Positions 1 to 64,000 of a DNA stretch of 64,000 bases are shown piece by piece. The translations under genes were made by a program, and so were the position numbers. The notes under the pieces were generated by a model, which was given only the letters and a program-made list of their open reading frames with translations, did not search any database and was not told the DNA's origin. Numbering within the stretch: the first letter of the stretch is position 1; each line of letters begins with the position of its first letter. The DNA lies in NCBI RefSeq assembly GCF_900100715.1, contig NZ_FNCA01000004.1:62001-126000 (forward strand). Direction: 5' to 3'. This stretch comes from Methanolobus vulcani. GTDB lineage: Archaea > Halobacteriota > Methanosarcinia > Methanosarcinales > Methanosarcinaceae.

Positions 1-487
1 CTATGTTGCAAGCTCTGTGGAGTCTGTTGCCAAACTCATTTGCGGAGCCACTGGAGCAGGTGCGGAGATATTCAACCTGATAGATGTGGAAGATGTAATG
101 ATCCGGGAAAACGACGCTGTTTGCGGACTTGTCATTAATTGGGGAACTATTTCCATGACACGGCTTCATGTTGATCCTCTTGCCATTAAGGCAAAGGTTG
201 TCATTGACGGAACCGGACATGATGCAGGGATATGCAGTACGGTCCTAAGAAAGATACCAGGTGCAGAGATAGGCACAGGCATCCCCGGAGAAAAACCAAT
301 GTGGGCAGATATTGGGGAGCGTGCCCTGATGGATACAACTAAAGAAGTATATCCCGGACTGATAGTTGCTGGGATGGCAGCAAATGCAGTTGCAGGTGCA
401 CCCAGAATGGGGCCTGTCTTTGGCGGGATGATGCTCTCCGGTAAAAAAGCTGCTGAAATTGCAATTGAAAAACTGAAAAAAGAATAA
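1..487 (+). CDS. thi4: Sulfide-dependent adenosine diphosphate thiazole synthase (Thi4 family), 3' part
   Basis: Only the C-terminal part is in the window; the frame is open from base 2, so the start lies upstream. The visible 160 or so residues include the glycine-rich stretch ATGAGAEIFNLIDVEDV, a central GTGHDAG segment and the C-terminal GMAANAVAGAPRMGPVFGGM segment, all typical of archaeal Thi4. The enzyme builds the ADP-thiazole moiety of thiamine from NAD and glycine; archaeal members use free sulfide catalytically instead of sacrificing a cysteine (family knowledge; the diagnostic residue is not visible with certainty here). A thiD-thiN fusion gene lies 2.8 kb downstream on the same strand, so two thiamine genes are close but not in one operon. 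A GTG at 17 is an internal codon, not a convincing start. Confidence 0.93.
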   Translation, partial: YVASSVESVAKLICGATGAGAEIFNLIDVEDVMIRENDAVCGLVINWGTISMTRLHVDPLAIKAKVVIDGTGHDAGICSTVLRKIPGAEIGTGIPGEKPMWADIGERALMDTTKEVYPGLIVAGMAANAVAGAPRMGPVFGGMMLSGKKAAEIAIEKLKKE

Positions 488-607
488 AAAGAGATTTTAT
501 ATATAAGCAAACACGCCTGAGGACACTGTTTAACATGTTTCCGAAGGAAAAGTTTATGTAAGAAACGGACATCTATAGGGTGCTTTCAAGTAAAGCACCT
601 ACTTCGT

Positions 608-682
608 GCCGGGGTAGGGTAGCGGTTATCCTGTAGCCCTGTGGAGGCTACGATTCGAGTTCGATTCTCGATCCCGGCCCCA
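608..682 (+). tRNA. tRNA-His (GTG anticodon), CCA encoded
   Basis: A full cloverleaf can be folded by hand. Acceptor stem 608-614 pairs with 672-678 (one G-U), U8 is 615, A14 is 621, G18-G19 are 624-625, the anticodon stem is 634-638 with 646-650, the 7-base loop 639-645 gives U33 at 640 and anticodon GTG at 641-643, and the T-stem 655-659 pairs with 667-671 around the TTCGATT loop. The discriminator at 679 is C, as expected for histidine, and CCA is encoded at 680-682. The base in front of the acceptor stem (607) is T, so the G-1 that histidyl-tRNA synthetase needs does not appear to be encoded and would have to be added after transcription. Confidence 0.95.
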
Positions 683-1099
683 TTTTCTAATTAGTCTAAT
701 TATTGTTTTAAGCTATATTCATGAAATATGCAAGATTATTTGCTTGGCAATTGCAGAAAAGATTAAATCTAGAATGAAAAATTACGTTTTTCACGTTTTT
801 ATCTACAACATTACGTTGTATTGCCCATCATACTATCGTATGAAGGTTAAACCCCATCCCGATGCAAGGGGTGGTACATCCTTGCAGAATCTGAGATAAC
901 AGATCCATTTTTACGTTATGTTTTGATACTATTTAACAGTACACATTAAGTGCGACAGTACTATAATACTAAGATTATACAATATGTTAAAAAATATGAA
1001 TGGTTAATTAACATAATGAATACAGTGTTGCTTTTAAATAACTAAGCAAATGTCAAAAGAATTGAAATGAAAAATAACAGAAAATTAAATAAATAGTAG
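683..1099. other. Intergenic region of 417 bases holding a chain of four perfect hairpins
   Basis: No credible protein gene is present. The stretch lies between tRNA-His (plus strand) and the 3' end of purF (minus strand). The outer parts are A/T rich. The middle (804-904) contains four consecutive perfect inverted repeats and is annotated separately as a candidate structured RNA. Confidence 0.6.
804..915 (+). ncRNA. Candidate structured non-coding RNA (four adjacent hairpins)
   Basis: Four perfect stems follow one another within 101 bases: 804-809 with 815-820 (6 bp, 5-base loop), 828-833 with 838-843 (6 bp, 4-base loop), 863-869 with 880-886 (7 bp, 10-base loop) and 889-893 with 900-904 (5 bp, 6-base loop). 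An alternative pairing of 851-855 with 868-872 competes with the third stem, which could allow switching. A run of five T at 908-912 follows the last stem on the plus strand, which is why I prefer that strand. The stretch is richer in G+C than its flanks. No C/D box, RNase P, SRP or riboswitch consensus was recognised. Strand and ends are inferred. Confidence 0.4.
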
Positions 1100-2515
1100 T
1101 TAAAACTCATTCAGTTTTAACTGCCTTCTCTGACACATATCTTCACCGGGAATTTCTACAGGATATGCACCTGTAAGACATCCTATGCACAGATGATCCC
1201 TGTCTATTCCTATTGATTCTACCAGACCATCTATACTAAGATAACCAAGTGAATCGGCATTGATCACTGCTTCAACACCCTTAATGGTCTTGTGAGCTGC
1301 TATGAGCTCTTCTCTGGAAGCCATATCAATTCCCAGATAACATGGAGCAATGATCGGAGGACTACCTATACGTGCGTGAACTTCAGTAGCACCTGCGTTA
1401 CGAACCATATCAATGATACGGCGCGAAGTAGTACCTCTTACTACACTGTCATCAATAAGAACCACTTTTTTGCCTTTGATATTCTGGCCAATGGTATTCA
1501 TTTTCAGGCGCACCGCAGTTTCGCGCATTGCCTGACCGGGAAGAATAAAAGTTCGACCAATATAACGATTCTTCATCAGACTTTCTTCATAATCGATCTT
1601 AGATCCTTTTGCATAACCGATAGCAGAAGTTATGCCAGAATCAGGCACCGGAGATACCATATCTGCATCCACAGGATGCTCAAGGGCAAGCCTTTCACCT
1701 ATTCTTTCACGGACCTTATAAACCAGTTGTCCATCGATGATAGAATCCGGGCGTGCAAAATAAACATATTCAAAAACACAGTGAGCACAATACTTCTCTT
1801 CAAAGAGTTGATAAGATTCAACCTCACCATCGCGGAAAATAAGAAGCTCTCCGGGCTCCACATCCCTGATAAGTTTACCGTTGAGCGTATCAATAGCCAC
1901 ACTTTCAGAAGCAACCACATAACCAGAATCAATAGTACCAAAACACAAAGGCTTGAATCCCATCGGATCCCTTACAGCCATGAGCATGTCATCTATTAAT
2001 ATGGTAAGTGAGTAAGACCCGTTGAGTTGTTTCATCACATTACGTATGGCATCAACAGGATCATGTTTCAAAAGCTCCTTAACCAGAAGATGAGCTAGTA
2101 CCTCAGTGTCAGAACTAGCGATGAATACATGACCTTCAGCTTCAAGCTGATCACGCAGATCATAACCATTGACAAGATTGCCATTGTGAGCAAGAGCTAC
2201 ATTGCCGCTCTTATATTTTACAATAAAAGGCTGGCAGTTCTCTATACGTGAGTCACCGGAAGTAGAATAGCGAACGTGGCCGATGCCCACATTGCCTTTG
2301 AGTCCAACAAGTTCATCCTTGTTGAAAACCTCAGGCACAAGACCCATACCTTTTAGGGTATGAGGTTCTCTGCCATCATGTACAGTTACTCCAGCGGATT
2401 CCTGTCCACGATGCTGCAGAGCGTATAATGCATAATATATGCGAAGCGCGGAAGGGACTGGATGTGGTTCTTCATCGAACTGTACAACCCCAACAACACC
2501 GCATTCTTCGCGCAT
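1100..2515 (-). CDS. purF: Amidophosphoribosyltransferase (glutamine PRPP amidotransferase)
   Basis: Catalyses the first committed step of purine synthesis, PRPP plus glutamine to phosphoribosylamine. The 471-residue protein begins MREECGVVGVV: removal of four residues would expose Cys5 as the N-terminal nucleophile of the glutaminase domain. GHVRYSTSG and HNGNLVN motifs follow in the glutaminase half. The phosphoribosyltransferase half has the PRPP loop VVLIDDSVVRGTT near residues 350-362. Cysteines in AHCVFEY and the C-terminal CIGCLTG match the [4Fe-4S]-cluster type known from Bacillus PurF (family knowledge). It is the third gene of a minus-strand cluster lsm - eL37 - purF; the start lies 23 bases beyond the eL37 stop, an order common in euryarchaea. 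Confidence 0.97.
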   Translation of the reverse strand: MREECGVVGVVQFDEEPHPVPSALRIYYALYALQHRGQESAGVTVHDGREPHTLKGMGLVPEVFNKDELVGLKGNVGIGHVRYSTSGDSRIENCQPFIVKYKSGNVALAHNGNLVNGYDLRDQLEAEGHVFIASSDTEVLAHLLVKELLKHDPVDAIRNVMKQLNGSYSLTILIDDMLMAVRDPMGFKPLCFGTIDSGYVVASESVAIDTLNGKLIRDVEPGELLIFRDGEVESYQLFEEKYCAHCVFEYVYFARPDSIIDGQLVYKVRERIGERLALEHPVDADMVSPVPDSGITSAIGYAKGSKIDYEESLMKNRYIGRTFILPGQAMRETAVRLKMNTIGQNIKGKKVVLIDDSVVRGTTSRRIIDMVRNAGATEVHARIGSPPIIAPCYLGIDMASREELIAAHKTIKGVEAVINADSLGYLSIDGLVESIGIDRDHLCIGCLTGAYPVEIPGEDMCQRRQLKLNEF

Positions 2516-2538
2516 TTATATCCCTAGTCTAAAAAGAC

Positions 2539-2709
2539 TTAATATTTGCACTTTGCCTGCCACTTGTAGCTTCTCATACGTGTGCTCTTTCCAAAGCCAC
2601 AGGATGTACACTGTTTTGTGTGAATGTTGAGTGAAACACTACCGCAGCGCCTGCATTTTACATGTGTGCGCTTTTGTCTTTTACCCATTGAGGGAGTACC
2701 TTTTGACAT
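2539..2709 (-). CDS. rpl37e: 50S ribosomal protein eL37
   Basis: A 56-residue basic protein starting [16 protein letters not shown]. Two CxxC pairs (Cys19/Cys22 and Cys34/Cys37) form the zinc ribbon typical of eL37, and the C-terminus [14 protein letters not shown] is characteristic. The family is normally 55-65 residues long, so the gene is complete. It lies between lsm and purF on the minus strand, probably in the same transcript. In the ribosome eL37 binds large-subunit rRNA. Confidence 0.96.
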
Positions 2710-2828
2710 TTATAATCACCTTTAATATGAAATTCCTTAATTGATCAATAATAATTTTAAAGCCTATGAATTACAGCCTGGAGGTTACCCATGATATTGC
2801 TAGTAGTTCTTATAGGTTACGTTCATTT

Positions 2829-3323
<495 letters not shown>

Positions 3324-3327
3324 TCAA

Positions 3328-4662
3328 ATGAGCAAAATACCAGTCATACTTTCCATAGCAGGGTCAGATTCCGGTGGAGGTGCAGGAGTTGAAGCAGACA
3401 TCAAGACCATAGCCTCACTTGGACTCCATCCGGCATGTGCCATCACGTCAGTTACCGCCCAGAACACACTGGGAGTCAGAAGTGCCTACGACATCCCCTG
3501 TAATGTGATTATAGACCAGATTGATGCCGTTTGCGAAGACATGGATATCACATGGGCAAAATCCGGTATGCTTTCCTCATCAGAGATTACATCAACTGTT
3601 GCAGAAATGGTTAAAAAATATAACCTTAGAATTGTGGTTGATCCGGTAATGGCAGCAGAGGCTGGCGGAGACCTGCTCCGAAAAGAAGCTGTACAAACCC
3701 TACGAGATGAGCTCTTACCTGTTGCGGAGGTTGTAACTCCGAACATTAACGAGGCAAACACACTTGCAGAAATGCAGATAGAGACTGTAGAAGATGCAAA
3801 ACATGCCGCAAAAGTCATCAGTAAAACCGGAGTCAAATATGTCATTGTCACCGGAGGACACCTGGACGCCTCTGATATAATATATGACTCCTGTAATGAC
3901 AGGTACTTTACTATAAAAGGAATTTTCATAAAAGGTGGCACCCACGGATCAGGATGCACATATTCCTCATCTCTTGCTTCATTCCTTGCGAAAGGACATA
4001 GCATAGAGGAAGCTGCCAGAATGGCAAAAGAATTTGTTGTTGAAGGCATCAAAGGAAGCATACCTGTAGGCAAAGGTGTCGGACCGATTAACCAGCTTGC
4101 ATGGCTCCTGAACAATGTAGAACAATGTGCAATTATCAATAACGTCAGAGATGGAGTGCAAATCTTAAAGGAAACAAATGAGTTCGCAAAGCTCATCCCT
4201 GAAGTTGGATGCAATATCGCAATGGCACTTCCAAATGCGCAAAGTCCGGCAGAAGTAGCGGCTGTAACCGGCAGGATCGTAAAACTCAAAGGCAGTGCTC
4301 ATGTTGTCGGCGATATTGAATTTGATGCAAGCAGCCATGTTGCCAGAATAATTCTATCTGCAATGAGATATGACACTTCTTGCAGGGCGGCAATGAACAT
4401 CAGATATTCGGAAACTATACTTGATATCTGCAGGGAACTGGGATTTACAATCTCATCATTCTCAAGGAATGAAGAACCTACTGACACACATACAATGGAC
4501 TGGGGAACATCCTTTGCAATTGAAGCCTTCAAATCCGTACCAGACATAATATATGACAAAGGCGGGGTCGGAAAGGAAGCAATGATACGGATCATGGGAC
4601 GTAATGCTGTTGATGTTGCTAAAACTGCCGGAAAGATAGCCGAAAAGTACCGGCATTTATGA
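3328..4662 (+). CDS. thiDN: Bifunctional HMP/HMP-P kinase and ThiN-type thiamine-phosphate synthase
   Basis: The N-terminal 260 or so residues are ThiD: ILSIAGSDSGGGAGVEADIKT at the start, then TPNINEAN, and the KGGTHGSGCTYSSSLASF anion-hole region near residue 205. ThiD phosphorylates hydroxymethylpyrimidine twice. The C-terminal 170 residues (from about 270, IPEVGCNIAMALPNAQ to the DKGGVGKEAMIRIMG segment) are a ThiN domain, the archaeal replacement for ThiE, joining the pyrimidine and thiazole units. The fusion is common in methanogens. I prefer the ATG at 3328, preceded by GAGGGAT at 3318-3324, over an in-frame ATG at 3316. Together with Thi4 at the left edge it covers most of thiamine assembly. 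Confidence 0.95.
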   Translation: MSKIPVILSIAGSDSGGGAGVEADIKTIASLGLHPACAITSVTAQNTLGVRSAYDIPCNVIIDQIDAVCEDMDITWAKSGMLSSSEITSTVAEMVKKYNLRIVVDPVMAAEAGGDLLRKEAVQTLRDELLPVAEVVTPNINEANTLAEMQIETVEDAKHAAKVISKTGVKYVIVTGGHLDASDIIYDSCNDRYFTIKGIFIKGGTHGSGCTYSSSLASFLAKGHSIEEAARMAKEFVVEGIKGSIPVGKGVGPINQLAWLLNNVEQCAIINNVRDGVQILKETNEFAKLIPEVGCNIAMALPNAQSPAEVAAVTGRIVKLKGSAHVVGDIEFDASSHVARIILSAMRYDTSCRAAMNIRYSETILDICRELGFTISSFSRNEEPTDTHTMDWGTSFAIEAFKSVPDIIYDKGGVGKEAMIRIMGRNAVDVAKTAGKIAEKYRHL

Positions 4663-4755
4663 TACTAAATATTTTACCAATCCATAATATTACCAATACA
4701 TGCCAGAAATAGATTTTACAAAACAAATTCAGGTATCTTCAAGAGTGAAAATAAA

Positions 4756-6051
4756 ATGGAAACAGAATTTTTCAAAGACCTTTACCTGTCAAAGGAAATA
4801 AGGAAAAGTATCCGTGAAATGGGTTTCAGGAAAGCAACAGAGATCCAGGAGAAATGTATCCCTGTAATAATGGAGGGTAAAGATGTCATTGGTCATGCAC
4901 AGACAGGAACCGGCAAGACTGCTGCCTTTGGCATTCCCCTTATGGAAATGCTTGAAGCAGCTGAGAGGAAGACTCAGGCACTTGTAGTTTGTCCTACAAG
5001 GGAACTTGCAATACAGGTATCTGAAGAACTGGGAAAACTTGCAAAATACATACCTGAAATGCAAATTTTAGCTGTTTACGGCGGAGCCGCAATGGAGTCA
5101 CAGGCAAATGGTCTGAAAAATGGCGCACAGATTGTTGTAGGGACACCTGGAAGAATAATTGACCATCTGGAAAGAGGAAATTTCCACACGGATGATATTG
5201 GAATTGTTGTGCTTGATGAAGCAGATGAAATGCTGAATATGGGTTTTAGAGATGACATCGAAAAGATACTCAATAATACGCCAGCGGACAGGCAGACACT
5301 TCTCTTCTCAGCAACAATGCCGGGACCAATACTCAAACTGACAGACATGTACCAGAAAGATCCGGTACATATTAAAGTGGTACAGAAGAAAATGACAGTT
5401 CCTCAGGTAAAACAATATTATTTCGAAGTGAAGGATAACGCAAAACAGGAATCCTTAAGACGCCTTATCGAAGCTGAGAATATCAAATCTGCACTCGTTT
5501 TCTGTAACACCAAAAAGGAAGTTGACAAACTTGTAATCAAGCTGCGCTCCAGAGGATATCCCGTTGATGCACTTCACGGAGATGTCAAGCAAAATAAGAG
5601 AGAGCAGCGCATGAACAAATTCAGAGATGAGGACATAGGCATCCTTATTGCTACTGATGTTGCTGCAAGGGGTATTGACGTTGACAACATTGAAGTTGTT
5701 TTCAATTATGACCTGCCACATGACCCTGAGATATACGTACACAGGATAGGGAGAACAGCACGTGCCGGCAGACCCGGACTTGCATATAGCTTTGTAACAG
5801 CAAAGGAAAAAGCAAAACTGGAATCCATAAAAGAGACAACTAATTCCGATATTGAGAAAAGGGAACTTCCAAGCAATCGTGACATCGAAAAGATAAAGGA
5901 GAACAGGGTTGCCGATGAAATTAAAATGCTTGTCAGACGTGGAAAACTCGATAAATATGACGAATTCGTTGCCGGCATAACGGATGATGACATGAATTAC
6001 CGTCAGATAGCAGCAGCCCTTGCAAAGATGTTGCTGAAAGGTGACAACTGA
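4756..6051 (+). CDS. DEAD-box RNA helicase
   Basis: 431 residues with all motifs in order: Q motif with GFRKATEIQEKCIP (about 24-38), Walker A AQTGTGKT (about 52-59), PTRELA, TPGR, DEAD (about 153-156), SAT (about 185-187), HGDVKQNKRE, ATDVAARGIDV and HRIGRTARAG (about 328). It unwinds RNA duplexes with ATP. It lacks the glycine/arginine-rich C-terminal tail of some cold-induced methanogen helicases; the C-terminus after residue 370 is a short charged segment. Homologues in psychrotolerant methanogens are cold induced (family knowledge), but nothing here shows regulation. Next downstream is trmY, 46 bases away on the same strand. Confidence 0.95.
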   Translation: METEFFKDLYLSKEIRKSIREMGFRKATEIQEKCIPVIMEGKDVIGHAQTGTGKTAAFGIPLMEMLEAAERKTQALVVCPTRELAIQVSEELGKLAKYIPEMQILAVYGGAAMESQANGLKNGAQIVVGTPGRIIDHLERGNFHTDDIGIVVLDEADEMLNMGFRDDIEKILNNTPADRQTLLFSATMPGPILKLTDMYQKDPVHIKVVQKKMTVPQVKQYYFEVKDNAKQESLRRLIEAENIKSALVFCNTKKEVDKLVIKLRSRGYPVDALHGDVKQNKREQRMNKFRDEDIGILIATDVAARGIDVDNIEVVFNYDLPHDPEIYVHRIGRTARAGRPGLAYSFVTAKEKAKLESIKETTNSDIEKRELPSNRDIEKIKENRVADEIKMLVRRGKLDKYDEFVAGITDDDMNYRQIAAALAKMLLKGDN

Positions 6052-6097
6052 TCTAACTAAAAAGATTCAAATAACCAATTATAATTGAGGAAATTCA

Positions 6098-6694
6098 ATG
6101 AAAGATTTTGTAATAATAGGACATAAAGCACTGACCACCGGAGATTTCTCCCTGAATGACCTTCCAGGCTCTGCCGGAAGGATGGACATTCTCTGCAGAT
6201 GTGTCAATTCAGCCCTTTTCCTCTCACACGGAATGAGACGTGATGTGAATGTCCACCTTGTGCTTCAGGGAGAACCAGACCCTGCTAAAATTGTCAGGTT
6301 CAATGGAGAGAAACTGAAATATCTTAATCCTGATGAGAGAAGCAGTGGTTCCCTTATCAAGAAAGCACTTGAAAAGGATGCAATTGAGTATGAGATACAG
6401 TCAACTCCCGGAGTATTCATACGTCGTGCAGGACTGGAAGAGCTGCTCAAGGAATTCAGTGAGGCAGGCAGGGATATTTACTACCTGAGAGAAGATGGAA
6501 AGGACATCATGGAATACTCCGAACTTAACTCTGATGCTGTGTTCGTCCTTGGTGACCATATGGGTGTTACTGAAGAGGAAGAAGAAATGATAGATAAGGT
6601 TGCAAAATGCACACTTAATATCGGACCTATTTCCCTGCACTCAGACCATTGTATGATAATCATCCACAATGAACTTGACAGGAAAGAAGCCTAA
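6098..6694 (+). CDS. trmY: tRNA (pseudouridine(54)-N1)-methyltransferase TrmY
   Basis: 198 residues, the usual family length. The N-terminus FVIIGHKALTTGDFSLNDLPGSAGR and the C-terminal FVLGDHMG and SLHSDHCM segments are the SPOUT-fold signature of TrmY. It transfers a methyl group from S-adenosylmethionine to N1 of pseudouridine 54 in the archaeal T-loop. The start is supported by GAGGAAATTCA directly upstream. The following gene, pus10, makes the pseudouridine that TrmY methylates, so the two neighbours form a pathway (known chemistry, context seen here). Confidence 0.95.
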   Translation: MKDFVIIGHKALTTGDFSLNDLPGSAGRMDILCRCVNSALFLSHGMRRDVNVHLVLQGEPDPAKIVRFNGEKLKYLNPDERSSGSLIKKALEKDAIEYEIQSTPGVFIRRAGLEELLKEFSEAGRDIYYLREDGKDIMEYSELNSDAVFVLGDHMGVTEEEEEMIDKVAKCTLNIGPISLHSDHCMIIIHNELDRKEA

Positions 6695-6776
6695 AATAGT
6701 CAAAAAAGGTTATATTATATAGTACCTATTTAAGCAAATCCTAAATTCCCCACATAATATACTACAAAGTGATCCA

Positions 6777-8069
6777 ATGAGCATACTTGAAACCGCTAAG
6801 AAAATAATCGAAGAAGGCCCCATCTGCGACCATTGCATGGGCAGGCAGTTCGCCAAATTGTCCACAGGCCTTACCAATGTTGAAAGAGGACAGGCTATCA
6901 AGCTAGCCCTTACAATGGAAGGCGATGCAATATTCAAAGAATCAGGCGATGATTCACTTCTTGAAGAGATGGCAAAGAGCAGCAAATATGCCAGGAAGAC
7001 GTTGAAGATAGAAGGCGAGGATGAAAAATGCTGGGTATGCCTTGGGATCTTTGAAAACCTTGATGTCTGGGCAGACAGAGCGGTGGAAAGCATCGGAGAC
7101 AGGGAGTATTCAACAATCCTGGTTGGTACTAAGGTCAGTGGACTCATTGGGGAGAACGAGGAGATACTCTGGAGTGAGTGCGGGATCACACAGGCTGAGC
7201 AGTTCAAGACGGAAATGAACCGTGAGGTCGGTAAGCTCATTTCTGCACACACTGGCAAAGATGTGGAATTTGAGAGGCCGGACCTTGTTATAACCCTTGA
7301 CATTGCAGATGAAAGCACAAGTGTGCAGGTAAAATCACTCTACGTACAGGGAAGATACAGGAAACTTGTAAGAGGAATCCCGCAAACTAGATGGCCATGC
7401 AGAAGCTGCGGTGGCAGAGGATGTGAGCAGTGTGATAACACTGGTAAACAATACCCTGAATCTGTGGATGAGCTCATTGGCAAGGAACTTGTAGAGATGA
7501 CAGAGGCAAAGGATTCCAAGTTCCACGGCGCCGGAAGGGAAGATATCGATGCGCTGATGTTAGGTACAGGAAGACCATTTGTAGTAGAAGCTGTTAGCCC
7601 CAGAATACGCAGCATAGATGTCTGGGAACTTGAAAAGAAGATAAACGAGTTTGCAGACGGGAAAGTTGAAGTTGAAGGACTAAAAATAGTTGAAAAGGCA
7701 GTAATTGAGACTCTGAAGTCCTCAAAGGCGGATAAAGTTTATAACCTTAAAGTTACATTCAAAGAGCCTGTTTCCACGGACAAACTGGAAGATGCTATAA
7801 ATTCACTTATCGGAGTACAGATACATCAGAGGACTCCGCAGAGAGTGGCCCACAGAAGAGCGGATCTTGTCAGGAAACGATATGTCCACAACATGAAACT
7901 CGTTGAGAGAACAGATGATTTCGCTATCATAGAGGTGCATTGTGATGGCGGTCTGTATGTCAAGGAACTTACATCAGGAGACGATGGAAGAACAGAACCA
8001 AGCCTTACAGGGCTTCTGGGCATCCAGGCAAAGGTTGATGAACTCAACGTCATTAAAGTAGACATATAA
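6777..8069 (+). CDS. pus10: tRNA pseudouridine synthase Pus10 (U54/U55)
   Basis: 430 residues. The N-terminal accessory domain has zinc-type cysteine pairs CDHC (about 17-20) and CWVC (about 85-88), and a further cysteine cluster CRSCGGRGCEQC lies near 207-218. The catalytic region REDIDALMLGTGRPF near residue 255 contains the expected aspartate, and the C-terminus has RRADLVRKR and YVKELTSGDDGRT, which are Pus10 hallmarks. Archaeal Pus10 makes pseudouridine at tRNA positions 54 and 55. The ATG is preceded by GTGATCC, a match to the anti-Shine-Dalgarno end. Lies directly after trmY and before eL21. Confidence 0.95.
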   Translation: MSILETAKKIIEEGPICDHCMGRQFAKLSTGLTNVERGQAIKLALTMEGDAIFKESGDDSLLEEMAKSSKYARKTLKIEGEDEKCWVCLGIFENLDVWADRAVESIGDREYSTILVGTKVSGLIGENEEILWSECGITQAEQFKTEMNREVGKLISAHTGKDVEFERPDLVITLDIADESTSVQVKSLYVQGRYRKLVRGIPQTRWPCRSCGGRGCEQCDNTGKQYPESVDELIGKELVEMTEAKDSKFHGAGREDIDALMLGTGRPFVVEAVSPRIRSIDVWELEKKINEFADGKVEVEGLKIVEKAVIETLKSSKADKVYNLKVTFKEPVSTDKLEDAINSLIGVQIHQRTPQRVAHRRADLVRKRYVHNMKLVERTDDFAIIEVHCDGGLYVKELTSGDDGRTEPSLTGLLGIQAKVDELNVIKVDI

Positions 8070-8135
8070 ATAAGTCCTAAAGACTCACATACAATTCATA
8101 CATTAAAATCATATTTTCAATGGAGGAAAATAATC

Positions 8136-8429
8136 ATGGCAACATCACACGGTGAAAAACACTGCACAAGATACAAGTTAAAGAAGACCTCAAGAGAAAG
8201 AGGACTTTCACCAGTAAGCAAGGCAATTCAGGAGTTCGACTGCGGTCAGATGGTCCATATCGACATCGACCCTAGCGTACAGAAGGGAATGCCACACGCA
8301 AGATTCCAGGGAAAGACTGGAAAGATTACCGGTCAGCGTGGACGTGCTTTCGTCCTTCAGATAAGGGACGGAAACGCAATGAAGGAACTTATATCCCTTC
8401 CACAGCACCTTAAACCACAGAAATACTAA
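8136..8429 (+). CDS. rpl21e: 50S ribosomal protein eL21
   Basis: 97 residues, [21 protein letters not shown]... to [11 protein letters not shown], the normal length of archaeal eL21. The KMxDRxxH-like [25 protein letters not shown] region with the KOW-like GKTGKI turn is typical. A strong ribosome binding site (GGAGG) lies 9 bases before the ATG. The eL21-rpoF-DUF655-rsmA order that follows is a conserved euryarchaeal arrangement. Confidence 0.96.
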
Positions 8430-8472
8430 AAATTCATAGCAAATTCAGGTGTAATACCTGGATTAGCTTTAT

Positions 8473-8513
8473 TTATCGTTAGATATATCTTTACTGCATA
8501 TATTTAGCGATAA
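8473..8513. other. 16-bp hairpin between eL21 and rpoF
   Basis: Bases 8473-8488 and 8498-8513 are inverted repeats that pair over 16 positions when two G-U pairs are allowed, around a 9-base loop. The sequence is A/T rich (TTATCG...CGATAA). It lies in the 163-base gap between eL21 and rpoF, next to TATA-like sequences that could serve rpoF. It may be a terminator/processing hairpin or an operator. Confidence 0.4.
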
Positions 8514-8592
8514 TATTTTATCCCTAAATATTTGTAATCATATTGCCATTTCAATGTGGCTTTAATCCAACTAATGCATAGAGTGTATATCA

Positions 8593-8946
8593 ATGATAGT
8601 AAAAGAAGTTCTTAGTGAAGAGTTGTTGACCCTGTCTGAAGTTAAGGGTATGCTGCACGAGATTATGGAAGAACGCCTCAACAGTGAGGAAGAGCTGGGC
8701 TATGAACTGCGCAAAGCTATCAACCATGCAGAGATGTTCTCAAAGACAACTCCTGAAAAGGCAAGAGATCTTGTAAACAAACTTCTTGAGCTGGAAAAGA
8801 TGAAGCCTGAGATCGCAATCAGGATTGCAGACATCATGCCACAGTCAAGAGATGAGCTCAGATCACTTTACGCAAAAGAAAGATTCACACTTACCGAAGA
8901 AGAACTCGATGAAATGCTAGACCTTGTTGAAGAAGCAATGGATTAG
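8593..8946 (+). CDS. rpoF: DNA-directed RNA polymerase subunit F (Rpb4 homologue)
   Basis: 117 residues, acidic and helical, MIVKEVLSEELLTLSEVKGML... to LDEMLDLVEEAMD. The HRDC-like C-terminal half with EIAIRIADIMPQSRDELRSLYAKER is the Rpb4/RpoF signature. Together with Rpb7 (RpoE, not in the window) it forms the stalk of the archaeal RNA polymerase. Sits between eL21 and the DUF655 gene, as in most euryarchaea. Confidence 0.93.
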   Translation: MIVKEVLSEELLTLSEVKGMLHEIMEERLNSEEELGYELRKAINHAEMFSKTTPEKARDLVNKLLELEKMKPEIAIRIADIMPQSRDELRSLYAKERFTLTEEELDEMLDLVEEAMD

Positions 8947-9029
8947 ATTTATATTCGATACACCCCTTTTTTTACATCGAGAGAAGTTGTAGCAGTAGCA
9001 ATAGGTATGCCACTGGAGGGAATGAATAT

Positions 9030-9626
9030 ATGCAAGCAAGGGGAAAACCACCTGAGAAAGAAGAGTACGCATGGATTTTAGATTATCTTCCATATGGAAG
9101 CACCGATGATAAACGCCCTTCATATCAAAAGAAACCTCTTGTCCAGGCAGTCGGAGAGAACCATTTCGTTCTGATGGAGCTTGTGCCAAAAGAAGGTAAA
9201 GTACCTGACATACAGTCAAGGGTTTATATTGGTGATGGTGACAGAGATCTTATAGACCATGTAAAACACCGCATCACATATACTGATCTTAGCCATGGAG
9301 CTCAGCTTGAGTTGCCATACATCCTGGAAATGACCGTTAAACATCACGAGGACAGGTTTGTACAATTCTTTAACGATGCACATCCAATCACAAACAGACT
9401 TCACATGCTTGAACTACTTCCGGGAATAGGGAAGAAGCTCATGTGGGCCATTATTGATGAAAGGAAAAAAGGAACTTTCAAGACCCTTGCAGAACTTCAT
9501 GAAAGGGTCGGCGGAGTGCATTCCCCCGAAAAGGTCATCGTGAACAGGATAATAGAAGAGCTGAAGGATGAGAATATCAAATACAGGCTTTTCACAACTC
9601 CATCACGCCGTCCACGTAATCACTAA
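9030..9626 (+). CDS. DUF655 family nucleic-acid binding protein
   Basis: 198 residues, conserved archaeal family of unknown function. The N-terminal half (EEYAWILDYLPYGSTDD ... AVGENHFVLMELVPK) is an OB-like beta segment; the C-terminal half has a helix-hairpin-helix motif, LLPGIGKKLMWAIIDERKKG (about 131-150), suggesting nucleic-acid binding. GGAGGG at 9015-9020 supports the ATG at 9030. Position between RNA polymerase subunit F and the 16S rRNA dimethylase suggests a role in ribosome assembly or translation; that is inference from context. Confidence 0.85.
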   Translation: MQARGKPPEKEEYAWILDYLPYGSTDDKRPSYQKKPLVQAVGENHFVLMELVPKEGKVPDIQSRVYIGDGDRDLIDHVKHRITYTDLSHGAQLELPYILEMTVKHHEDRFVQFFNDAHPITNRLHMLELLPGIGKKLMWAIIDERKKGTFKTLAELHERVGGVHSPEKVIVNRIIEELKDENIKYRLFTTPSRRPRNH

Positions 9627-9640
9627 AAGGTGTTCGTTTC

Positions 9641-10450
9641 TTGGTCTATGAGATACTCAGAAAATATGGTATCCGTGGTGGATACCATGACCAGCATTTT
9701 TTGATCGACGAAAGGATCCTTGACAGAATCGTCGATGCTGCAGACATAAAGCCTCATGAGACAGTGCTGGAAATCGGTGCAGGTATCGGAAACCTCACAG
9801 AAAGGCTAATGGCAAAAGCCGGCCATGTCATTGCAATCGAGAGGGACCCTGAACTTATTTTTGTATTAAAGGACCGTTTTGGAGAACCAGAGAATTTCAC
9901 GCTCATACATGGAGATGTGCTTGAAGTTGACCTCCCGCCTTTTGACAAAGTTGTTGCTAATCTTCCTTACTCAATCTCATCTGAGATCACATTCAAGTTA
10001 TTCAAATACGATTTTAAACTGGCAATCCTGATGTACCAGTACGAATTCGCACAGAGACTGGTAGCCCACGCCAATTCTAAAGATTACAGCCGCCTGTCAG
10101 TCAATGCACACTATTTTGCAGACACTTCAATGATAATGAAAATACCAAGAGGAGCATTCTCACCTCCTCCAGAAGTGCTTTCAGCTGTTGTTGAGATTAA
10201 ACCACGCCCTGCTCATTTTGAAGTTCTGGAAGAGAAGTATTTCCTTGATTTTGTCACTGCGGTTTTCGGACAGAGACGAAAGAAGATGAGAAATTCTATA
10301 TTAAGAAATAAGCAGCTTCTGGGCATTGATGACATGAAGGATTTCATAAATGAGTTACCGCAGGAATTGCTTGATAAAAGACCGGAAAATCTTGAACCGG
10401 AACAATTCGCAGAACTTGCGAATATAATGTTCAGGCATAAAGAAAAATGA
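9641..10450 (+). CDS. rsmA: 16S rRNA dimethyladenosine transferase (RsmA/KsgA/Dim1)
   Basis: 269 residues. The SAM-binding motif EIGAGIGNLTERL lies near residues 45-57, the catalytic NLPYSISS near 108-115, and the C-terminal FGQRRKKMRNSI segment is family specific. The enzyme dimethylates two adjacent adenosines in helix 45 of 16S rRNA and doubles as a late assembly checkpoint. The start is TTG at 9641, with AAAGGTG at the right distance upstream and only 14 bases after the DUF655 stop; no ATG gives the full N-terminus. Confidence 0.94.
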   Translation: MVYEILRKYGIRGGYHDQHFLIDERILDRIVDAADIKPHETVLEIGAGIGNLTERLMAKAGHVIAIERDPELIFVLKDRFGEPENFTLIHGDVLEVDLPPFDKVVANLPYSISSEITFKLFKYDFKLAILMYQYEFAQRLVAHANSKDYSRLSVNAHYFADTSMIMKIPRGAFSPPPEVLSAVVEIKPRPAHFEVLEEKYFLDFVTAVFGQRRKKMRNSILRNKQLLGIDDMKDFINELPQELLDKRPENLEPEQFAELANIMFRHKEK

Positions 10451-10459
10451 TATTCATCC

Positions 10460-11059
10460 ATGGTTACAATTGAACACAGAAATGCAAAGGTCAAATTGGC
10501 CGAGCAGGTTTATGAACCCGCTGAAGATTCCTATTTACTGGCAGATACTGCTCTTGACCTTGTTAAAGATTGTATGAGCATTCTGGAGATTGGAACAGGA
10601 ACTGGTTTTGTTTCTGCTGTCCTGAAAGCTAACAGGAATATCAGCCTTATAGCTACAGAGATCAGTCCCATCGCTGCAAAATGTGCGAAGTCAAACGGAA
10701 TAGATGTTATAAGAACTGACATGTTTGCCGGTCTGATAGAAAAAAAGCAATTTGACGTTGTGTTATTCAACCCTCCTTATCTCCCTACATCTGAAGATGA
10801 AAAAGTACCCGGGTGGCTTAACTATGCATTCGATGGCGGCGTAGACGGACGGAAGGACGTAGAACCCTTTATGCAACAGGTTAGCAACTATCTCAAACCT
10901 CATGGATTTATTCTTATGCTTATATCATCACTTACAGGCATAGATGAAGTTATTGAGAAGATGAGAAAATACTCATTCAATGCACAAGTGATTGCCAGCG
11001 AAAAATGCTCTTTTGAAAAGCTGGTAATTATCATGGCAAGTGCAACGAATAACGAATAG
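10460..11059 (+). CDS. HemK2/Mtq2-type protein N5-glutamine methyltransferase (class I SAM)
   Basis: 199 residues. EIGTGTGFVSAVL near residue 35 is the SAM-binding motif I, and NPPYLPT near residue 102 is the NPPY catalytic signature of N-methyltransferases acting on planar amide or amino nitrogen. EPAEDSYLLAD at the N-terminus is typical of the archaeal/eukaryotic HemK2 (Mtq2) group, which methylates the GGQ glutamine of release factor aRF1. It starts 9 bases after the rsmA stop and is probably co-transcribed. Confidence 0.88.
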   Translation: MVTIEHRNAKVKLAEQVYEPAEDSYLLADTALDLVKDCMSILEIGTGTGFVSAVLKANRNISLIATEISPIAAKCAKSNGIDVIRTDMFAGLIEKKQFDVVLFNPPYLPTSEDEKVPGWLNYAFDGGVDGRKDVEPFMQQVSNYLKPHGFILMLISSLTGIDEVIEKMRKYSFNAQVIASEKCSFEKLVIIMASATNNE

Positions 11060-11167
11060 AATGTCAGCACTCATTTGTATAGTCTGGTATTATATAATAT
11101 GTTTGCATAAAATACCATCACGATTTCTCTCTTGAAATTGGCCATCGCAAGGGAATAACTGGTAGAA

Positions 11168-13837
11168 ATGATTAAAGCTATAATTCTCAACTTTACAGAA
11201 AAAAGTCATGACCGACTTAAAGGTGAACTAGAGGAGATGCACCATGAGTTTTCCATATATCACATGGACAATGGAAAGCCGGAAATTCCTGTATATGGAA
11301 ATGACTTAGTATTTATTGCCAGAGTTGAGAACAATGATCAGAAATACATAAAAGAAGCAATCGAAATTTCATCCGCCAGCAACTCACCGGTCCTTTTTAT
11401 AATATCAAACCCTGATGAACTCTTCTTTGAAACAATTGCTGATAAAGAAAATGTATGGTACATTAAAGAACCATATATTACAACTGAACTTAAACATATA
11501 CTTGAGCATCTCGGTTCTCTGCTTGAGAAAAAAGAAGACCAGTTCCGCCTGATAGCAGAAAATGTAAATGATGCCATTTTTGTAATGGATATAGCAGGAA
11601 ACTTTTCTTATTTCAGTCCCTCCATAAAAAATATCTCAGGTTTTACGCAGGAAGAAGCTGTTAAGAAGAATCTTTCAGGATGGATAACAAAAGAATCCTA
11701 CGAATATTGTATTGACCTTATTAATCATTTCGCCATAGAATTGAGCAAAGGGATTGTAAATGTACCACCGACTTTTGAAATCGAACTCATATGCAAAAAC
11801 TCAGAGATCATATGGGTAGAACTTACTGTAAGTCCTGTTGTCGATTCGAATAACAATTTCAAGCATTTCATAGGAGTTATCCGCGACATCAACTCCAGGA
11901 AAAACGCAGAAGAACGTTTCAGAATAGCCGCACAATGCGTAAGTGATCTGATATATGAATGGGACATGAAAAATGACAACATGGAATGGTTTGGAGATAT
12001 TGATGAACACCTTGGCTATGAACCGGGGAAAATAAAAGGAACAATTGACTCATGGTCCAAACATGTCCATCCTGATGATCTCCCTGGTGTAACGGAGAAA
12101 ATCAATAAATATCGTTTGAATGGTGAGAGTTTCGATGCCGAATACAGGATGATAACCAAAGATGAAAAAATCAAATACTGGATCGAGCATGGCCTTCCAG
12201 TTTATGATAGAGATAACAGAAAAATTCTAAGAACCATTGGTGTCTGCTCCGATATTACTGAACGAAAAGAAATCGAGAATGCTTTGAAAAAGAGCGAAGA
12301 GATGTTCAGGCTCATAGCAGAGAATGCCAATGATGTGATATGGATGATGAATGAGAATGGAGAACTCCTATACGTCAGTCCTTCTGTTCAGAAACTAAGA
12401 GGATATACTCCGGAGGAGATATTTGAACTATCCATTGAAAAAAGAATTGCAAATGAATCCGGTGTTCAGGCAATGAAGCATTGGAATTATTTTTTTCAGA
12501 ATTTCAAAAAAGGCATAGTTCCTGATATATCCCAAAAACTAGAAGTTGAGCAGCCATGCAAAGATGGATCCACTGTCTGGACTGAAATGCACATCAATCC
12601 GATACTTGATGGTGAAGGCAATTTCAGATATTTCCTTGGAATTACCCGTGACATCAGTGAACGGAAAAAGAGTGAGCAGGAACTAATGAAACAAAAGAAT
12701 ATGCTTGACAGCATTTTCGACCTTGCACCTATACCCATGCTACTTCTCAATGAAGATGCAATTGTAGAGAATATGAATAACGCATGTGTAGAGATGTTAC
12801 AGCGGAAAAAGGAAGACATGCCTGGGCTTAAAGCCGGAGAAGTTTTCGACTGCATAAATTCAGTAAAAGGAGAAGGTTGCGGAACTAATAAAGAATGTAT
12901 CAAATGTATCTTTAATGATTCAGCCATTGAGACATTCAAAACTAAAAAGAATATTCATAAAAGGGAAGGTAAAACTGCCATACTTAACCCGACAGGTAAA
13001 GCTATTCAACTTAATGTGCTGGTTTCAACTGCATATATAGAAATTCCTGATGAACCAAAGATAGTTGTCAGCGTAGAAGACATCACTGCAAGGAAAATGG
13101 CAGAGAAAGCAACAATACTTTCAAAGCTCGAAGCAGAACAAGCTAATCGTACAAAAAGTGAATTCCTGGCAACCATGAGTCATGAACTCAGAACACCACT
13201 AAATGCGATCATAGGCTATTCGCAGATGCTTCAGGAAACTAATTTTGGAAATATGACAGAAAAACAGCAACGTTTTGCAAACCATATTTCTACAAGTGGA
13301 AAGCACCTTCTGGAGCTTATTAATGATATTCTAGACCTTTCAAAAATAGAAGCAGGAAAAATGGATCTTTACATGGAAACCTTTGATGTTAATGAAGTAC
13401 TAAAGAATGTTTACAACATAATCGACCCACTCGCTGTAAAGAAAAATATAGAGCTTAATTTTGAAATTGACAAGGACATTTCCATATATGCCGATAAAGT
13501 CAGGTTCAAGCAGATACTCTACAACCTTATGAGCAATGCAATCAAATTCACACCAAACAGCGGGCATGTTACAGCAAAGATTAGCACAAATGAAAGTTAT
13601 TTAAAAATATCAGTCATTGATGATGGGATAGGAATTTCTCTGGAAGAACAGAAAAAACTCTTTACACCATTCTATCAGGCAGATTCTTCAACAGCAAGAG
13701 AATACCAGGGTACAGGTCTTGGTCTGTCAATTGTGAAAAAAATGGTTGAACTTCATGGAGGCACTATTGCTATGGAAAGTGAAGTCGGAAAAGGAAGTAC
13801 ATTTACTTTCACATTACCCATAAAAAAAAATAAATAA
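11168..13837 (+). CDS. Soluble multi-PAS sensor histidine kinase
   Basis: 889 residues, no membrane segment or signal peptide seen. Residues 1-115 look like a degenerate receiver-like domain without the aspartate pair. Four PAS/PAC repeats follow: about 120-245 ([17 protein letters not shown]), 245-370 ([16 protein letters not shown]), 375-500 ([16 protein letters not shown]) and 510-645 ([16 protein letters not shown]). The kinase core has the phosphoacceptor in [20 protein letters not shown] (His about 672), N box [10 protein letters not shown]1 DDGIGIS and G2 GTGLGLSI. The third PAS repeat contains ordinary residues, while the fourth has a Cys-rich stretch ([19 protein letters not shown]), which could bind a metal or sense redox state. 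It converges on korB. The cognate regulator is not adjacent; a response regulator lies 4 kb further on. Confidence 0.93.
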
Positions 13838-13855
13838 CGGCTTATACGAAGCCGT
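13837..13855. terminator. Bidirectional terminator hairpin between convergent kinase and korB
   Basis: ACGGCTT (13837-13843) pairs perfectly with AAGCCGT (13849-13855) around a 5-base loop, flanked on the left by a run of A (T on the minus strand). It overlaps the last codons of korB and begins in the stop codon of the kinase gene, a compact arrangement for two converging genes. Confidence 0.55.
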
Positions 13856-14696
13856 CTATAAGATCATTCACTTTTTCTGGTGCAGGCTTATTCTTGTAAA
13901 GCGGACCTGATCTAAGAACATCAAGATAATCCCCAAAAGTTGGTTTTTCATTAACATAGAAAACACCAAGAGGAATCTTTTCACCCCATTCCATAGACTT
14001 TTCGAATGCTTTCACACGATTATTAAGTTCATAACCAGTATCTTCCATTTCATATACTCTTTCAGAATACCACTTGAAAGTGTTCAGCTTATTGAAAGAT
14101 ACACATGGCTGAAGCACATCAACAAGTGAAAGACCTTTGTGCTCAATGGCCTTTTCGATCAGGGATGTTAAATGTGATACCTTTCCGGCATATCCACGGG
14201 CCACAAAAGAACAATCCAGGGATATAGCCAATGAAAGCGGATTCAGTGGCATGTTAAACACTCCATGGGTCTGTACTTTTGTCTTCATACCTATCTCACT
14301 TGTAGGCGATGCCTGCCCTTTTGTAAGTCCATAAATCTGATTGTCGTGAACAATCATGGTTATATCCGGATTTCTCCTGACGGTATGCAGGAAATGATTG
14401 CCGCCTTCACCATAACAATCCCCATCACCTGTCACTGCAATAACAGTAAGTTCATGGTTGGCTATCTTGGCACCTGTTGCAGGCGGGAGTGAGCGACCAT
14501 GAAGTCCGTTGAAACCATTGCAATTGAGATAATGCGGGGTTTTGCTTGACTGACCGATACCTGATGCCACAAGTACTTCATGAGGCGAGCGACCAAGGTT
14601 TACAAGTGCCTGTTTAATGGCCTTGAGAATTCCAAAATTACCACATCCCGGACACCATGCAGTTTCAAAGTTACCATAATCTTCTATGCTGACCAT
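13842..14696 (-). CDS. korB: 2-oxoacid:ferredoxin oxidoreductase, beta subunit
   Basis: 284 residues. WCPGCGNFGILKAI at the N-terminus carries the first cluster cysteines (Cys15, Cys18), and the TPP-binding motif is GDGDCYGEGGNHFLHTVRR followed by DNQIYGLTKGQASPT. The beta subunit binds thiamine pyrophosphate and one [4Fe-4S] cluster and hands electrons from oxidative decarboxylation of a 2-oxoacid to ferredoxin. The start directly abuts the stop of the alpha gene, whose tail contains an AGGAGGTGATC ribosome site. Substrate (2-oxoglutarate, pyruvate or branched-chain) cannot be told from sequence by eye; the kor name is provisional. Confidence 0.9.
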   Translation of the reverse strand: MVSIEDYGNFETAWCPGCGNFGILKAIKQALVNLGRSPHEVLVASGIGQSSKTPHYLNCNGFNGLHGRSLPPATGAKIANHELTVIAVTGDGDCYGEGGNHFLHTVRRNPDITMIVHDNQIYGLTKGQASPTSEIGMKTKVQTHGVFNMPLNPLSLAISLDCSFVARGYAGKVSHLTSLIEKAIEHKGLSLVDVLQPCVSFNKLNTFKWYSERVYEMEDTGYELNNRVKAFEKSMEWGEKIPLGVFYVNEKPTFGDYLDVLRSGPLYKNKPAPEKVNDLIDGFV

Positions 14697-16424
14697 TCAG
14701 ATCACCTCCTTTTCCTTAAGGGCAGCAATTATGAACTCCGGACTGAAAGGTTCACCATCAAACCGAAGAATATTTTCAGTTATCTTCACATCAGCCTCAA
14801 GCTTGAGATGACGAGAAAACTGACATGTTGAATTATTCTCAACACATACCGTCTTTTTGGCTTTAGAGAGAAGTTTTTTTGTTGCTTCTACTGGTAGCGG
14901 ATGAATATGAGTGAAATGAATAAGATTTACCGATTTGCCTTTAGCTGTCAGAATATCCACCACCTCTGCAAGAGGACCATAGGTTGAACCCCATCCAATG
15001 AGCGATGTTGAAGCATTCGGATTTCCATAGACCTTAGCAACAGATATCTCATCACGGAGAACTTCCAGTTTCTTCATGCGTTTGTCATTCATTTTAATAC
15101 GGTTTTCCGCATCCTCACAGATGTGACCGAACTCATCATGCTCGTCACTGTCTGATAGGACAAGCACACCTTCCTGACCAGGAAGAGCACGCGGAGAGAT
15201 TCCAAGAGGGGTCAGTTTGTAACGTTTGTATTCTTCTTTTTTAGTCCTTAATTCAGAATCAGAAAGAAGGTGACGTTCCACAGTTATTTTGGAGGGGTCA
15301 AACCTCTTTGATGTGAAAAGTGAATCTGCCAGATACTGGTCACTCAAAACGAAAACAGGAATCTGGTATTTATCAGCGATATTGAAGGCTTCAGCAGTCA
15401 GATAGAAACACTCCTCCGGAGTTCCTGGTGCGAGTATACACCTTGGGAACTCACCCTGTGCAGCGGTCAGAACGAACTGAAGGTCGCCCTGCTCAGTCAT
15501 AGTTGGAAGACCTGTTGCAGGACCCGGACGCTGACATAGGAAAATAACAGCCGGGGTTTCTGTCATGCCTGCCAGTCCTAAAGCTTCGGCCATAAGAGCG
15601 AATCCACCACCTGAAGTAGTGGTCATGGAACGGGCTCCTGCATAGGAAGCACCAAGTACCATGTTAAGTGCTGCAAGCTCATCTTCTGCCTGCTCTACAA
15701 CAGCATTGAATTTATCCGCATTTGCAGCCACATATGTCATGACACCTGTAGAAGGCGTCATTGGATAGGCCGACAGGAACTGCACTCCTGCAGCAAGAGC
15801 ACCGAGACCAACTGCCTCGTTACCGCTTATGAGCATCATATTTTCCTTTTCACCCGGATCACTTACAGAGAACTTACAACCTCCCGGATAGTGCTCCTTG
15901 ACATGATCATAGCCTGCCCTTGCAGCATTGATATTTTTCTGTATAATCTCTTCACCTTTCTTTTTGAAAGAAGCTTTCAGTATTTCCTCAAGGTCAGACA
16001 TATCCAGACACAGAAGACCAATCACAGCACCCATGGAAACCGAATTAGAATATATTTTATCACCGCAAACATCCTTTGCGATCTCCAGCATGGGAACATG
16101 GAATATAGATTCAGATGAACTGTTGACTTTGACAACATCAGCATCAACAACCACAACACCATCCTTTACTTCAGAGAGGTGTTTGTCAATGGACTGAGAA
16201 TCCAGCGCAAGTAGCAGATCCACGCTTTCAGTCATTGCAGCTATTGGAGAATCGCTTATGCGAATCTTGAATGTGTTGTGCCCACCACGTACTCTTGAAA
16301 GATAGTACTGCGTTGCAAAAACATGGAATCCACTTTTCTTTAGCGTCTTGGCAAGAGCCATGCCGGTGGTCTGAAGACCCTGTCCGGCTGCACCCCCTAC
16401 TTTGATATTAAGATCTATGTTCAC
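14697..16424 (-). CDS. korA: 2-oxoacid:ferredoxin oxidoreductase, fused gamma-alpha subunit
   Basis: 575 residues. Residues 1-180 are the gamma-type domain (KVGGAAGQGLQTTGMAL; LSRVRGGHNTFKIRI). Residues from about 195 are the alpha domain with FLSAYPMTPSTGVMTYVAAN, the family YPxTPS substrate-binding motif, and QRPGPATGLPTMTEQGDL. The gamma-alpha fusion with a separate beta gene and no ferredoxin-like delta subunit is the two-subunit OFOR type. The start is GTG at 16422-16424. Read toward the left with korB immediately after it. Confidence 0.9.
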   Translation of the reverse strand: MNIDLNIKVGGAAGQGLQTTGMALAKTLKKSGFHVFATQYYLSRVRGGHNTFKIRISDSPIAAMTESVDLLLALDSQSIDKHLSEVKDGVVVVDADVVKVNSSSESIFHVPMLEIAKDVCGDKIYSNSVSMGAVIGLLCLDMSDLEEILKASFKKKGEEIIQKNINAARAGYDHVKEHYPGGCKFSVSDPGEKENMMLISGNEAVGLGALAAGVQFLSAYPMTPSTGVMTYVAANADKFNAVVEQAEDELAALNMVLGASYAGARSMTTTSGGGFALMAEALGLAGMTETPAVIFLCQRPGPATGLPTMTEQGDLQFVLTAAQGEFPRCILAPGTPEECFYLTAEAFNIADKYQIPVFVLSDQYLADSLFTSKRFDPSKITVERHLLSDSELRTKKEEYKRYKLTPLGISPRALPGQEGVLVLSDSDEHDEFGHICEDAENRIKMNDKRMKKLEVLRDEISVAKVYGNPNASTSLIGWGSTYGPLAEVVDILTAKGKSVNLIHFTHIHPLPVEATKKLLSKAKKTVCVENNSTCQFSRHLKLEADVKITENILRFDGEPFSPEFIIAALKEKEVI

Positions 16425-16798
16425 GATAATCCCCTTTTACGATTTGTATCAGATCTGGAAGTGATGACTGAAAATCCCTCCACAAGAGATCTTTGTGTAT
16501 CACTTACAACCGAAATATGTTCTAAACACTAATTGGAAAACTGCTTGTTGAAACAGTTTGTCTTATCCAATCCCACGTTATTTTTTGAGGTTAATATATA
16601 AAAACATTCGCAAAAAACGGCATATAACTATTCAGAAATTCGCCAGTGAATCAATTTTTACACATTTACGATGTTGTATCAATCTGTTACAAAAAGTAAC
16701 TACTGGAAACCTCTCGAGAATATATTTATATAATATATTATCCTTAATAATATATAATTCATTGAAAGTTGATGATTATACTATCTGACGTGATATAA
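16425..16798. promoter_or_regulatory. 374-base divergent promoter region between korA and the KaiC-like gene
   Basis: No gene seen. A TATA-like element at 16717-16736 (ATATATTTATATAATATATT) is the likely promoter of the KaiC-like gene. A second symmetrical element near 16582-16592 (AATATATAAAA) could serve either strand. A small inverted repeat, AAACTG...CAGTTT, lies around 16537-16557. The long A/T-rich leader is otherwise featureless. Confidence 0.45.
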
Positions 16799-17596
16799 AT
16801 GGAAAGAATGCCCACTGGAATAGCAAACCTTGATAAAAAAATTAGTGGCGGTTATCCGAAAGGTAAAGGAATTCTTATCACAGGAGTCCCGGGTGCCGGG
16901 AAAACCATTTTTGGACTACACTTTCTGCATAAATCATGTATGGACGGCAAGAAATGCGTAATGGTCGCAACTGAAGAGACTCCGGAAGACGTATTGGAGC
17001 AGGCTGCAATGCTGGGACTTGGATTAGAGTCATTTATTGAGAAAGGACAGCTTGTTATTAAACAGGTCATTGAGTTCAGAACCAGAACAATTGCCAGGGG
17101 AGCTCATCTTGTTGACGACTTCAGTGATACAGAGATTGATATTATTGAAGAGACACACCTTGACAGGTATATCAAACCAGATCAGGAAGGCTTCAACATT
17201 GAAGAGATAGACCTCATAGACCTTGTAAGGCTTATACCTGAAGGAACAGATGTGGCTGTCATTGACAATATTGGTGTGCTCGCATTTGGCCTTACACCAA
17301 AGGAGTTCAGAGATAAATTTGATACCATAAACCGTTTGCTTGCAAAACAGAAAACAACAACTCTTTACATTATGGATGAAGCTGCATATGAGATGACACA
17401 CAAGATAGCAGACTATTCTACCTATGGTGCTGTCAAGCTTATGGTTAAAGAGAATCCATATACCGGCAAGAATGAACGCTTCCTTAGCATACCAAAGATG
17501 CGAAGTACAAAAATATCACTTGATATTACAATATTTGACATAACTTCTGCCGGAATCAGCCTTAAGGGTTCAAAGGCCAAACTTGTTGAGCTCTGA
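16799..17596 (+). CDS. KaiC-like RecA-superfamily ATPase
   Basis: 265 residues, a single KaiC/RadA-like ATPase domain. Walker A is GVPGAGKT (residues 29-36), a glutamate-rich ATEETPEDVLEQA follows strand 2, and the Walker B strand is VAVIDNIG near 150-157. No second KaiC domain and no DNA-binding extension. Such proteins in methanogens are of unknown function and often sit beside signal-transduction genes; here the next gene is a response regulator (220 bases downstream, same strand). Not RadA or RadB: the N-terminal HhH domain and the characteristic recombinase loops are absent. Confidence 0.85.
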   Translation: MERMPTGIANLDKKISGGYPKGKGILITGVPGAGKTIFGLHFLHKSCMDGKKCVMVATEETPEDVLEQAAMLGLGLESFIEKGQLVIKQVIEFRTRTIARGAHLVDDFSDTEIDIIEETHLDRYIKPDQEGFNIEEIDLIDLVRLIPEGTDVAVIDNIGVLAFGLTPKEFRDKFDTINRLLAKQKTTTLYIMDEAAYEMTHKIADYSTYGAVKLMVKENPYTGKNERFLSIPKMRSTKISLDITIFDITSAGISLKGSKAKLVEL

Positions 17597-17755
17597 TCAG
17601 GCCTGCTTTTTTACCACATAACCAAAATTTAGATTTGCAACTGTTTTTTTAGATATTTCAGTATTTTACCTTAAAAAGCATTAGCTATATATAATAAAAA
17701 CTGAAATATATAATTAATCTGAAAAATAGTAGTGACTATCCCAATAAAACGCACC

Positions 17756-17771
17756 AGGAGACCTTACCATT
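17756..17771 (+). promoter_or_regulatory. Ribosome binding site pointing to an ATT start codon
   Basis: AGGAG at 17756-17760 is followed by eight bases and then ATT at 17769-17771. The same eight-base spacing separates the Shine-Dalgarno motif and the start codon of fwdF, of the DUF169 gene at 29066 and of the unknown gene starting at 21023. The next in-frame ATG (17817) would remove the conserved acidic pair of the receiver domain. Confidence 0.6.
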
Positions 17772-18629
17772 ACTCTTACCGATAATCCAAAAATACTCGT
17801 TGTTGACGATGAGATCATGAACATAGAGTTGCTCAAGGCATATCTTGAAGATGATTACTCAGTTATATCAGCCACAAATGGCAGAGATGCACTGGACCTA
17901 GTGCCAACGGAAAAACCCGATGTCATTCTTCTTGATGTCATGATGCCAGACCTTAACGGATATCAGGTATGTGAAACATTAAAAGGTGATCCTGAAACGC
18001 AATTTATCCCTGTGATAATGGTCACTGCACTTTCCGGTAGAGATGACTGGATCGCAGGTATTGAGGCAGGTGCGGATGAGTTCCTCACAAAGCCAGTGAA
18101 CAAGATGGAGCTTCTAACACGTATCACTTCATTATTGAAATTGAAGAAGATGCACTATGACCTACTTGAGGAAAGAGATAAACTCAATCTGCAGAACAAG
18201 ATCAGATCAGTACTTACACAGATAATCCCTACGTTACTTCGCACGCTTCCGGCAGAACAGAAAAGTGTCGTCATACACCAGATGATCGACATGGTGGTTG
18301 AAGCTATTCTTGAGAATACCGATCCGGAAGAACGTGGAGACGGACATGAAGGAATAGGAGATATCTGCTGCAATATCATCAACCAGCTGGGTGCTAATTT
18401 TGATAACGAGTCAGGAGAGAATGAAAACACAGCATTCCTTATCAAAGGAAACGTGTGTCCGTGGGGAAAAGAAGAAGCTCAGCTCAACCCCATATTATGT
18501 ACTCTTTCAAGGGGAATATTCTCAAGAATAATTGATATATACGGACAGGACCTTGAGGTCGATGTGCTCGAAACCATGGGAAATGGGGACGAGCAGTGCC
18601 TATTCCAGTTAAATAAAATAGAATATTGA
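17769..18629 (+). CDS. Response regulator with methanogen-type output domain
   Basis: With an ATT start the protein is 286 residues. A receiver domain occupies residues 7-125: acidic pair Asp13-Asp14 in ILVVDDE, phosphoacceptor Asp56 in VILLDVMMPD, and a TKPVNK lysine near 106. A helical linker follows, then an output domain with GNVCPWG and NPILCTLSRGIFSRI, which I recognise as the methanogen output domain found behind many methanogen receivers. The frame is open only from 17748 (TAA at 17745-17747) and contains no ATG, GTG, TTG or CTG before the acidic pair; ATT at 17769 is placed exactly behind AGGAG. If the ATG at 17817 were used the receiver would be dead. The upstream neighbour is the KaiC-like ATPase. 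Confidence 0.85.
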   Translation: MTLTDNPKILVVDDEIMNIELLKAYLEDDYSVISATNGRDALDLVPTEKPDVILLDVMMPDLNGYQVCETLKGDPETQFIPVIMVTALSGRDDWIAGIEAGADEFLTKPVNKMELLTRITSLLKLKKMHYDLLEERDKLNLQNKIRSVLTQIIPTLLRTLPAEQKSVVIHQMIDMVVEAILENTDPEERGDGHEGIGDICCNIINQLGANFDNESGENENTAFLIKGNVCPWGKEEAQLNPILCTLSRGIFSRIIDIYGQDLEVDVLETMGNGDEQCLFQLNKIEY

Positions 18630-18653
18630 ATATTAGATAAGATCCAATATTCT
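18620..18653. terminator. Inverted repeat between convergent response regulator and purE
   Basis: AGAATATTG (18620-18628) pairs perfectly with CAATATTCT (18645-18653). It spans the last codons of both convergent genes, which are only three bases apart, and may act as a shared terminator. Confidence 0.45.
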
Positions 18654-19019
18654 TATTGCCAGATGGGCGGCATTTGCACCGTTGTCAACACCAACACTTG
18701 CTACTGGTACACCCGGTGGCATCTGTGCTGTTGAAAGCAAGGCATCAAGGCCCATCATTTTTGCGCTTACAGGAACACCAATGACCGGTTTTTTTGTCTT
18801 TGATGCTATGACACCCGGAAGTGCTGCTGACAATCCTGCTATGGCTATGTATACTTTTGAATCGCTTTGAGAAATGTACTCATCCAGCTTGTCCGGATTA
18901 CGGTGAGCGGAAATTACCTGGACATCGTATGAATAATCTGTACCGTCAAGCACTCCGGTCACTCTGTTTGCCACAGAACGATCGGATTCGGAACCCATTA
19001 TTATTGCAATATCAACCAT
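18633..19019 (-). CDS. purE: N5-carboxyaminoimidazole ribonucleotide mutase / AIR carboxylase PurE
   Basis: 128 residues, shorter than bacterial PurE (about 160) but complete. [12 protein letters not shown] is the N-terminal phosphate-binding loop, SAHRNPDKL the SAHR motif and [14 protein letters not shown] the third conserved loop. It acts in de novo purine synthesis between AIR and CAIR; which of the two PurE classes it belongs to is not clear from sequence. Third gene of a minus-strand trio after shikimate kinase and chorismate mutase, 10 bases behind the latter. Confidence 0.93.
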
Positions 19020-19029
19020 TTCTTTCCTC

Positions 19030-19317
19030 CTAAGGAAGATTACCTTCGCCTCTCAGCTCATGCTGGCGCTCGATATTCATCCTTATCAATATATTGAATA
19101 TTTCTTTAACAGCAGAAACATCAAGATTCAATTCGATCGCAGCATCTGCTGCACGGTCCAGAACTACTGTGTTCTGGGTCGGATCGTTAATATTAATCTT
19201 TTCATGTTTCTTGGCCTCAAGTACCTTAGCAGCCATACCTACCCGCTTATGAATAAGCTGCATGATCTCGCTATCAATCTGTTCTATTTCTGTGCGTACT
19301 TCTTTGATAGTGGACAT
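19030..19317 (-). CDS. aroQ: Chorismate mutase (AroQ type)
   Basis: 95 residues, all helical, [27 protein letters not shown] at the N-terminus, the hallmark of the AroQ fold, and a C-terminal [16 protein letters not shown] helix. It converts chorismate to prephenate for phenylalanine and tyrosine. Stand-alone, not fused to prephenate dehydratase or dehydrogenase. Directly downstream of the shikimate kinase gene of the same pathway. Confidence 0.92.
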
Positions 19318-19416
19318 GTATACCCCGCATGTAAAAACATCTATTTATTACTATAATTTAAGAATGTGATTTGACCTGATATCGTTATTTATTGCCGTTT
19401 AGCTATACGTTTTGAG

Positions 19417-20298
19417 CTATGCTGTTTCATGGCATGCTCCTTTATGAGCACCTTTATTATTTACTTTTGTCCTTATCACGTTTCCGCTGACATTATAGTC
19501 TTTCCAGGCATCTTCAAGCATACCTGCCTGTTCGTTATTTACAAGTGCAACAAATGAAGGGCCAGTTCCTGAAAGTGTCACCCCTTCAACACCGATCTCA
19601 AGGGCACGCATCAGGAATTCAGTATCAAAACCAAGAGCACCGCAGTAAAGAAAACCGTTAAGTGTCATTGCCTTTTCAAAATTGCTTTCCATGGAGAGGG
19701 CATATGCCATATCTACCCATGGTGCGATTAGTCTGGATCGGTCTACGTTGGTACTTGAACTGAATGACTTCCTGTCAGGTGCAAATATCAGTACCTCATA
19801 CTCGTGCTCTGTCCTTTTCAAAAGTTCCATGGCCTTGTTGTCAGTTACTACAAAACCACCATAAAAGGACGCACATGCATCATCCAGAGCACCGGTGATT
19901 GTCACTTTAGAGTCAAGGGCAGCCCTTACACCCATTTTAACAGCTTCAAATGGATCAAGCTCTTCACCAATGGCATCAAGGGTTGCAAGGATAGAAGCGT
20001 TTGCTGCTGCACTGCTACTTTTAAGGCCGCTTGCAAGGGGAACTTCTGATCTGGTGATTACTGTTCCACCCATCTCAATGCCAAAATGTTCAAGTACATA
20101 TGATACTGACCTTTCAATGAGCTGAGTGTCTGCATCGGGCATTCCCTGAATTGTACCACTCACAGAAGTAGTCTCATCTGTCAGCTCCACATCAGCAAAT
20201 GTTTTCAGATCGATACCAAAAGCCGCACCCTTCCATGTGGCTATTGCGTTGATTACCGTACCTGCACCAAGTGCATAAGCACTTCCTTTTGCTACCAT
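19417..20298 (-). CDS. aroK: Archaeal shikimate kinase (GHMP kinase family)
   Basis: 293 residues from the ATG at 20296-20298, which has AGGGATC about seven bases upstream; an in-frame ATG at 20380-20382 would add 28 residues that are not family-like. The GHMP motif VPLASGLKSSSAAANA lies near residue 85, and LSGTGPSFVALV near 250 is the third motif. This is the archaeal GHMP-type enzyme, unrelated to bacterial AroK, phosphorylating shikimate. It heads the aroK-aroQ-purE minus-strand group. Confidence 0.93.
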   Translation of the reverse strand: MVAKGSAYALGAGTVINAIATWKGAAFGIDLKTFADVELTDETTSVSGTIQGMPDADTQLIERSVSYVLEHFGIEMGGTVITRSEVPLASGLKSSSAAANASILATLDAIGEELDPFEAVKMGVRAALDSKVTITGALDDACASFYGGFVVTDNKAMELLKRTEHEYEVLIFAPDRKSFSSSTNVDRSRLIAPWVDMAYALSMESNFEKAMTLNGFLYCGALGFDTEFLMRALEIGVEGVTLSGTGPSFVALVNNEQAGMLEDAWKDYNVSGNVIRTKVNNKGAHKGACHETA

Positions 20299-20447
20299 TA
20301 TGTGATCCCTGTTATCCTTTGAAAATACAGGATGCAGATTTAAAAAGATTAAAACTCTGCGCAACTCTGCATTTTTACCCATACCAGTACTGTAAACTAT
20401 TAAAGAATAATGTTTACAGCAGTGAAAACAGAAATACAGGATAAGAC

Positions 20448-21023
20448 TTATGAATTAGTCTTTGGCATCAGGATCATGTCCTTAAGTCTGTTATAACAAA
20501 CCCTATGTTTTTCTTCCAATTCCAGAGAATCATTCTCTGCCAGAGGGCTTTTCTTCATTGTCGAACTCGAAAGACATTCATCAAGTTTCTCTCTCAGATA
20601 AGAGGAGTTAGTATCATCTTCATGCAATAATTCCAGAATGAATTTACTGTTGTGGAAATCAATTCCCTCTTCTTTTAATAATTCTCCGCAGGAGGTTGAG
20701 TACATCAGGACACCATTTGACACAGGTCCATAGAACTTTATCTTCTCACACGTCTCATTTTTGAGATGCTGTGGAGACTTGTAAACATTATCATCCTGAA
20801 GTGTTACAAGCACCTTAAAACCTTTACTTTTCTTTAATCCCGGAGGTATTGTCTCCGGGAACAGTACTCTTGGTTTAACACCCATATGTTCCAGATCAGA
20901 AACCAGTTCTGACGATCTGGAACCATCTACAACAATGATATCTTCTATCGTCTTATCTTCGGCCAATATTCTGGCAATCTCTTTTTCGTATTCCATGCAT
21001 CCTATTATACTCATCAAAGGCAC
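20448..21023 (-). CDS. Uncharacterised protein, DUF1638-like
   Basis: 191 residues, no membrane segment. It begins with GTG at 21023, supported by GAGGAG eight bases upstream; an ATG three codons further in is an alternative. The N-terminal IIGCMEYEKEIARILAED, a central FYGPVSNGVLMYSTSCGELLKEEGIDFHNSKF and a conserved C-terminal cysteine (HRVCYNRLKD) recall the DUF1638 proteins of methanogens, but I am not certain. A perfect palindrome lies 47 bases upstream of the start (21070-21086). Confidence 0.6.
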   Translation of the reverse strand: MPLMSIIGCMEYEKEIARILAEDKTIEDIIVVDGSRSSELVSDLEHMGVKPRVLFPETIPPGLKKSKGFKVLVTLQDDNVYKSPQHLKNETCEKIKFYGPVSNGVLMYSTSCGELLKEEGIDFHNSKFILELLHEDDTNSSYLREKLDECLSSSTMKKSPLAENDSLELEEKHRVCYNRLKDMILMPKTNS

Positions 21024-21069
21024 ATTCCCATCTCCTCACAAATGAGGGTATCACAAAAATATTGCAAAC

Positions 21070-21086
21070 TGGTCGATGATCGACCA
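21070..21086. promoter_or_regulatory. Perfect palindrome upstream of the DUF1638-like gene
   Basis: TGGTCGA-TGA-TCGACCA: 7-bp arms around a 3-base spacer. It lies about 47 bases from the GTG start at 21023 and about 65 bases from the fwd TATA box, so it could be an operator of either transcript. Confidence 0.4.
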
Positions 21087-21153
21087 TGTAGACTAACAGC
21101 AAAAAATTTCGCAGACCAATTATATACCCCATATATTATGGCATAGTTAGTAG

Positions 21154-21160
21154 TATATAA
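21154..21160 (+). promoter_or_regulatory. TATA box of the fwd operon (candidate)
   Basis: TATATAA within AGTATATAAAT. With the usual archaeal spacing, transcription would start near 21180-21185, leaving a leader of about 390 bases before fwdF. No equally good TATA element lies closer to the gene with suitable spacing. Confidence 0.45.
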
Positions 21161-21375
21161 ATCCTACGAAAAGTATGTCATTCATTAAAATATTTAGTAT
21201 GAATATGACACAATAAAATGGACAGTCGAAAAATACAAACGATAACAACGGCTACAAACGATACTTTTATAACAAATACGCGTCACTATATTTTACAATT
21301 CTCGACCCAATGGGCCGGAATTAAGTAAAGTGACACGATCATTGAGAATCAAGATTGTTAGCAAGTTATTCCGAA

Positions 21376-21505
21376 AGGCTCTTTGCCTGATGAGAATACT
21401 TGTTGAAAAAGGCGTATTCATGCCCGCAAACACAAAAAGTGCTTGATTGAGAAATGTTCTTTAGTGGCCTCAGTAATACTGATATCTGCATTCTTTTTTT
21501 GCAGA
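21376..21505 (+). promoter_or_regulatory. Structured leader of the fwd operon
   Basis: Within the long leader these perfect stems are visible: AGGC 21376-21379 with GCCT 21385-21388; GAATAC 21394-21399 with GTATTC 21414-21419; CAGTA 21471-21475 with TACTG 21477-21481; TCTGCA 21485-21490 with TGCAGA 21500-21505. The last loop is a run of T (21493-21500). A hairpin followed by a T run inside a leader could allow attenuation. No known riboswitch class was recognised. Confidence 0.35.
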
Positions 21506-21577
21506 ACCGCTGCAATCTTTCACAAGACATGACCTGGAAGCATTTGTACTTATAGGCAGGATTACGGAGAAGATCAA

Positions 21578-22597
21578 ATGAACGAAGTAGTGTTTGGAGT
21601 AAAAGACGACAAGCAACTCGAATACACTCCTGAGAAGTGTATCGGTTGCGGAACGTGCGTTATGGCATGTCCTAAAGGTTCATTAGTTATCGGTTCAGTA
21701 GGAGCCGTGGCCAGAGGACTTATCGACAAAGATTTCCTTGAGAACCAGACAGAACTCTGCATTGTTTGCGGAATCTGTGCTAAGACATGCCCTACAGGTG
21801 CACTCGAACTGAAACAGGCCGGAGAGTCTGTAAATGATAATGCATACATAAGTGTTGCACTTAAGGACACAACAGTCAATGACAACTGTGTGCACTGCGG
21901 ACTCTGTGAACAGATCTGTCCTCAGGGTTGCATTGAGGTCAAACAGTGGCTTTCCAACGATGGAACTGCCAGTGTTGACGGTGAAACTATTATTGACACA
22001 GAATGTTGCATACACTGCGGATGGTGTGCAGAAGTCTGCCCTGCTGAAGCAATCAGTGTTGAAAAGCCATTTGAAGGAACATGGTTCAGAGATGAGAATG
22101 TGTGTACCGCATGTCGCAGCTGTGTAGACACATGCCCATGTAATGCACTGTTCAACCCTGACTGGGAATCAGGAGAAAGAGTTGATAAAGTTGCACAGCG
22201 TGCTGATGCGTGTATCTATTGTGGTGCATGTGACATGGCATGTCCTGTCGATGCTATTACTGTTACTAAGACAGCGATTATCCCTGAAGTTGACAAGAAG
22301 ACACTTCTTGAGAAAAAATTGCTGAATGCTGAAATGAAGAGACCTACACTTACATCAACACTTGTTATCGATGAAGCTGCATGTCTTGGATGCGGAAATT
22401 GTGTAATTGTCTGTCCTGTAAATGCAACTGATGATGAAGTTGGAGCAGGTTACCTTAACGAGGTCGATGGCAAGAAGATCCTTGAAGTAAGGAACGGTGT
22501 AGCACAGGTCGTAAACCAGGATCTCTGTGGTTCAGATGGTGCATGTGCTATGATCTGCCCGGTAGGTGCCATTACACTTGAGAAAAGGGAGGTTTAA
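21578..22597 (+). CDS. fwdF: Formylmethanofuran dehydrogenase subunit F (polyferredoxin)
   Basis: 339 residues containing eight ferredoxin motifs, seven of the CxxCxxCxxxCP type (for example CIGCGTCVMACP, CVHCGLCEQICP, CTACRSCVDTCP) and one CGSDGACAMICP at the end, so up to eight [4Fe-4S] clusters forming an electron wire. In the Fwd/Fmd complex the polyferredoxin carries electrons from ferredoxin to the tungsten or molybdenum site. GGAG eight bases upstream supports the ATG. First gene of fwdFACDB. The F-A-C-D-B order resembles the molybdenum-type fmd operon of Methanosarcina, so the Mo isozyme is possible. Confidence 0.95.
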   Translation: MNEVVFGVKDDKQLEYTPEKCIGCGTCVMACPKGSLVIGSVGAVARGLIDKDFLENQTELCIVCGICAKTCPTGALELKQAGESVNDNAYISVALKDTTVNDNCVHCGLCEQICPQGCIEVKQWLSNDGTASVDGETIIDTECCIHCGWCAEVCPAEAISVEKPFEGTWFRDENVCTACRSCVDTCPCNALFNPDWESGERVDKVAQRADACIYCGACDMACPVDAITVTKTAIIPEVDKKTLLEKKLLNAEMKRPTLTSTLVIDEAACLGCGNCVIVCPVNATDDEVGAGYLNEVDGKKILEVRNGVAQVVNQDLCGSDGACAMICPVGAITLEKREV

Positions 22598-22599
22598 AA

Positions 22600-24354
22600 A
22601 TGGCAGGAACTATTGCAATCAAGAACGGTTATGTTTATGACCCGCTCAACGACATTAACGGCGACATGATGGACATCTTCATCAAGGACGGAAAGGTTGT
22701 CACAGAACTTTCCGGTGCTGACATGAAGGATGTAAAGGAAATTGATGCAAAGGGCAAGACCGTTATGCCTGGTGGTGTTGACTCTCACTCTCACGTAGCA
22801 GGAGCAAAGGTCAATGTCGGTAGGATGATGAGGCCGGAAGACCACTACAAGTTCTACCAGAAGAAAACACCAATTACCCACTCTGGCTGTGGATACAGTG
22901 TACCTTCAGTATACCTTGGAGGATACGAGTACTCCAAGATGGGATATACAACTGTTTTTGAGGCAGCTGTCCCACCAATGGAAGCACGCCACACACATGA
23001 AGAGATGCGCTCAACCCCTATGCTTGACATGGGCGGATACCTTGTACTGGGTAACAACTGGTTCCTTATGAGATACCTCAAGGAAGGAGATATCGACAAG
23101 GCAGCAGCATACATTTCATGGATGATGAGGACACACAAGACCTATGGTATAAAATGTGTCAACCCAGCAGGTGTAGAGAACTGGGGATGGGGAGAGAACA
23201 TTGGAGCTCTCGATCAGGCTAATATCCACTTCGAGGTCACACCTGAAGAGATCATCAAGGGACTCACAGAGCTTAACGAGAAGCTCGGTATCCCAATGCC
23301 TGTTCACCTTCACGCAAACAACCTTGGTCACCCAGGATGCTGGGAAATAACCAGGGACTCACTCAAGATCCCAAAGAACGTCAAGGCAAAGCCAAACACA
23401 GACGTTGAATGGGCTGAGACAAAGAAGAACGCTAAGAGACACGAATCAGTTTACCTTACACACTGCCAGTTCAATGCTTTCGGTGGAACATCATGGAGAG
23501 ACTTCGAGTCCGGTGTAAAGGGAATCACTGACTACGTCAACAGCGTCGACCACGTTGTAATGGACAGTGGTTGTGTACCTTTCGGTGACGCAACAGTTAT
23601 GACCGGTGACGGTCCTGCAATCCATGACCTCTACGTACTCACAGGCCACAAATGGTCAAACACTGATGTAGAGTGTGAGTGTGGATCAGGTGTACTTCCA
23701 TTCGAATACCTGAAGAGCAACCCTGTACACAGTGTACAGTGGGCAATGGGTCTTGAGGTACTTCTCTACGTCAAGGACGCATGGAAGAGCATCATGACAA
23801 CTGACAGTCCAAACGGTGGACCATTCATAAAATACCCACAGGTCATTGCATGGCTTATGTCCAACAAGGCAAGACAGGACACATTCTCAGAATGTCACAA
23901 GTGGGCACAGGACAGAACCGACCTCGGTGCAGAGACAAGGGAAATGGACCTCTTTGAGATCGCAACAATCACCCGTGCAAACCCTGCAAGAACAATCGGT
24001 ATGTCATACAGGAAAGGAACACTTGGTCTCGGTGCAGACGGTGACGTCGCAATCTATGACATCGATCCAAAGAGCCTTGAGGTCAACGACTACGAGAGCA
24101 TCATAAGAGGATTCGAGAACGCTGCATACACCATCAAGGCAGGAGAAGTAGTCTCCCAGATGGGTGAGATCGTAGCAATCCCGGAGAAGAACACATTCTA
24201 CTCTGATATCGCAACCGATGCAGATGATGAGAAGAGCATGCTCCAGGATGTCAAGAAGTGGTTCAAGTACTACACACTTGGTTTCGACAGATACCCAACA
24301 CCTGATAAGTACCTGGCAAACCCAACACCGATCCAGGTCAATGCGGAGAAGTGA
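22600..24354 (+). CDS. fwdA: Formylmethanofuran dehydrogenase subunit A (formyltransferase/amidohydrolase)
   Basis: 584 residues of the amidohydrolase fold. The HxH metal motif is SHSHVAG (His63, His65), further ligands are in VHLHANNLGHPG and LTHCQFNAFGG, and the late aspartate is in TTDSPNGGPF. In the complex this subunit condenses formate, delivered through an internal tunnel from subunit B, with methanofuran (structural knowledge of the family). The codon choice and conserved surface are those of a highly expressed gene. A strong GGAGGTTTAAAA site precedes the ATG, three bases after the fwdF stop. Confidence 0.96.
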   Translation: MAGTIAIKNGYVYDPLNDINGDMMDIFIKDGKVVTELSGADMKDVKEIDAKGKTVMPGGVDSHSHVAGAKVNVGRMMRPEDHYKFYQKKTPITHSGCGYSVPSVYLGGYEYSKMGYTTVFEAAVPPMEARHTHEEMRSTPMLDMGGYLVLGNNWFLMRYLKEGDIDKAAAYISWMMRTHKTYGIKCVNPAGVENWGWGENIGALDQANIHFEVTPEEIIKGLTELNEKLGIPMPVHLHANNLGHPGCWEITRDSLKIPKNVKAKPNTDVEWAETKKNAKRHESVYLTHCQFNAFGGTSWRDFESGVKGITDYVNSVDHVVMDSGCVPFGDATVMTGDGPAIHDLYVLTGHKWSNTDVECECGSGVLPFEYLKSNPVHSVQWAMGLEVLLYVKDAWKSIMTTDSPNGGPFIKYPQVIAWLMSNKARQDTFSECHKWAQDRTDLGAETREMDLFEIATITRANPARTIGMSYRKGTLGLGADGDVAIYDIDPKSLEVNDYESIIRGFENAAYTIKAGEVVSQMGEIVAIPEKNTFYSDIATDADDEKSMLQDVKKWFKYYTLGFDRYPTPDKYLANPTPIQVNAEK

Positions 24355-24359
24355 TTTTA

Positions 24360-25169
24360 ATGGCAGACGTAATACTTAAACCAACAGGAAATTTCGACCT
24401 TACCGTAGAGGCAGAGGTTGTCACACCTGACAACTTTGCCGGTAAAAGTGCCGATGAGATTGGAAAATTACTCGTCTGGCAGGGTCCGACAGAGTACCCA
24501 CTTACAGACTTCTTTTCAGTAGAAGGCAATGGTGGAAGCTCAGCAGAAGATACAACCATCGTCATTGATGGGGATATCTCAAGAGTAAAACGCATAGGTC
24601 AGGAAATGACAGCAGGCAAGATCCTCGTGAAGGGCGGTGCAGGAATGCACGTTGGTTCCGGAATGAAGGGCGGCGAAATTGTTGTCGAAGGCGATGCTGA
24701 CTCATGGACAGGAATGGAAATGAAAGGCGGTTCCATCCACATTAAAGGTAACACAAAAGACCACGTCGGCTGTGCATACCGTGGTAGCTGGAAAGGAATG
24801 TCCGGCGGACGCATCACTGTTGACGGAAATGCTGTCAGCCAGGTAGGCGGTGGCCTTATTGGCGGACAGATCATCATTGGCGGCAGTGTAAAACACTTCT
24901 GCGGCATTCGCATCAGTGGCGGTCTTATTGTCGTAAAAGGAAACGCTGTCAGAACCGTTGGAGCAGAGATGACCGGTGGTACCATTGTTATCGGTGGTTG
25001 CATTGAGAGATTCACACCAGGATTTACAATGGAAGGTGTTGAATCCGACCTTAAATTCGATGACATCGAGTGCCCTGGAGAATACAAGAAATTCGCAGGT
25101 GACTATGCTATTCCACAGAAAGGAAAAGGCGTACTGTACGTTTCCTGTGATAACAACGAGTGTCTGTGA
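24360..25169 (+). CDS. fwdC: Formylmethanofuran dehydrogenase subunit C
   Basis: 269 residues. The centre (about 80-220) is a right-handed beta helix of glycine-rich repeats such as GKILVKGGAGMHVGSGMKGG, GGSIHIKGN and GGTIVIGG, homologous to the C-terminal domain of glutamate synthase. It has a structural role in the Fwd complex. I use the ATG at 24360 (MADVILKPTG), five bases after the fwdA stop, rather than the GTG at 24351 that overlaps fwdA. Confidence 0.96.
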   Translation: MADVILKPTGNFDLTVEAEVVTPDNFAGKSADEIGKLLVWQGPTEYPLTDFFSVEGNGGSSAEDTTIVIDGDISRVKRIGQEMTAGKILVKGGAGMHVGSGMKGGEIVVEGDADSWTGMEMKGGSIHIKGNTKDHVGCAYRGSWKGMSGGRITVDGNAVSQVGGGLIGGQIIIGGSVKHFCGIRISGGLIVVKGNAVRTVGAEMTGGTIVIGGCIERFTPGFTMEGVESDLKFDDIECPGEYKKFAGDYAIPQKGKGVLYVSCDNNECL

Positions 25170-25180
25170 GGTGTTTAATC

Positions 25181-25570
25181 ATGGAAGCATTACTCAATAC
25201 AGGTAGTACGATCGATGAAGGAAGACTTGCAAAAGGCGGAAGCAAGTATACCGATGACTACACAAAGGAATGTGCAGTCTGCTGGATGTGTGCAGAAGAC
25301 TTTACATCCCTTGGCTGCCCGGAAAAAGTGGCAGTCATATCAAGAGATAGAAAATACTCAGTTGCAGTTACACCAAAAGTGACTGAGGCAATGAGAACAG
25401 GTCAGGTATTCATACCAAGGTCCATTTGGGCAAATGTTGTTGTTGAGCCTGACACATTCTCAACCGGTTCACCACGTTACAAGGGAAGCCCTGTTTTTGT
25501 TGAACCTACTGACGACGAAATCCTCAGCGCAGAGGAAGTTGTCATGAAGATGTACATGGGAGGCAAATAA
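25181..25570 (+). CDS. fwdD: Formylmethanofuran dehydrogenase subunit D
   Basis: 129 residues, MEALLNTGSTIDEGRLAKGG... to EVVMKMYMGGK, the molybdopterin-dinucleotide binding domain that in other molybdoenzymes forms the C-terminal domain of the catalytic subunit. GAGGTGTTTAATC precedes the ATG at 25181. Lies between fwdC and fwdB with 11 and 1 base gaps. It contains CAVCWMCAEDF with two cysteines whose role is unclear. Confidence 0.94.
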   Translation: MEALLNTGSTIDEGRLAKGGSKYTDDYTKECAVCWMCAEDFTSLGCPEKVAVISRDRKYSVAVTPKVTEAMRTGQVFIPRSIWANVVVEPDTFSTGSPRYKGSPVFVEPTDDEILSAEEVVMKMYMGGK

Positions 25571-25571
25571 A

Positions 25572-26885
25572 ATGGTCTATAAGAACATTATCTGCCCGGT
25601 TTGCGGAGGTTCATGTGACGACGTACAGGTGAACCTGGATAAAGAGAACGGTACAATTGATGTCCAGAACGCATGCAAGATGGGTAACGCAAAGTTCCAG
25701 GAAGTTGTAAGCCATCACAGGCTCCTGAAACCAACCATAAGAGAGAATGGTAAGGTAAAGGATGTAAGCTGGGACGAAGCACTGGAAATGGCAGCAGACA
25801 TTCTTGTAAATGCAAAGAAGCCATTCTTCTTCCTTGGAAGTGAGACATCCTGTGAAGCACAGGAAGTAGGTCTTCACATTGCAGAATACCTTGGCGGAAT
25901 GGCAGACTCTAACGCAACTATCTGTCACGGACCAACTGTCATGGGTATCCAGGAATCCGGTATGGTCGGAGCTACAGCCGGTCAGGCAAAGAACAGAGCC
26001 GACATGATCGTATACTGGGGTGTCAATGCACTGGAATCCATGCCAAGACACATGTCAAGGTACGGAGTATTTCCAAGAGGTTACTGGACAAAGAGAGGAA
26101 GATTTGACAGGACAATGGTCACAGTGGACCCAAGGGTAACACCTACAGCCGCTGCAGCAGACCTGCACCTTCAGCTTAACCCTAACTCTGACTACGAGCT
26201 TCTTAGTGCAATGTTCACAATCCTTAATGGCAAAGAGCCACATCCATCTGTCGAAGAAATCACAGGAATTCCAATTTCAGTGATGAAACAGACAGTTGAG
26301 ATGATGAAGGAATCAAACTTCGTAGCTATCTACGTAGGTCTTGGAGTTTCATCCTCATACGGAAAACACAGAAACATTGAGATCGCACTGAACTTCGTCA
26401 AGGAAATGAACAACTACACCAAGTGTAACATCGGTGCTCTCAGAGGCCACTGTAACGTAGCAGGATTCAACCAGCTTGCATCCTACCTCTACGGTTACCC
26501 ATTCGGTCTTGACTTCACAAAGGGATACCCAAGGTACAACCCTGGAGAGACAACCTGTGTGGACCTGCTCAGGGAGAAGGACGTTGACGCTGCATTTGTA
26601 ATGTCAGCTGATTTGATGGACCACATTCCTGCAGACAGTGCACAGTACCTCGCAGACATTCCAATGATCTGCCTTGACATTGCACCATGTCCATCTACTA
26701 CCGCAGCAGACGTGGTTCTGCCTGGTGTAATTGATGCTATGGAATGTGATGGTACATTCTACAGGCTTGACAACGTGCCTGTATACTTCGAGCCATTCAC
26801 AGATTCCCCATTCTCTGAAACAAAGAGCAATGAGGACACCCTTAAGCAGCTCTTCGCAAAGGTAAAGGCTAAAAAGGAAGCATGA
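25572..26885 (+). CDS. fwdB: Formylmethanofuran dehydrogenase subunit B (catalytic, W/Mo-pterin)
   Basis: 437 residues. CPVCGGSC (Cys8, Cys11, Cys15) plus Cys35 in NACKMGN form the [4Fe-4S] site. Cys118 in NATICHGP is at exactly the position of the metal-ligating cysteine of Methanothermobacter FwdB; the codon is an ordinary cysteine codon, so this is not the selenocysteine form. The subunit reduces CO2 to formate at the bis-pterin site. Fourth-to-last gene of the operon and overlapping fdhD by four bases (ATGA). Confidence 0.96.
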   Translation: MVYKNIICPVCGGSCDDVQVNLDKENGTIDVQNACKMGNAKFQEVVSHHRLLKPTIRENGKVKDVSWDEALEMAADILVNAKKPFFFLGSETSCEAQEVGLHIAEYLGGMADSNATICHGPTVMGIQESGMVGATAGQAKNRADMIVYWGVNALESMPRHMSRYGVFPRGYWTKRGRFDRTMVTVDPRVTPTAAAADLHLQLNPNSDYELLSAMFTILNGKEPHPSVEEITGIPISVMKQTVEMMKESNFVAIYVGLGVSSSYGKHRNIEIALNFVKEMNNYTKCNIGALRGHCNVAGFNQLASYLYGYPFGLDFTKGYPRYNPGETTCVDLLREKDVDAAFVMSADLMDHIPADSAQYLADIPMICLDIAPCPSTTAADVVLPGVIDAMECDGTFYRLDNVPVYFEPFTDSPFSETKSNEDTLKQLFAKVKAKKEA

Positions 26886-27709
26886 GTGAGCACTGGTACT
26901 CTGAAAGGAAAGGGAAGGATGAAACCTTCCGCAAAGGCGAGGAAAGTATTTCCTCTACCTTTTATGTCCCCTTAGAGTGCCTGGAGATCACTGAGAACAG
27001 TAAACAAAACATTACTGTGGACGTTATTGTTGAGGAAAAGTTCGAACTTTTCGTGAATAACGTTCACGTAACCACTTTTTTTGCAAGTCCCCATGAACTT
27101 AAGGAGCTTGCGCTGGGATTTCTCGTTTGCGAGGGATTCATTGAACCTGACACCCAGGTTGATTCCATAAAAATCAAAGATAAATCCATTTTCTGTGAAA
27201 TTGAAATTAATACTCCTGAACTTGAAGAACTAACGCATCTTGAAAGATGTGGAACAACATCATATCGCAAAGATGTTATCAAACATATTGATTCTGATAC
27301 TAAATTCACTACTGATGCAATAATCCATGCAGTCAGCCAGTTAAAAGAACTTGGAAGAGCATGGCATAGTACCGGCGGTGCACATACATCTATTATCTAT
27401 AACAACCAGGGAGAAGTGCTCTTTTTCTGCGAGGATGTAGGAAGAGCATGCTCTGTGGACAAGGTTGTAGGTAAAGCCCTGATGAACGATGTCAATATTT
27501 CTGAATGTGCTCTGGCTACTACAGGTAGACTGGCATCAACTATGGTTTCAAAAGCCATGAATGCGGGCATACCCCTCATTTCAAGTAAAGGAGCCACTGT
27601 TCGTGAGTCAGTAGAACTGGCTGATAAGGCAGGGATGACACTGGTGGCTTTTGTGAGGGGGAAGAATCTGTATGTGTATGCAGGGGAAGAGAGAGTGATT
27701 ACAAAATAA
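26882..27709 (+). CDS. fdhD: FdhD-family sulfur carrier for Mo/W enzyme maturation
   Basis: 275 residues. The C-terminal half with GRAWHSTGGAHTS, FCEDVGRACSVDKVVGKAL, TTGRLASTMVSKAMNAGIPLISSKGA is characteristic of FdhD, which passes sulfur from a cysteine desulfurase to the bis-MGD cofactor of formate dehydrogenase. Here it overlaps fwdB by four bases, so the likely client is FwdB, a formate-dehydrogenase homologue. The usual CxxC sulfur-transfer motif is not present: the matching place near residue 122 reads ERCGTTSYRK with one cysteine. Confidence 0.9.
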   Translation: MSEHWYSERKGKDETFRKGEESISSTFYVPLECLEITENSKQNITVDVIVEEKFELFVNNVHVTTFFASPHELKELALGFLVCEGFIEPDTQVDSIKIKDKSIFCEIEINTPELEELTHLERCGTTSYRKDVIKHIDSDTKFTTDAIIHAVSQLKELGRAWHSTGGAHTSIIYNNQGEVLFFCEDVGRACSVDKVVGKALMNDVNISECALATTGRLASTMVSKAMNAGIPLISSKGATVRESVELADKAGMTLVAFVRGKNLYVYAGEERVITK

Positions 27710-27840
27710 TCAGCTTCTTCTAGTTGTCAATCCTCATCCAAACAAAAACCATTATATCCCATTAACACCCTACTACCCCCTGCAACGTAACACAAATACT
27801 GTTGAGAATAATACTTCATATAATAAAGAAGGTTTTAATC

Positions 27841-28236
27841 ATGAGTGAAAAAATAGGAATTTTGGCAATTGGACACGGCAGCAGATTACCATACAACAAC
27901 CAGGTTGTTACTGAAATTGCAAACATGATCGCAGAGAACAATCCGGAATATGTTGTAAAGGCAGGATTCATGGAGAACAGTGAGCCTACAGTTGAAGAGG
28001 CACTCATGTCATTTGAAGGTACAGGTGTAACAACAATTGCTGCAGCACCAGTATTTCTTGCATCCGGAATTCACATCACAAAAGACATTCCTGCAATCCT
28101 CAAACTCGACCCAGAGACAAACGAAGGCGAGCTCGAACTTGACGGAAATAAAGTCAGAATCGTATACGCAAAACCTCTTGGAAGCGACAAGCTCATTGCA
28201 GATCTTATCTTCAAGAGAGCACAGGAAGTCCTTTAA
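27841..28236 (+). CDS. cfbA: Sirohydrochlorin chelatase, small CbiX/CfbA type (copy 1)
   Basis: 131 residues. Small class II chelatase with one metal site: His11 in IGHGSR and His78 in [10 protein letters not shown]. It inserts cobalt (vitamin B12 route) or nickel (coenzyme F430 route, CfbA) into sirohydrochlorin; methanogen enzymes can do both. Only one half of the long bacterial CbiK/CbiXL is present, as normal in archaea. The start MSEKIGIL at 27841 is preferred over an upstream in-frame ATG at 27802. Followed by an almost identical second copy. Confidence 0.92.
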
Positions 28237-28237
28237 G

Positions 28238-28265
28238 CTGTGTCAACGACACAGTTCTCTTTTTT
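28238..28265 (+). terminator. Terminator of chelatase copy 1
   Basis: CTGTGTC (28238-28244), three-base loop, GACACAG (28248-28254), followed by CTCTTTTTT. It starts right behind the stop codon. Confidence 0.7.
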
Positions 28266-28531
28266 ACTAGCAAATCATATTTTGCAATATCTTCATTTGA
28301 TTCCATAATGGCCAATTATTTTGTACTTTTGATGGACATTTCATCAAAATAAAAATCCTGAACCATAGTCATGGTCAGAAATTTTGAATTTATATCAATA
28401 ACTATTTTGTATTGCAACTAGAGTTTACTATATTTTACATGATCTATGGAGAAATTAGGATTCACACGTGTTAAGTTCGCAAAGACATATATACCATAGT
28501 AATAATGACCTTTGGGAAGGAAGGTCACATT
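28266..28531 (+). promoter_or_regulatory. Intergenic promoter region of chelatase copy 2
   Basis: An A/T-rich gap without a gene. A TATA-like CATATATACC lies at about 28485-28495, some 40 bases before the second chelatase, so the copies are probably transcribed separately. Confidence 0.4.
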
Positions 28532-28927
28532 ATGAGTGAAAAAATAGGAATCTTGATCATTGGACATGGCAGCAGGCTACCATATAACAATCAGGTTGTT
28601 ACTGAAATTTCAAATATAATCGCAGAAAATAATCCGGAATATGTTGTAAAAACAGGTTTTGTAGAACACAGTGAACCAAAAGTAAGGGAAGCACTGATGT
28701 CATTTAAAGGCACAGGTGTGACTAGAATAGCTGCAACACCTGTATTCATGGCATCAGGAGTCCACCTTACAGAAGATATTCCGGAATTTCTCCAGCTGGA
28801 CCCTGAAACCAATGAAGGTGAAGTAGATTTTGACGGACAGAAGGCAAAGATAGTCTATGCCAAACCTCTTGGCAGTGATAAGCTCATTGCAGACCTTATT
28901 TTCAAGAGAGTACAGGAAGCACTTTAA
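28532..28927 (+). CDS. Sirohydrochlorin chelatase, small CbiX/CfbA type (copy 2)
   Basis: 131 residues, aligning without gaps to copy 1; by hand 105 of 131 residues are identical (about 80 percent). Metal ligands His11 and His78 are kept. Most changes lie between residues 41-106 and include several charge changes (Thr50Lys, Glu52Arg, Glu59Lys, Thr65Arg, Lys81Glu). A GGAAGGT site precedes the ATG at 28532. The pair may have split into a cobalt (B12) and a nickel (F430) enzyme; this is inference. Confidence 0.9.
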
Positions 28928-28953
28928 ACTGTGTTTGAACACAGTTCTTTTTT
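28927..28953 (+). terminator. Terminator of chelatase copy 2
   Basis: AACTGTGTT (28927-28935) and AACACAGTT (28938-28946) form 9 bp around two bases, followed by CTTTTTT. It begins inside the stop codon and resembles the terminator of copy 1, so the duplicated unit included it. Confidence 0.7.
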
Positions 28954-29065
28954 CATATTGATCTATCCATACTCCTATCAAATATTACTATGAAATAGAA
29001 TCGAAACCGGTAAATAGCCAGCTTGCCAAAATATTAATAATAAAGGTTTATGAGGAGTTGGAAAC

Positions 29066-29764
29066 ATGGATAATGCCAAGATATCAGACAAACTCGTAAG
29101 GCTCCTTGACCTCAGGCATGAGCCGGTTGCTGTAAAAGTAATAAAGAAAGGTGAAAAGATCCCGGAAGGATTCATTGAACCTGAAAAAAACATCCGACAC
29201 TGCCAGTCCATAATGAGGGCAAGGAAGGGAGAATCTTTTGTAATTCCCGCAAACAAACATGCATGCATGGTTGGTGCTTCAAGTCTTGGACTTGTGCCTC
29301 TGCCTCCGAAAGTAAAAGAAGGCGAATTCCATTCCAATCTTGGAATGTTTGATTGCTCCGATGCTGCGGCAAATATGATAGACCAGCGCTCAGCATTTGA
29401 AGAAAAAAGTACTATTGCAACTGTCGTTGGACCTTTGAAGGACTTCAAAACAGAACCTGACGTTGTCATACTTGTTGACCTTCCTGAAACATTATACTGG
29501 CTTGTCCCTGCAGCTACATTCTTTGAAGGAGGAAGACAGGCATTCAGTACTGCTGCCTTCCAGGCAACATGTGTAGATTCTACCATAATACCAGTGATAA
29601 GTGGCAAAATGAACATGAGCCTTGGTTGTTATGGATGTCGTCGTTCTACAGACATTCAAAATGAGGAAATGATTGCAGGAATTCCTTATCAAAATCTTGA
29701 AAAGATGATAGAAGCTCTTGAGAAAATAAGCGATGGACCAATGCAAAAAGCAAGACAGAAATGA
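29066..29764 (+). CDS. DUF169 family protein
   Basis: 232 residues, no membrane segment. Family features: HEPVAVKVIKKGEKIPEGF near the N-terminus, HCQSIMRARKGESF, a central FEGGRQAFSTAAFQATCVDST and a C-terminal GCYGCRRSTDIQNEEMIAGIP. Five or more conserved cysteines suggest a metal or redox site. A paralogue is encoded on the opposite strand at 32204-32899; both keep the HCQ and C-terminal GCxG...T-IQ-EEMI signatures. The function of DUF169 is unknown. A strong GAGGAG lies eight bases before the ATG. Confidence 0.88.
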   Translation: MDNAKISDKLVRLLDLRHEPVAVKVIKKGEKIPEGFIEPEKNIRHCQSIMRARKGESFVIPANKHACMVGASSLGLVPLPPKVKEGEFHSNLGMFDCSDAAANMIDQRSAFEEKSTIATVVGPLKDFKTEPDVVILVDLPETLYWLVPAATFFEGGRQAFSTAAFQATCVDSTIIPVISGKMNMSLGCYGCRRSTDIQNEEMIAGIPYQNLEKMIEALEKISDGPMQKARQK

Positions 29765-29870
29765 GCTTCTGAGTTTTTAACTGAAGTCTATGTCACCACA
29801 CATTTTATCTCATATGAGGGAATATCTCATTCATACATGACCTTATTTCAGGTCATCAGGTGGTCTCTGA

Positions 29871-30443
29871 ATGAAATGCGCATACTGCGATGATAAAATG
29901 TGCCGGGAAGGCAAGGATTGTGCAGGCATAACAGACGATATAAGTTATGAAGGGAACGAACTTAAATCCATGAAGACTTCTGCTGCCATTGAAGCCCGGT
30001 ACTATATGCAGAAAACAAGACTTGAAGAGATAATCCTTTATGCACAGGAAATGGAATACAAAAAAATTGGGCTTGCCTTCTGTGTTGGTATGGAAAAGGA
30101 AGCAAAAGTAGTAGAAAAAATCCTGGAAAAGCATTTTAAAGTATTCTCTGTATGCTGCAAGGTTTCTGCAATCAGCAAAGAAGAATACGGCCTTGAGAAA
30201 CTACACCCTGATTCATTTGACCCAACATGTAACCCAATAGGTCAGGCAATGCTGCTTGAAAAGGATGGAACAGAGCTCAATATCATCATAGGACTGTGTA
30301 TAGGACACGACATACTTTTCACACAGCATTCATCAGCCCCTGTGACCACATTCATTGTAAAGGACCGTGTGCTTGCACATAATCCTGCAGGAGCCATATA
30401 CTCAGGTTACTACCTGAAGAAAGTTTTCGGAATAAGTGAATGA
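29871..30443 (+). CDS. DUF1847 family putative metal-binding protein
   Basis: 190 residues. Cysteines at the N-terminus (CAYCDDKMCREGKDC, with spacing like a metal-binding site), then CKVSAISKEEYG, DPTCNPIGQAMLL and GLCIGHD, together the DUF1847 pattern. The family has no assigned function and is found in anaerobes. A ribosome site AGGTGG lies before the ATG. Starts a run of three same-strand genes (with the beta-lactamase-fold and radical SAM genes). Confidence 0.88.
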   Translation: MKCAYCDDKMCREGKDCAGITDDISYEGNELKSMKTSAAIEARYYMQKTRLEEIILYAQEMEYKKIGLAFCVGMEKEAKVVEKILEKHFKVFSVCCKVSAISKEEYGLEKLHPDSFDPTCNPIGQAMLLEKDGTELNIIIGLCIGHDILFTQHSSAPVTTFIVKDRVLAHNPAGAIYSGYYLKKVFGISE

Positions 30444-30452
30444 GGTGTCTGT

Positions 30453-31124
30453 ATGAAAATCACCATTGTTTATGATAATAATGCAAAGGAAGGGCTTCAA
30501 TGCGGCTGGGGATTCGCCTGCCTAATCGAAACGGGAAAGAACAACATACTGTTTGATACTGGCTGGGATGGGCACCTACTTCTAGAAAATATGGAAAAAT
30601 TATCAATTGATCCACAGATAATTGATACACTTGTACTTTCTCACCAGCATTGGGACCACATCGGTGGAGTTACAACTTTTCTAAATATAAACCCGGATGT
30701 TGATGTATATGTACCATCCGGATTCTCCCCTCGTCTTAAAAAAGAGATTACATCCAGAATTAAGAAGAAATTATATGGAGTATCTTCTCCCCGGGAGATC
30801 CGTGATAAGATATACACAATAGGCGAATTAGAGAAAAGTGACACCGGTATAAAAGAACAATCCCTGGTCCTTGAATGTGAATCAGGAAATTTTGTCCTCA
30901 CAGGTTGTGCTCATCCTGGCCTGCTCTTAATATTAGAAGCAGCAGCTCCTTTTGGCAAAATAAACGGAATCATCGGAGGTTTACATGACAGCCAGGAATA
31001 TGGCTCATTCAAAGATATGCAACTCATCGGAGCAGGACATTGCACATCACATAAAGATGTTATAAGAAAAATGTATCCTGAGAAATTCCAGAAAATATAT
31101 GCCGGATATTCAATTGAGCTTTGA
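30453..31124 (+). CDS. Metallo-beta-lactamase fold hydrolase
   Basis: 223 residues. The metal motif LSHQHWDHIGG (HxHxDH, near residue 63) and later histidines in TGCAHPG, GGLHDS and GAGHCTSH give a two-metal site. The arrangement fits the group annotated as dihydropterin phosphate synthase-like (MJ0301-like), possibly acting in methanopterin synthesis, but this is uncertain. GAGGTGTCTGT precedes the ATG, 9 bases after the DUF1847 stop. Confidence 0.86.
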   Translation: MKITIVYDNNAKEGLQCGWGFACLIETGKNNILFDTGWDGHLLLENMEKLSIDPQIIDTLVLSHQHWDHIGGVTTFLNINPDVDVYVPSGFSPRLKKEITSRIKKKLYGVSSPREIRDKIYTIGELEKSDTGIKEQSLVLECESGNFVLTGCAHPGLLLILEAAAPFGKINGIIGGLHDSQEYGSFKDMQLIGAGHCTSHKDVIRKMYPEKFQKIYAGYSIEL

Positions 31125-31160
31125 GATCCAAAAGTAAAATATCAACTGAGAAATACCTGT

Positions 31161-32147
31161 ATGACAAAAAGAATAATTTACGGCCCCATACTTTCCAGAA
31201 GACTTGGAAGATCTCTTGGTATCGATGTGATCAAAACATCAGATACTAAGAAAAACTGTAACTTTGATTGCGTTTATTGCCAGCTTGGACATGTTCTCAA
31301 AAAAATAACAGGAACCAACGATGTAAAAGGCACTGTAACACCTGAAGAAGTTATTGAAGACTTACGTTGTTACCACAAAAATATCGAAGACCTTGAATAC
31401 ATCACTTTTTCAGGCACATGCGAGCCCACATTAAATCCAGAACTTGGAGAGATGATCAGAGGAATTAAGAAAATAAGTTCTCATCCGGTTTGTGTTATTA
31501 CAAATTCATCACTTGTTGACAAAGAAAAGATACGTGAAAATCTATCTGAAGCTGATCTTGTAGTAGCAACTCTCGTTTCCGGTTATGAAGAAACATTCAT
31601 GGCCATCAACAGACCTGCTGATGGTATTATTCTTGAGAACATAATCAACGGACTTAAAGAAATCAAAAAAATGGACAAACGTCCTATCCTCGGTATTGAA
31701 GTGATGCTGGTTGATTCAAACATTGATTTTCCTGTAAACCACACAGAAAGAGAGATTGAGAAATTAAAAGAGACCTTGATCGAGATTGATCCTGATGAAA
31801 TAGAGATTCTCACGGTCAGCAGACCTCCTGCAGAGAATTATATTATTCCGGTTCCTGAAGACAGATTAAAAGAAATTGCCACGGAATTTGAAAAAGTGTT
31901 TGGAAAAGAACGTGTTAAGCTGGTACTTAAAGGAATAAAAAGATCTCGTTCAAAAATGAAACATGTAAACATCGAAGAAGAAATTTATGACCTCATCATG
32001 AGAAGGCCCTGCACTTTCAAACAAATATCTGTATCCCTTGGAATTAATGACAAAGAGCTCAAAGTAATTATCGACAGGTTTCTCTCATCTAAAAGTATAA
32101 AGGAAATAACTGCCGGGGAAAAGAAATACTACAAAATAAACAGATAG
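31161..32147 (+). CDS. Radical SAM protein (COG0731-like) with winged-helix C-terminus
   Basis: 328 residues. The radical SAM cluster motif CNFDCVYC gives Cys33, Cys37 and Cys40. GPILSRRLGRSLGID at the N-terminus and FSGTCEPTLNP (the GGE-like strand) are typical of the COG0731 group, which also contains the wyosine enzyme TYW1, but the flavodoxin or tRNA-binding regions of TYW1 are missing. The last 70 residues (EIYDLIMRRPCTFKQISVSLGINDKEL) look like a winged helix. Substrate unknown. Confidence 0.9.
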   Translation: MTKRIIYGPILSRRLGRSLGIDVIKTSDTKKNCNFDCVYCQLGHVLKKITGTNDVKGTVTPEEVIEDLRCYHKNIEDLEYITFSGTCEPTLNPELGEMIRGIKKISSHPVCVITNSSLVDKEKIRENLSEADLVVATLVSGYEETFMAINRPADGIILENIINGLKEIKKMDKRPILGIEVMLVDSNIDFPVNHTEREIEKLKETLIEIDPDEIEILTVSRPPAENYIIPVPEDRLKEIATEFEKVFGKERVKLVLKGIKRSRSKMKHVNIEEEIYDLIMRRPCTFKQISVSLGINDKELKVIIDRFLSSKSIKEITAGEKKYYKINR

Positions 32148-32162
32148 CTAAAAAATAAGAAC

Positions 32163-32182
32163 TCAGTACATAATTGTACTGA
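32163..32182. terminator. Terminator between convergent radical SAM and DUF169 genes
   Basis: TCAGTACA (32163-32170), loop TAAT, TGTACTGA (32175-32182): a perfect 8-bp stem. A T-rich stretch (TATTATAATATTTTTT) follows on the plus strand and A-rich sequence lies on the other side, so it can serve both strands. Confidence 0.65.
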
Positions 32183-32203
32183 ATGAAATTATTATAATAT
32201 TTT

Positions 32204-32899
32204 TTAACAGGCGTATGTACCAAACATTGCCTTTGCAGATTCTACAAGAGCAGGCAACATATCTACAGGTACGCTCATGATCATTTCCTCATCCTGTATC
32301 TCAGTATACTTTCTGCTGCCACTGCAGCCGATCGTGATACCTGCCTCACCTGTAAGATATGGGTATGAAACACCATCTGCACAGACACTCTGTTTACCGG
32401 CAAATCCTGCATTTACACGTCCACCGTTCTTCTGAAGCAGGGCCTGTGAAAGTTCCATTACTATCTTTGGCTTTGCAATGACAAGGATTACATCAGGTAC
32501 GAAGCTTGCCTTCTCAAGTGGAGCATAGAGTACAGCCTTGATTGAATTTGCCTCCACCATAGGAACCCTGTCCATAGTTGCTTTTGCAGCATCAAGAGAG
32601 GCAAAGTGATTGAGATTGTAATAAACCTCGCCGGACTTGAGTTTTGGGCTCATCTCTGTAAGTCCCATTACAGATGCACCACCTTTGCACATCTGGTCAT
32701 TAAGTGTTGCATAGAACTCAGTACCAAGCCTTCTTACATTGTCAACCATCTGGCAGTGCCTTGTTGTCTCTCCAACATGTGGAATCTGTTCCGGGATTTC
32801 CTCGTCAGCTCTAACAAGGTGTACAGCAACCGGAGATGTGGTCATTTGAAGTACTTCTTTGAGTTCGTTACCATATTTCTGGATATCTTCGTTGTTCAT
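32204..32899 (-). CDS. DUF169 family protein (paralogue of the gene at 29066)
   Basis: 231 residues from ATG at 32897-32899, which has AGGAG eight bases upstream; a longer frame to 32947 lacks such a site. Family marks: SPVAVHLVRADEEIPEQ, RHCQMVDNVRR, DQMCKGGASVMGL, NAGFAGKQSVCADG and GCSGSRKYTEIQDEEMIMSVP. It shares the HCQ and GC(Y/S)G(C/S)R signatures with the other copy but is clearly diverged. Possible metal or redox role; not known. Confidence 0.88.
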   Translation of the reverse strand: MNNEDIQKYGNELKEVLQMTTSPVAVHLVRADEEIPEQIPHVGETTRHCQMVDNVRRLGTEFYATLNDQMCKGGASVMGLTEMSPKLKSGEVYYNLNHFASLDAAKATMDRVPMVEANSIKAVLYAPLEKASFVPDVILVIAKPKIVMELSQALLQKNGGRVNAGFAGKQSVCADGVSYPYLTGEAGITIGCSGSRKYTEIQDEEMIMSVPVDMLPALVESAKAMFGTYAC

Positions 32900-33089
32900 T
32901 ATGGAATCTCCTGTAAAAGAAAAAGACATTAGTTCTAGGATGTGCATTTATTATGCACAACTGCTATATCAAGCTTGCCATTTGAATAAAAAATCGCAAT
33001 ATAGAGACACGAAATATTCACACCCGTGAACATCACTAAAAAGAGAACAGTGTGCCCGGATCTTAGAAAAAACACAATCAAGGATCATA

Positions 33090-34226
33090 TTAATCAGGAT
33101 AGATCTTTCTCAGTTCATTATAGAACTCAGTCAGCACAACTTTATAGATAATATACACGGGAATTGCAAGAATCATGCCCAGAGCACCAAGCATGTTTGC
33201 AAACATAAGAGTCAACAAAACACTCAATAATGGATTAACATTCATCTTACCTGATATCATATATGGAATGAGATACAGGTTGTCCACAAGCTGGGCAATT
33301 ACAACTGTTATTATCGCATAAAGTGCAGTTGTCGGGCTTACAATGAAAGCTATGATCACAGCAGGAATTGCACCAATAAAAGGACCTATGTAAGGTACTA
33401 TGTTCAGCAAACCTGCAAGTATACCAAGGAAGAACCACCCATTTATGCCTGCCAGATAAAAGCCGATACAACAGATAAGTCCCACAATAACACTTTCAAG
33501 AATCTTTGCAGAGAAATAATCCCGGAGGCGCTTTCCAATATCAAGTATCGAAGAGGACACGCAGTCCTGATACTTTACCGGGAAAAAAGCAACTATCTCA
33601 GAAACTATTACATTCTTCTTTGCAAAATAAAGACGGAACATCATCGGTATGATGAGCAGACCTGTGAATACAAAGTATGATAATCTAGAGATCAGTGATG
33701 AGAAGAAACTGAAGATATAATCTCCAATTGACTTCATGTCAGCGCTGGATATCAATGGACCCGCAGCCATATTTCCATTAACATTAGCACTCATGTTTTC
33801 GCTCATATTTCCAGAGGGAACAACTGACGGGGTTTCACCCATTATTTGACCAATATTAGCATTATTTTGTGAAGAAAGGAGATAACCATAGGTCGAAAAG
33901 ATACTGGAAATACCTGTTTCATACTCTTCCTGAGAATTTACAAGAGAATTCATGTCTGACAACTGTCCCACCATTAACAGAGATACCAGCAATAATCCAA
34001 TTACAACAAGAGATACAGAATAGATCCTCCTGGCCCAGAGAGACTTATGACCAAAATATCGGTTAAATTCTATGAGGATGCTATCGGTCACAAGCACGAG
34101 TATGCTTCCAATTATCAGAACGATGAATATATCCTCAAAGTGGAACAGCACAGCAAAGATAATTGAAAGGAACACGGATACTACAAGCATTATGCTCCAT
34201 ACTTTAGAATTAGTTGTCAGTGCCAT
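33090..34226 (-). CDS. AI-2E family (PerM-like) membrane transporter
   Basis: 378 residues with about seven to eight hydrophobic segments: 10-30 and 31-50, 65-85, about 175-195, then in the C-terminal half VIVGLICCIGFYLAGINGWFFLG, LLNIVPYIGPFIGAIPAVIIAFI and the long final pair LLSVLLTLMFANMLGALGMI. The PYIGPFIGAIPA motif is the family hallmark. An Asn/Ser/Met-rich loop lies between TM3 and TM4. Family roles range from quorum-signal export to cation transport, so the substrate is open. Last gene of a six-gene minus-strand array. Confidence 0.9.
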   Translation of the reverse strand: MALTTNSKVWSIMLVVSVFLSIIFAVLFHFEDIFIVLIIGSILVLVTDSILIEFNRYFGHKSLWARRIYSVSLVVIGLLLVSLLMVGQLSDMNSLVNSQEEYETGISSIFSTYGYLLSSQNNANIGQIMGETPSVVPSGNMSENMSANVNGNMAAGPLISSADMKSIGDYIFSFFSSLISRLSYFVFTGLLIIPMMFRLYFAKKNVIVSEIVAFFPVKYQDCVSSSILDIGKRLRDYFSAKILESVIVGLICCIGFYLAGINGWFFLGILAGLLNIVPYIGPFIGAIPAVIIAFIVSPTTALYAIITVVIAQLVDNLYLIPYMISGKMNVNPLLSVLLTLMFANMLGALGMILAIPVYIIYKVVLTEFYNELRKIYPD

Positions 34227-34245
34227 TTTTGCTCCCTGTAAGATT

Positions 34246-35568
34246 TTAAGTAATTACAGGATTTCTTTTTATAAATAATTCTTTCATGGATTTAAATACA
34301 GAATCAAGTACGTTTTCTGAGTTAGAAGTATCCTCTTCTTTTTTGGAAACAGGACCTGCACCTGAAGATTTATTTGAAGTATTCCCACCCATATCGATTA
34401 CCACCACATCATCCCCTGAAATCTCATTTACCTTTCCGGTTATTGCAAAATTACCAAAGCCAGTGGTAGTTGAAACGAAAGTGACATTTGAATGTGAATT
34501 ATCTGATGTATTTGAACCTTCCAGTATCTTTACGGGGAATGTTTTCCAGACATGACCGCTGAACAGGTTCAGACGTACAGAATCAGCATCGATATTGTTA
34601 TCATCAAGCCACTGCTGACTTACGTTGAAAAAAATGCGAGTATTACTTATCTTATTATCAAGGCCTATTTTGTCAGGATTGATATTTACATAATAATAGA
34701 CTTTATCATGCGGATCTTCTGAAACAAAAGATGAACGATTATTCAGCACTTCAAGTGACATACGTACATAGCCTATGTTGACAGATGAAGTGAATTCCAG
34801 AGAACTTATAGGATTTTTCTCATCATTAAATGAGAACTCAGTTAGCACATTTTTGTTTATGAACTGCATATTCACTTCTTTCACAAGAATTTTTTTGTAA
34901 TCCTCATTGGAGGAAACAGAACCTGAAGAACTACTACTTCCGCTTCCCCCAGACATTATCTGAGAGGGAGTAGGAGTGGCTACCCAGTACCACTGGTTTT
35001 CAATGCTTCCGTTAGGATTCAAAACATGGACTTTTATACTGTAATTTCCTGTTTCGGAAACATCAGGAACATAAATGCTGTTAAAGATACCATCATAATT
35101 TGCTACCTGGTTATTATTAAGATACCAGGTCACATCAGATCCTTCACTTACATTTGCCCTGAAAACAGGCTTGCGATCAAGTCTTGAACTGAGAACAGTA
35201 TCATCTGGCGAGAATGTGACATTGAACGCAGGTACGACATTTACAGTCCATATTTTACTTGTATCGGTTGAACCGGAAACAACTGCGGTCAAATTATAAG
35301 TTCCTGCTTCTGTTTCTGCGAATGAATAAGATGAACTTGTAGATGACAAACTCTGCTCTACAACTACATCATCCAGCAACCATACAATATCTGATGAAGC
35401 AGTGGCTGAAACTGAGAATCCAAGTGAATCATTAGTTGATACAGACTGAGATTGTGCAATCGGATCAAATGTGACACTGCCGATTGCAGATGCAGGAACT
35501 ACTGCCAATATCAGAAAAATAGCTGAAATAATAAAATGTATCCTAATATCGTGTTTAGTAAAAGACAA
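34246..35568 (-). CDS. Secreted surface protein with PGF-pre-PGF-like domain
   Basis: About 440 residues from a TTG at 35566-35568; this start has GAGGT before it and begins 11 bases after the TrmB stop. An ATG at 35616 exists but would overlap the TrmB gene by 37 bases. A signal sequence (IHFIISAIFLILAVVPASAIG, near 10-30) is followed by two Ig/PKD-like repeats (FDPIAQSQSVSTNDSLGFSVSA; FSPDDTVLSSRLDRKPVF) and a Ser/Gly-rich linker (about 210-225). The C-terminal half (VKEVNMQFINKNVLTEFSFNDEKNPI to GFGNFAITGKVNEI) resembles the PGF-pre-PGF domain of archaeal surface proteins. No clear PGF-CTERM anchor follows. Confidence 0.8.
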   Translation of the reverse strand: MSFTKHDIRIHFIISAIFLILAVVPASAIGSVTFDPIAQSQSVSTNDSLGFSVSATASSDIVWLLDDVVVEQSLSSTSSSYSFAETEAGTYNLTAVVSGSTDTSKIWTVNVVPAFNVTFSPDDTVLSSRLDRKPVFRANVSEGSDVTWYLNNNQVANYDGIFNSIYVPDVSETGNYSIKVHVLNPNGSIENQWYWVATPTPSQIMSGGSGSSSSSGSVSSNEDYKKILVKEVNMQFINKNVLTEFSFNDEKNPISSLEFTSSVNIGYVRMSLEVLNNRSSFVSEDPHDKVYYYVNINPDKIGLDNKISNTRIFFNVSQQWLDDNNIDADSVRLNLFSGHVWKTFPVKILEGSNTSDNSHSNVTFVSTTTGFGNFAITGKVNEISGDDVVVIDMGGNTSNKSSGAGPVSKKEEDTSNSENVLDSVFKSMKELFIKRNPVIT

Positions 35569-35578
35569 GATCAAAACC

Positions 35579-36376
35579 TCATATTGTATATTTTTCAGAT
35601 ATTTCCCATTTCGCACTTAATAGATGGGAAATTACAGAAGAGAACTCTGCACCATTTGTCCATACTGCAGACAGATCAGTATCTCCATCTCCATCTTTAA
35701 GTATATCAACAAGCATTTCTGAATTGTCAATAACAATAACGAAGCTTTTCAGTTTCGAATCGGTCTCTTCAATAGAGTTTACACGTACTGTCGCCAGGGG
35801 AACCAGATTCTTAATTTTCTTTGCTTCATCTTCACAGGAACTTATGACCCTTACAGTAATGCCTTCTTCACCGGCTTTCCTGTTCATGACGCCTATTATA
35901 GTAGTATAATCCTTTTTGAGGGAGGAATGGTTCTCTGCAATTGTCCTGAAAGGTGTCGATGAAGCCAGTATCAGAATATCTTTTTTTGCGCCTTCCATCA
36001 TCTGGATCACTTTACAGGTAACATTTCTTGCACCATTGATGTTCCAGATATGCTCCTCGGTTGTTTCACTTGCAGACTCGCCATATATTTCACTTAGTTT
36101 TTCAAAGACAATATCACATTCATCTGCATAATCATTCTTCAGTTTGGCAAGAGCCTCTTCGGGAGGGATACACCTGTAACGCATTGGTTTTGTGTTCTGG
36201 AACTCGATTATTCCTTTTTTTTCCAGCTTTTTCAAAGCTCCGTAGATTGCTGAATTCGGAACTCCTGAATCATCATGCAGAGTTGAAACTGTTGCATCCG
36301 CGTTCCTGACAAGAGCCACGTAAACTTTTGCTTCGTAAGAAGTAAAACCAAGATTTTGAAGAGATGTGACGATCAT
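35579..36376 (-). CDS. TrmB-family transcriptional regulator
   Basis: 265 residues. N-terminal winged helix: LQNLGFTSYEAKVYVALVRNADATVSTLHDDSGVPNSAIYGALKKLEKKGIIEFQ (residues 5-60) is typical TrmB; the C-terminal half (about 110-260, with ILILASSTPFRTI) is the TrmB effector domain, a phospholipase-D-like fold that in the founding members binds sugars. It lies inside the export cassette between a surface protein gene and its paralogue pair, so it probably controls this cassette. AGGTGCAATTATC precedes the ATG. Confidence 0.9.
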   Translation of the reverse strand: MIVTSLQNLGFTSYEAKVYVALVRNADATVSTLHDDSGVPNSAIYGALKKLEKKGIIEFQNTKPMRYRCIPPEEALAKLKNDYADECDIVFEKLSEIYGESASETTEEHIWNINGARNVTCKVIQMMEGAKKDILILASSTPFRTIAENHSSLKKDYTTIIGVMNRKAGEEGITVRVISSCEDEAKKIKNLVPLATVRVNSIEETDSKLKSFVIVIDNSEMLVDILKDGDGDTDLSAVWTNGAEFSSVISHLLSAKWEISEKYTI

Positions 36377-36418
36377 GATAATTGCACCTGAAAACTAAAA
36401 ATAAAAATTAGAAGAAGA

Positions 36419-37525
36419 TCAGTTATCTTCTTCTTTTTTCCCAAGGAATTTCTTAGCGCCTATTGCAGCCACGACTACAACAATAAGTACTACAACAATA
36501 CCCACATATGTTCCTGAGCCGGAGTCGGAAGATCCTGCAGGAAGAACCTCTGTTGTGATCTTCACGGTATCAGATGTCTTGCTGTGACCATCCGTATCTT
36601 CATACTTGACCTCACTGTTGATAGCATATGTCTTTGCAACACCGGTCTCATCTACCTTCAGCTTAAAAATTGCGTCTGCGGACTCTCCAGGTTCAAGCGT
36701 GCCTATGAATGACTGGTCATCGGTTGTGCTGAAAGGATCGGCAGAACTTATCCTTACGGTTGCATCTTTTACAGCTTCTTCACCAACGTTCTTGTAGGTT
36801 ACATGAATTATACCTTCCTGACCAAGAACAAGTTCACCAGTGACATTTGTGATATCAAAGTCAGCTTCTTTCTTAACAATGACACTGACCTGGTCCATCT
36901 GCTGGCCCACGGCATACCAGAGACCTACTTCCATGTTAGTGATACCAAGACTGGTTTCATTGTCTCCGTTGATCTCAACATTTTCCTGATAACCATAGTA
37001 AAGTGTCAGGTTTAATGGATATTCACCGGCAGGTGCATTCTTTGATACTTCGATGTTAAACTTCAGTGGATCAGTTGTCTGTTCACCGGATGCAAGGGTT
37101 CCTGCCTCCTGTGGACCTGACTTTACCCTGATGTTCGGATCATCAGATGTCAGGATCGCAACAATACCAATAGCTGTGGTCCTCTGTGCCTCATAACCCA
37201 TTTCAGTTTGCTGTATCTTCTGGTCAAGTGCTGATATAGGATTATTATCCTGTTCGGATTTAAAACCAGTAATAACACCTTTGTTCATAAGGTTTACATT
37301 AAGGGTAACCTCATCACCCCTTGAATATTCATTATCTCCTATCAGGGTGGCAGATACATCCGGACCACCGTAAACTGTGTAATAGTTCTCATCAAAATTG
37401 AAGAAATCAGGGAGTTTCAGATCCATTGTGGACATAGCATCATCAGCACTTACAGGTAATACAAAGAGCAGACTGAGGATCAATGATACTGAAACCACTG
37501 TTTTAAAGTTAATATTTTTAATCAT
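36419..37525 (-). CDS. COG1361-like surface protein, membrane anchored (copy b)
   Basis: About 368 residues from ATG at 37523-37525 (AGAGGG six bases upstream; the ATG at 37531 lies too close to that site). Signal sequence near 5-30 (VVSVSLILSLLFVLPVSADD). The body has conserved Ig-like beta repeats (DVSATLIGDNEYSRGDEVTLNVNLMNKG; ITNVTGELVLGQEGIIHVTYKNVGEEAVKDATVRI). A C-terminal membrane helix, YVGIVVVLIVVVVAAIGAKKF, ends in a charged KKEEDN tail. It is paralogous to the gene upstream. Related proteins sit beside RND exporters in methanogens. Confidence 0.85.
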   Translation of the reverse strand: MIKNINFKTVVSVSLILSLLFVLPVSADDAMSTMDLKLPDFFNFDENYYTVYGGPDVSATLIGDNEYSRGDEVTLNVNLMNKGVITGFKSEQDNNPISALDQKIQQTEMGYEAQRTTAIGIVAILTSDDPNIRVKSGPQEAGTLASGEQTTDPLKFNIEVSKNAPAGEYPLNLTLYYGYQENVEINGDNETSLGITNMEVGLWYAVGQQMDQVSVIVKKEADFDITNVTGELVLGQEGIIHVTYKNVGEEAVKDATVRISSADPFSTTDDQSFIGTLEPGESADAIFKLKVDETGVAKTYAINSEVKYEDTDGHSKTSDTVKITTEVLPAGSSDSGSGTYVGIVVVLIVVVVAAIGAKKFLGKKEEDN

Positions 37526-37536
37526 AAGCATCCCTC

Positions 37537-38643
37537 TTAATTATCATTAGACGCGTTTTTCCTTTTATTTTTAACAACCAATACAATTATTATTACAAAA
37601 ATACCAGCAAGAGCAAATCCTGTTACATTGATCTCTCTTTGAGGCTCCTCAAGTGGCAGGCTTATTTTCATACTTGTAGAGAAGGTATCGTCACCATTTT
37701 CGTCGATGTATTTGATCTCACTATCGATACCATAATTCTTTGCAAGTGTACCAACATCAGAACTTATTGTAAAGGTAGCAGTTCTGCTTTCACCTGGCTC
37801 TATTGTGCCAAGACTTTTGGTTGAACGTGCTGCACTCAGAGGCTTCATTGCAACTATCCTTGCAATTGCATCTTCAGCAGTGAGTTCTCCTGTGTTGGTA
37901 TATGTTACGTTCACTACACCTGTACCACCTGATACCAAAGTACCAGTAACATTTGTTACTTCGAACTTTGCTGCAGGTTTTACGATAATGGGAATCTGAA
38001 GAGTTGTATTCACATTAGTGTAAATATTTGTATGATCAAGATCAGGCTCACCAAGTATTATGGATTGACCTACCGTCATCCTGACATCACTCTGATACTC
38101 GTAGCTCAGAGGCAATTCAAGTATGTAGACACCTGCAGGAATATCTTCAGACAGAGTAATAGTGAACTTCATTGGCCTTTCCGGCAAAACTCCCGGATAT
38201 AATGCCTCCAGAGTATGACTGCTTGTTTCAGGATCAACATCGATCATATCAGTAGATGATACCAGGCCTGCCTTTAAACCATAAGCAATTGTTCTCTGTG
38301 TCTCATACTGCAACTCTGTAAGTGAGAGCTGATGCAGGGTTTCTGAAGTACCGACTGTCTTGTCAGCCTTGATACCATAGATAACACCACGGTTTGCAAG
38401 AACCACTTCAAGAGTTGCGGTCTCTCCTCGTTCGAATTCTGTGTCACCAAGTACAGAGGCTGAAATAGCAGGCTCACCGTACGAGGTATAGAAATTACTT
38501 GTATATTCATAAGTCGGAGGCAGGTATTCTTTTGCAGCCACAGAAGGTACTGCAGCTACAAAAGCAATAGAAAGCAGAATACATACCACCATAAGACTAG
38601 TATATTTTTTAAAACCACTTATATTACTATATCTCACATTCAT
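37537..38643 (-). CDS. COG1361-like surface protein, membrane anchored (copy a)
   Basis: 368 residues. Signal sequence near 12-36 (SLMVVCILLSIAFVAAVPSVAA), Ig-like repeats (PAISASVLGDTEFERGETATLEVVLANRG; VTNVTGTLVSGGTGVVNVTYTNTGELTAEDAIARI), and a C-terminal helix INVTGFALAGIFVIIIVLVV with a KNKRKNA tail. It shares the same domain plan as the neighbouring copy. The start overlaps the stop of the RND gene (ATGA) and has AGGAGG ten bases upstream. Likely partner of the RND exporter. Confidence 0.85.
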   Translation of the reverse strand: MNVRYSNISGFKKYTSLMVVCILLSIAFVAAVPSVAAKEYLPPTYEYTSNFYTSYGEPAISASVLGDTEFERGETATLEVVLANRGVIYGIKADKTVGTSETLHQLSLTELQYETQRTIAYGLKAGLVSSTDMIDVDPETSSHTLEALYPGVLPERPMKFTITLSEDIPAGVYILELPLSYEYQSDVRMTVGQSIILGEPDLDHTNIYTNVNTTLQIPIIVKPAAKFEVTNVTGTLVSGGTGVVNVTYTNTGELTAEDAIARIVAMKPLSAARSTKSLGTIEPGESRTATFTISSDVGTLAKNYGIDSEIKYIDENGDDTFSTSMKISLPLEEPQREINVTGFALAGIFVIIIVLVVKNKRKNASNDN

Positions 38644-41015
38644 TGGGTAATTGCCTCCTGAATGCTTTTTAATATGTTACTTCCACTTGAACCGGAATTG
38701 TGATGTGACTGGTGGAAGTGTCTCCTTTTTTCCCTGTATTTATCCAGTGTAACTATGATCGGAGGGAAGATCACAAATGTTGCAAGTAATGCAAGTATTA
38801 CATCCATTACCGTGATAACTCCAAAGTTACTGGTAATTGAGAATGGTGAAGCTATTAGTGCTGAGAAACCAAATACTGTTGTAAGACCTGATGTTACAAT
38901 GGCCTTTCCGATCTTGACACTTGCTTCCTGCATTGCTTCTTCCGGACCTGCGCCTTTTTCCCTTTCTTCAAAATAACGCTCCATCATAAGGATGGCGTAT
39001 TCCGAACCAACACCAAGGATCAATGCTCCAAGTGTTGCAGTCATTGGTGTATATTCCATTCCTGTATAATACATGAGTCCTCCAGACCATCCTACAACTA
39101 TAATCATGGTCAGAACAGGTGTAAGAGCCTTGAGAATATCTCTGTAAATTACCAAGAGACCCGCAAATACCAGCACGATACCAAGCATTGTCATAAAGAC
39201 CCTGCCTGAGGTCAGAGCAGATATTACCTCTACATAGACCATTGAGTGACCGGTTATTGTTACATGCACACCTGGAGGTGGGGCCATCCATTGAAGATCC
39301 TCTTGAACAACATTTGAAAGAGATTCTATACCCTCAAGACCAAGCTCACTCATTGCATTACCAATGTTCAGGTTCAGCATGATTATTGAATTTCCGTTCA
39401 GGTAAGCATCTTTTTGCATTTCTGGTAGCTGATCATATATCGCCTGTACTTCATCTGAACTATCTGGGATTTTACCAGAATTTGCTTCTTTTACAAGATC
39501 AACAATACTGGAGGAATCTTGTATGTGACTTCTACCTGCAACTTCATGAGCAGAGAATTCATCGATCCATTTCAGAAGTTCCGGATCACTATTATCATCT
39601 GTTTTTATGATGAGATTTAGCTGGTCAGATCCTCCGAGGATCTCCCCCATATGTTGTAGATCAAGCAGAGCAGGCATATCCTGAGGAACAAAGGTTTGAG
39701 TATCCGTCTGAATACCTACAAGATTATCTGCGTAAAGACCACCAATACACAGTAAACCTGCAATAGACAATATAAGAATTGGATTTCTCATTGAAAATGT
39801 AGACATTCCCTTCAAAGCCTTTTCGAGGAAATCCGGCTCATGTTCTTCATCAATAATGACGTGGGTATGAGTTTCATGGTGTGCTGAATTCTTTTTTAAA
39901 CCGAATCTACCAAGTATGTTCCACTTAGATATCTTATCGAATCCATAGAGCACAGTAACTCCCAGGAATAAAGAAGAAATGAAACACATTACTATTCCTA
40001 TCATCAGAAGCTTTCCGAAATCCTGGATCATTGGAACTGTAGAAGTGAACAATGAGAAAAATCCAAGAGCTGTGATAATAAGTGCTATCAATACTGCCGG
40101 ACCGGTATGCTTGATAGTGTCAATGACAGCTTCTTCATCCGTTTCACCACGTTCAAGTTCTTCTTCTATCCTGTTATGGAACTGAATGGCATAATCAATA
40201 CCAAGTCCAATCAGAACGGGGAACGCAGACATTGATACCATTGACATTGGAATATTAAGGAATCCCATTGCACCGAAGGTGAATATTATACCTACCAGTA
40301 CTATTGGCAGCGGAAGTAACCTCCACCTTACATGTTTGAACACCAGATATAGTACTACTACCATCAGAAGAATTGACAACAAAAGAAGTATACCCATACT
40401 TGTGTTCATCTCTTCATTCATGGCAATACTAAAAGCAGGATTCCCGGTTACAATTATGTTATAATCAGCAGGGAAATTTGCAAGCTCAATGGAAGTTTCT
40501 GTTTCCCTGAGAATTTCCTCCTGAGTAGAATCCGATGAGGTTCCTTCCAGGACAACAGACATTATAGCATGTGTGTTATCCGGCATGAGTGCACTGGGCA
40601 TGGAGCTATCAATTATCCCGTCAATCGTTTGCGGATCGTCAGGAATTGTACTTCTGCCGGTCATCTGATAATTAACTTCTTTTATAACAGTCGACGGCGA
40701 AGTCACTTCCACAACGCCGGGTATGTTCTGAACTGACAGGTATGCCCTATCAAGGGCTTTCAGAAGCTCCGGTTTTGTAACATCACTACCTTCAACCATT
40801 ACAACAATGGACTCAGTTCCAAAAAGATTCAGGTAAAGGTGATCATAGTCCTGATAAAGCTTTGAACTTTTCTCGACAAATGTATCCGTACCTGAAGCCA
40901 TTCCAATTAACTGAGCACCCTGAAAAGAGATAATTATCAGAAGTAGTGCTATCATTATAATTGGAACGGTATTATCCTCTACGAAAACACCCAGCTTTTG
41001 AAAGATGTTTTTTAT
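38640..41015 (-). CDS. RND-superfamily (MMPL/HAE3-type) exporter
   Basis: About 791 residues. Twelve membrane segments in two halves of six: a first helix near residue 20, a large external loop (about 40-215), then five helices; the second half repeats this plan with its external loop at about 440-620. The GLGIDYAIQFHNRI (about 275) and LGVGSEYAILMMERY (about 690) segments are the TM4-type motifs with charged residues that carry the proton path. Start: the GTG at 41022-41024 overlaps the ribosome site AGGAG (41028-41024); eight bases after that site lies ATA (41013-41015), giving KNIFQKLG as N-terminus. First gene of the minus-strand cassette. Substrate unknown; lipid or hydrophobe export is typical of the family. 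Confidence 0.88.
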   Translation of the reverse strand: MKNIFQKLGVFVEDNTVPIIMIALLLIIISFQGAQLIGMASGTDTFVEKSSKLYQDYDHLYLNLFGTESIVVMVEGSDVTKPELLKALDRAYLSVQNIPGVVEVTSPSTVIKEVNYQMTGRSTIPDDPQTIDGIIDSSMPSALMPDNTHAIMSVVLEGTSSDSTQEEILRETETSIELANFPADYNIIVTGNPAFSIAMNEEMNTSMGILLLLSILLMVVVLYLVFKHVRWRLLPLPIVLVGIIFTFGAMGFLNIPMSMVSMSAFPVLIGLGIDYAIQFHNRIEEELERGETDEEAVIDTIKHTGPAVLIALIITALGFFSLFTSTVPMIQDFGKLLMIGIVMCFISSLFLGVTVLYGFDKISKWNILGRFGLKKNSAHHETHTHVIIDEEHEPDFLEKALKGMSTFSMRNPILILSIAGLLCIGGLYADNLVGIQTDTQTFVPQDMPALLDLQHMGEILGGSDQLNLIIKTDDNSDPELLKWIDEFSAHEVAGRSHIQDSSSIVDLVKEANSGKIPDSSDEVQAIYDQLPEMQKDAYLNGNSIIMLNLNIGNAMSELGLEGIESLSNVVQEDLQWMAPPPGVHVTITGHSMVYVEVISALTSGRVFMTMLGIVLVFAGLLVIYRDILKALTPVLTMIIVVGWSGGLMYYTGMEYTPMTATLGALILGVGSEYAILMMERYFEEREKGAGPEEAMQEASVKIGKAIVTSGLTTVFGFSALIASPFSITSNFGVITVMDVILALLATFVIFPPIIVTLDKYREKRRHFHQSHHNSGSSGSNILKSIQEAITQ

Positions 41016-41094
41016 GATAAACACTCCTTGTGATTAATTATTATTACAAAAAAACTCTGTACGAGTTGTTTTAACATGTCGATAAATAGCCAGT

Positions 41095-41118
41095 TTAATA
41101 TATAAGGGTTTTACCCTT
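41095..41118 (-). promoter_or_regulatory. Promoter and operator-like repeat of the export cassette
   Basis: On the minus strand an inverted repeat, AAGGGT-AAA-ACCCTT (41118-41104), leads directly into TTATATATTAAA (41106-41095), a good TATA box. Transcription would start near 41070-41075, about 55-60 bases before the RND gene. A regulator bound to the repeat would contact the TATA/BRE area; a TrmB protein is encoded in the cassette. Confidence 0.5.
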
Positions 41119-41204
41119 TAATAAACTAGTGAAAAGTGTATTTGGTAATATTTATTCTTAACAACATATCAATTAACCCATTTTTTAATACAAGCAAAAA
41201 AACA

Positions 41205-41291
41205 GGGTTGAGACATCCTGAAGAGGATGCCTCGTTGGGGGTTGGATAGGGTGGTACTAACATACACGCATTGCGTGCTGTTGATGGTACA
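41205..41291 (-). ncRNA. Candidate structured non-coding RNA
   Basis: Two strong stem regions lie 20 bases apart. One pairs 41211-41213 and 41215-41220 with 41225-41230 and 41232-41234 (9 bp with one mismatch, loop GAAG). The other has 41266-41270 with 41274-41278 (CACGC/GCGTG), extended by 41260-41263 with 41280-41283 and by 41255-41258 with 41288-41291. On the minus strand the first stem is followed by CAACCCTG and a run of seven T, which looks like a terminator, so that strand is preferred. The stretch is much richer in G+C than its flanks. Family unknown. Confidence 0.4.
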
Positions 41292-41550
41292 CAAAAATAT
41301 GTACAGCATTATTAGTTAATAAACCTTGCGATAAATAGTCAAAATAGATTTTTTACATGCGATGCTAGAACATCAAAGAACATATTTGTGCAATAGAAAC
41401 TTAACCTCAATATGAAAAGCAATGATATAACTAAGAATATACAGCTTTTAACAAAAGAATCATGATACTTTACAGCTCTTGTATATACAGGTGCATATAT
41501 AACGATTTCACTCTAAAAAAAACACATAATAAGTTACATTGTAATAATAT

Positions 41551-41754
41551 TTACTCTTGATTGTTGCAAAAATGCCTGTCAGAAAGTTTAAAACCAGTGT
41601 CATGACGGTTATCTTCCATTAATGAATTCAGATCGATCTTATTTTCCTGAATCCAGTTGTTATCAAGGCATTTTATAGAAATCTCTTCAATATGAGATTT
41701 TAATATATCTACTGAAGATTCTGTTTCAGATGATGTAGCTGACCTTTGTTTCAT
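41551..41754 (-). CDS. Small hypothetical protein
   Basis: 67 residues from the ATG at 41752-41754, which has AAGGTG seven bases upstream; the frame continues up to 41814 without such a site. The sequence MKQRSATSSETESSVDILK...RHFCNNQE is hydrophilic with no membrane segment, zinc motif or recognisable domain. It is divergent from a TrmB regulator gene. It could be a chance frame; the ribosome site is the main support. Confidence 0.4.
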   Translation of the reverse strand: MKQRSATSSETESSVDILKSHIEEISIKCLDNNWIQENKIDLNSLMEDNRHDTGFKLSDRHFCNNQE

Positions 41755-41930
41755 TTTGAAACACCTTCTAATTAAGCAACGTAACATTACAAATACATGA
41801 CTATGTATCGTCAAGAAGGACTATGTTCAAATAGGATATAAATCTTGCCGGTAAAAACATCTTTATAGTTGTTTTAACAAACAAATTATAAATATACAGC
41901 TTTCAAACTGAAAAAATAAAACGTGATAAT

Positions 41931-42782
41931 ATGGACCATGAAGGATCATTAAGAGACCTGGGGCTTACTAAATACGAAGCCTCTGCATATTCTACATTAC
42001 TAAAAGAAGGAGTAACCGGCGCACAGGAACTGTCACGCAAATCAGACATACCTGTTGGAAAGATCTATGAAGTTCTTTCAAACCTGAACAACATGGGACT
42101 TGTTGAGTTCCAGAGATCAAGACCCCGAAAATATAGGGCTGTTAAACCTTCCATTGCTCTGAATAATCTTTACACCAAAAAAGAAGAGGAAACAAAAAAT
42201 GAACTGGAGAACTTCAAACTTAAAGTCTCAGAACTTGAATCCAAATTCTCCGATATAACACAACCTGAACATACGGAACTTCAGTTTTGGGCTACATCAA
42301 TAGGTGAAGAAGACATTATCAAGAACATAAAAAATATGCTTGATGAAGTGGAAACTGAGATATTACATGTAAAATCAGCAAAACTCTCAAATTTAATTCG
42401 TAAAGGAAAACATATTGATCCTAATAAATTCATGCCTACTGTGATTGATGAATTTGTCAAGGCTGCAAAAAAAGGAGTGAAGATAAAAATCATTTTTCCA
42501 GAAGATGCACTTGCCTATCTAATGGAAGATAGGTTTAAGCACATTAAAGATCCACATGACAGAGAAACAATCAAAAATAATATAGATGCAAAAGCTTTAG
42601 ATTGTGATTATGATTTCAGACTTATTGACGATTATATAACACACATATCAATTCCAGACCCATTAAATCCTGACGAGCTATTCGGCGAACTGAAAGTATA
42701 CGACAAAGAATATGCAGCAAAACTGAAAGATAAGTTTGATGAACTCTGGAGAAAGGGAAAAAAGATGAATTTCAACTTTTGA
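41931..42782 (+). CDS. TrmB-family transcriptional regulator
   Basis: 283 residues. N-terminal winged helix (LRDLGLTKYEASAYSTLLKEGVTGAQELSRKSDIPVGKIYEVLSNLNNMGLVEFQ, residues 6-60), a coiled-coil segment around 80-110, and a C-terminal effector domain from about 115 with KKGVKIKIIFPEDALAYL. Similar in plan to the TrmB protein at 35579 but without its long tail. It is transcribed away from the small hypothetical gene. Target genes cannot be deduced. Confidence 0.9.
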   Translation: MDHEGSLRDLGLTKYEASAYSTLLKEGVTGAQELSRKSDIPVGKIYEVLSNLNNMGLVEFQRSRPRKYRAVKPSIALNNLYTKKEEETKNELENFKLKVSELESKFSDITQPEHTELQFWATSIGEEDIIKNIKNMLDEVETEILHVKSAKLSNLIRKGKHIDPNKFMPTVIDEFVKAAKKGVKIKIIFPEDALAYLMEDRFKHIKDPHDRETIKNNIDAKALDCDYDFRLIDDYITHISIPDPLNPDELFGELKVYDKEYAAKLKDKFDELWRKGKKMNFNF

Positions 42783-42849
42783 CCCATGAAGATATTGAAA
42801 AATGATTAATTCAATGATCAGTTCAATTTTGCAAAAAAAAAAGAATTTG

Positions 42850-42870
42850 TTGGTTGCAAATTGCAACCAA
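42850..42870. terminator. Perfect palindrome between convergent trmB-like and clpB genes
   Basis: TTGGTTGCAA (42850-42859), one base, TTGCAACCAA (42861-42870). Ten-bp arms preceded by a run of ten A at 42834-42843 (T on the minus strand) and followed by T-rich sequence, so it can stop transcription from both sides. Confidence 0.6.
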
Positions 42871-42901
42871 ATCAGAGTTTATTTTCTTATTGACTTGTGT
42901 A

Positions 42902-45517
42902 TTACTCTGTAGAACTTACCTCAACAAGCAGGTCCGCACCATCGCTGTCAACACGGACAGTAGAGCCTTCCGGAACCTCACCTGCAACAATAAGCTTTGC
43001 AATCCTTGTTTCAACCTCGTTCTGAATGACTCTCTTAAGTGGTCTTGCACCAAAGGTTGCACTATATCCTGCTTCAGCAAGATACGTCTTTGCAGCATCC
43101 GTAAGGTCAAGGTTAATACGCTTGTCCTTGAGTCTTTCAGCAAGGTCTGCAACCTTGATGTCAACGATCTTTACAAGCTCTTCCGGCTTAAGTGCATGGA
43201 AGAGAGCGATCTCATCGATACGGTTGAGGAACTCCGGCCTGAAATATTTTCCAAGCTCAGTCATTGCACGCATCTGAAGTATGTTGTAATCCACATCCTC
43301 CTCTTTCTCACCAGACTTCAGGAGTTCGGTAAGATCACCTGCAAAGATGTTGGATGTCATTATTATCAACGTGTTCTTGAAGTCCACGGTCCTGCCCTTG
43401 GAATCTGTCAGGCGACCATCATCAAGGATCTGCAACATGACATTGAACACATCCGGATGTGCCTTCTCGATCTCATCGAAGAGTACAACGGAATATGGTC
43501 TTCTGCGTACAGCTTCTGTGAGCTGGCCACCTTCATCGTGTCCTACATAACCTGGTGGTGCACCGATCATCCTTGAAACAGTGTGCTTTTCCATATACTC
43601 GGACATGTCAATACGTACCATGTTGTTCTCATCATCGAACAACTCTGCTGCAAGAGCCTTTACAAGCTCGGTCTTACCAACACCAGTCGGACCAAGGAAT
43701 ATGAAACTTCCAATCGGACGTCTCGGGTCCTTGATACCTGCATAGTTGCGTATGACCGCATCTGCAACTGCCTTTACGGCTTCACTCTGACCGATGATAC
43801 GGTTGTGAAGGTTGTCCTCAAAGTGCACAAGCTTCTCACGCTGCCCTTCCATGAGCTTGGTTACAGGTATGTGAGTCCACTGGCTGACAACATCAGCAAT
43901 ATCCTCTTCACCGACTTCCTCATTCAGAAGCATTTCACCCTGCATATCCTGAAGCAGTTTTTCCTCTTCAGCATACTGATGTTGCAGTGGAATGAGTGTT
44001 CCGTACTTTAGCCTGGATGCAAGTTCAAGATTGTTATCATTCTCAGCAAGTTCAAGTTGGATCTTTGTGTCCTCTATCTCCTGTTTCAGTGAACCAAGCT
44101 TTGAGATGGCTTCCTTTTCGCGATCCCATCTTGCTCTCATAGCATCGGATTCAGCCCTGATGTCTGCAAGTTCCTTCTCAAGGATCTCCAGACGATCCTT
44201 TGAAGCTGCATCCTTCTCTTTCTTCAGTGCCTCGCGCTCGATCTCAAGCTGCATGATCTTACGATCCGCCTCATCAAGTTCAGCAGGCTTGCTGTCAATT
44301 GCAGTTCTCTTTTTTGCAGCAGCTTCGTCCACAAGGTCGATTGCCTTGTCAGGAAGGAACCTGTCTGCAATGTAGCGGTTACTCATAATTGCAGCAGCTA
44401 CAAGTGCTGAGTCCTTAAGACGTACACCGTGGTGTACCTCATATTTCTCCTTCAGTCCACGAAGGATGGAAATTGTGTCCTCCACAGTTGGCTGCTCGAC
44501 AAATACCGGAAGGAACCTGCGTTCAAGTGCAGCATCCTTTTCAATATACTTGCGGTACTCGTCAATGGTTGTTGCACCGATACAGTGAAGCTCTCCACGC
44601 GCAAGCATTGGCTTGAGGAGGTTTCCTGCATCCATAGCACCTTCTGTGGCACCTGCACCTACGATTGTGTGGATCTCATCAATGAAGAGAATGATCTGCC
44701 CCTCTGAGTCTGCGACTTCTTTAAGCACAGCTTTGAGCCTTTCCTCAAACTCACCACGGAACTTGGCACCTGCAATAAGTGCACCCATATCAAGAGCTAT
44801 GATACGCTTGTCCTTCATGGCATCAGGAACATCCTTCTTGGCAATACGCTGAGCAAGTGCTTCCACAATTGCAGTCTTACCGACACCGGCCTCACCGATG
44901 AGTACAGGGTTGTTCTTCCTGCGGCGTGAAAGGATCTCAACTGAGTGCCTGATCTCCTGATCTCTTCCGATAACAGGGTCAAGCTTACCCTGGGCTGCAA
45001 GTTCTGTGAAATCAATTCCGTACTTCTTCAGTGGTTCCATTGTATCTTCCGGATTTTCTGAGGTTATTCTTCTGTTCCCCCTTACCTGCTTTATTGCTTC
45101 AAGAAGCCTGTCACGTGTAACACCCTCACTTGCAAGTATCTTACCACACTGGCTATCCTTTTCCTTTACCATTGCAAGAAGGAGATGCTCGACACTTACA
45201 TATTCATCCTTCATTTTGCCGGCTTCCTGTGAAGCAGCATCAAGGACACGTCTCATGGTCTGGGTCATGTAGACCTGATCCCCTCCCGGACCTGAGACCT
45301 GTGGCTGGTTTGCAAGCTGAGCCTCAACTTTTTCCTTTACGCGGTCCACCGGCACTTCCATATTCTGAAGTAAGGTTGTTACCAGTCCTCCGCTCTGCTC
45401 CAGCAATGCAAGAAGCATATGTTCGCAATCTATCTGCTGATTTCTATATCTTGCAGCAATTGTACTTGAACCCTGGATGGCTTCCTGGGCTTTCTGTGTG
45501 AAACGATTAAGATCCAT
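42902..45517 (-). CDS. clpB: ATP-dependent chaperone ClpB (Hsp104 family)
   Basis: 871 residues. Clp N domain (about 1-145), first AAA+ domain with Walker A GEAGVGKT and [12 protein letters not shown], the ClpB-specific coiled coil (about 400-530), second AAA+ domain with [21 protein letters not shown] and the GARPLKR sensor-2 motif. It dissolves protein aggregates with the DnaK system. The start at 45517 ([11 protein letters not shown]) has GGGGAG nine bases upstream and is preferred over the ATG at 45523. Bacterial-type gene; last of the heat-shock series groES-groEL-hsp20-clpB. Confidence 0.96.
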
Positions 45518-45693
45518 TATCATAAACTCCCCGGGATTGACATTTCCCTTTTATTAATTTTTAATTTTAACTTAAATCCTTTTTGACACGTTTTTCTGGG
45601 CCATGTCTGAACCCGGAATGAGTAAATAAAAAACATGATAGCAAACGGCCATTGCCGCAGCTATACAGGAATGTTACTCACTTATGAACCCAT

Positions 45694-46155
45694 CTATTCG
45701 ATGAGTATCTTTTTGTTTTCTTCAATCTGCATCTTTGGCAAAGTTACGGAAAGCACACCATTCTCAAGTTTTGCCTTTGCACCTTCGACAGAGACTGCAT
45801 TTGGTAAGGTCACAGTCCTTGAGAATGAACTGTAAGTCCGCTCCCTTCTAAGGTAGCCTTCGTCCTTTTCCTCATTTACAGAGTTTCTGTTTGCAGATAT
45901 AGTCAGCATGTTATCACTGACATCAAGGTCAACGTCACCTTTCTCAACTCCCGGGAGATCAGTGGTCACAAGTAATTCGGAACCTTCGTCCTTTACATCC
46001 ACAAGTGGTGCAAGTATTCCGGTTTCTGACCATCTCTCCCCGAAACTTCTCTCTTTGAACATGTTGTTCAGCATATCCTGCATCTGCACGATCTCTTCCA
46101 TAGGGTTCCATAATCCACCCCTTGCAGGTGTCACTTTTGTCAGACCAAATCTCAT
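45694..46155 (-). CDS. hsp20: Small heat-shock protein Hsp20 (alpha-crystallin type)
   Basis: 153 residues. An N-terminal arm (NPMEEIVQMQDMLNNMFKER) is followed by the alpha-crystallin domain (about 50-140) with LLVTTDLPGVEKGDVDLDVSDNMLTISA and the G-x-L motif LENGVLSVTLPK, and the tail ends in KKILIE. It holds unfolding proteins without ATP. AGGAGTGATAGT precedes the ATG. Between groEL and clpB, about 165 bases from groEL. Confidence 0.95.
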   Translation of the reverse strand: MRFGLTKVTPARGGLWNPMEEIVQMQDMLNNMFKERSFGERWSETGILAPLVDVKDEGSELLVTTDLPGVEKGDVDLDVSDNMLTISANRNSVNEEKDEGYLRRERTYSSFSRTVTLPNAVSVEGAKAKLENGVLSVTLPKMQIEENKKILIE

Positions 46156-46321
46156 ACTATCACTCCTTTTCTCTCATGGATATTTTGTTGTTCTTTGCTC
46201 GTCAGGCTGTACAATTCTTTTTTAAATTTACTGTGATTTTCAGTTAAATTCGAAATGTCGGTTCTCCACCTCTTTTTTCTCTTTTGTGATATTTGTTGAA
46301 TAAATAAAGATAAGAGAACGA

Positions 46322-48236
<1,915 letters not shown>

Positions 48237-48261
48237 CGTTTATTTTCCTCCAATTATCATC

Positions 48262-48315
48262 TAACCGGAAAGTTCCGGTTAACTGAGCAATAATATTCCA
48301 CACTTCATATATAAA
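48262..48315 (-). promoter_or_regulatory. groES promoter: TATA box and 20-base perfect palindrome
   Basis: On the minus strand TTTATATAT (48315-48307) is the TATA box. The palindrome TAACCGGAA-AG-TTCCGGTTA (48262-48281, 9-bp arms, 2-base spacer) begins about 30 bases after the TATA centre, i.e. at or just beyond the start of transcription, and ends some ten bases before the ribosome site. It could be an operator, comparable in position to the bacterial CIRCE element though not in sequence, or an mRNA hairpin. Confidence 0.65.
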
Positions 48316-48411
48316 CTTTTTGCAAAAAATGGCTTTTTTCTCGTTTTTATCGATATCATTTCGATTTTACACAGATAAGATTATATACGACATGCAAGAT
48401 AGACTAATCCT

Positions 48412-48822
48412 ATGCCACAACAGATAATCCTGATAAATCTGGAAAAGCCCAGGGAAAAAAAGCTGGAAGAAGATATTCGCTGGTTCTGTAACAGTTTCGG
48501 ATTATCTTCCGGAAGGGACACAGAAAATCTTGCTACACAGATAGTACTTGATCTTCTTCAGCAGCTGGCAGAAAACCAAGATAAGATATCATCAGATATA
48601 ATAGCCAGGAGTATTGAGGTCAACCAGTCCAGAGTGAACCACCACATAAGGAACCTTATCAACTCAGGTCTTATCTACAGGGAAAAAAGAGGGTTGTACA
48701 TTCGTGGAGGAAGTCTTAAGGCCGCAGTACAGGAAATGCGAAAGGATTCCGAGCGTATTTTCCAGGAACTTGAAGAAATAGCCGAAGAAATTGATGAACA
48801 GATGGGTCTGAAGAACAGATGA
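48412..48822 (+). CDS. Winged-helix DNA-binding protein divergent from groES
   Basis: 136 residues. A helical N-terminus (EDIRWFCNSFGLSSGRDTENLATQIVLDLLQQLAEN) leads into a winged helix, about 65-110 (ISSDIIARSIEVNQSRVNHHIRNLINSGLIYREKRGLYIRGG), then a charged helix to the end. It starts at an ATG about 25 bases after a TATATAC element, so it may be leaderless. Position next to groES and orientation make it the best candidate for the regulator of the heat-shock cluster; this is inference. Confidence 0.8.
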   Translation: MPQQIILINLEKPREKKLEEDIRWFCNSFGLSSGRDTENLATQIVLDLLQQLAENQDKISSDIIARSIEVNQSRVNHHIRNLINSGLIYREKRGLYIRGGSLKAAVQEMRKDSERIFQELEEIAEEIDEQMGLKNR

Positions 48823-48870
48823 ACCATCTTCACTCATTTATTTTTATGAAAAGCGATTTATTGCTCAAAT

Positions 48871-49701
48871 TCAGAGTTTATCGTGAACCCAGAAGTCGCC
48901 TTCAATGGTATACTCTTTTTTCCAAATTGGAACGTCTTCTTTTATGCGCTCAAGTGCAGCGATGAGTGTCTGGAAAAGCTCCTGCCGGTGAGCGGCAGCT
49001 ACGACTATATAAACAATGTCCTCGCCCGATCTTATCAATCCAGTCTTGTGATGGATCAATACATCAATTATGTTGTCTTTCTGTTTCATGTCAAAGCATA
49101 TCTTTTCAATAGCCCTGTCGGCAACACCTTCATATTTTTCAAAATCGATGGCAGTTGTTTCCACATTATCATTGATACGGCGGACTATTCCGGTAAATGT
49201 TGCGATACCTCCAGAAAGGCGCATATCAGGATTGGAGCGTACTTTTCTGATAAGAGAGTCCAGTGTGACCCATTCAGGCTGGTCAAGGATAAGCTCCACA
49301 ACAGGAGCAAAATCCCAATCTGACCTTTCAGGTAGTTTGACAAGTATGTTAGAAATTTCATCAGATACTTCCGGTTCACCAAGGAAGATCTTCGGAAGAT
49401 CACTGCTTTTTGCACCTTCAACTATTGCAAAGTCTGCTCCGTTGTCTGCAAGAGAGTTCAGGGCGTCCTCAAGAGTAGGATCTCGCTTTATAATTACAAG
49501 CTCAGTGTCTGTTATTGCTGCAACCAGATCAGCGCCTGCATCAAAGTGTTTACCCGTGTCAGTGTCCTGGGGATTAAAACGATGATGCAGCATCTGTTTT
49601 ACAGTTCCAACTTTTCCATGTTCTGAAAGAGCTTCTACAAGGCGGGTGACCAGAGTTGTTTTGCCTGAGTTCTTATATCCTGCAACACAAATGACTTTCA
49701 T
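48871..49701 (-). CDS. MobB-MoaE fusion protein (molybdopterin metabolism)
   Basis: 276 residues. Residues 1-135 are MobB: Walker A GYKNSGKT and the strand DFAIVEGAKSSDLPKIF; MobB is a GTP-binding helper of molybdopterin guanine dinucleotide formation. Residues 145-276 are MoaE, the large subunit of molybdopterin synthase, with IHHKTGLIRSGEDIVYIVV and LIAALERIKEDVPIWKKE. The fusion is known in methanogens. The product is needed for FwdB, whose cofactor is bis-MGD. Probably leaderless; no ribosome site is seen before the ATG. Confidence 0.92.
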   Translation of the reverse strand: MKVICVAGYKNSGKTTLVTRLVEALSEHGKVGTVKQMLHHRFNPQDTDTGKHFDAGADLVAAITDTELVIIKRDPTLEDALNSLADNGADFAIVEGAKSSDLPKIFLGEPEVSDEISNILVKLPERSDWDFAPVVELILDQPEWVTLDSLIRKVRSNPDMRLSGGIATFTGIVRRINDNVETTAIDFEKYEGVADRAIEKICFDMKQKDNIIDVLIHHKTGLIRSGEDIVYIVVAAAHRQELFQTLIAALERIKEDVPIWKKEYTIEGDFWVHDKL

Positions 49702-49845
49702 AAAGGGAATTATGGAGAGTCATTCTATAAGTACACAGCGCAAACAGCAGCCAGCACATTCATACAAACTATTTTTTAGATTTAGAGTAAATTATAATAT
49801 GATAATTACGATTAATTTATATCCTTGAATTTTGTACCCATAACA

Positions 49846-50535
49846 ATGAGTGAGTACAAGATCAGTATACATGATATGCCAATGGACGAACGGCCCAGGG
49901 AAAGACTACTGAAATATGGCCCTGAGGCACTTTCAAATGCAGAACTGCTGGCAATAATCCTGAGAACCGGATCACAAAAAGAGAATGTTGTTAACATGTG
50001 CAGCCGTATTTTCTCAGAATATAATATCAAGCAACTCAGCCAGGCCAACATTACAAATCTCACCAAAATTCACGGTATTGGTACTGCAAAGGCATCACAG
50101 ATAGCTGCTATCTTTGAACTTGCCCGCAAACTTGAAGGATTCTCCGACGAACCGAAAAGAAAGATAAGGTCACCTGCAGACGTCTATTCAATTCTTTATC
50201 CCGGAATGCGAGAACACAAGAGAGAAAGACTTGTAGCGCTTTTGCTTGACACTAAGAATCAGGTGATCCGGGAGGAACTTATCTCTATCGGCAGCCTGAA
50301 TGCAAATATAGTTCATCCAAGAGAAGTTTTCAAGGCAGCACTCATGGAATCCTGTGCTTCAGTTATTCTTTCACATAATCATCCATCCGGCGACCCTACA
50401 CCAAGCAGAGAGGATATTGCAGTTACCGAGAAACTTGTTGAAGGTGGTAAGCTTCTTGGCATCGATGTGCTGGATCATGTGGTTATAGGAGACGGAAGAT
50501 ATGTCAGTTTGAAGGATGAAGGGTATGTGCGATAA
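49846..50535 (+). CDS. radC: RadC/MPN (JAB) family protein
   Basis: 229 residues from the ATG at 49846 (MSEYKISIHDMP), about 25 bases after a TTTATAT element; a TTG at 49825 would add seven residues and falls too close to the TATA element. N-terminal helix-hairpin-helix (IHGIGTAKASQIAAIFELARK, near 75-95) and JAMM domain with SLNANIVHPREVF and SHNHPSGDPTPSREDI (metal ligands HxH...D). The name RadC is historical; its role is not DNA repair in a proven sense. Confidence 0.9.
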   Translation: MSEYKISIHDMPMDERPRERLLKYGPEALSNAELLAIILRTGSQKENVVNMCSRIFSEYNIKQLSQANITNLTKIHGIGTAKASQIAAIFELARKLEGFSDEPKRKIRSPADVYSILYPGMREHKRERLVALLLDTKNQVIREELISIGSLNANIVHPREVFKAALMESCASVILSHNHPSGDPTPSREDIAVTEKLVEGGKLLGIDVLDHVVIGDGRYVSLKDEGYVR

Positions 50536-50606
50536 ATATCTGACAACTCAGCAGACCATCCGGACAAACAAAACATTTAAGGTATTGACTTGCATTTAAG
50601 TCCCAA

Positions 50607-51518
50607 ATGAAAGAGATTGAACTTAGTGACCCCTATATCACTCCATACAGGGGCATATACGCAATATGCGACAGTAAAAACGAATATGCTGAGATCATTG
50701 AGCATTCGAACTGTTATGGCGGTGCTGCATGGTCTAAGTTCCATTATTCTCACTCGCCGCTTATCCTTGATACACGTTCCATAGGGAACATGATAAGATA
50801 CATCGTAAAGACAGGCACTTCAACCCTTGAGCTGAAACCATCCACAGCAGCTGCAGGAATTGAGTCCGTGGTAGTGGAAGGAGATGAAGTCCACATTACC
50901 TATGCAGGGCTTGGAGGGGGCGGAGTGGGTGCCACCAAATGCAGGGCATTTGCCGACGGCGTGCTTCGCTGTAACTACACCGAATCTGGCGGAGGTCGTG
51001 CTGCAAAAGGTACCATCGTAGTTCCTAAAAGGGAAAGAGTGCTCATAGGGATCGATGACACTGACACCAAGGAAGAAGGTGCTACCTGGACACTTACCCA
51101 CAATATGGCAAAGGCACTGGACTGTAACGAATCAATTTACCTGTCACACTCACTAGTACAGCTTTTTCCGGTATCCGCAAGAACCCAGAATTGTGTTTCC
51201 ACGGTTCTTGAATTCGGATGTGTGGATGAAAACGCAAAGCAGGAATTGCTTGAAAGTGTTAAGGCAGCCCTCCTGAAATACAGTGTTTCAGATGAGACCG
51301 GAATGGTTGTACTCTCAGACTTTGATGCAAAAAAGATAAATGAATATAGCACAAAATGTCGTAGCGGAGAGCTTACAAAAGAATACGCCATCCAGTATGC
51401 AAAAGATAACGGTGTTGATATCTGGCTTGACGGCAACGGTGTCATAGGTGCTCTTGCATCACTGGCATGGTTTGCACAACCAGATGAGTCAGTCAAACTG
51501 AAAGCTCAACTTGAATAA
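50607..51518 (+). CDS. Methanogenesis marker protein 11
   Basis: 303 residues. IGIDDTDTKEEGATWTLTHNMAKAL (about 150) is a TiaS-like (DUF1743-type) nucleotide-binding segment, and GGGGVGATKCRAFADGVLRC is a glycine-rich part specific to the marker family. Found only in methanogens (and relatives); the function is unknown. No ribosome site is evident. The next gene starts 17 bases later on the same strand. Confidence 0.88.
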   Translation: MKEIELSDPYITPYRGIYAICDSKNEYAEIIEHSNCYGGAAWSKFHYSHSPLILDTRSIGNMIRYIVKTGTSTLELKPSTAAAGIESVVVEGDEVHITYAGLGGGGVGATKCRAFADGVLRCNYTESGGGRAAKGTIVVPKRERVLIGIDDTDTKEEGATWTLTHNMAKALDCNESIYLSHSLVQLFPVSARTQNCVSTVLEFGCVDENAKQELLESVKAALLKYSVSDETGMVVLSDFDAKKINEYSTKCRSGELTKEYAIQYAKDNGVDIWLDGNGVIGALASLAWFAQPDESVKLKAQLE

Positions 51519-51535
51519 TCAATATTAACCAATAT

Positions 51536-53089
51536 ATGACTAACAATGAGGATATAACCGGCCTTGAAGCAATTTTCCTTGCAGCACTTGACAGCAATGT
51601 GAGGTTCATTACTGCTGTTGCCGGATATCCCATGACTGCAGTTGCAGACTACTTTTTTGAGAATAAAGATCCCAGTAACTGCAATAACTATAATATTCAC
51701 TGGTTCACCAATGAGAAAGCAGCCATGGAAGCTGCACTTGGAGCATCAGTTACCGGACGTCGCTCCATGGTGATGGTCAAGCACGTAGGAATGAATGTGC
51801 TTTCCGACCCCCTTATGACAGCAATGATGCACACTATCGGTTCAGGGCTTGTGATACTTGCAGGCGATGACCCGGCAGCAAAAGCATCACAGAACGAGCA
51901 GGATTCCAGATTCTACGGAGCTATTGCCGAGACTGCTGTCTTTGACCCTGCAACACCCCGGGATGCTTATGATTCACTGAGCAGGGCTTTTGAACTCTCT
52001 GAGGAAGCGAAGGTACCTGTTATTATGAGAATTACCGACAGGCTTGAAAAGGAAAAACAGAAGGTCAGCAGGTCACAGATAAACTCAAAAGCAAAACAGG
52101 AAGAAAAGCTTCTAGACAGGGACATCTGGAAACTTACCATGCATGGTAAACACCAGAGATTCCATATTGAATCTGAACCTATCCTTATTCATGAAGCTGA
52201 GAACTCACGTTCCAACCATATTTCAATCAATAGTGACAAAGTTGGAATAATCTCATCAGGTTATCCTTCGCTAATTGTAGATGAGATACTTTCCACGCAG
52301 GTAGTTTATTCTTCTTATTCACACTTGGGTCTTGGAATGGTTACGCCATTTCCTGTGGAACTGATTAAAAGTTTCATAGAAAAACATGAACGCATACTTG
52401 TTGTGGAAGAAAGTGAAGCTTTCATCGAATCACAAATCAGGACAGGCTGCGACAGTATCCTTGGAAAAAGGACCGGCCATCTGCCTTTTGGCATGACAGA
52501 AAAGGAACATGTTGAGTTTGCTTTTGAGAACATCGATAATGACAAAGTCTCAAAATACACAGATATTCAGACTATTCTCAGCAGAGGCTCAAGACCAATA
52601 TGCAGTGATTGTCCGTTCATGCCACTTTACAACATCCTCCACGACATTCAACCCGTTGCAGGTGATATGGGATGCTCCATACGTACAGCACCCGACCCAT
52701 TAAATGCAGTTGATACAGGATTTGCACTTGGTGGTGCAATATCAACTGCCTGTGGTTTTCCAGGAAAGGGAATAGCAGTTATCGGAGACTTCGGGCTTGC
52801 ACATTCCGGTATTATCGGACTCATTAACGCAGTTGATGCTGGCTTTGACATCCTTGCGATCATACTTCAGAATGATGTTGCTGCAATGACAGGAGGACAA
52901 AGTGCACCTGACCTGAAAGGAGTTGTAACATCACTTGTATCTGATACAACCTGCATAAATATCGATGAGATGCAGGATTTGGAAGGAAAAGAAGCTTGCT
53001 CAGAAAATATTAAAGATATGATACAGAAAAAATTAAACACAAAGGGCGTTTCTGTGATCTATATTGAAGGCAAGTGTACAAAAAACTAA
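51536..53089 (+). CDS. IorA-like thiamine-pyrophosphate enzyme without ferredoxin domain
   Basis: 517 residues. N-terminal alpha-type domain: AVAGYPMTAVADYFFEN, FTNEKAAMEAALGASVTGRRSMVMVKHVGMNVLSDPL, typical of indolepyruvate:ferredoxin oxidoreductase alpha. C-terminal TPP domain from about 340 with SDCPFMPLY, GCSIRTAPDPLN, IAVIGDFGLAHSGIIGLINAV and LQNDVAAMTGGQ. True IorA proteins (over 600 residues) end in two [4Fe-4S] motifs; these are missing. No iorB gene is adjacent. It stands between methanogenesis markers 11 and 12, hinting at a methanogen-specific role. Confidence 0.8.
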   Translation: MTNNEDITGLEAIFLAALDSNVRFITAVAGYPMTAVADYFFENKDPSNCNNYNIHWFTNEKAAMEAALGASVTGRRSMVMVKHVGMNVLSDPLMTAMMHTIGSGLVILAGDDPAAKASQNEQDSRFYGAIAETAVFDPATPRDAYDSLSRAFELSEEAKVPVIMRITDRLEKEKQKVSRSQINSKAKQEEKLLDRDIWKLTMHGKHQRFHIESEPILIHEAENSRSNHISINSDKVGIISSGYPSLIVDEILSTQVVYSSYSHLGLGMVTPFPVELIKSFIEKHERILVVEESEAFIESQIRTGCDSILGKRTGHLPFGMTEKEHVEFAFENIDNDKVSKYTDIQTILSRGSRPICSDCPFMPLYNILHDIQPVAGDMGCSIRTAPDPLNAVDTGFALGGAISTACGFPGKGIAVIGDFGLAHSGIIGLINAVDAGFDILAIILQNDVAAMTGGQSAPDLKGVVTSLVSDTTCINIDEMQDLEGKEACSENIKDMIQKKLNTKGVSVIYIEGKCTKN

Positions 53090-53095
53090 TTGTTT

Positions 53096-53178
53096 GATGT
53101 TTCAAATTTGTTGTTTAAAACAAATTGTTTGAAATTTATAGTTTTAAGTTTATAATTTAAAATTTCAAACAGAAGTTA
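53096..53178. terminator. A/T-rich inverted repeats between convergent genes
   Basis: TGTTTGAAATTT near 53129 pairs with AAATTTCAAACA near 53171 (12-bp arms), and a smaller repeat around TTTGTTGTTTAAAACAAAT precedes it. Almost all of the 89 bases between the IorA-like and marker-12 genes consist of these repeats, suitable for ending transcription from both sides. Confidence 0.55.
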
Positions 53179-54165
53179 TTAGCGCTTATTCTTGAAATTG
53201 ACATTTAAACCCAGAATTTTGCTTGAACCTGAATGGATATCACGTGCGATCTCTGCACAACCAATAGCAGCACTCCATCTGTCAAGTACATGGGCTTTAA
53301 CGTCAAGATGTGTTTCTATCTTTTTCACGACCTCAGGAACCTCGCCAACGGAACCTTCGATAATAACTTCACCAACGGAACCGTACTCCTTCATCAGAAG
53401 CTGCATACCTGCAATTTCCATGGCTGCAAAAAGTGCGATACTATCCATGGCCAACATGGCCTGAGAATCCCCATCTTCTGCCGCTTTAATGAGTTCATGT
53501 CTATCTGAGAAAGAAGTGTGTTTGAGAACACCCGAATTTACAAACGCCTCATTAGCACTTATCTTGCCTGCATCAACATCCCTGAGAGCTTGCACATCCA
53601 GTGGCCCATGCTGCAATCCCGGAGCAAATATACAGGCATCTATGGCACCGATAAGTTTTCCGTTTGCAACCGCCACAGTAACAGTATTCGAGCTTATATC
53701 GGAAAGCACAAAGTCACTGAATCCAAGAGCAAATGCATGGTAAGCGATACCTATTTTTTCAGGACTGGTGGAATGTGAGAAAATATTGAGGCGGGAGTCT
53801 GTGTCGCTGTTTTCATGGATACCCGGAATAACAACAGCAGGAATAGCAGAAGATCTTATGGAATCAAAAACAAGACCCCCACCACCTGTTTTCTTACCGG
53901 CACCTTCTATACTCTTGACACCACGGTTTTTAACAGTAGCTATGTCCTCTATATCCTTTATGCCATCCCCCATTGAATAGGTCACAGCCATGAGGGAAAT
54001 ATCTGAAGAACTTATCCCGAAAGCAGTTTCCATTGAAGATATAAGCTGGGACTGAGTCATCTCGGCAGCATCAGTCCTTGGAATCTCAAGTCTCAGCACC
54101 TTCCCGTCAGGAAAAAGTGCAGCAAAACGCATTGCAGTGGTACCATGATCTATTCCAATGAACAT
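53179..54165 (-). CDS. Methanogenesis marker protein 12 (ASKHA-fold)
   Basis: 328 residues from the ATG at 54163-54165, with AAGGTG six bases upstream; the GTG at 54174 overlaps that site. FIGIDHGTTAMRFA is the phosphate-1 motif of the actin/sugar-kinase fold. GAGKKTGGGGLVFDSI and VIPGIHENSDTDSRLNIFSHSTSPEKIGIAYHA are marker-12 specific. Function unknown, confined to methanogens. It lies one or two bases behind the DUF2103-like gene. Confidence 0.88.
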   Translation of the reverse strand: MFIGIDHGTTAMRFAALFPDGKVLRLEIPRTDAAEMTQSQLISSMETAFGISSSDISLMAVTYSMGDGIKDIEDIATVKNRGVKSIEGAGKKTGGGGLVFDSIRSSAIPAVVIPGIHENSDTDSRLNIFSHSTSPEKIGIAYHAFALGFSDFVLSDISSNTVTVAVANGKLIGAIDACIFAPGLQHGPLDVQALRDVDAGKISANEAFVNSGVLKHTSFSDRHELIKAAEDGDSQAMLAMDSIALFAAMEIAGMQLLMKEYGSVGEVIIEGSVGEVPEVVKKIETHLDVKAHVLDRWSAAIGCAEIARDIHSGSSKILGLNVNFKNKR

Positions 54166-54175
54166 AAATTTCACC

Positions 54176-54523
54176 TTAAATATCTGATAATAATGAATTA
54201 AGCTCTTCCATTACATGTTCACCTTCCTCAAAACTGCCCACATTTGTGATAATGCGCAGTTCCTGGAAAGATGTACCGTGTGAAAGAAGAAGTCGCAGGT
54301 TTCCCCTGTCATCCGGCCTCTGTACCCTGGCAGTTAGTTTTCCACCGGAATTACTTTTTCCTTTAACAGTGATCACAGAAGGGATCATTTTTTTGACAGA
54401 AGGATGCTGACTCAGCAAGGACACTATCTTTTTACCTGCACGTCCGCCAATAATAGTAGTATGAGAACCACCGAGTTTGCACTCTGGCTTGCGAACTCCT
54501 TTTGAATTGATAGTATCCGTCAT
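54176..54523 (-). CDS. Small conserved protein, DUF2103-like
   Basis: 115 residues. GGSHTTIIGGRAGKKIVSLLSQHPSVKKMIPSVI, GKLTARVQRPDDRGNLRLLLSHGTSFQELRIITN; no membrane segment. It resembles the DUF2103 metal-binding family of archaea; I am moderately sure. A TATA element (TTTTATATG, near 54548-54556) sits about 27 bases before the ATG, so the mRNA may be leaderless. Co-transcribed with marker 12. Confidence 0.7.
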   Translation of the reverse strand: MTDTINSKGVRKPECKLGGSHTTIIGGRAGKKIVSLLSQHPSVKKMIPSVITVKGKSNSGGKLTARVQRPDDRGNLRLLLSHGTSFQELRIITNVGSFEEGEHVMEELNSLLSDI

Positions 54524-54624
54524 TTCAATTGGAATGACAACAGGTCATATAAAATATTAGTGGTTCAGTCCTGCACCTACTTACAAAAACAGGAAGAGAG
54601 CATGAATCATAAAATTTTTTAATA

Positions 54625-55803
54625 TCACAACGATATCGGTAATTTTAGATCAAATATCGTACCTGATGGAACGTTAGTGCGAAGGGTTACTTCGCCACCA
54701 TAGCGTTCAATTATTTTCTTTACAATATACAGACCAATACCTGTGTGGCCGCGGGAACCATATTTGAAATTCTTATCAAATACCATGGACTGAACCTCCA
54801 GAGGAATACCTATACCATCATCTGCAACTGAAACTTCACAGAAGTTCTTATTTCCCTTTATTGAGACATCTATTCTGTCAGCATGTCCATGAGTAATCGA
54901 GTTAGAGATCATATTGTCGAAGACCGAATACAAAGCCTCATCACCTGCTACCATGCAATTGCCTTCAAGACAAAAGTCCACATCATAATTCTCCAGAACT
55001 GAAGCAACCACTCCTCTCAGATTAAAGGATTTCAAACTTTCATCAGAGAATAGAGCAGATTCAAGTTCTTGCATCCTTGTCATCAACTGAACACATTTAT
55101 CCACACTCTTTATGGCTTTTTTAGCTATATCCCAGTTCTCATCAGTCACCATCATGTCAAGTGACATCCTCACAACAGCAAGGTCATTGGAAATATCATG
55201 ACGAAGAATGCTGTTTATTACCCGCAGGAACTCATTCATTTCAGCCTGCTGGTACTCAAGTTTCTTACGCTGATCAATATCATGAAAAACAAGTAAAAGG
55301 TCGCTATCCTGGTTAGCATTACCTTCTATTCTAGAAATATTCATCTCAACATGCTGTTCACAACCATCATTATGAACAAGTATCACATCTTGGCAAAAAG
55401 AACTGCCACCTTCTACCAGGCCCATCATTTCCCTGAAATCACAAACATCATCAACATCTGCATAACGAATACCGATCAAAGCGCATATATCACCTTCGAT
55501 ATTTGAATGACCTTTTATTTCGAGCATCCTTTTGAAAGAGTCATTTATGAACTTTATTTTTCGGTCAGGACCAATTATAGCTATTGAATCAGTGATATTG
55601 CCTATTGTTTGCCTGAATCTTTTGTTCTGAAATTCGATCTGCAGGTTCTTTTTAATAAGCTCACGCTGGATATTGACAAGCTCATTGTTAAGCATGCTGA
55701 GCCTATCATAAATGCTTTGTCCAGGAATAGTGAGACTGCAACATGAATCATATTCAGGCTGTCTGTTCAATCTTACATGAGATTCAGAAGTTATTAATTT
55801 CAT
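54625..55803 (-). CDS. Soluble PAS histidine kinase paired with the B12-binding sensor
   Basis: About 392 residues, no membrane helix. An N-terminal coiled coil (about 30-60, DRLSMLNNELVNIQRELIKKN) leads into a PAS domain (about 68-180, FRQTIGNITDSIAIIGPDRKIKFIND). The kinase core has INSILRHDISNDLAVVRMSLD (His near 206), N box NMISNSITHG, G1 DDGIGIP and TGIGLYIVKKI. The RHDISND type of H-box is frequent in archaeal kinases. It starts 43 bases behind the stop of the B12 protein and is probably in the same transcript. The ATG at 55809 is an alternative start. No response regulator is next to it. Confidence 0.92.
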   Translation of the reverse strand: MKLITSESHVRLNRQPEYDSCCSLTIPGQSIYDRLSMLNNELVNIQRELIKKNLQIEFQNKRFRQTIGNITDSIAIIGPDRKIKFINDSFKRMLEIKGHSNIEGDICALIGIRYADVDDVCDFREMMGLVEGGSSFCQDVILVHNDGCEQHVEMNISRIEGNANQDSDLLLVFHDIDQRKKLEYQQAEMNEFLRVINSILRHDISNDLAVVRMSLDMMVTDENWDIAKKAIKSVDKCVQLMTRMQELESALFSDESLKSFNLRGVVASVLENYDVDFCLEGNCMVAGDEALYSVFDNMISNSITHGHADRIDVSIKGNKNFCEVSVADDGIGIPLEVQSMVFDKNFKYGSRGHTGIGLYIVKKIIERYGGEVTLRTNVPSGTIFDLKLPISL

Positions 55804-55846
55804 ATTCATTTACCTTTTCCCGGAACATCATGTCAATATACTACGC

Positions 55847-56923
55847 TCATGATACTTCCTGTCTACTTAATCCATCGACCAGTGTATCCGCAATTTCAAC
55901 TGCTTTCCGGGCATTGCGAGCATAAGCATCAGCACCTACTTTTTTCCATAGATCCCGGTCCACATTGAAAGGATATCCACCCACAATTATGAGAATATCA
56001 TTGATCCTTTCATCTTCCCTTATTCGTCTTATGACATCACTCAGCATATTCAGATGGCCTACCATAGTAACAGATAAAAGTAACAGATCTGCCTGAACTT
56101 CAGCAACCGTGCGAATAATGCTCTCCACAGGAGTATTTGCTCCCAGATAACAAGTGTTCCAGCCTTCCATCTCAAAAAAGTCTGCAACCATTCTCATTCC
56201 CATCTCATGAAGTTCGGTTCCGACACATGCAGCCACTACACCATGCTTATTGCCCGACCTGGAAAGAACATAAGGATAGAGTTGTGCCATTATCTTCTGT
56301 GTTGCAGCGGTGCAGAAATGTTCTTTTGCAACACTGATAGAATTCAGTTGCCATAGCCTTCCTATTTCTAATTGGGAACACTGGAAGATATTGAGATATA
56401 TATCCTTTATATCTATTCCCTGTTCCACTGCCTGAATTATGAGTCGGTATGCTCCCTTTTCATCATTTTCAAGCAGAAAAGAATTGTATTCTTTTACAAG
56501 TGAAGGTAGCTTGCTTTTTTCAAGATAGCAGGACAATACGGGTGTATCTGACAATAGCCTATCTTTTCCACTGTCAAGTATATCAAAAAGTATCTTTGAA
56601 TTATTCAGATCATCTCTTGATCCAAGAACCTCTCTGATCACGTCAAGATTATCAAGCATATAAGAAGAAGGAAGACCAAGATGTTTAAAGAGAATTTTTA
56701 ACCAATCAATATATGCCATGAAAAGTTCAGGACTTTCATACTTACAGGCATTTTCAAGAAAGATTAGATGATGTTTTACATCAGCGATGCTTTTCTTTTT
56801 CCCTGAACTGCCATATTTTAAATATAGATCAGGAATTCTTTCATAATGCAGATCTACAATTTCATTTGCAATCTGATCAAGCTCATTCAACAAACATGTT
56901 GACAGGTCCCCTTCTTCCAACAT
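55847..56923 (-). CDS. Cobalamin-binding sensor protein, CarH-like cap and B12 domain, no DNA-binding domain
   Basis: 358 residues. Residues 1-115 form a helical domain (HHLIFLENACKYESPELFMAYIDW, then GLPSSYMLDNLDVIREVL) known from stand-alone bacterial B12 sensors. Residues 135-220 are a four-helix cap with Trp191, nine residues, then Glu201-His202 in RLWQLNSISVAKEHF. This is the Trp-x9-Glu-His motif that covers the upper face of adenosylcobalamin in CarH. Residues 228-350 are the Rossmann-type B12 domain with the lower-ligand motif TELHEMG (His239), where the usual first Asp is Glu, as in CarH (ERHEIG). VTMVGHLNML and IIVGGYPFN follow. MerR DNA-binding residues are missing. Probably leaderless behind a TATA element near 56940-56953. 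Confidence 0.88.
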   Translation of the reverse strand: MLEEGDLSTCLLNELDQIANEIVDLHYERIPDLYLKYGSSGKKKSIADVKHHLIFLENACKYESPELFMAYIDWLKILFKHLGLPSSYMLDNLDVIREVLGSRDDLNNSKILFDILDSGKDRLLSDTPVLSCYLEKSKLPSLVKEYNSFLLENDEKGAYRLIIQAVEQGIDIKDIYLNIFQCSQLEIGRLWQLNSISVAKEHFCTAATQKIMAQLYPYVLSRSGNKHGVVAACVGTELHEMGMRMVADFFEMEGWNTCYLGANTPVESIIRTVAEVQADLLLLSVTMVGHLNMLSDVIRRIREDERINDILIIVGGYPFNVDRDLWKKVGADAYARNARKAVEIADTLVDGLSRQEVS

Positions 56924-57063
56924 GTCATTTAATTAGAACATATTAATATATATAGTTCTCTATATCAATAATATAATAGTGTTAGAATGAAATAAGAACA
57001 AACGACAGATTGAAAGAAAAATATTATGGAAAAAAGCAAATTAAAGAAAATATATTCAGAAAA

Positions 57064-57501
57064 TCAGATTTCCTGAATATCTGCCATATCGATGAGCTTT
57101 ACACCTGCGCCGTTAAGGACCTTGATAGCTCCCTCAATATCATTGACCCTGAGGATAAGAAGTGCCTTCTCGGTCTTTGTAACAAAGGCATAGGCATAAT
57201 CAATGTTGATACTCTGACCACCAAGCACATCAGCGATCTTACCCAGGCCCCCAGGAACATCTTCCATTTCTATACCCAGAACACTGGTCTCAGAAACCGT
57301 AAATCCTGCATCATGAAGAACTTCATGAGCGAGGTCCGGCTTGTCAACTACCATCCTGATGATACCGAAATCCCCGGCTTCAGCAATAGTAAAAGCTCTT
57401 ATGTTAATACCTGCATTCCTGAAGTTTGTTGCAATATTGGCAAGGCGACCTGGCTTGTTCTCAGCGAAAAGTGATATCTGCTTGATTATTTTTTCTTCCA
57501 T
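57064..57501 (-). CDS. Tandem ACT-domain protein
   Basis: 145 residues in two ACT repeats: IKQISLFAENKPGRLANIATNFRNAGINI (residues 5-34) and VLGIEMEDVPGGLGKIADVLGGQSINIDYAY (about 74-104). ACT domains bind amino acids or related small ligands. In methanogens and other anaerobes a gene of this type regularly follows paaK, as here (43 bases), so it probably senses an aromatic ligand or regulates the ligase. AGGTGTTAAT precedes the ATG. Confidence 0.9.
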   Translation of the reverse strand: MEEKIIKQISLFAENKPGRLANIATNFRNAGINIRAFTIAEAGDFGIIRMVVDKPDLAHEVLHDAGFTVSETSVLGIEMEDVPGGLGKIADVLGGQSINIDYAYAFVTKTEKALLILRVNDIEGAIKVLNGAGVKLIDMADIQEI

Positions 57502-57544
57502 ATTAACACCTGCATTTTTATTAGAAGTTATGTGGCATAAGCGT

Positions 57545-58849
57545 TTATAGCTTTCTGTTGTCTATCACTTTTTTGGCTTTACCCATTGAACGTGGGATCG
57601 TTCCCTTCTCAACAAGCTCGACCTTAACTGCCAGATTAAGCACGTTCTTAAGAGCAGCCTGAACCTTCTTTTCAAGATTGATCATATCATTAACCTTGTC
57701 ACTGAATGCTTCATCAGTCATCTCAATCTGAATTGTCATGATATCAAGTTCATTCACCCTGTCCACGATTATCATGAAGTGCTCCCCAACTTCAGGAATT
57801 GTCATCAGTACAGATTCTACCTGTCCTGGGAATACATTGATCCCACGCACGATAAGCATGTCATCTGCACGTCCAAGTACCCTCATGATACGTGGGTGTG
57901 TACGACCACATTTGCATGGTTCCTTGTTAATGATAGTGATATCACCAATGCGATACCTGATAAGTGGAAGTGCTTCCTTTGCAAGGGTTGTGATCACAAG
58001 CTCTCCGCGCTCACCATCGCCTAACTGCTCACCTGTTGCAGGGTCAATTACTTCGAGAAGGAACATGTCAGCCCAGATGTGGATACCTTCCTGGAACTGG
58101 CATTCAGTACAGAGAGGACCACTGAGTTCTGAAGTACCGTAGATGTCGTAGGCTTTGATACCTGTTGCTTCCTCGATCCTTGCTCTCATTTCCTCTGACC
58201 ATGGCTCTGCACCGAAGATCCCGGCCTTAAGCTTAGTGTCATTCTGTATGCTGATACCATTCTGGTTTGCAACTTCACTCATGAAGAGGAAGTAAGATGG
58301 AGTACAGGCAATTGCTGTGCTGCCAAGATCCTGCATAAGCTCAAGCTGTTTTTCGGTATTTCCAGAACTTGTAGGAAGAACTGTAGAGCCCACTTCTTCA
58401 GCACCGTAGTGCAGTCCCAATCCGCCTGTGAAAAGACCATATCCATAGCTTACCTGAATAATATCCCCACGACCCACACCAATTGAGGTGAGAGCTCTTG
58501 CAAGGGATGTGTTCCATGCCTGGATATCATTCTTTGTGTAACCTACAACAGTTGGCTTTCCAGTGGTTCCTGAGGATACATGGAAACGTGTAAGCTGTTC
58601 GTTAGGAACACAGAACATTCCTGTAGGATACGTATCTCTTAGATCGGACTTGTATGTGAAAGGTAATTTTTTCAGGTCATCAAGTGTCTGGATGTCTTCA
58701 GGTTTGACACCTGCTTCATCAAATCTCTTTTTGTAGAAATCCGAGTGCTGGTAGACATAGTTTACCAGGTTTTTGAGTTTATTCTCCTGCATCCTCTCCA
58801 GTTCATCAACTGGCATCCTTTCCATCAATGGGTTCCAGTATTCTATCAT
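57545..58849 (-). CDS. paaK: Phenylacetate-CoA ligase-like enzyme (aryl-CoA ligase)
   Basis: 434 residues, the normal PaaK length. YWNPLMERMPVDELERMQENKL at the start, the AMP-binding motif FHVSSGTTGKPTVVGYT (about 90-106), DIYGTSELSGP and GELVITTLAKEALPLIRYRIGD, and the C-terminal RADDMLIVRGINVFPGQVE. It activates aryl acetates such as phenylacetate or indoleacetate with ATP and CoA. In methanogens the products can be reductively carboxylated to aromatic amino acids by IorAB (known pathway); an IorA-like gene lies 4.5 kb away but without iorB. Confidence 0.93.
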   Translation of the reverse strand: MIEYWNPLMERMPVDELERMQENKLKNLVNYVYQHSDFYKKRFDEAGVKPEDIQTLDDLKKLPFTYKSDLRDTYPTGMFCVPNEQLTRFHVSSGTTGKPTVVGYTKNDIQAWNTSLARALTSIGVGRGDIIQVSYGYGLFTGGLGLHYGAEEVGSTVLPTSSGNTEKQLELMQDLGSTAIACTPSYFLFMSEVANQNGISIQNDTKLKAGIFGAEPWSEEMRARIEEATGIKAYDIYGTSELSGPLCTECQFQEGIHIWADMFLLEVIDPATGEQLGDGERGELVITTLAKEALPLIRYRIGDITIINKEPCKCGRTHPRIMRVLGRADDMLIVRGINVFPGQVESVLMTIPEVGEHFMIIVDRVNELDIMTIQIEMTDEAFSDKVNDMINLEKKVQAALKNVLNLAVKVELVEKGTIPRSMGKAKKVIDNRKL

Positions 58850-58868
58850 CTAATTGCCCCTTTATCAA

Positions 58869-59867
58869 TTATTCAGATTCGTGACATTCATCATTCAGTG
58901 AGTCACATATAGAAGGATTGGGTTTGCCTTTGAGGATATTACGTATCCTGTCTTTGCATTCACCTAAAATGGTATCCATGTCGGCAACTACATCTATTCC
59001 AGCAGCGCCCGCATGACCTCCTCCGGTACCATCATAATTCTGGCTTATATCTTCCATTATCTTTCCCAGATTGACACCTGCAGCAACAGCTTCACGCTTG
59101 GCTCTTCCACTGACCCTGATATTAGCATCACGGGATGTTCCTATGAGAGCCACATCAGCACCGATATTGAGGAACATTGATGAAGCTGCACCGCCAAATG
59201 AATTCACATGTGAATCCACCAGCAGCCAGTCATCAACCCTTTCAATGTTTGCACGGGTAGCACATTTTAACATTGCTATGCGCATGGATATATCCTGCGG
59301 GGTTGCTGCCATCATCTCCAATACATCTGCATATTCAACTCCACTACAGGTGATTATTTCAGAAACCGTCCTGAATGTTTCCTGTGTAGCGTGTTTAAAA
59401 TGGCCTGTATCAGTGATTATACCGGTAAGCAGACCCATAGCAGTACGGCGCATTACCGGTGCACCCATGGACCTGAGAATATCAAAGACCATCTCAGCAG
59501 TGGATGTTGCATGACGGTGCAGATAGAACTCGGCATTTTCGATAAGAGCGGTTGTTGCGTGATGATCTATCACACAGTATTTGCCAAGTTTGATGTCATT
59601 AAGCTGAGAACTGGTTGAAGTGTCAACTACAAGAGTAATGTCATATTCTGACGGATCGGGTTTCTCGACCACGTCAATGTCAAGTTTATCAATAATAAGG
59701 GAAGCAACCCGGTTACATCCATCAACAAGCCCGATTGTTCCACCAATGGCTTCAGATAATGCAAAAGCACTGCTTACCGCATCCGGATCAGCGTTCCGAT
59801 GACAAAGATAAAGGATATTATTATAATCCAGAAGCTTATTGTAAAACTCCGTTTCTTCAACTCGCAT
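58869..59867 (-). CDS. DHH-family phosphoesterase
   Basis: 332 residues from ATG at 59865-59867 (GAGGTTTCC upstream; a longer frame to 59909 has no such site). LCHRNADPDAVSSAFALSEA is motif I, VVDTSTSSQL motif II, VIDHHATT the DHH motif and GGGHAGAAGIDV the DHHA1 signature. Bacterial NrnA and archaeal RecJ-like or cyclic-dinucleotide phosphodiesterases belong here; the exact substrate cannot be told. Last gene in the exosome superoperon, next to prefoldin beta. Confidence 0.88.
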   Translation of the reverse strand: MRVEETEFYNKLLDYNNILYLCHRNADPDAVSSAFALSEAIGGTIGLVDGCNRVASLIIDKLDIDVVEKPDPSEYDITLVVDTSTSSQLNDIKLGKYCVIDHHATTALIENAEFYLHRHATSTAEMVFDILRSMGAPVMRRTAMGLLTGIITDTGHFKHATQETFRTVSEIITCSGVEYADVLEMMAATPQDISMRIAMLKCATRANIERVDDWLLVDSHVNSFGGAASSMFLNIGADVALIGTSRDANIRVSGRAKREAVAAGVNLGKIMEDISQNYDGTGGGHAGAAGIDVVADMDTILGECKDRIRNILKGKPNPSICDSLNDECHESE

Positions 59868-59927
59868 GGAAACCTCTGAACATTGCCGGTGCTTATACCA
59901 GCATGTCATCAGAAATAGAGAACAGGC

Positions 59928-60281
59928 TTACTGTGCCTGGTTCCCCATAGACTGTTCAATCTGTTCCTGAAGTTGTGTGAAACGTTTTGATATCCTTTCT
60001 TCCTGTCTGGAAATGGATTGTAACCTGAGTGAAAGAGTTTCTACTTTTTCATTCAGTTTGGACACAGACTCTTCCTTGTTTGATTTAACCTGCAATTCAC
60101 CGATACTGCGATAAATTACAACATCATCAGGCAGTTTATCCAGCTCTTCAAGTGCCATTTCAGCTTCTTTTTGCATGGACTCGATCTGAGATTTCTGCAT
60201 GGCAAGGGACTGCGCCTGCTGCTGAACCTGCTGCAACTGTGCAAGCTGGTTCTGTATCTGTGGGGGTATTTGCGTACTCAT
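59928..60281 (-). CDS. pfdB: Prefoldin beta subunit
   Basis: 117 residues, Gln-rich coiled-coil ends around a short beta hairpin: QIQNQLAQLQQVQQQAQ (about 8-24), DDVVIYRSIGELQVK (about 52-66), LQEQIEQSMGNQAQ at the end. With the alpha subunit it forms the jellyfish-like holdase that feeds the group II chaperonin. AGGTGAAACCAA precedes the ATG. Confidence 0.94.
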   Translation of the reverse strand: MSTQIPPQIQNQLAQLQQVQQQAQSLAMQKSQIESMQKEAEMALEELDKLPDDVVIYRSIGELQVKSNKEESVSKLNEKVETLSLRLQSISRQEERISKRFTQLQEQIEQSMGNQAQ

Positions 60282-60407
60282 TTGGTTTCACCTGGCATAC
60301 CAATAAACCTGAAGTGATTTTAATGTTTCTATGTACATTAATGCAAAAACAGGAATGAAAGAGAGAATAAGATACAGAATAATTGTTGCAATTACAAACA
60401 ATTGATA

Positions 60408-60644
60408 TTAAACAAGACAGTCTGCTGTCTCGGACGCAACCTGTATGAGACGCAACCATGTATTAAGAGTTGAACGCATGGCAACAAGATCATCCGACCT
60501 TATTTCCAGAAAAAGTGTTGAATTTTGAACTTTCATATCAACAGATGACCGTTCAGTCACCTGACTTTCAATTTCAGGTTTAAGTGATCTGTAAATACGT
60601 GAAGCTGCAGGTGTTTCAAAAACAGAGTGAGAAGTCAGCAGCAT
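60408..60644 (-). CDS. pcc1: KEOPS complex subunit Pcc1
   Basis: 78 residues: FETPAASRIYRSLKPEIESQV then LFLEIRSDDLVAMRSTLNTWLRLIQVASE, the Pcc1 pattern. Pcc1 dimerises and binds Kae1 in the KEOPS complex, which makes the t6A modification of tRNA. GAGGT nine bases upstream supports the ATG. It overlaps the end of the Brix-domain gene by ten bases. Confidence 0.88.
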   Translation of the reverse strand: MLLTSHSVFETPAASRIYRSLKPEIESQVTERSSVDMKVQNSTLFLEIRSDDLVAMRSTLNTWLRLIQVASETADCLV

Positions 60645-61105
60645 TCTTCATCGACCTCAAAAACCTTGTAGCTCTTCATTCTGAGACTGAAAAGCTCATT
60701 TTCACCTTCTTTGAAATCCAGTTGATTTCCTGAAATTATAAGAGACAACAAATTTGAAGATATTGAGTCTTCCGGAACTACTATATCATTGATCAGTGGT
60801 ACTAATTCATTATCACCATCAATTAAAGGAAATGATTTAGATCTCTTTGGATAATTAGAAGGAGCTTCCAGTACGGTAATATAAATTGAAAGAGCACAGA
60901 ACCCTTCCCGGTCATAAAAAGCTAAGCTTCCAGGATTACCATGATATTCACCGACAATAATAAGGGGATTATCATGAGAGAGGCTTAAGACCTCACCCAT
61001 GCTCATCTTACCTCGGTTAAAGTACTCGAAACCGAAAAAAGATGCCAGATGCTTACATAAAGTACGCGTTCCGGCAGAAGGTTTGCGAGAAGAAGTGATA
61101 TACAT
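60635..61105 (-). CDS. Brix-domain ribosome biogenesis protein (archaeal Imp4-like)
   Basis: 156 residues. YITSSRKPSAGTRTLCKHLASFFGFEYFNRGKMSM at the N-terminus is the Brix (sigma70-like) motif. Archaeal single-Brix proteins act in rRNA processing, like Imp4 of eukaryotes. Between rpoP (six bases upstream) and pcc1. Confidence 0.9.
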   Translation of the reverse strand: MYITSSRKPSAGTRTLCKHLASFFGFEYFNRGKMSMGEVLSLSHDNPLIIVGEYHGNPGSLAFYDREGFCALSIYITVLEAPSNYPKRSKSFPLIDGDNELVPLINDIVVPEDSISSNLLSLIISGNQLDFKEGENELFSLRMKSYKVFEVDEECC

Positions 61106-61111
61106 CGCTTC

Positions 61112-61249
61112 TTACTCTGCTTTGATGCGTTTGATAGTTGTTGGACGCTCTTTCACAAGGATACGGTGTCCACAGTAAGGACAACGAATACCTGTATACT
61201 CGTAGTCGATCTCAACGTTTCTCTTGCATCTTGTACATTTATAGGCCAT
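61112..61249 (-). CDS. rpoP: DNA-directed RNA polymerase subunit P (Rpb12 homologue)
   Basis: 45 residues, [17 protein letters not shown]... to [13 protein letters not shown] (Cys5/Cys8) and CPYCGHRIL (Cys23/Cys26) form the zinc ribbon, and the [12 protein letters not shown](V/Y) core is the family signature. Normal length for archaeal RpoP. Between eL43 and the Brix gene, both within seven bases. Confidence 0.95.
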
Positions 61250-61255
61250 ACTCAC

Positions 61256-61543
61256 CTACTCTAATGCTTCTGTAGCCTTCTTTACTGTACGTGCAACTGT
61301 CTTACCGACGTTGGTCTGAGGCAGGAATGTGCCACCTGCAAAAGTGTAATCACATTTGGTACATTTCCAGATACCTGTACCTGCTCTCTTAACATTAGGA
61401 CGTGCACATTGTGGGCACTTGTGTGGCATACGCATCTTTTCTTCAAGATCTGCCACAAGTTTACGGTCCCTTCTACCATAGCGAGTACCAAATCTACCGG
61501 CTGACCTGGATACTCGGCCTTTTCGTGTATATTTTTTTGCCAT
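61256..61543 (-). CDS. rpl37Ae: 50S ribosomal protein eL43 (L37Ae)
   Basis: 95 residues. [23 protein letters not shown] at the N-terminus and a C4 zinc ribbon, [22 protein letters not shown], in the middle. Normal for the family. Part of the exosome superoperon between rrp42 and rpoP. Confidence 0.95.
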
Positions 61544-61595
61544 GAATCTTATCTCCTTGAAATGGTGTAAATATTATATGATATTGATATTCTGA

Positions 61596-62378
61596 TCAGA
61601 TATTCAACAGGTGAGCTTCCCTGAGCTCAGATGCTTTCTGGCAGGCAAGTGACACAGCCTTTAACAGCTTTTCCTCAGTAAGTGCGCCATCACCACTCTT
61701 CTGCATACCTGATATAGAGCCATCCTGATTTGAAACAATGGTTATGCGGGTGTCACAAACAGTTTCTTCATCAAGAGCAGGGTCAATCATCATCTCACCG
61801 CCGATGTCTACCAGCGTAACTGAAATGGGCATATCCCTTATAGGCATTGGCATATCCTCACCACGGCCTTCGCGTTCACCAGGAACAACGGCAGTCAGAA
61901 GGGCAGCTATTGCACCCAGAGAGGATACATCCTGAATGTTCCCTTCATTATTGAGAACATGGATATCGATGAATACCATCCAGACTTCTTCTCCCTCCGT
62001 AATACACAACTTATTTAAATCAATTGCGCCTGATTCACGGATTCCCCTGTCAGTGACACGGGCCATTTCAATGGCATTCTCTTTTGGAGGACCAGCCTCA
62101 AAATCAGGAGAAGCTATTGGATTTAGTTCCATACTTGTGATAATGACACCTTGATCTGCAGAATCCGGGAAAGGTGTACCTACCTGTAGTTTTACTCCTA
62201 CAAGGATCTCAGTACCGCCCATCTTTATCCAGGCAGATCCTTCTGCCTTTTCTATAACGTTAGTCCTGATCTCAATATCCCTTATCTCATCAAAAGCACG
62301 CCCATCAGAACGCTGACCTTTGAGCATAAGGTTGTAAATATAATCTTTCTTAAGTACTGACATTACTTGATTGCCCAT
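61596..62378 (-). CDS. rrp42: Exosome complex subunit Rrp42
   Basis: 260 residues. RSDGRAFDEIRDIEIRTNVIEKAEGSAWIKMG is the RNase PH-fold N-terminus and the family ends with EEKLLKAVSLACQKASELREAHL. In the archaeal exosome Rrp42 alternates with Rrp41 in a hexameric ring and is itself inactive but needed for RNA binding. I keep the ATG at 62378, preceded by GGTGAGATC; an alternative ATG at 62363 gives a protein five residues shorter. Confidence 0.95.
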   Translation of the reverse strand: MGNQVMSVLKKDYIYNLMLKGQRSDGRAFDEIRDIEIRTNVIEKAEGSAWIKMGGTEILVGVKLQVGTPFPDSADQGVIITSMELNPIASPDFEAGPPKENAIEMARVTDRGIRESGAIDLNKLCITEGEEVWMVFIDIHVLNNEGNIQDVSSLGAIAALLTAVVPGEREGRGEDMPMPIRDMPISVTLVDIGGEMMIDPALDEETVCDTRITIVSNQDGSISGMQKSGDGALTEEKLLKAVSLACQKASELREAHLLNI

Positions 62379-62387
62379 GATCTCACC

Positions 62388-63440
62388 TCAGGCCTTCTCT
62401 TCATCATCTTCATCTTCAGTGGCATCCTCTTCATCCACATCAGTGAAAGACTCTTCAAAATCCTCTACCATCTCGACAGCTTCGAAATCAGAATGAGATT
62501 CTACGGAATCTAGGTCTTCATCTTCGTCGTCCTCAGATTCAGGCCCAGGTTCATCAACTGAATCCTCGCCAGCATCTTCAACCTCTTCTTCCTGATCAGC
62601 ATCATCGTCGGATTTGTCTTCAGACTCTTCCTCACCTTCAACATCATCACCGGATGGTTCAAGAGTGGATTCCACAAGGGCAGAAACATCAACTTCTTCC
62701 TCATCGTCAGATATCTCTACATCTTCAAGTTTTGTGAACTTGTTTTTGAGAGTCTCTTTCTGTAATTCCATTATCTGACGACATCCTTCCTTACACATCT
62801 CAATTGCCTGTTTGAACTCTTCCGGAGTAACGTCACCGTCCATCTGGACAAGTGTTATCTCGCCGTCGGAGGTCATAGCCATTGGGATGTCAGCATCACC
62901 ATAGTTGTCTTCAGGCTTGTTAAGGTCAAGCACAAGCTGACCGTCAACCTTTCCTACTGCACATGCAGAAACAAGTCCCTTCATAGGAATACCTGCATCA
63001 GCAAGAGCCATACATGCCGCATTGATAGCTGCAGTTCTTGTACCTGCATCGGCCTGGAGTACCTCAGCAAAAACATCAATTACTGCACCAGGATAAAGGT
63101 GAGTAAGTACAACAGGCTCAAATGCCTCACGGCTTACCTTTGATATCTCAATACTTCTTCTGCTTGGACCTGGTCTTATACGATCCTCTACAGAAAAAGC
63201 TGCCATATTATAACGGTATCTAATCAGTGCAGAATCAGCTTTCTGCAATCTTCTTGGGTGAAGTTCCCTTGGGCCGTAAACAGCCGCAAGTACCTTGTTC
63301 TTACCCCATTCTAAATAACATGAACCATCAGCCCTGGAGAGTACACCTATCTCCATTTTCATTGGCCTGATCTCATCAACACGCCTGCCATCCAGACGTA
63401 ATCCATTTTCATCAATGAACTTTTCAGGTTTATCACTCAT
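62388..63440 (-). CDS. rrp41: Exosome complex exonuclease Rrp41 with long acidic tail
   Basis: 350 residues from ATG at 63438-63440 (GGAG seven bases upstream). The RNase PH core (about 8-240): GLRLDGRRVDEIRPM, AVYGPRELHPRRLQ, and QADAGTRTAAINAACMALADAG with the phosphate-binding and catalytic residues; this is the active phosphorolytic subunit that degrades RNA 3' to 5'. The remaining 110 residues are almost only Asp, Glu and Ser (for example EDKSDDDADQEEEVEDAGED), no fold is expected. Archaeal Rrp41 is usually about 240-260 residues, so the tail is an addition, though long tails are known in some methanosarcinal relatives. Confidence 0.95.
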   Translation of the reverse strand: MSDKPEKFIDENGLRLDGRRVDEIRPMKMEIGVLSRADGSCYLEWGKNKVLAAVYGPRELHPRRLQKADSALIRYRYNMAAFSVEDRIRPGPSRRSIEISKVSREAFEPVVLTHLYPGAVIDVFAEVLQADAGTRTAAINAACMALADAGIPMKGLVSACAVGKVDGQLVLDLNKPEDNYGDADIPMAMTSDGEITLVQMDGDVTPEEFKQAIEMCKEGCRQIMELQKETLKNKFTKLEDVEISDDEEEVDVSALVESTLEPSGDDVEGEEESEDKSDDDADQEEEVEDAGEDSVDEPGPESEDDEDEDLDSVESHSDFEAVEMVEDFEESFTDVDEEDATEDEDDEEKA

Positions 63441-63492
63441 ATTAATTCTCCAATGTTCACACATTCTCCCTGATCAAAAAGAGTCACTCTGG

Positions 63493-64000
63493 TCAATCAT
63501 CATCTTCCAAAAGAGCATCCACTTTTCGGTAGGTATCTTCCCTTATCTCACTTTCGTCTTCCGTATCTTCTGTGAGATCTTCTTCAAAAACAGCTTCATC
63601 CTTCTCTGAAACAAATTCATCCTCACCTTTCAAAAAAAGAGAGATCCTATCAGTCAATCCTGATGTGTGAGAATGTTTCATTATAAGCTCAATAGCCTCT
63701 GTAAGAAGGTCCATTTCACTATCTTTTCCTTTTATCCATATTCTTCCGTTCTGGCCTACGAATACCTCACAATTAGTCTCTTTCTTAAGCATTGATACCA
63801 TAGAACCACCATGCCCTATGATACGAGGAACCTTCGTAGGAGTTACTTCAATAACACGACCCTTGTCGAGAAGTCTCAGACCACGTTCTCTCATGGTCAA
63901 TTCGACCTTCATGGATGAACTTACATCTTTCACACGAAGTAAGGCTGATGAGCCTATACCCATGTACTCCGCCATTTTTTCCTGCTCCACACGCCTTGGA
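63493..64000 (-). CDS. rrp4: Exosome complex RNA-binding subunit Rrp4 (C-terminal part)
   Basis: The frame is open to the right edge of the window (reading PRRVEQEKMAEYMG), so the N-terminus lies beyond it; the GTG at 63990 is internal. Visible are the end of the S1 domain (LLRVKDVSSSMKVELTMRERGLRLLDKG) and a KH domain (about VTPTKVPRIIGHGGSMVSML with the GxxG loop). The C-terminus is acidic (EEDLTEDTEDESEIRED), like that of the neighbouring Rrp41. Rrp4 caps the exosome ring and binds RNA, favouring poly(A). Confidence 0.93.
   Translation of the reverse strand, partial: PRRVEQEKMAEYMGIGSSALLRVKDVSSSMKVELTMRERGLRLLDKGRVIEVTPTKVPRIIGHGGSMVSMLKKETNCEVFVGQNGRIWIKGKDSEMDLLTEAIELIMKHSHTSGLTDRISLFLKGEDEFVSEKDEAVFEEDLTEDTEDESEIREDTYRKVDALLEDDD

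What the first reader, a model, noticed from the sequence alone, without database searches (positions are those of the whole stretch)
54625..56923. CarH-like cobalamin sensor coupled to a soluble PAS histidine kinase: possible archaeal B12 photoreceptor system
Seen: the protein at 55847-56923 has Trp191-x9-Glu201-His202 in a helical cap and TELHEMG (His239) in a B12 domain. Known: the Trp-x9-Glu-His cap and an ExHExG lower-ligand motif mark the light-sensing adenosylcobalamin domain of CarH, where Trp and the Glu-His pair pack on the adenosyl group; methyl-carrier corrinoid proteins instead have DxHxxG and lack this cap motif. Inferred: since no MerR DNA-binding domain is present and a PAS histidine kinase without membrane helices follows 43 bases later, the signal may go by protein contact to the kinase. 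In a strict anaerobe this could report light, or the adenosylcobalamin/corrinoid state linked to methylotrophic growth.
Basis: partly seen in the sequence, partly recalled or inferred. Interest (0 to 1): 0.8.

Follow-up and report, generated by a model that had tools for sequence, protein, structure and literature searches.

The report
Archaeal photocobilin B12 sensor–kinase pair
A methane-producing archaeon carries a two-gene cassette, found across many bacteria, that encodes a probable vitamin-B12 light sensor built like the known photocobilins and, next to it, the histidine kinase that most likely relays its signal.

Summary
The protein at 55847-56923(-) has a CarH-type adenosylcobalamin cap (G188-x2-W191-x9-E201-H202) and lower-ligand H239; 11 other corrinoid proteins inspected in this genome lack the cap motif. 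Closest solved structure: SasPcob photocobilin (Z 26.4 for the B12 part, 15.9 for the globin), with the biliverdin contacts Asp270 and Trp296 kept as D48 and W74. So it is an archaeal photocobilin with the globin first, an order already reported.

The kinase link is strong. In 68 of 75 relatives' loci the next gene carries a matching kinase or its conserved coil (LNNELVxxQRELAKKN); the window kinase has the coil (E 1e-14), other kinases almost never do. In 24 of 26 same-genus genomes the pair is absent and its flanks are adjacent, so it is a two-gene cassette. The Methanosarcinaceae copies nest among bacterial ones.

Open: light response, bilin binding and kinase control are inferred. No carrier archaeon searched, and only 13 of 64 bacterial carriers, has canonical heme oxygenase. 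New member of a known kind, with an unexplained bilin supply.

The parts
55847..56923 (-). photocobilin-like B12 sensor protein, 358 aa
   Evidence: ORF; Pfam B12-binding_2 and B12-binding; AF2 pLDDT 94.6; best PDB match SasPcob 8J2W Z 26.4
56552..56914 (-). N-terminal photoglobin (phycobiliprotein-like globin) domain, residues 4-124
   Evidence: family profile matches SasPcob C-terminal domain and allophycocyanin; domain model matches allophycocyanin Z 16.3 and SasPcob Z 15.9
56780..56782 (-). Asp48, counterpart of biliverdin-contact Asp270 of SasPcob
   Evidence: alignment; D in 72 of 73
56702..56704 (-). Trp74, counterpart of Trp296 of SasPcob (contacts biliverdin ring D and corrin)
   Evidence: alignment; W in 73 of 73
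56267..56506 (-). helical cap (residues 140-219) of the B12-binding module
   Evidence: Pfam PF02607; helices in the model
56351..56353 (-). Trp191, stacks on the adenosyl group in CarH/photocobilins
   Evidence: 73 of 73; PMC10979010 Trp61
56318..56323 (-). Glu201-His202 pair of the adenosyl pocket
   Evidence: 73 of 73; PMC10979010 Glu71-His72
55856..56257 (-). B12-binding Rossmann domain, residues 223-356
   Evidence: Pfam PF02310 E 4e-21
56207..56209 (-). His239, lower axial ligand of cobalt
   Evidence: 73 of 73; counterpart of SasPcob His108
54625..55809 (-). soluble PAS histidine kinase, 394 aa, probable output partner
   Evidence: Pfam; pair conserved
55618..55713 (-). partner coil IYDRLSMLNNELVNIQRELIKKN, kinase residues 33-64
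   Evidence: coil profile from bacterial partner kinases, E 1.1e-14
55264..55620 (-). PAS domain of the kinase, about residues 64-182
   Evidence: Pfam PAS models, sub-threshold to weak; clearer in the G031 partner
55198..55200 (-). His204, predicted phospho-acceptor (LRHDISNDL)
   Evidence: invariant in archaeal partners
54634..54939 (-). HATPase_c domain of the kinase, residues 291-392
   Evidence: Pfam E 1.3e-22

Best explanation
The two genes are a photocobilin-histidine kinase module. The 358-aa protein binds an adenosylated cobamide between its helical cap and Rossmann domain (H239 below; W191 and E201-H202 around the adenosyl group), with the phycobiliprotein-like N-terminal globin packed against the corrin edge. 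Light breaks the Co-C bond and shifts the cap, changing the sensor's dimer state or surface. The sensor most likely docks on the conserved coil of the adjacent kinase and changes its autophosphorylation at H204, the signal going on to an unlinked response regulator. Shown here: domain make-up, predicted fold, conserved residues, gene-pair conservation, partner coil, gain or loss as a two-gene unit. Inferred: cobamide and bilin binding, light response, docking on the coil, kinase control.
For: Best solved relatives are photocobilins for both domains. All adenosyl-pocket residues invariant, biliverdin-contact residues D48 72/73 and W74 73/73. Downstream gene matches the kinase profile in 68 of 75 loci against 5/72, 3/70 and 18/72 at other positions, often with a 4-base overlap. 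Coil profile: 66/68 partners, 2/26 other neighbouring kinases, 1 marginal among 69 other kinase loci of the own genome, window kinase E 1e-14. In three Adhaeribacter species the partner keeps the coil but has no kinase. Pair gained or lost together at one site in the genus. Literature: photocobilins respond to green and red light and a standalone one acts on a separate enzyme by protein contact (PMC10979010).
Against: No light, binding or kinase data for any member of this subfamily. No canonical heme oxygenase in the archaeal carriers and in most bacterial ones. No known corrinoid adenosyltransferase family found in this genome. SasPcob His137, which meets biliverdin from the other monomer, is not kept (S268 here; alignment). 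The signature glycine of GxxH is Thr236, with a Gly one position before.
Confidence: 0.66

Rival explanations
1. The protein senses the cobamide pool, not light: binding of adenosylcobamide as against hydroxo- or methyl-cobamide (or the loss of the adenosyl group) sets kinase activity in the dark, so that cells adjust to their corrinoid state.
For: The host is a methylotrophic-type methanogen with about a dozen corrinoid proteins; many carriers are anaerobes from sediments (titles); canonical heme oxygenase is mostly absent; AbDPcob activity differs between apo and AdoCbl-bound forms (PMC10979010).
Against: The adenosyl pocket of light sensors (W, EH) is invariant in 73 of 73 and absent from the dark corrinoid proteins here; a phycobiliprotein-type domain with both biliverdin contacts kept makes more sense in a light sensor; every tested protein with this signature responds to green light (PMC11796333: four positives, one negative control without it).
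Confidence: 0.2
2. A photoreceptor whose partner is not the kinase: the genes are kept together for another reason, for example because both act on a third protein.
For: Homologues in a second archaeal group keep the adenosyl pocket without a kinase next door; in two Methanohalophilus-type loci an extra gene of unknown family lies between the two.
Against: The coil is nearly confined to the partner proteins and survives in Adhaeribacter partners that have lost the kinase part; in the archaeal group without a neighbouring kinase the globin residues D48 and W74 have mostly changed, as if the module had changed its function.
Confidence: 0.1
3. An ordinary methyl-carrying corrinoid protein of methylotrophic methanogenesis.
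For: NCBIfam gives sub-threshold matches to MtgC and MtbC models (64 bits against a cut-off of 370; 59 against 350).
Against: All far below cut-off; GDxHxIG replaced by TELHEMG; W-x9-EH cap present; extra globin domain; no methyltransferase gene beside it.
Confidence: 0.02

Closest known systems
SasPcob, standalone photocobilin of Saccharothrix syringae (PDB 8J2W/8J2X; PMC10979010)
   Same: Same two domains; W61, E71-H72, H108, Asp270 and Trp296 all have counterparts (W191, E201-H202, H239, D48, W74); standalone protein; B12 part superposes at rmsd 1.9 over 208 residues.
   Different: Domain order reversed (globin first here); 29% identity over the B12 part; His137 not kept; a kinase gene follows here.
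AbDPcob, photocobilin with diguanylate cyclase (PDB 8J2Y; PMC10979010)
   Same: Photocobilin driving an enzymatic output; its photocobilin part also acts on the separate cyclase domain by contact.
   Different: Output is a cyclase in the same chain; has His where the biliverdin Asp is, which the window protein keeps.
CarH / LitR (PDB 5C8D-F, 8C31)
   Same: AdoCbl cap motif W-x9-EH and lower His; B12 part matches at Z about 20.
   Different: CarH carries a MerR DNA-binding domain and no globin; here no DNA-binding domain and a kinase partner.
Bilin biosynthesis-associated globins and photoglobins (PMC10151467; Schneider et al. 2022, not readable here)
   Same: Phycobiliprotein-like globins tied to B12-binding proteins.
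   Different: Those in Myxococcales occur in genomes with heme oxygenase; the carriers here mostly lack the canonical enzyme.

Membership tests
Photocobilin | B12 domain with W-x9/10-EH and E/DxH motifs | tested here: met
   W191-x9-E201-H202, E237-x-H239; invariant or E/D in 73 of 73
Photocobilin | fused phycobiliprotein-like globin (photoglobin) domain | tested here: met
   family profile and fold of the domain alone
Photocobilin | biliverdin-contact Asp270 and Trp296 | tested here: met
   D48 and W74 by profile alignment
Photocobilin | binds AdoCbl and biliverdin; Co-C bond broken by green and red light | not testable with these tools
   needs purified protein; canonical heme oxygenase absent from this genome, which makes the biliverdin part doubtful
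CarH-type light-responsive B12 signature (PMC11796333) | GxxW, EH, GxxH, GxxxP | tested here: inconclusive
   GRLW, EH and GANTP present; the GxxH position reads T-E-L-H with Gly one residue earlier
CarH | N-terminal MerR DNA-binding domain | tested here: not met
   no such domain in Pfam; N-terminus is a globin
Methyl-carrier corrinoid proteins (MtmC, MtbC, MttC, MtgC) | curated family score and GDxHxxG | tested here: not met
   far below cut-offs; motif differs
Two-component histidine kinase (partner) | phospho-acceptor His in a HisKA-like helix plus HATPase_c | tested here: met
   HATPase_c E 1e-22; HisKA E 0.002, below Pfam's cut-off; H204 invariant among archaeal partners

The most novel reading that the evidence does not exclude
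The module is a two-chromophore photoreceptor that works in strict anaerobes with a linear tetrapyrrole not made by canonical heme oxygenase (made anaerobically, scavenged, or replaced by another ligand in the globin pocket), feeding a two-component kinase through a dedicated coil: a green and red light sense in methanogens with an unknown second chromophore.
Probability: 0.18. Interest if true: 0.8.

Novelty: new member of a known kind. Interest (0 to 1): 0.52.

Why it matters
It puts photocobilins, and so a probable light sense, in methane-producing archaea, and gives standalone photocobilins a concrete partner: a kinase with a conserved coil, present in many phyla, that can be tested in a two-protein assay. 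The bilin-contact residues are kept in hosts without canonical heme oxygenase, which raises the question of what the photoglobin pocket holds in anaerobes.

Tried and rejected
Methyl-carrier corrinoid protein: rejected on motif, extra domain and gene context. CarH proper: no MerR domain. Archaeal invention: rejected, full-length bacterial relatives reach 48% identity and the Methanosarcinaceae copies nest among bacterial ones (quick tree, careful search not finished, several forks weak). Anaerobic heme degradation by a HutW/ChuW-type enzyme: TIGR04107 gave no match over cut-off and only weak radical-SAM matches in the archaea; the same search also rings in all control genomes, so it is uninformative. 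The Pfam scan of the window's own globin domain found nothing convincing; only the family profile and the fold show it. The fold search with the whole model aligned only the B12 part, so the globin domain was modelled and searched alone. The photoglobin paper of 2022 is not held, so whether it already describes the kinase neighbourhood is unknown. The kinase and the sensor-kinase complex were not modelled.

Full report
WHAT IS THERE. On the minus strand, 55847-56923 encodes a 358-aa protein and 54625-55809 a 394-aa histidine kinase, 37 bases apart (43 to the second, better-spaced ATG). Pfam finds a B12 cap and a B12 Rossmann domain in the first, and PAS, HisKA and HATPase_c in the second. Neither has a membrane segment. 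Of the genome's 13 B12-domain matches, the 11 other proteins inspected carry the methyl-carrier GDxHxIG and none has W-x9-EH.

THE MISSED DOMAIN. The best solved relatives are the photocobilins SasPcob (8J2W/8J2X) and AbPcob (8J2Y), ahead of CarH. A weak second match linked query residues 57-100 to the C-terminal biliverdin domain of SasPcob. A profile of 73 family members made this firm: the N-terminal third matches SasPcob's globin and phycobiliproteins; 61 of 73 members hit Pfam Phycobilisome at E 0.1 or better, though the window copy itself does not; and the domain modelled alone (pLDDT 91.5) matches allophycocyanin (Z 16.3) and the SasPcob domain (Z 15.9, rmsd 2.9 over 121 residues). The full model has pLDDT 94.6 and pTM 0.90; its B12 part matches SasPcob at Z 26.4, rmsd 1.9 over 208 residues. 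The sequence numbering of the 8J2W chain is the paper's minus 6 (fixed by W61 and H108), so Asp270 and Trp296, the key biliverdin contacts in PMC10979010, are D48 and W74 here: 72 of 73 and 73 of 73 in the family. AbPcob, which binds biliverdin poorly, has His in place of that Asp (PMC10979010). Photocobilins with the B12 domain at the C-terminus are already reported (PMC10979010; see also PMC11796333), so the order is not new.

THE KINASE LINK. Relatives in 80 loci of many phyla (Chloroflexota, Bacillota, Bacteroidota, Pseudomonadota, Thermodesulfobacteriota, Acidobacteriota and others) cover nearly the whole protein at 38-48% identity. The next gene matched the kinase profile in 68 of 75 cases, against 5 of 72 at -1, 3 of 70 at -2 and 18 of 72 at +2; the stop and start codons often overlap by 4 bases. 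Three of the 68 (Adhaeribacter) are not kinases but short proteins that end in the coil, which leaves 65. What the partners share is a coil, LNNELVxxQRELAKKN. A profile of it finds 66 of the 68, and 2 of 26 other neighbouring kinases, both apparently displaced partners (L092 upstream; L080 behind a stretch of unknown bases). 41 of the 66 fed the profile; the kinases from the own family's genomes and G321 did not, apart from possible near-copies, and score E 4e-10 to 2e-16 (window 1.1e-14). Among 69 other kinase loci of this genome there was one marginal match (E 0.006), none by the strict pattern. The coil sits behind an N-terminal region of about 140 residues in most bacteria, directly before HisKA in several Paenibacillus, and before the PAS domain here, so it is the constant part. 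That it is the docking site is inference.

A TWO-GENE CASSETTE. In the genus, 24 of 26 genomes with the DUF2103 gene have it right beside the ACT-domain gene with no pair between; only the window genome and G061 carry the pair, exactly there. The pair is about 76% identical between those two, while the flanking genes are mostly 83-99%, and its GC (0.38) lies below that of the neighbours (0.42-0.46). Three genomes of another genus (one identical in this protein to Methanohalophilus euhalobius) hold the pair elsewhere. A decayed B12 gene without a kinase match remains in G039. In the tree the Methanosarcinaceae copies lie inside the bacterial family, apart from a second archaeal group; the tree is the quick version with many weak forks.

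THE UNSOLVED CHEMISTRY. Canonical heme oxygenase (PF01126) is absent from this genome and from every archaeal carrier searched, and present in 13 of 64 bacterial carrier genomes, 10 of them Paenibacillus. Other heme oxygenase families were not searched, and many of these genomes are drafts. Yet D48 and W74 are nearly invariant. W74 may be held by contact with the corrin (Trp296 does this in SasPcob, PMC10979010); D48 has no such known reason, so another ligand or a scavenged bilin is possible. Known corrinoid adenosyltransferase families (PF01923, PF02572) were also not found here, and PF02572 is missing from 20 of 20 archaeal genomes with or without the pair, so these archaea may use another enzyme; this is inference.

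SECOND ARCHAEAL GROUP. Other methanogen genomes (family f15) have homologues that keep the adenosyl-pocket residues but mostly change D48 or W74 and have no kinase next door. G321, in the same family, keeps both residues in two copies, each followed by a coil kinase. Three further genomes have a B12-only version followed by a kinase with a weak form of the coil.

VERDICT. A real find of a known kind: an archaeal photocobilin with a dedicated kinase partner. The family, its domain order and signalling by protein contact are known; the coil-kinase pairing, the archaeal carriers and the missing heme oxygenase deserve follow-up. I could not check whether the 2022 photoglobin paper already describes the kinase neighbourhood. 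Light response, cofactor binding and kinase control remain untested.

Noticed in passing
whole genome G000: No CobA-type (PF02572) or PduO-type (PF01923) corrinoid adenosyltransferase in this corrinoid-rich methanogen; PF02572 is missing in 20 of 20 related genomes, so an unrecognised enzyme may do this step.
   Followed up: partly
L091:6026-6520, L094:6027-6542, L117:6040-6561: In three Adhaeribacter species the gene after the photocobilin is a 164-173 aa protein that ends in the conserved coil and has no kinase domain.
   Followed up: partly
L045:6515-7048, L047:8039-8533: A 164-177 aa helical-looking protein without any Pfam match lies between the B12 gene and the kinase in two Methanohalophilus-type genomes.
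   Followed up: partly
L075:5749-7574, L076:5803-7615, L078:4515-6309: B12-only proteins without the globin, followed by kinases with a weak form of the coil, in methanogens of other families.
   Followed up: partly
L067-L074: A second archaeal group of photocobilin-like proteins keeps the adenosyl pocket but mostly changes the biliverdin-contact residues and has no kinase next door.
   Followed up: partly
51536-53089: A 517-aa protein like indolepyruvate ferredoxin oxidoreductase alpha (IorA) scores about half the family cut-off (315 against 651 bits), so it may be a different 2-oxoacid enzyme.
   Followed up: no
53179-54174: Methanogenesis marker 12 (TIGR03281), an uncharacterised conserved methanogen protein, directly followed by DUF2103; the two stay adjacent across the genus.
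   Followed up: no
L048:3228-3672: Decayed photocobilin gene with several stop codons and no kinase match nearby in genome G039 of the same genus.
   Followed up: partly
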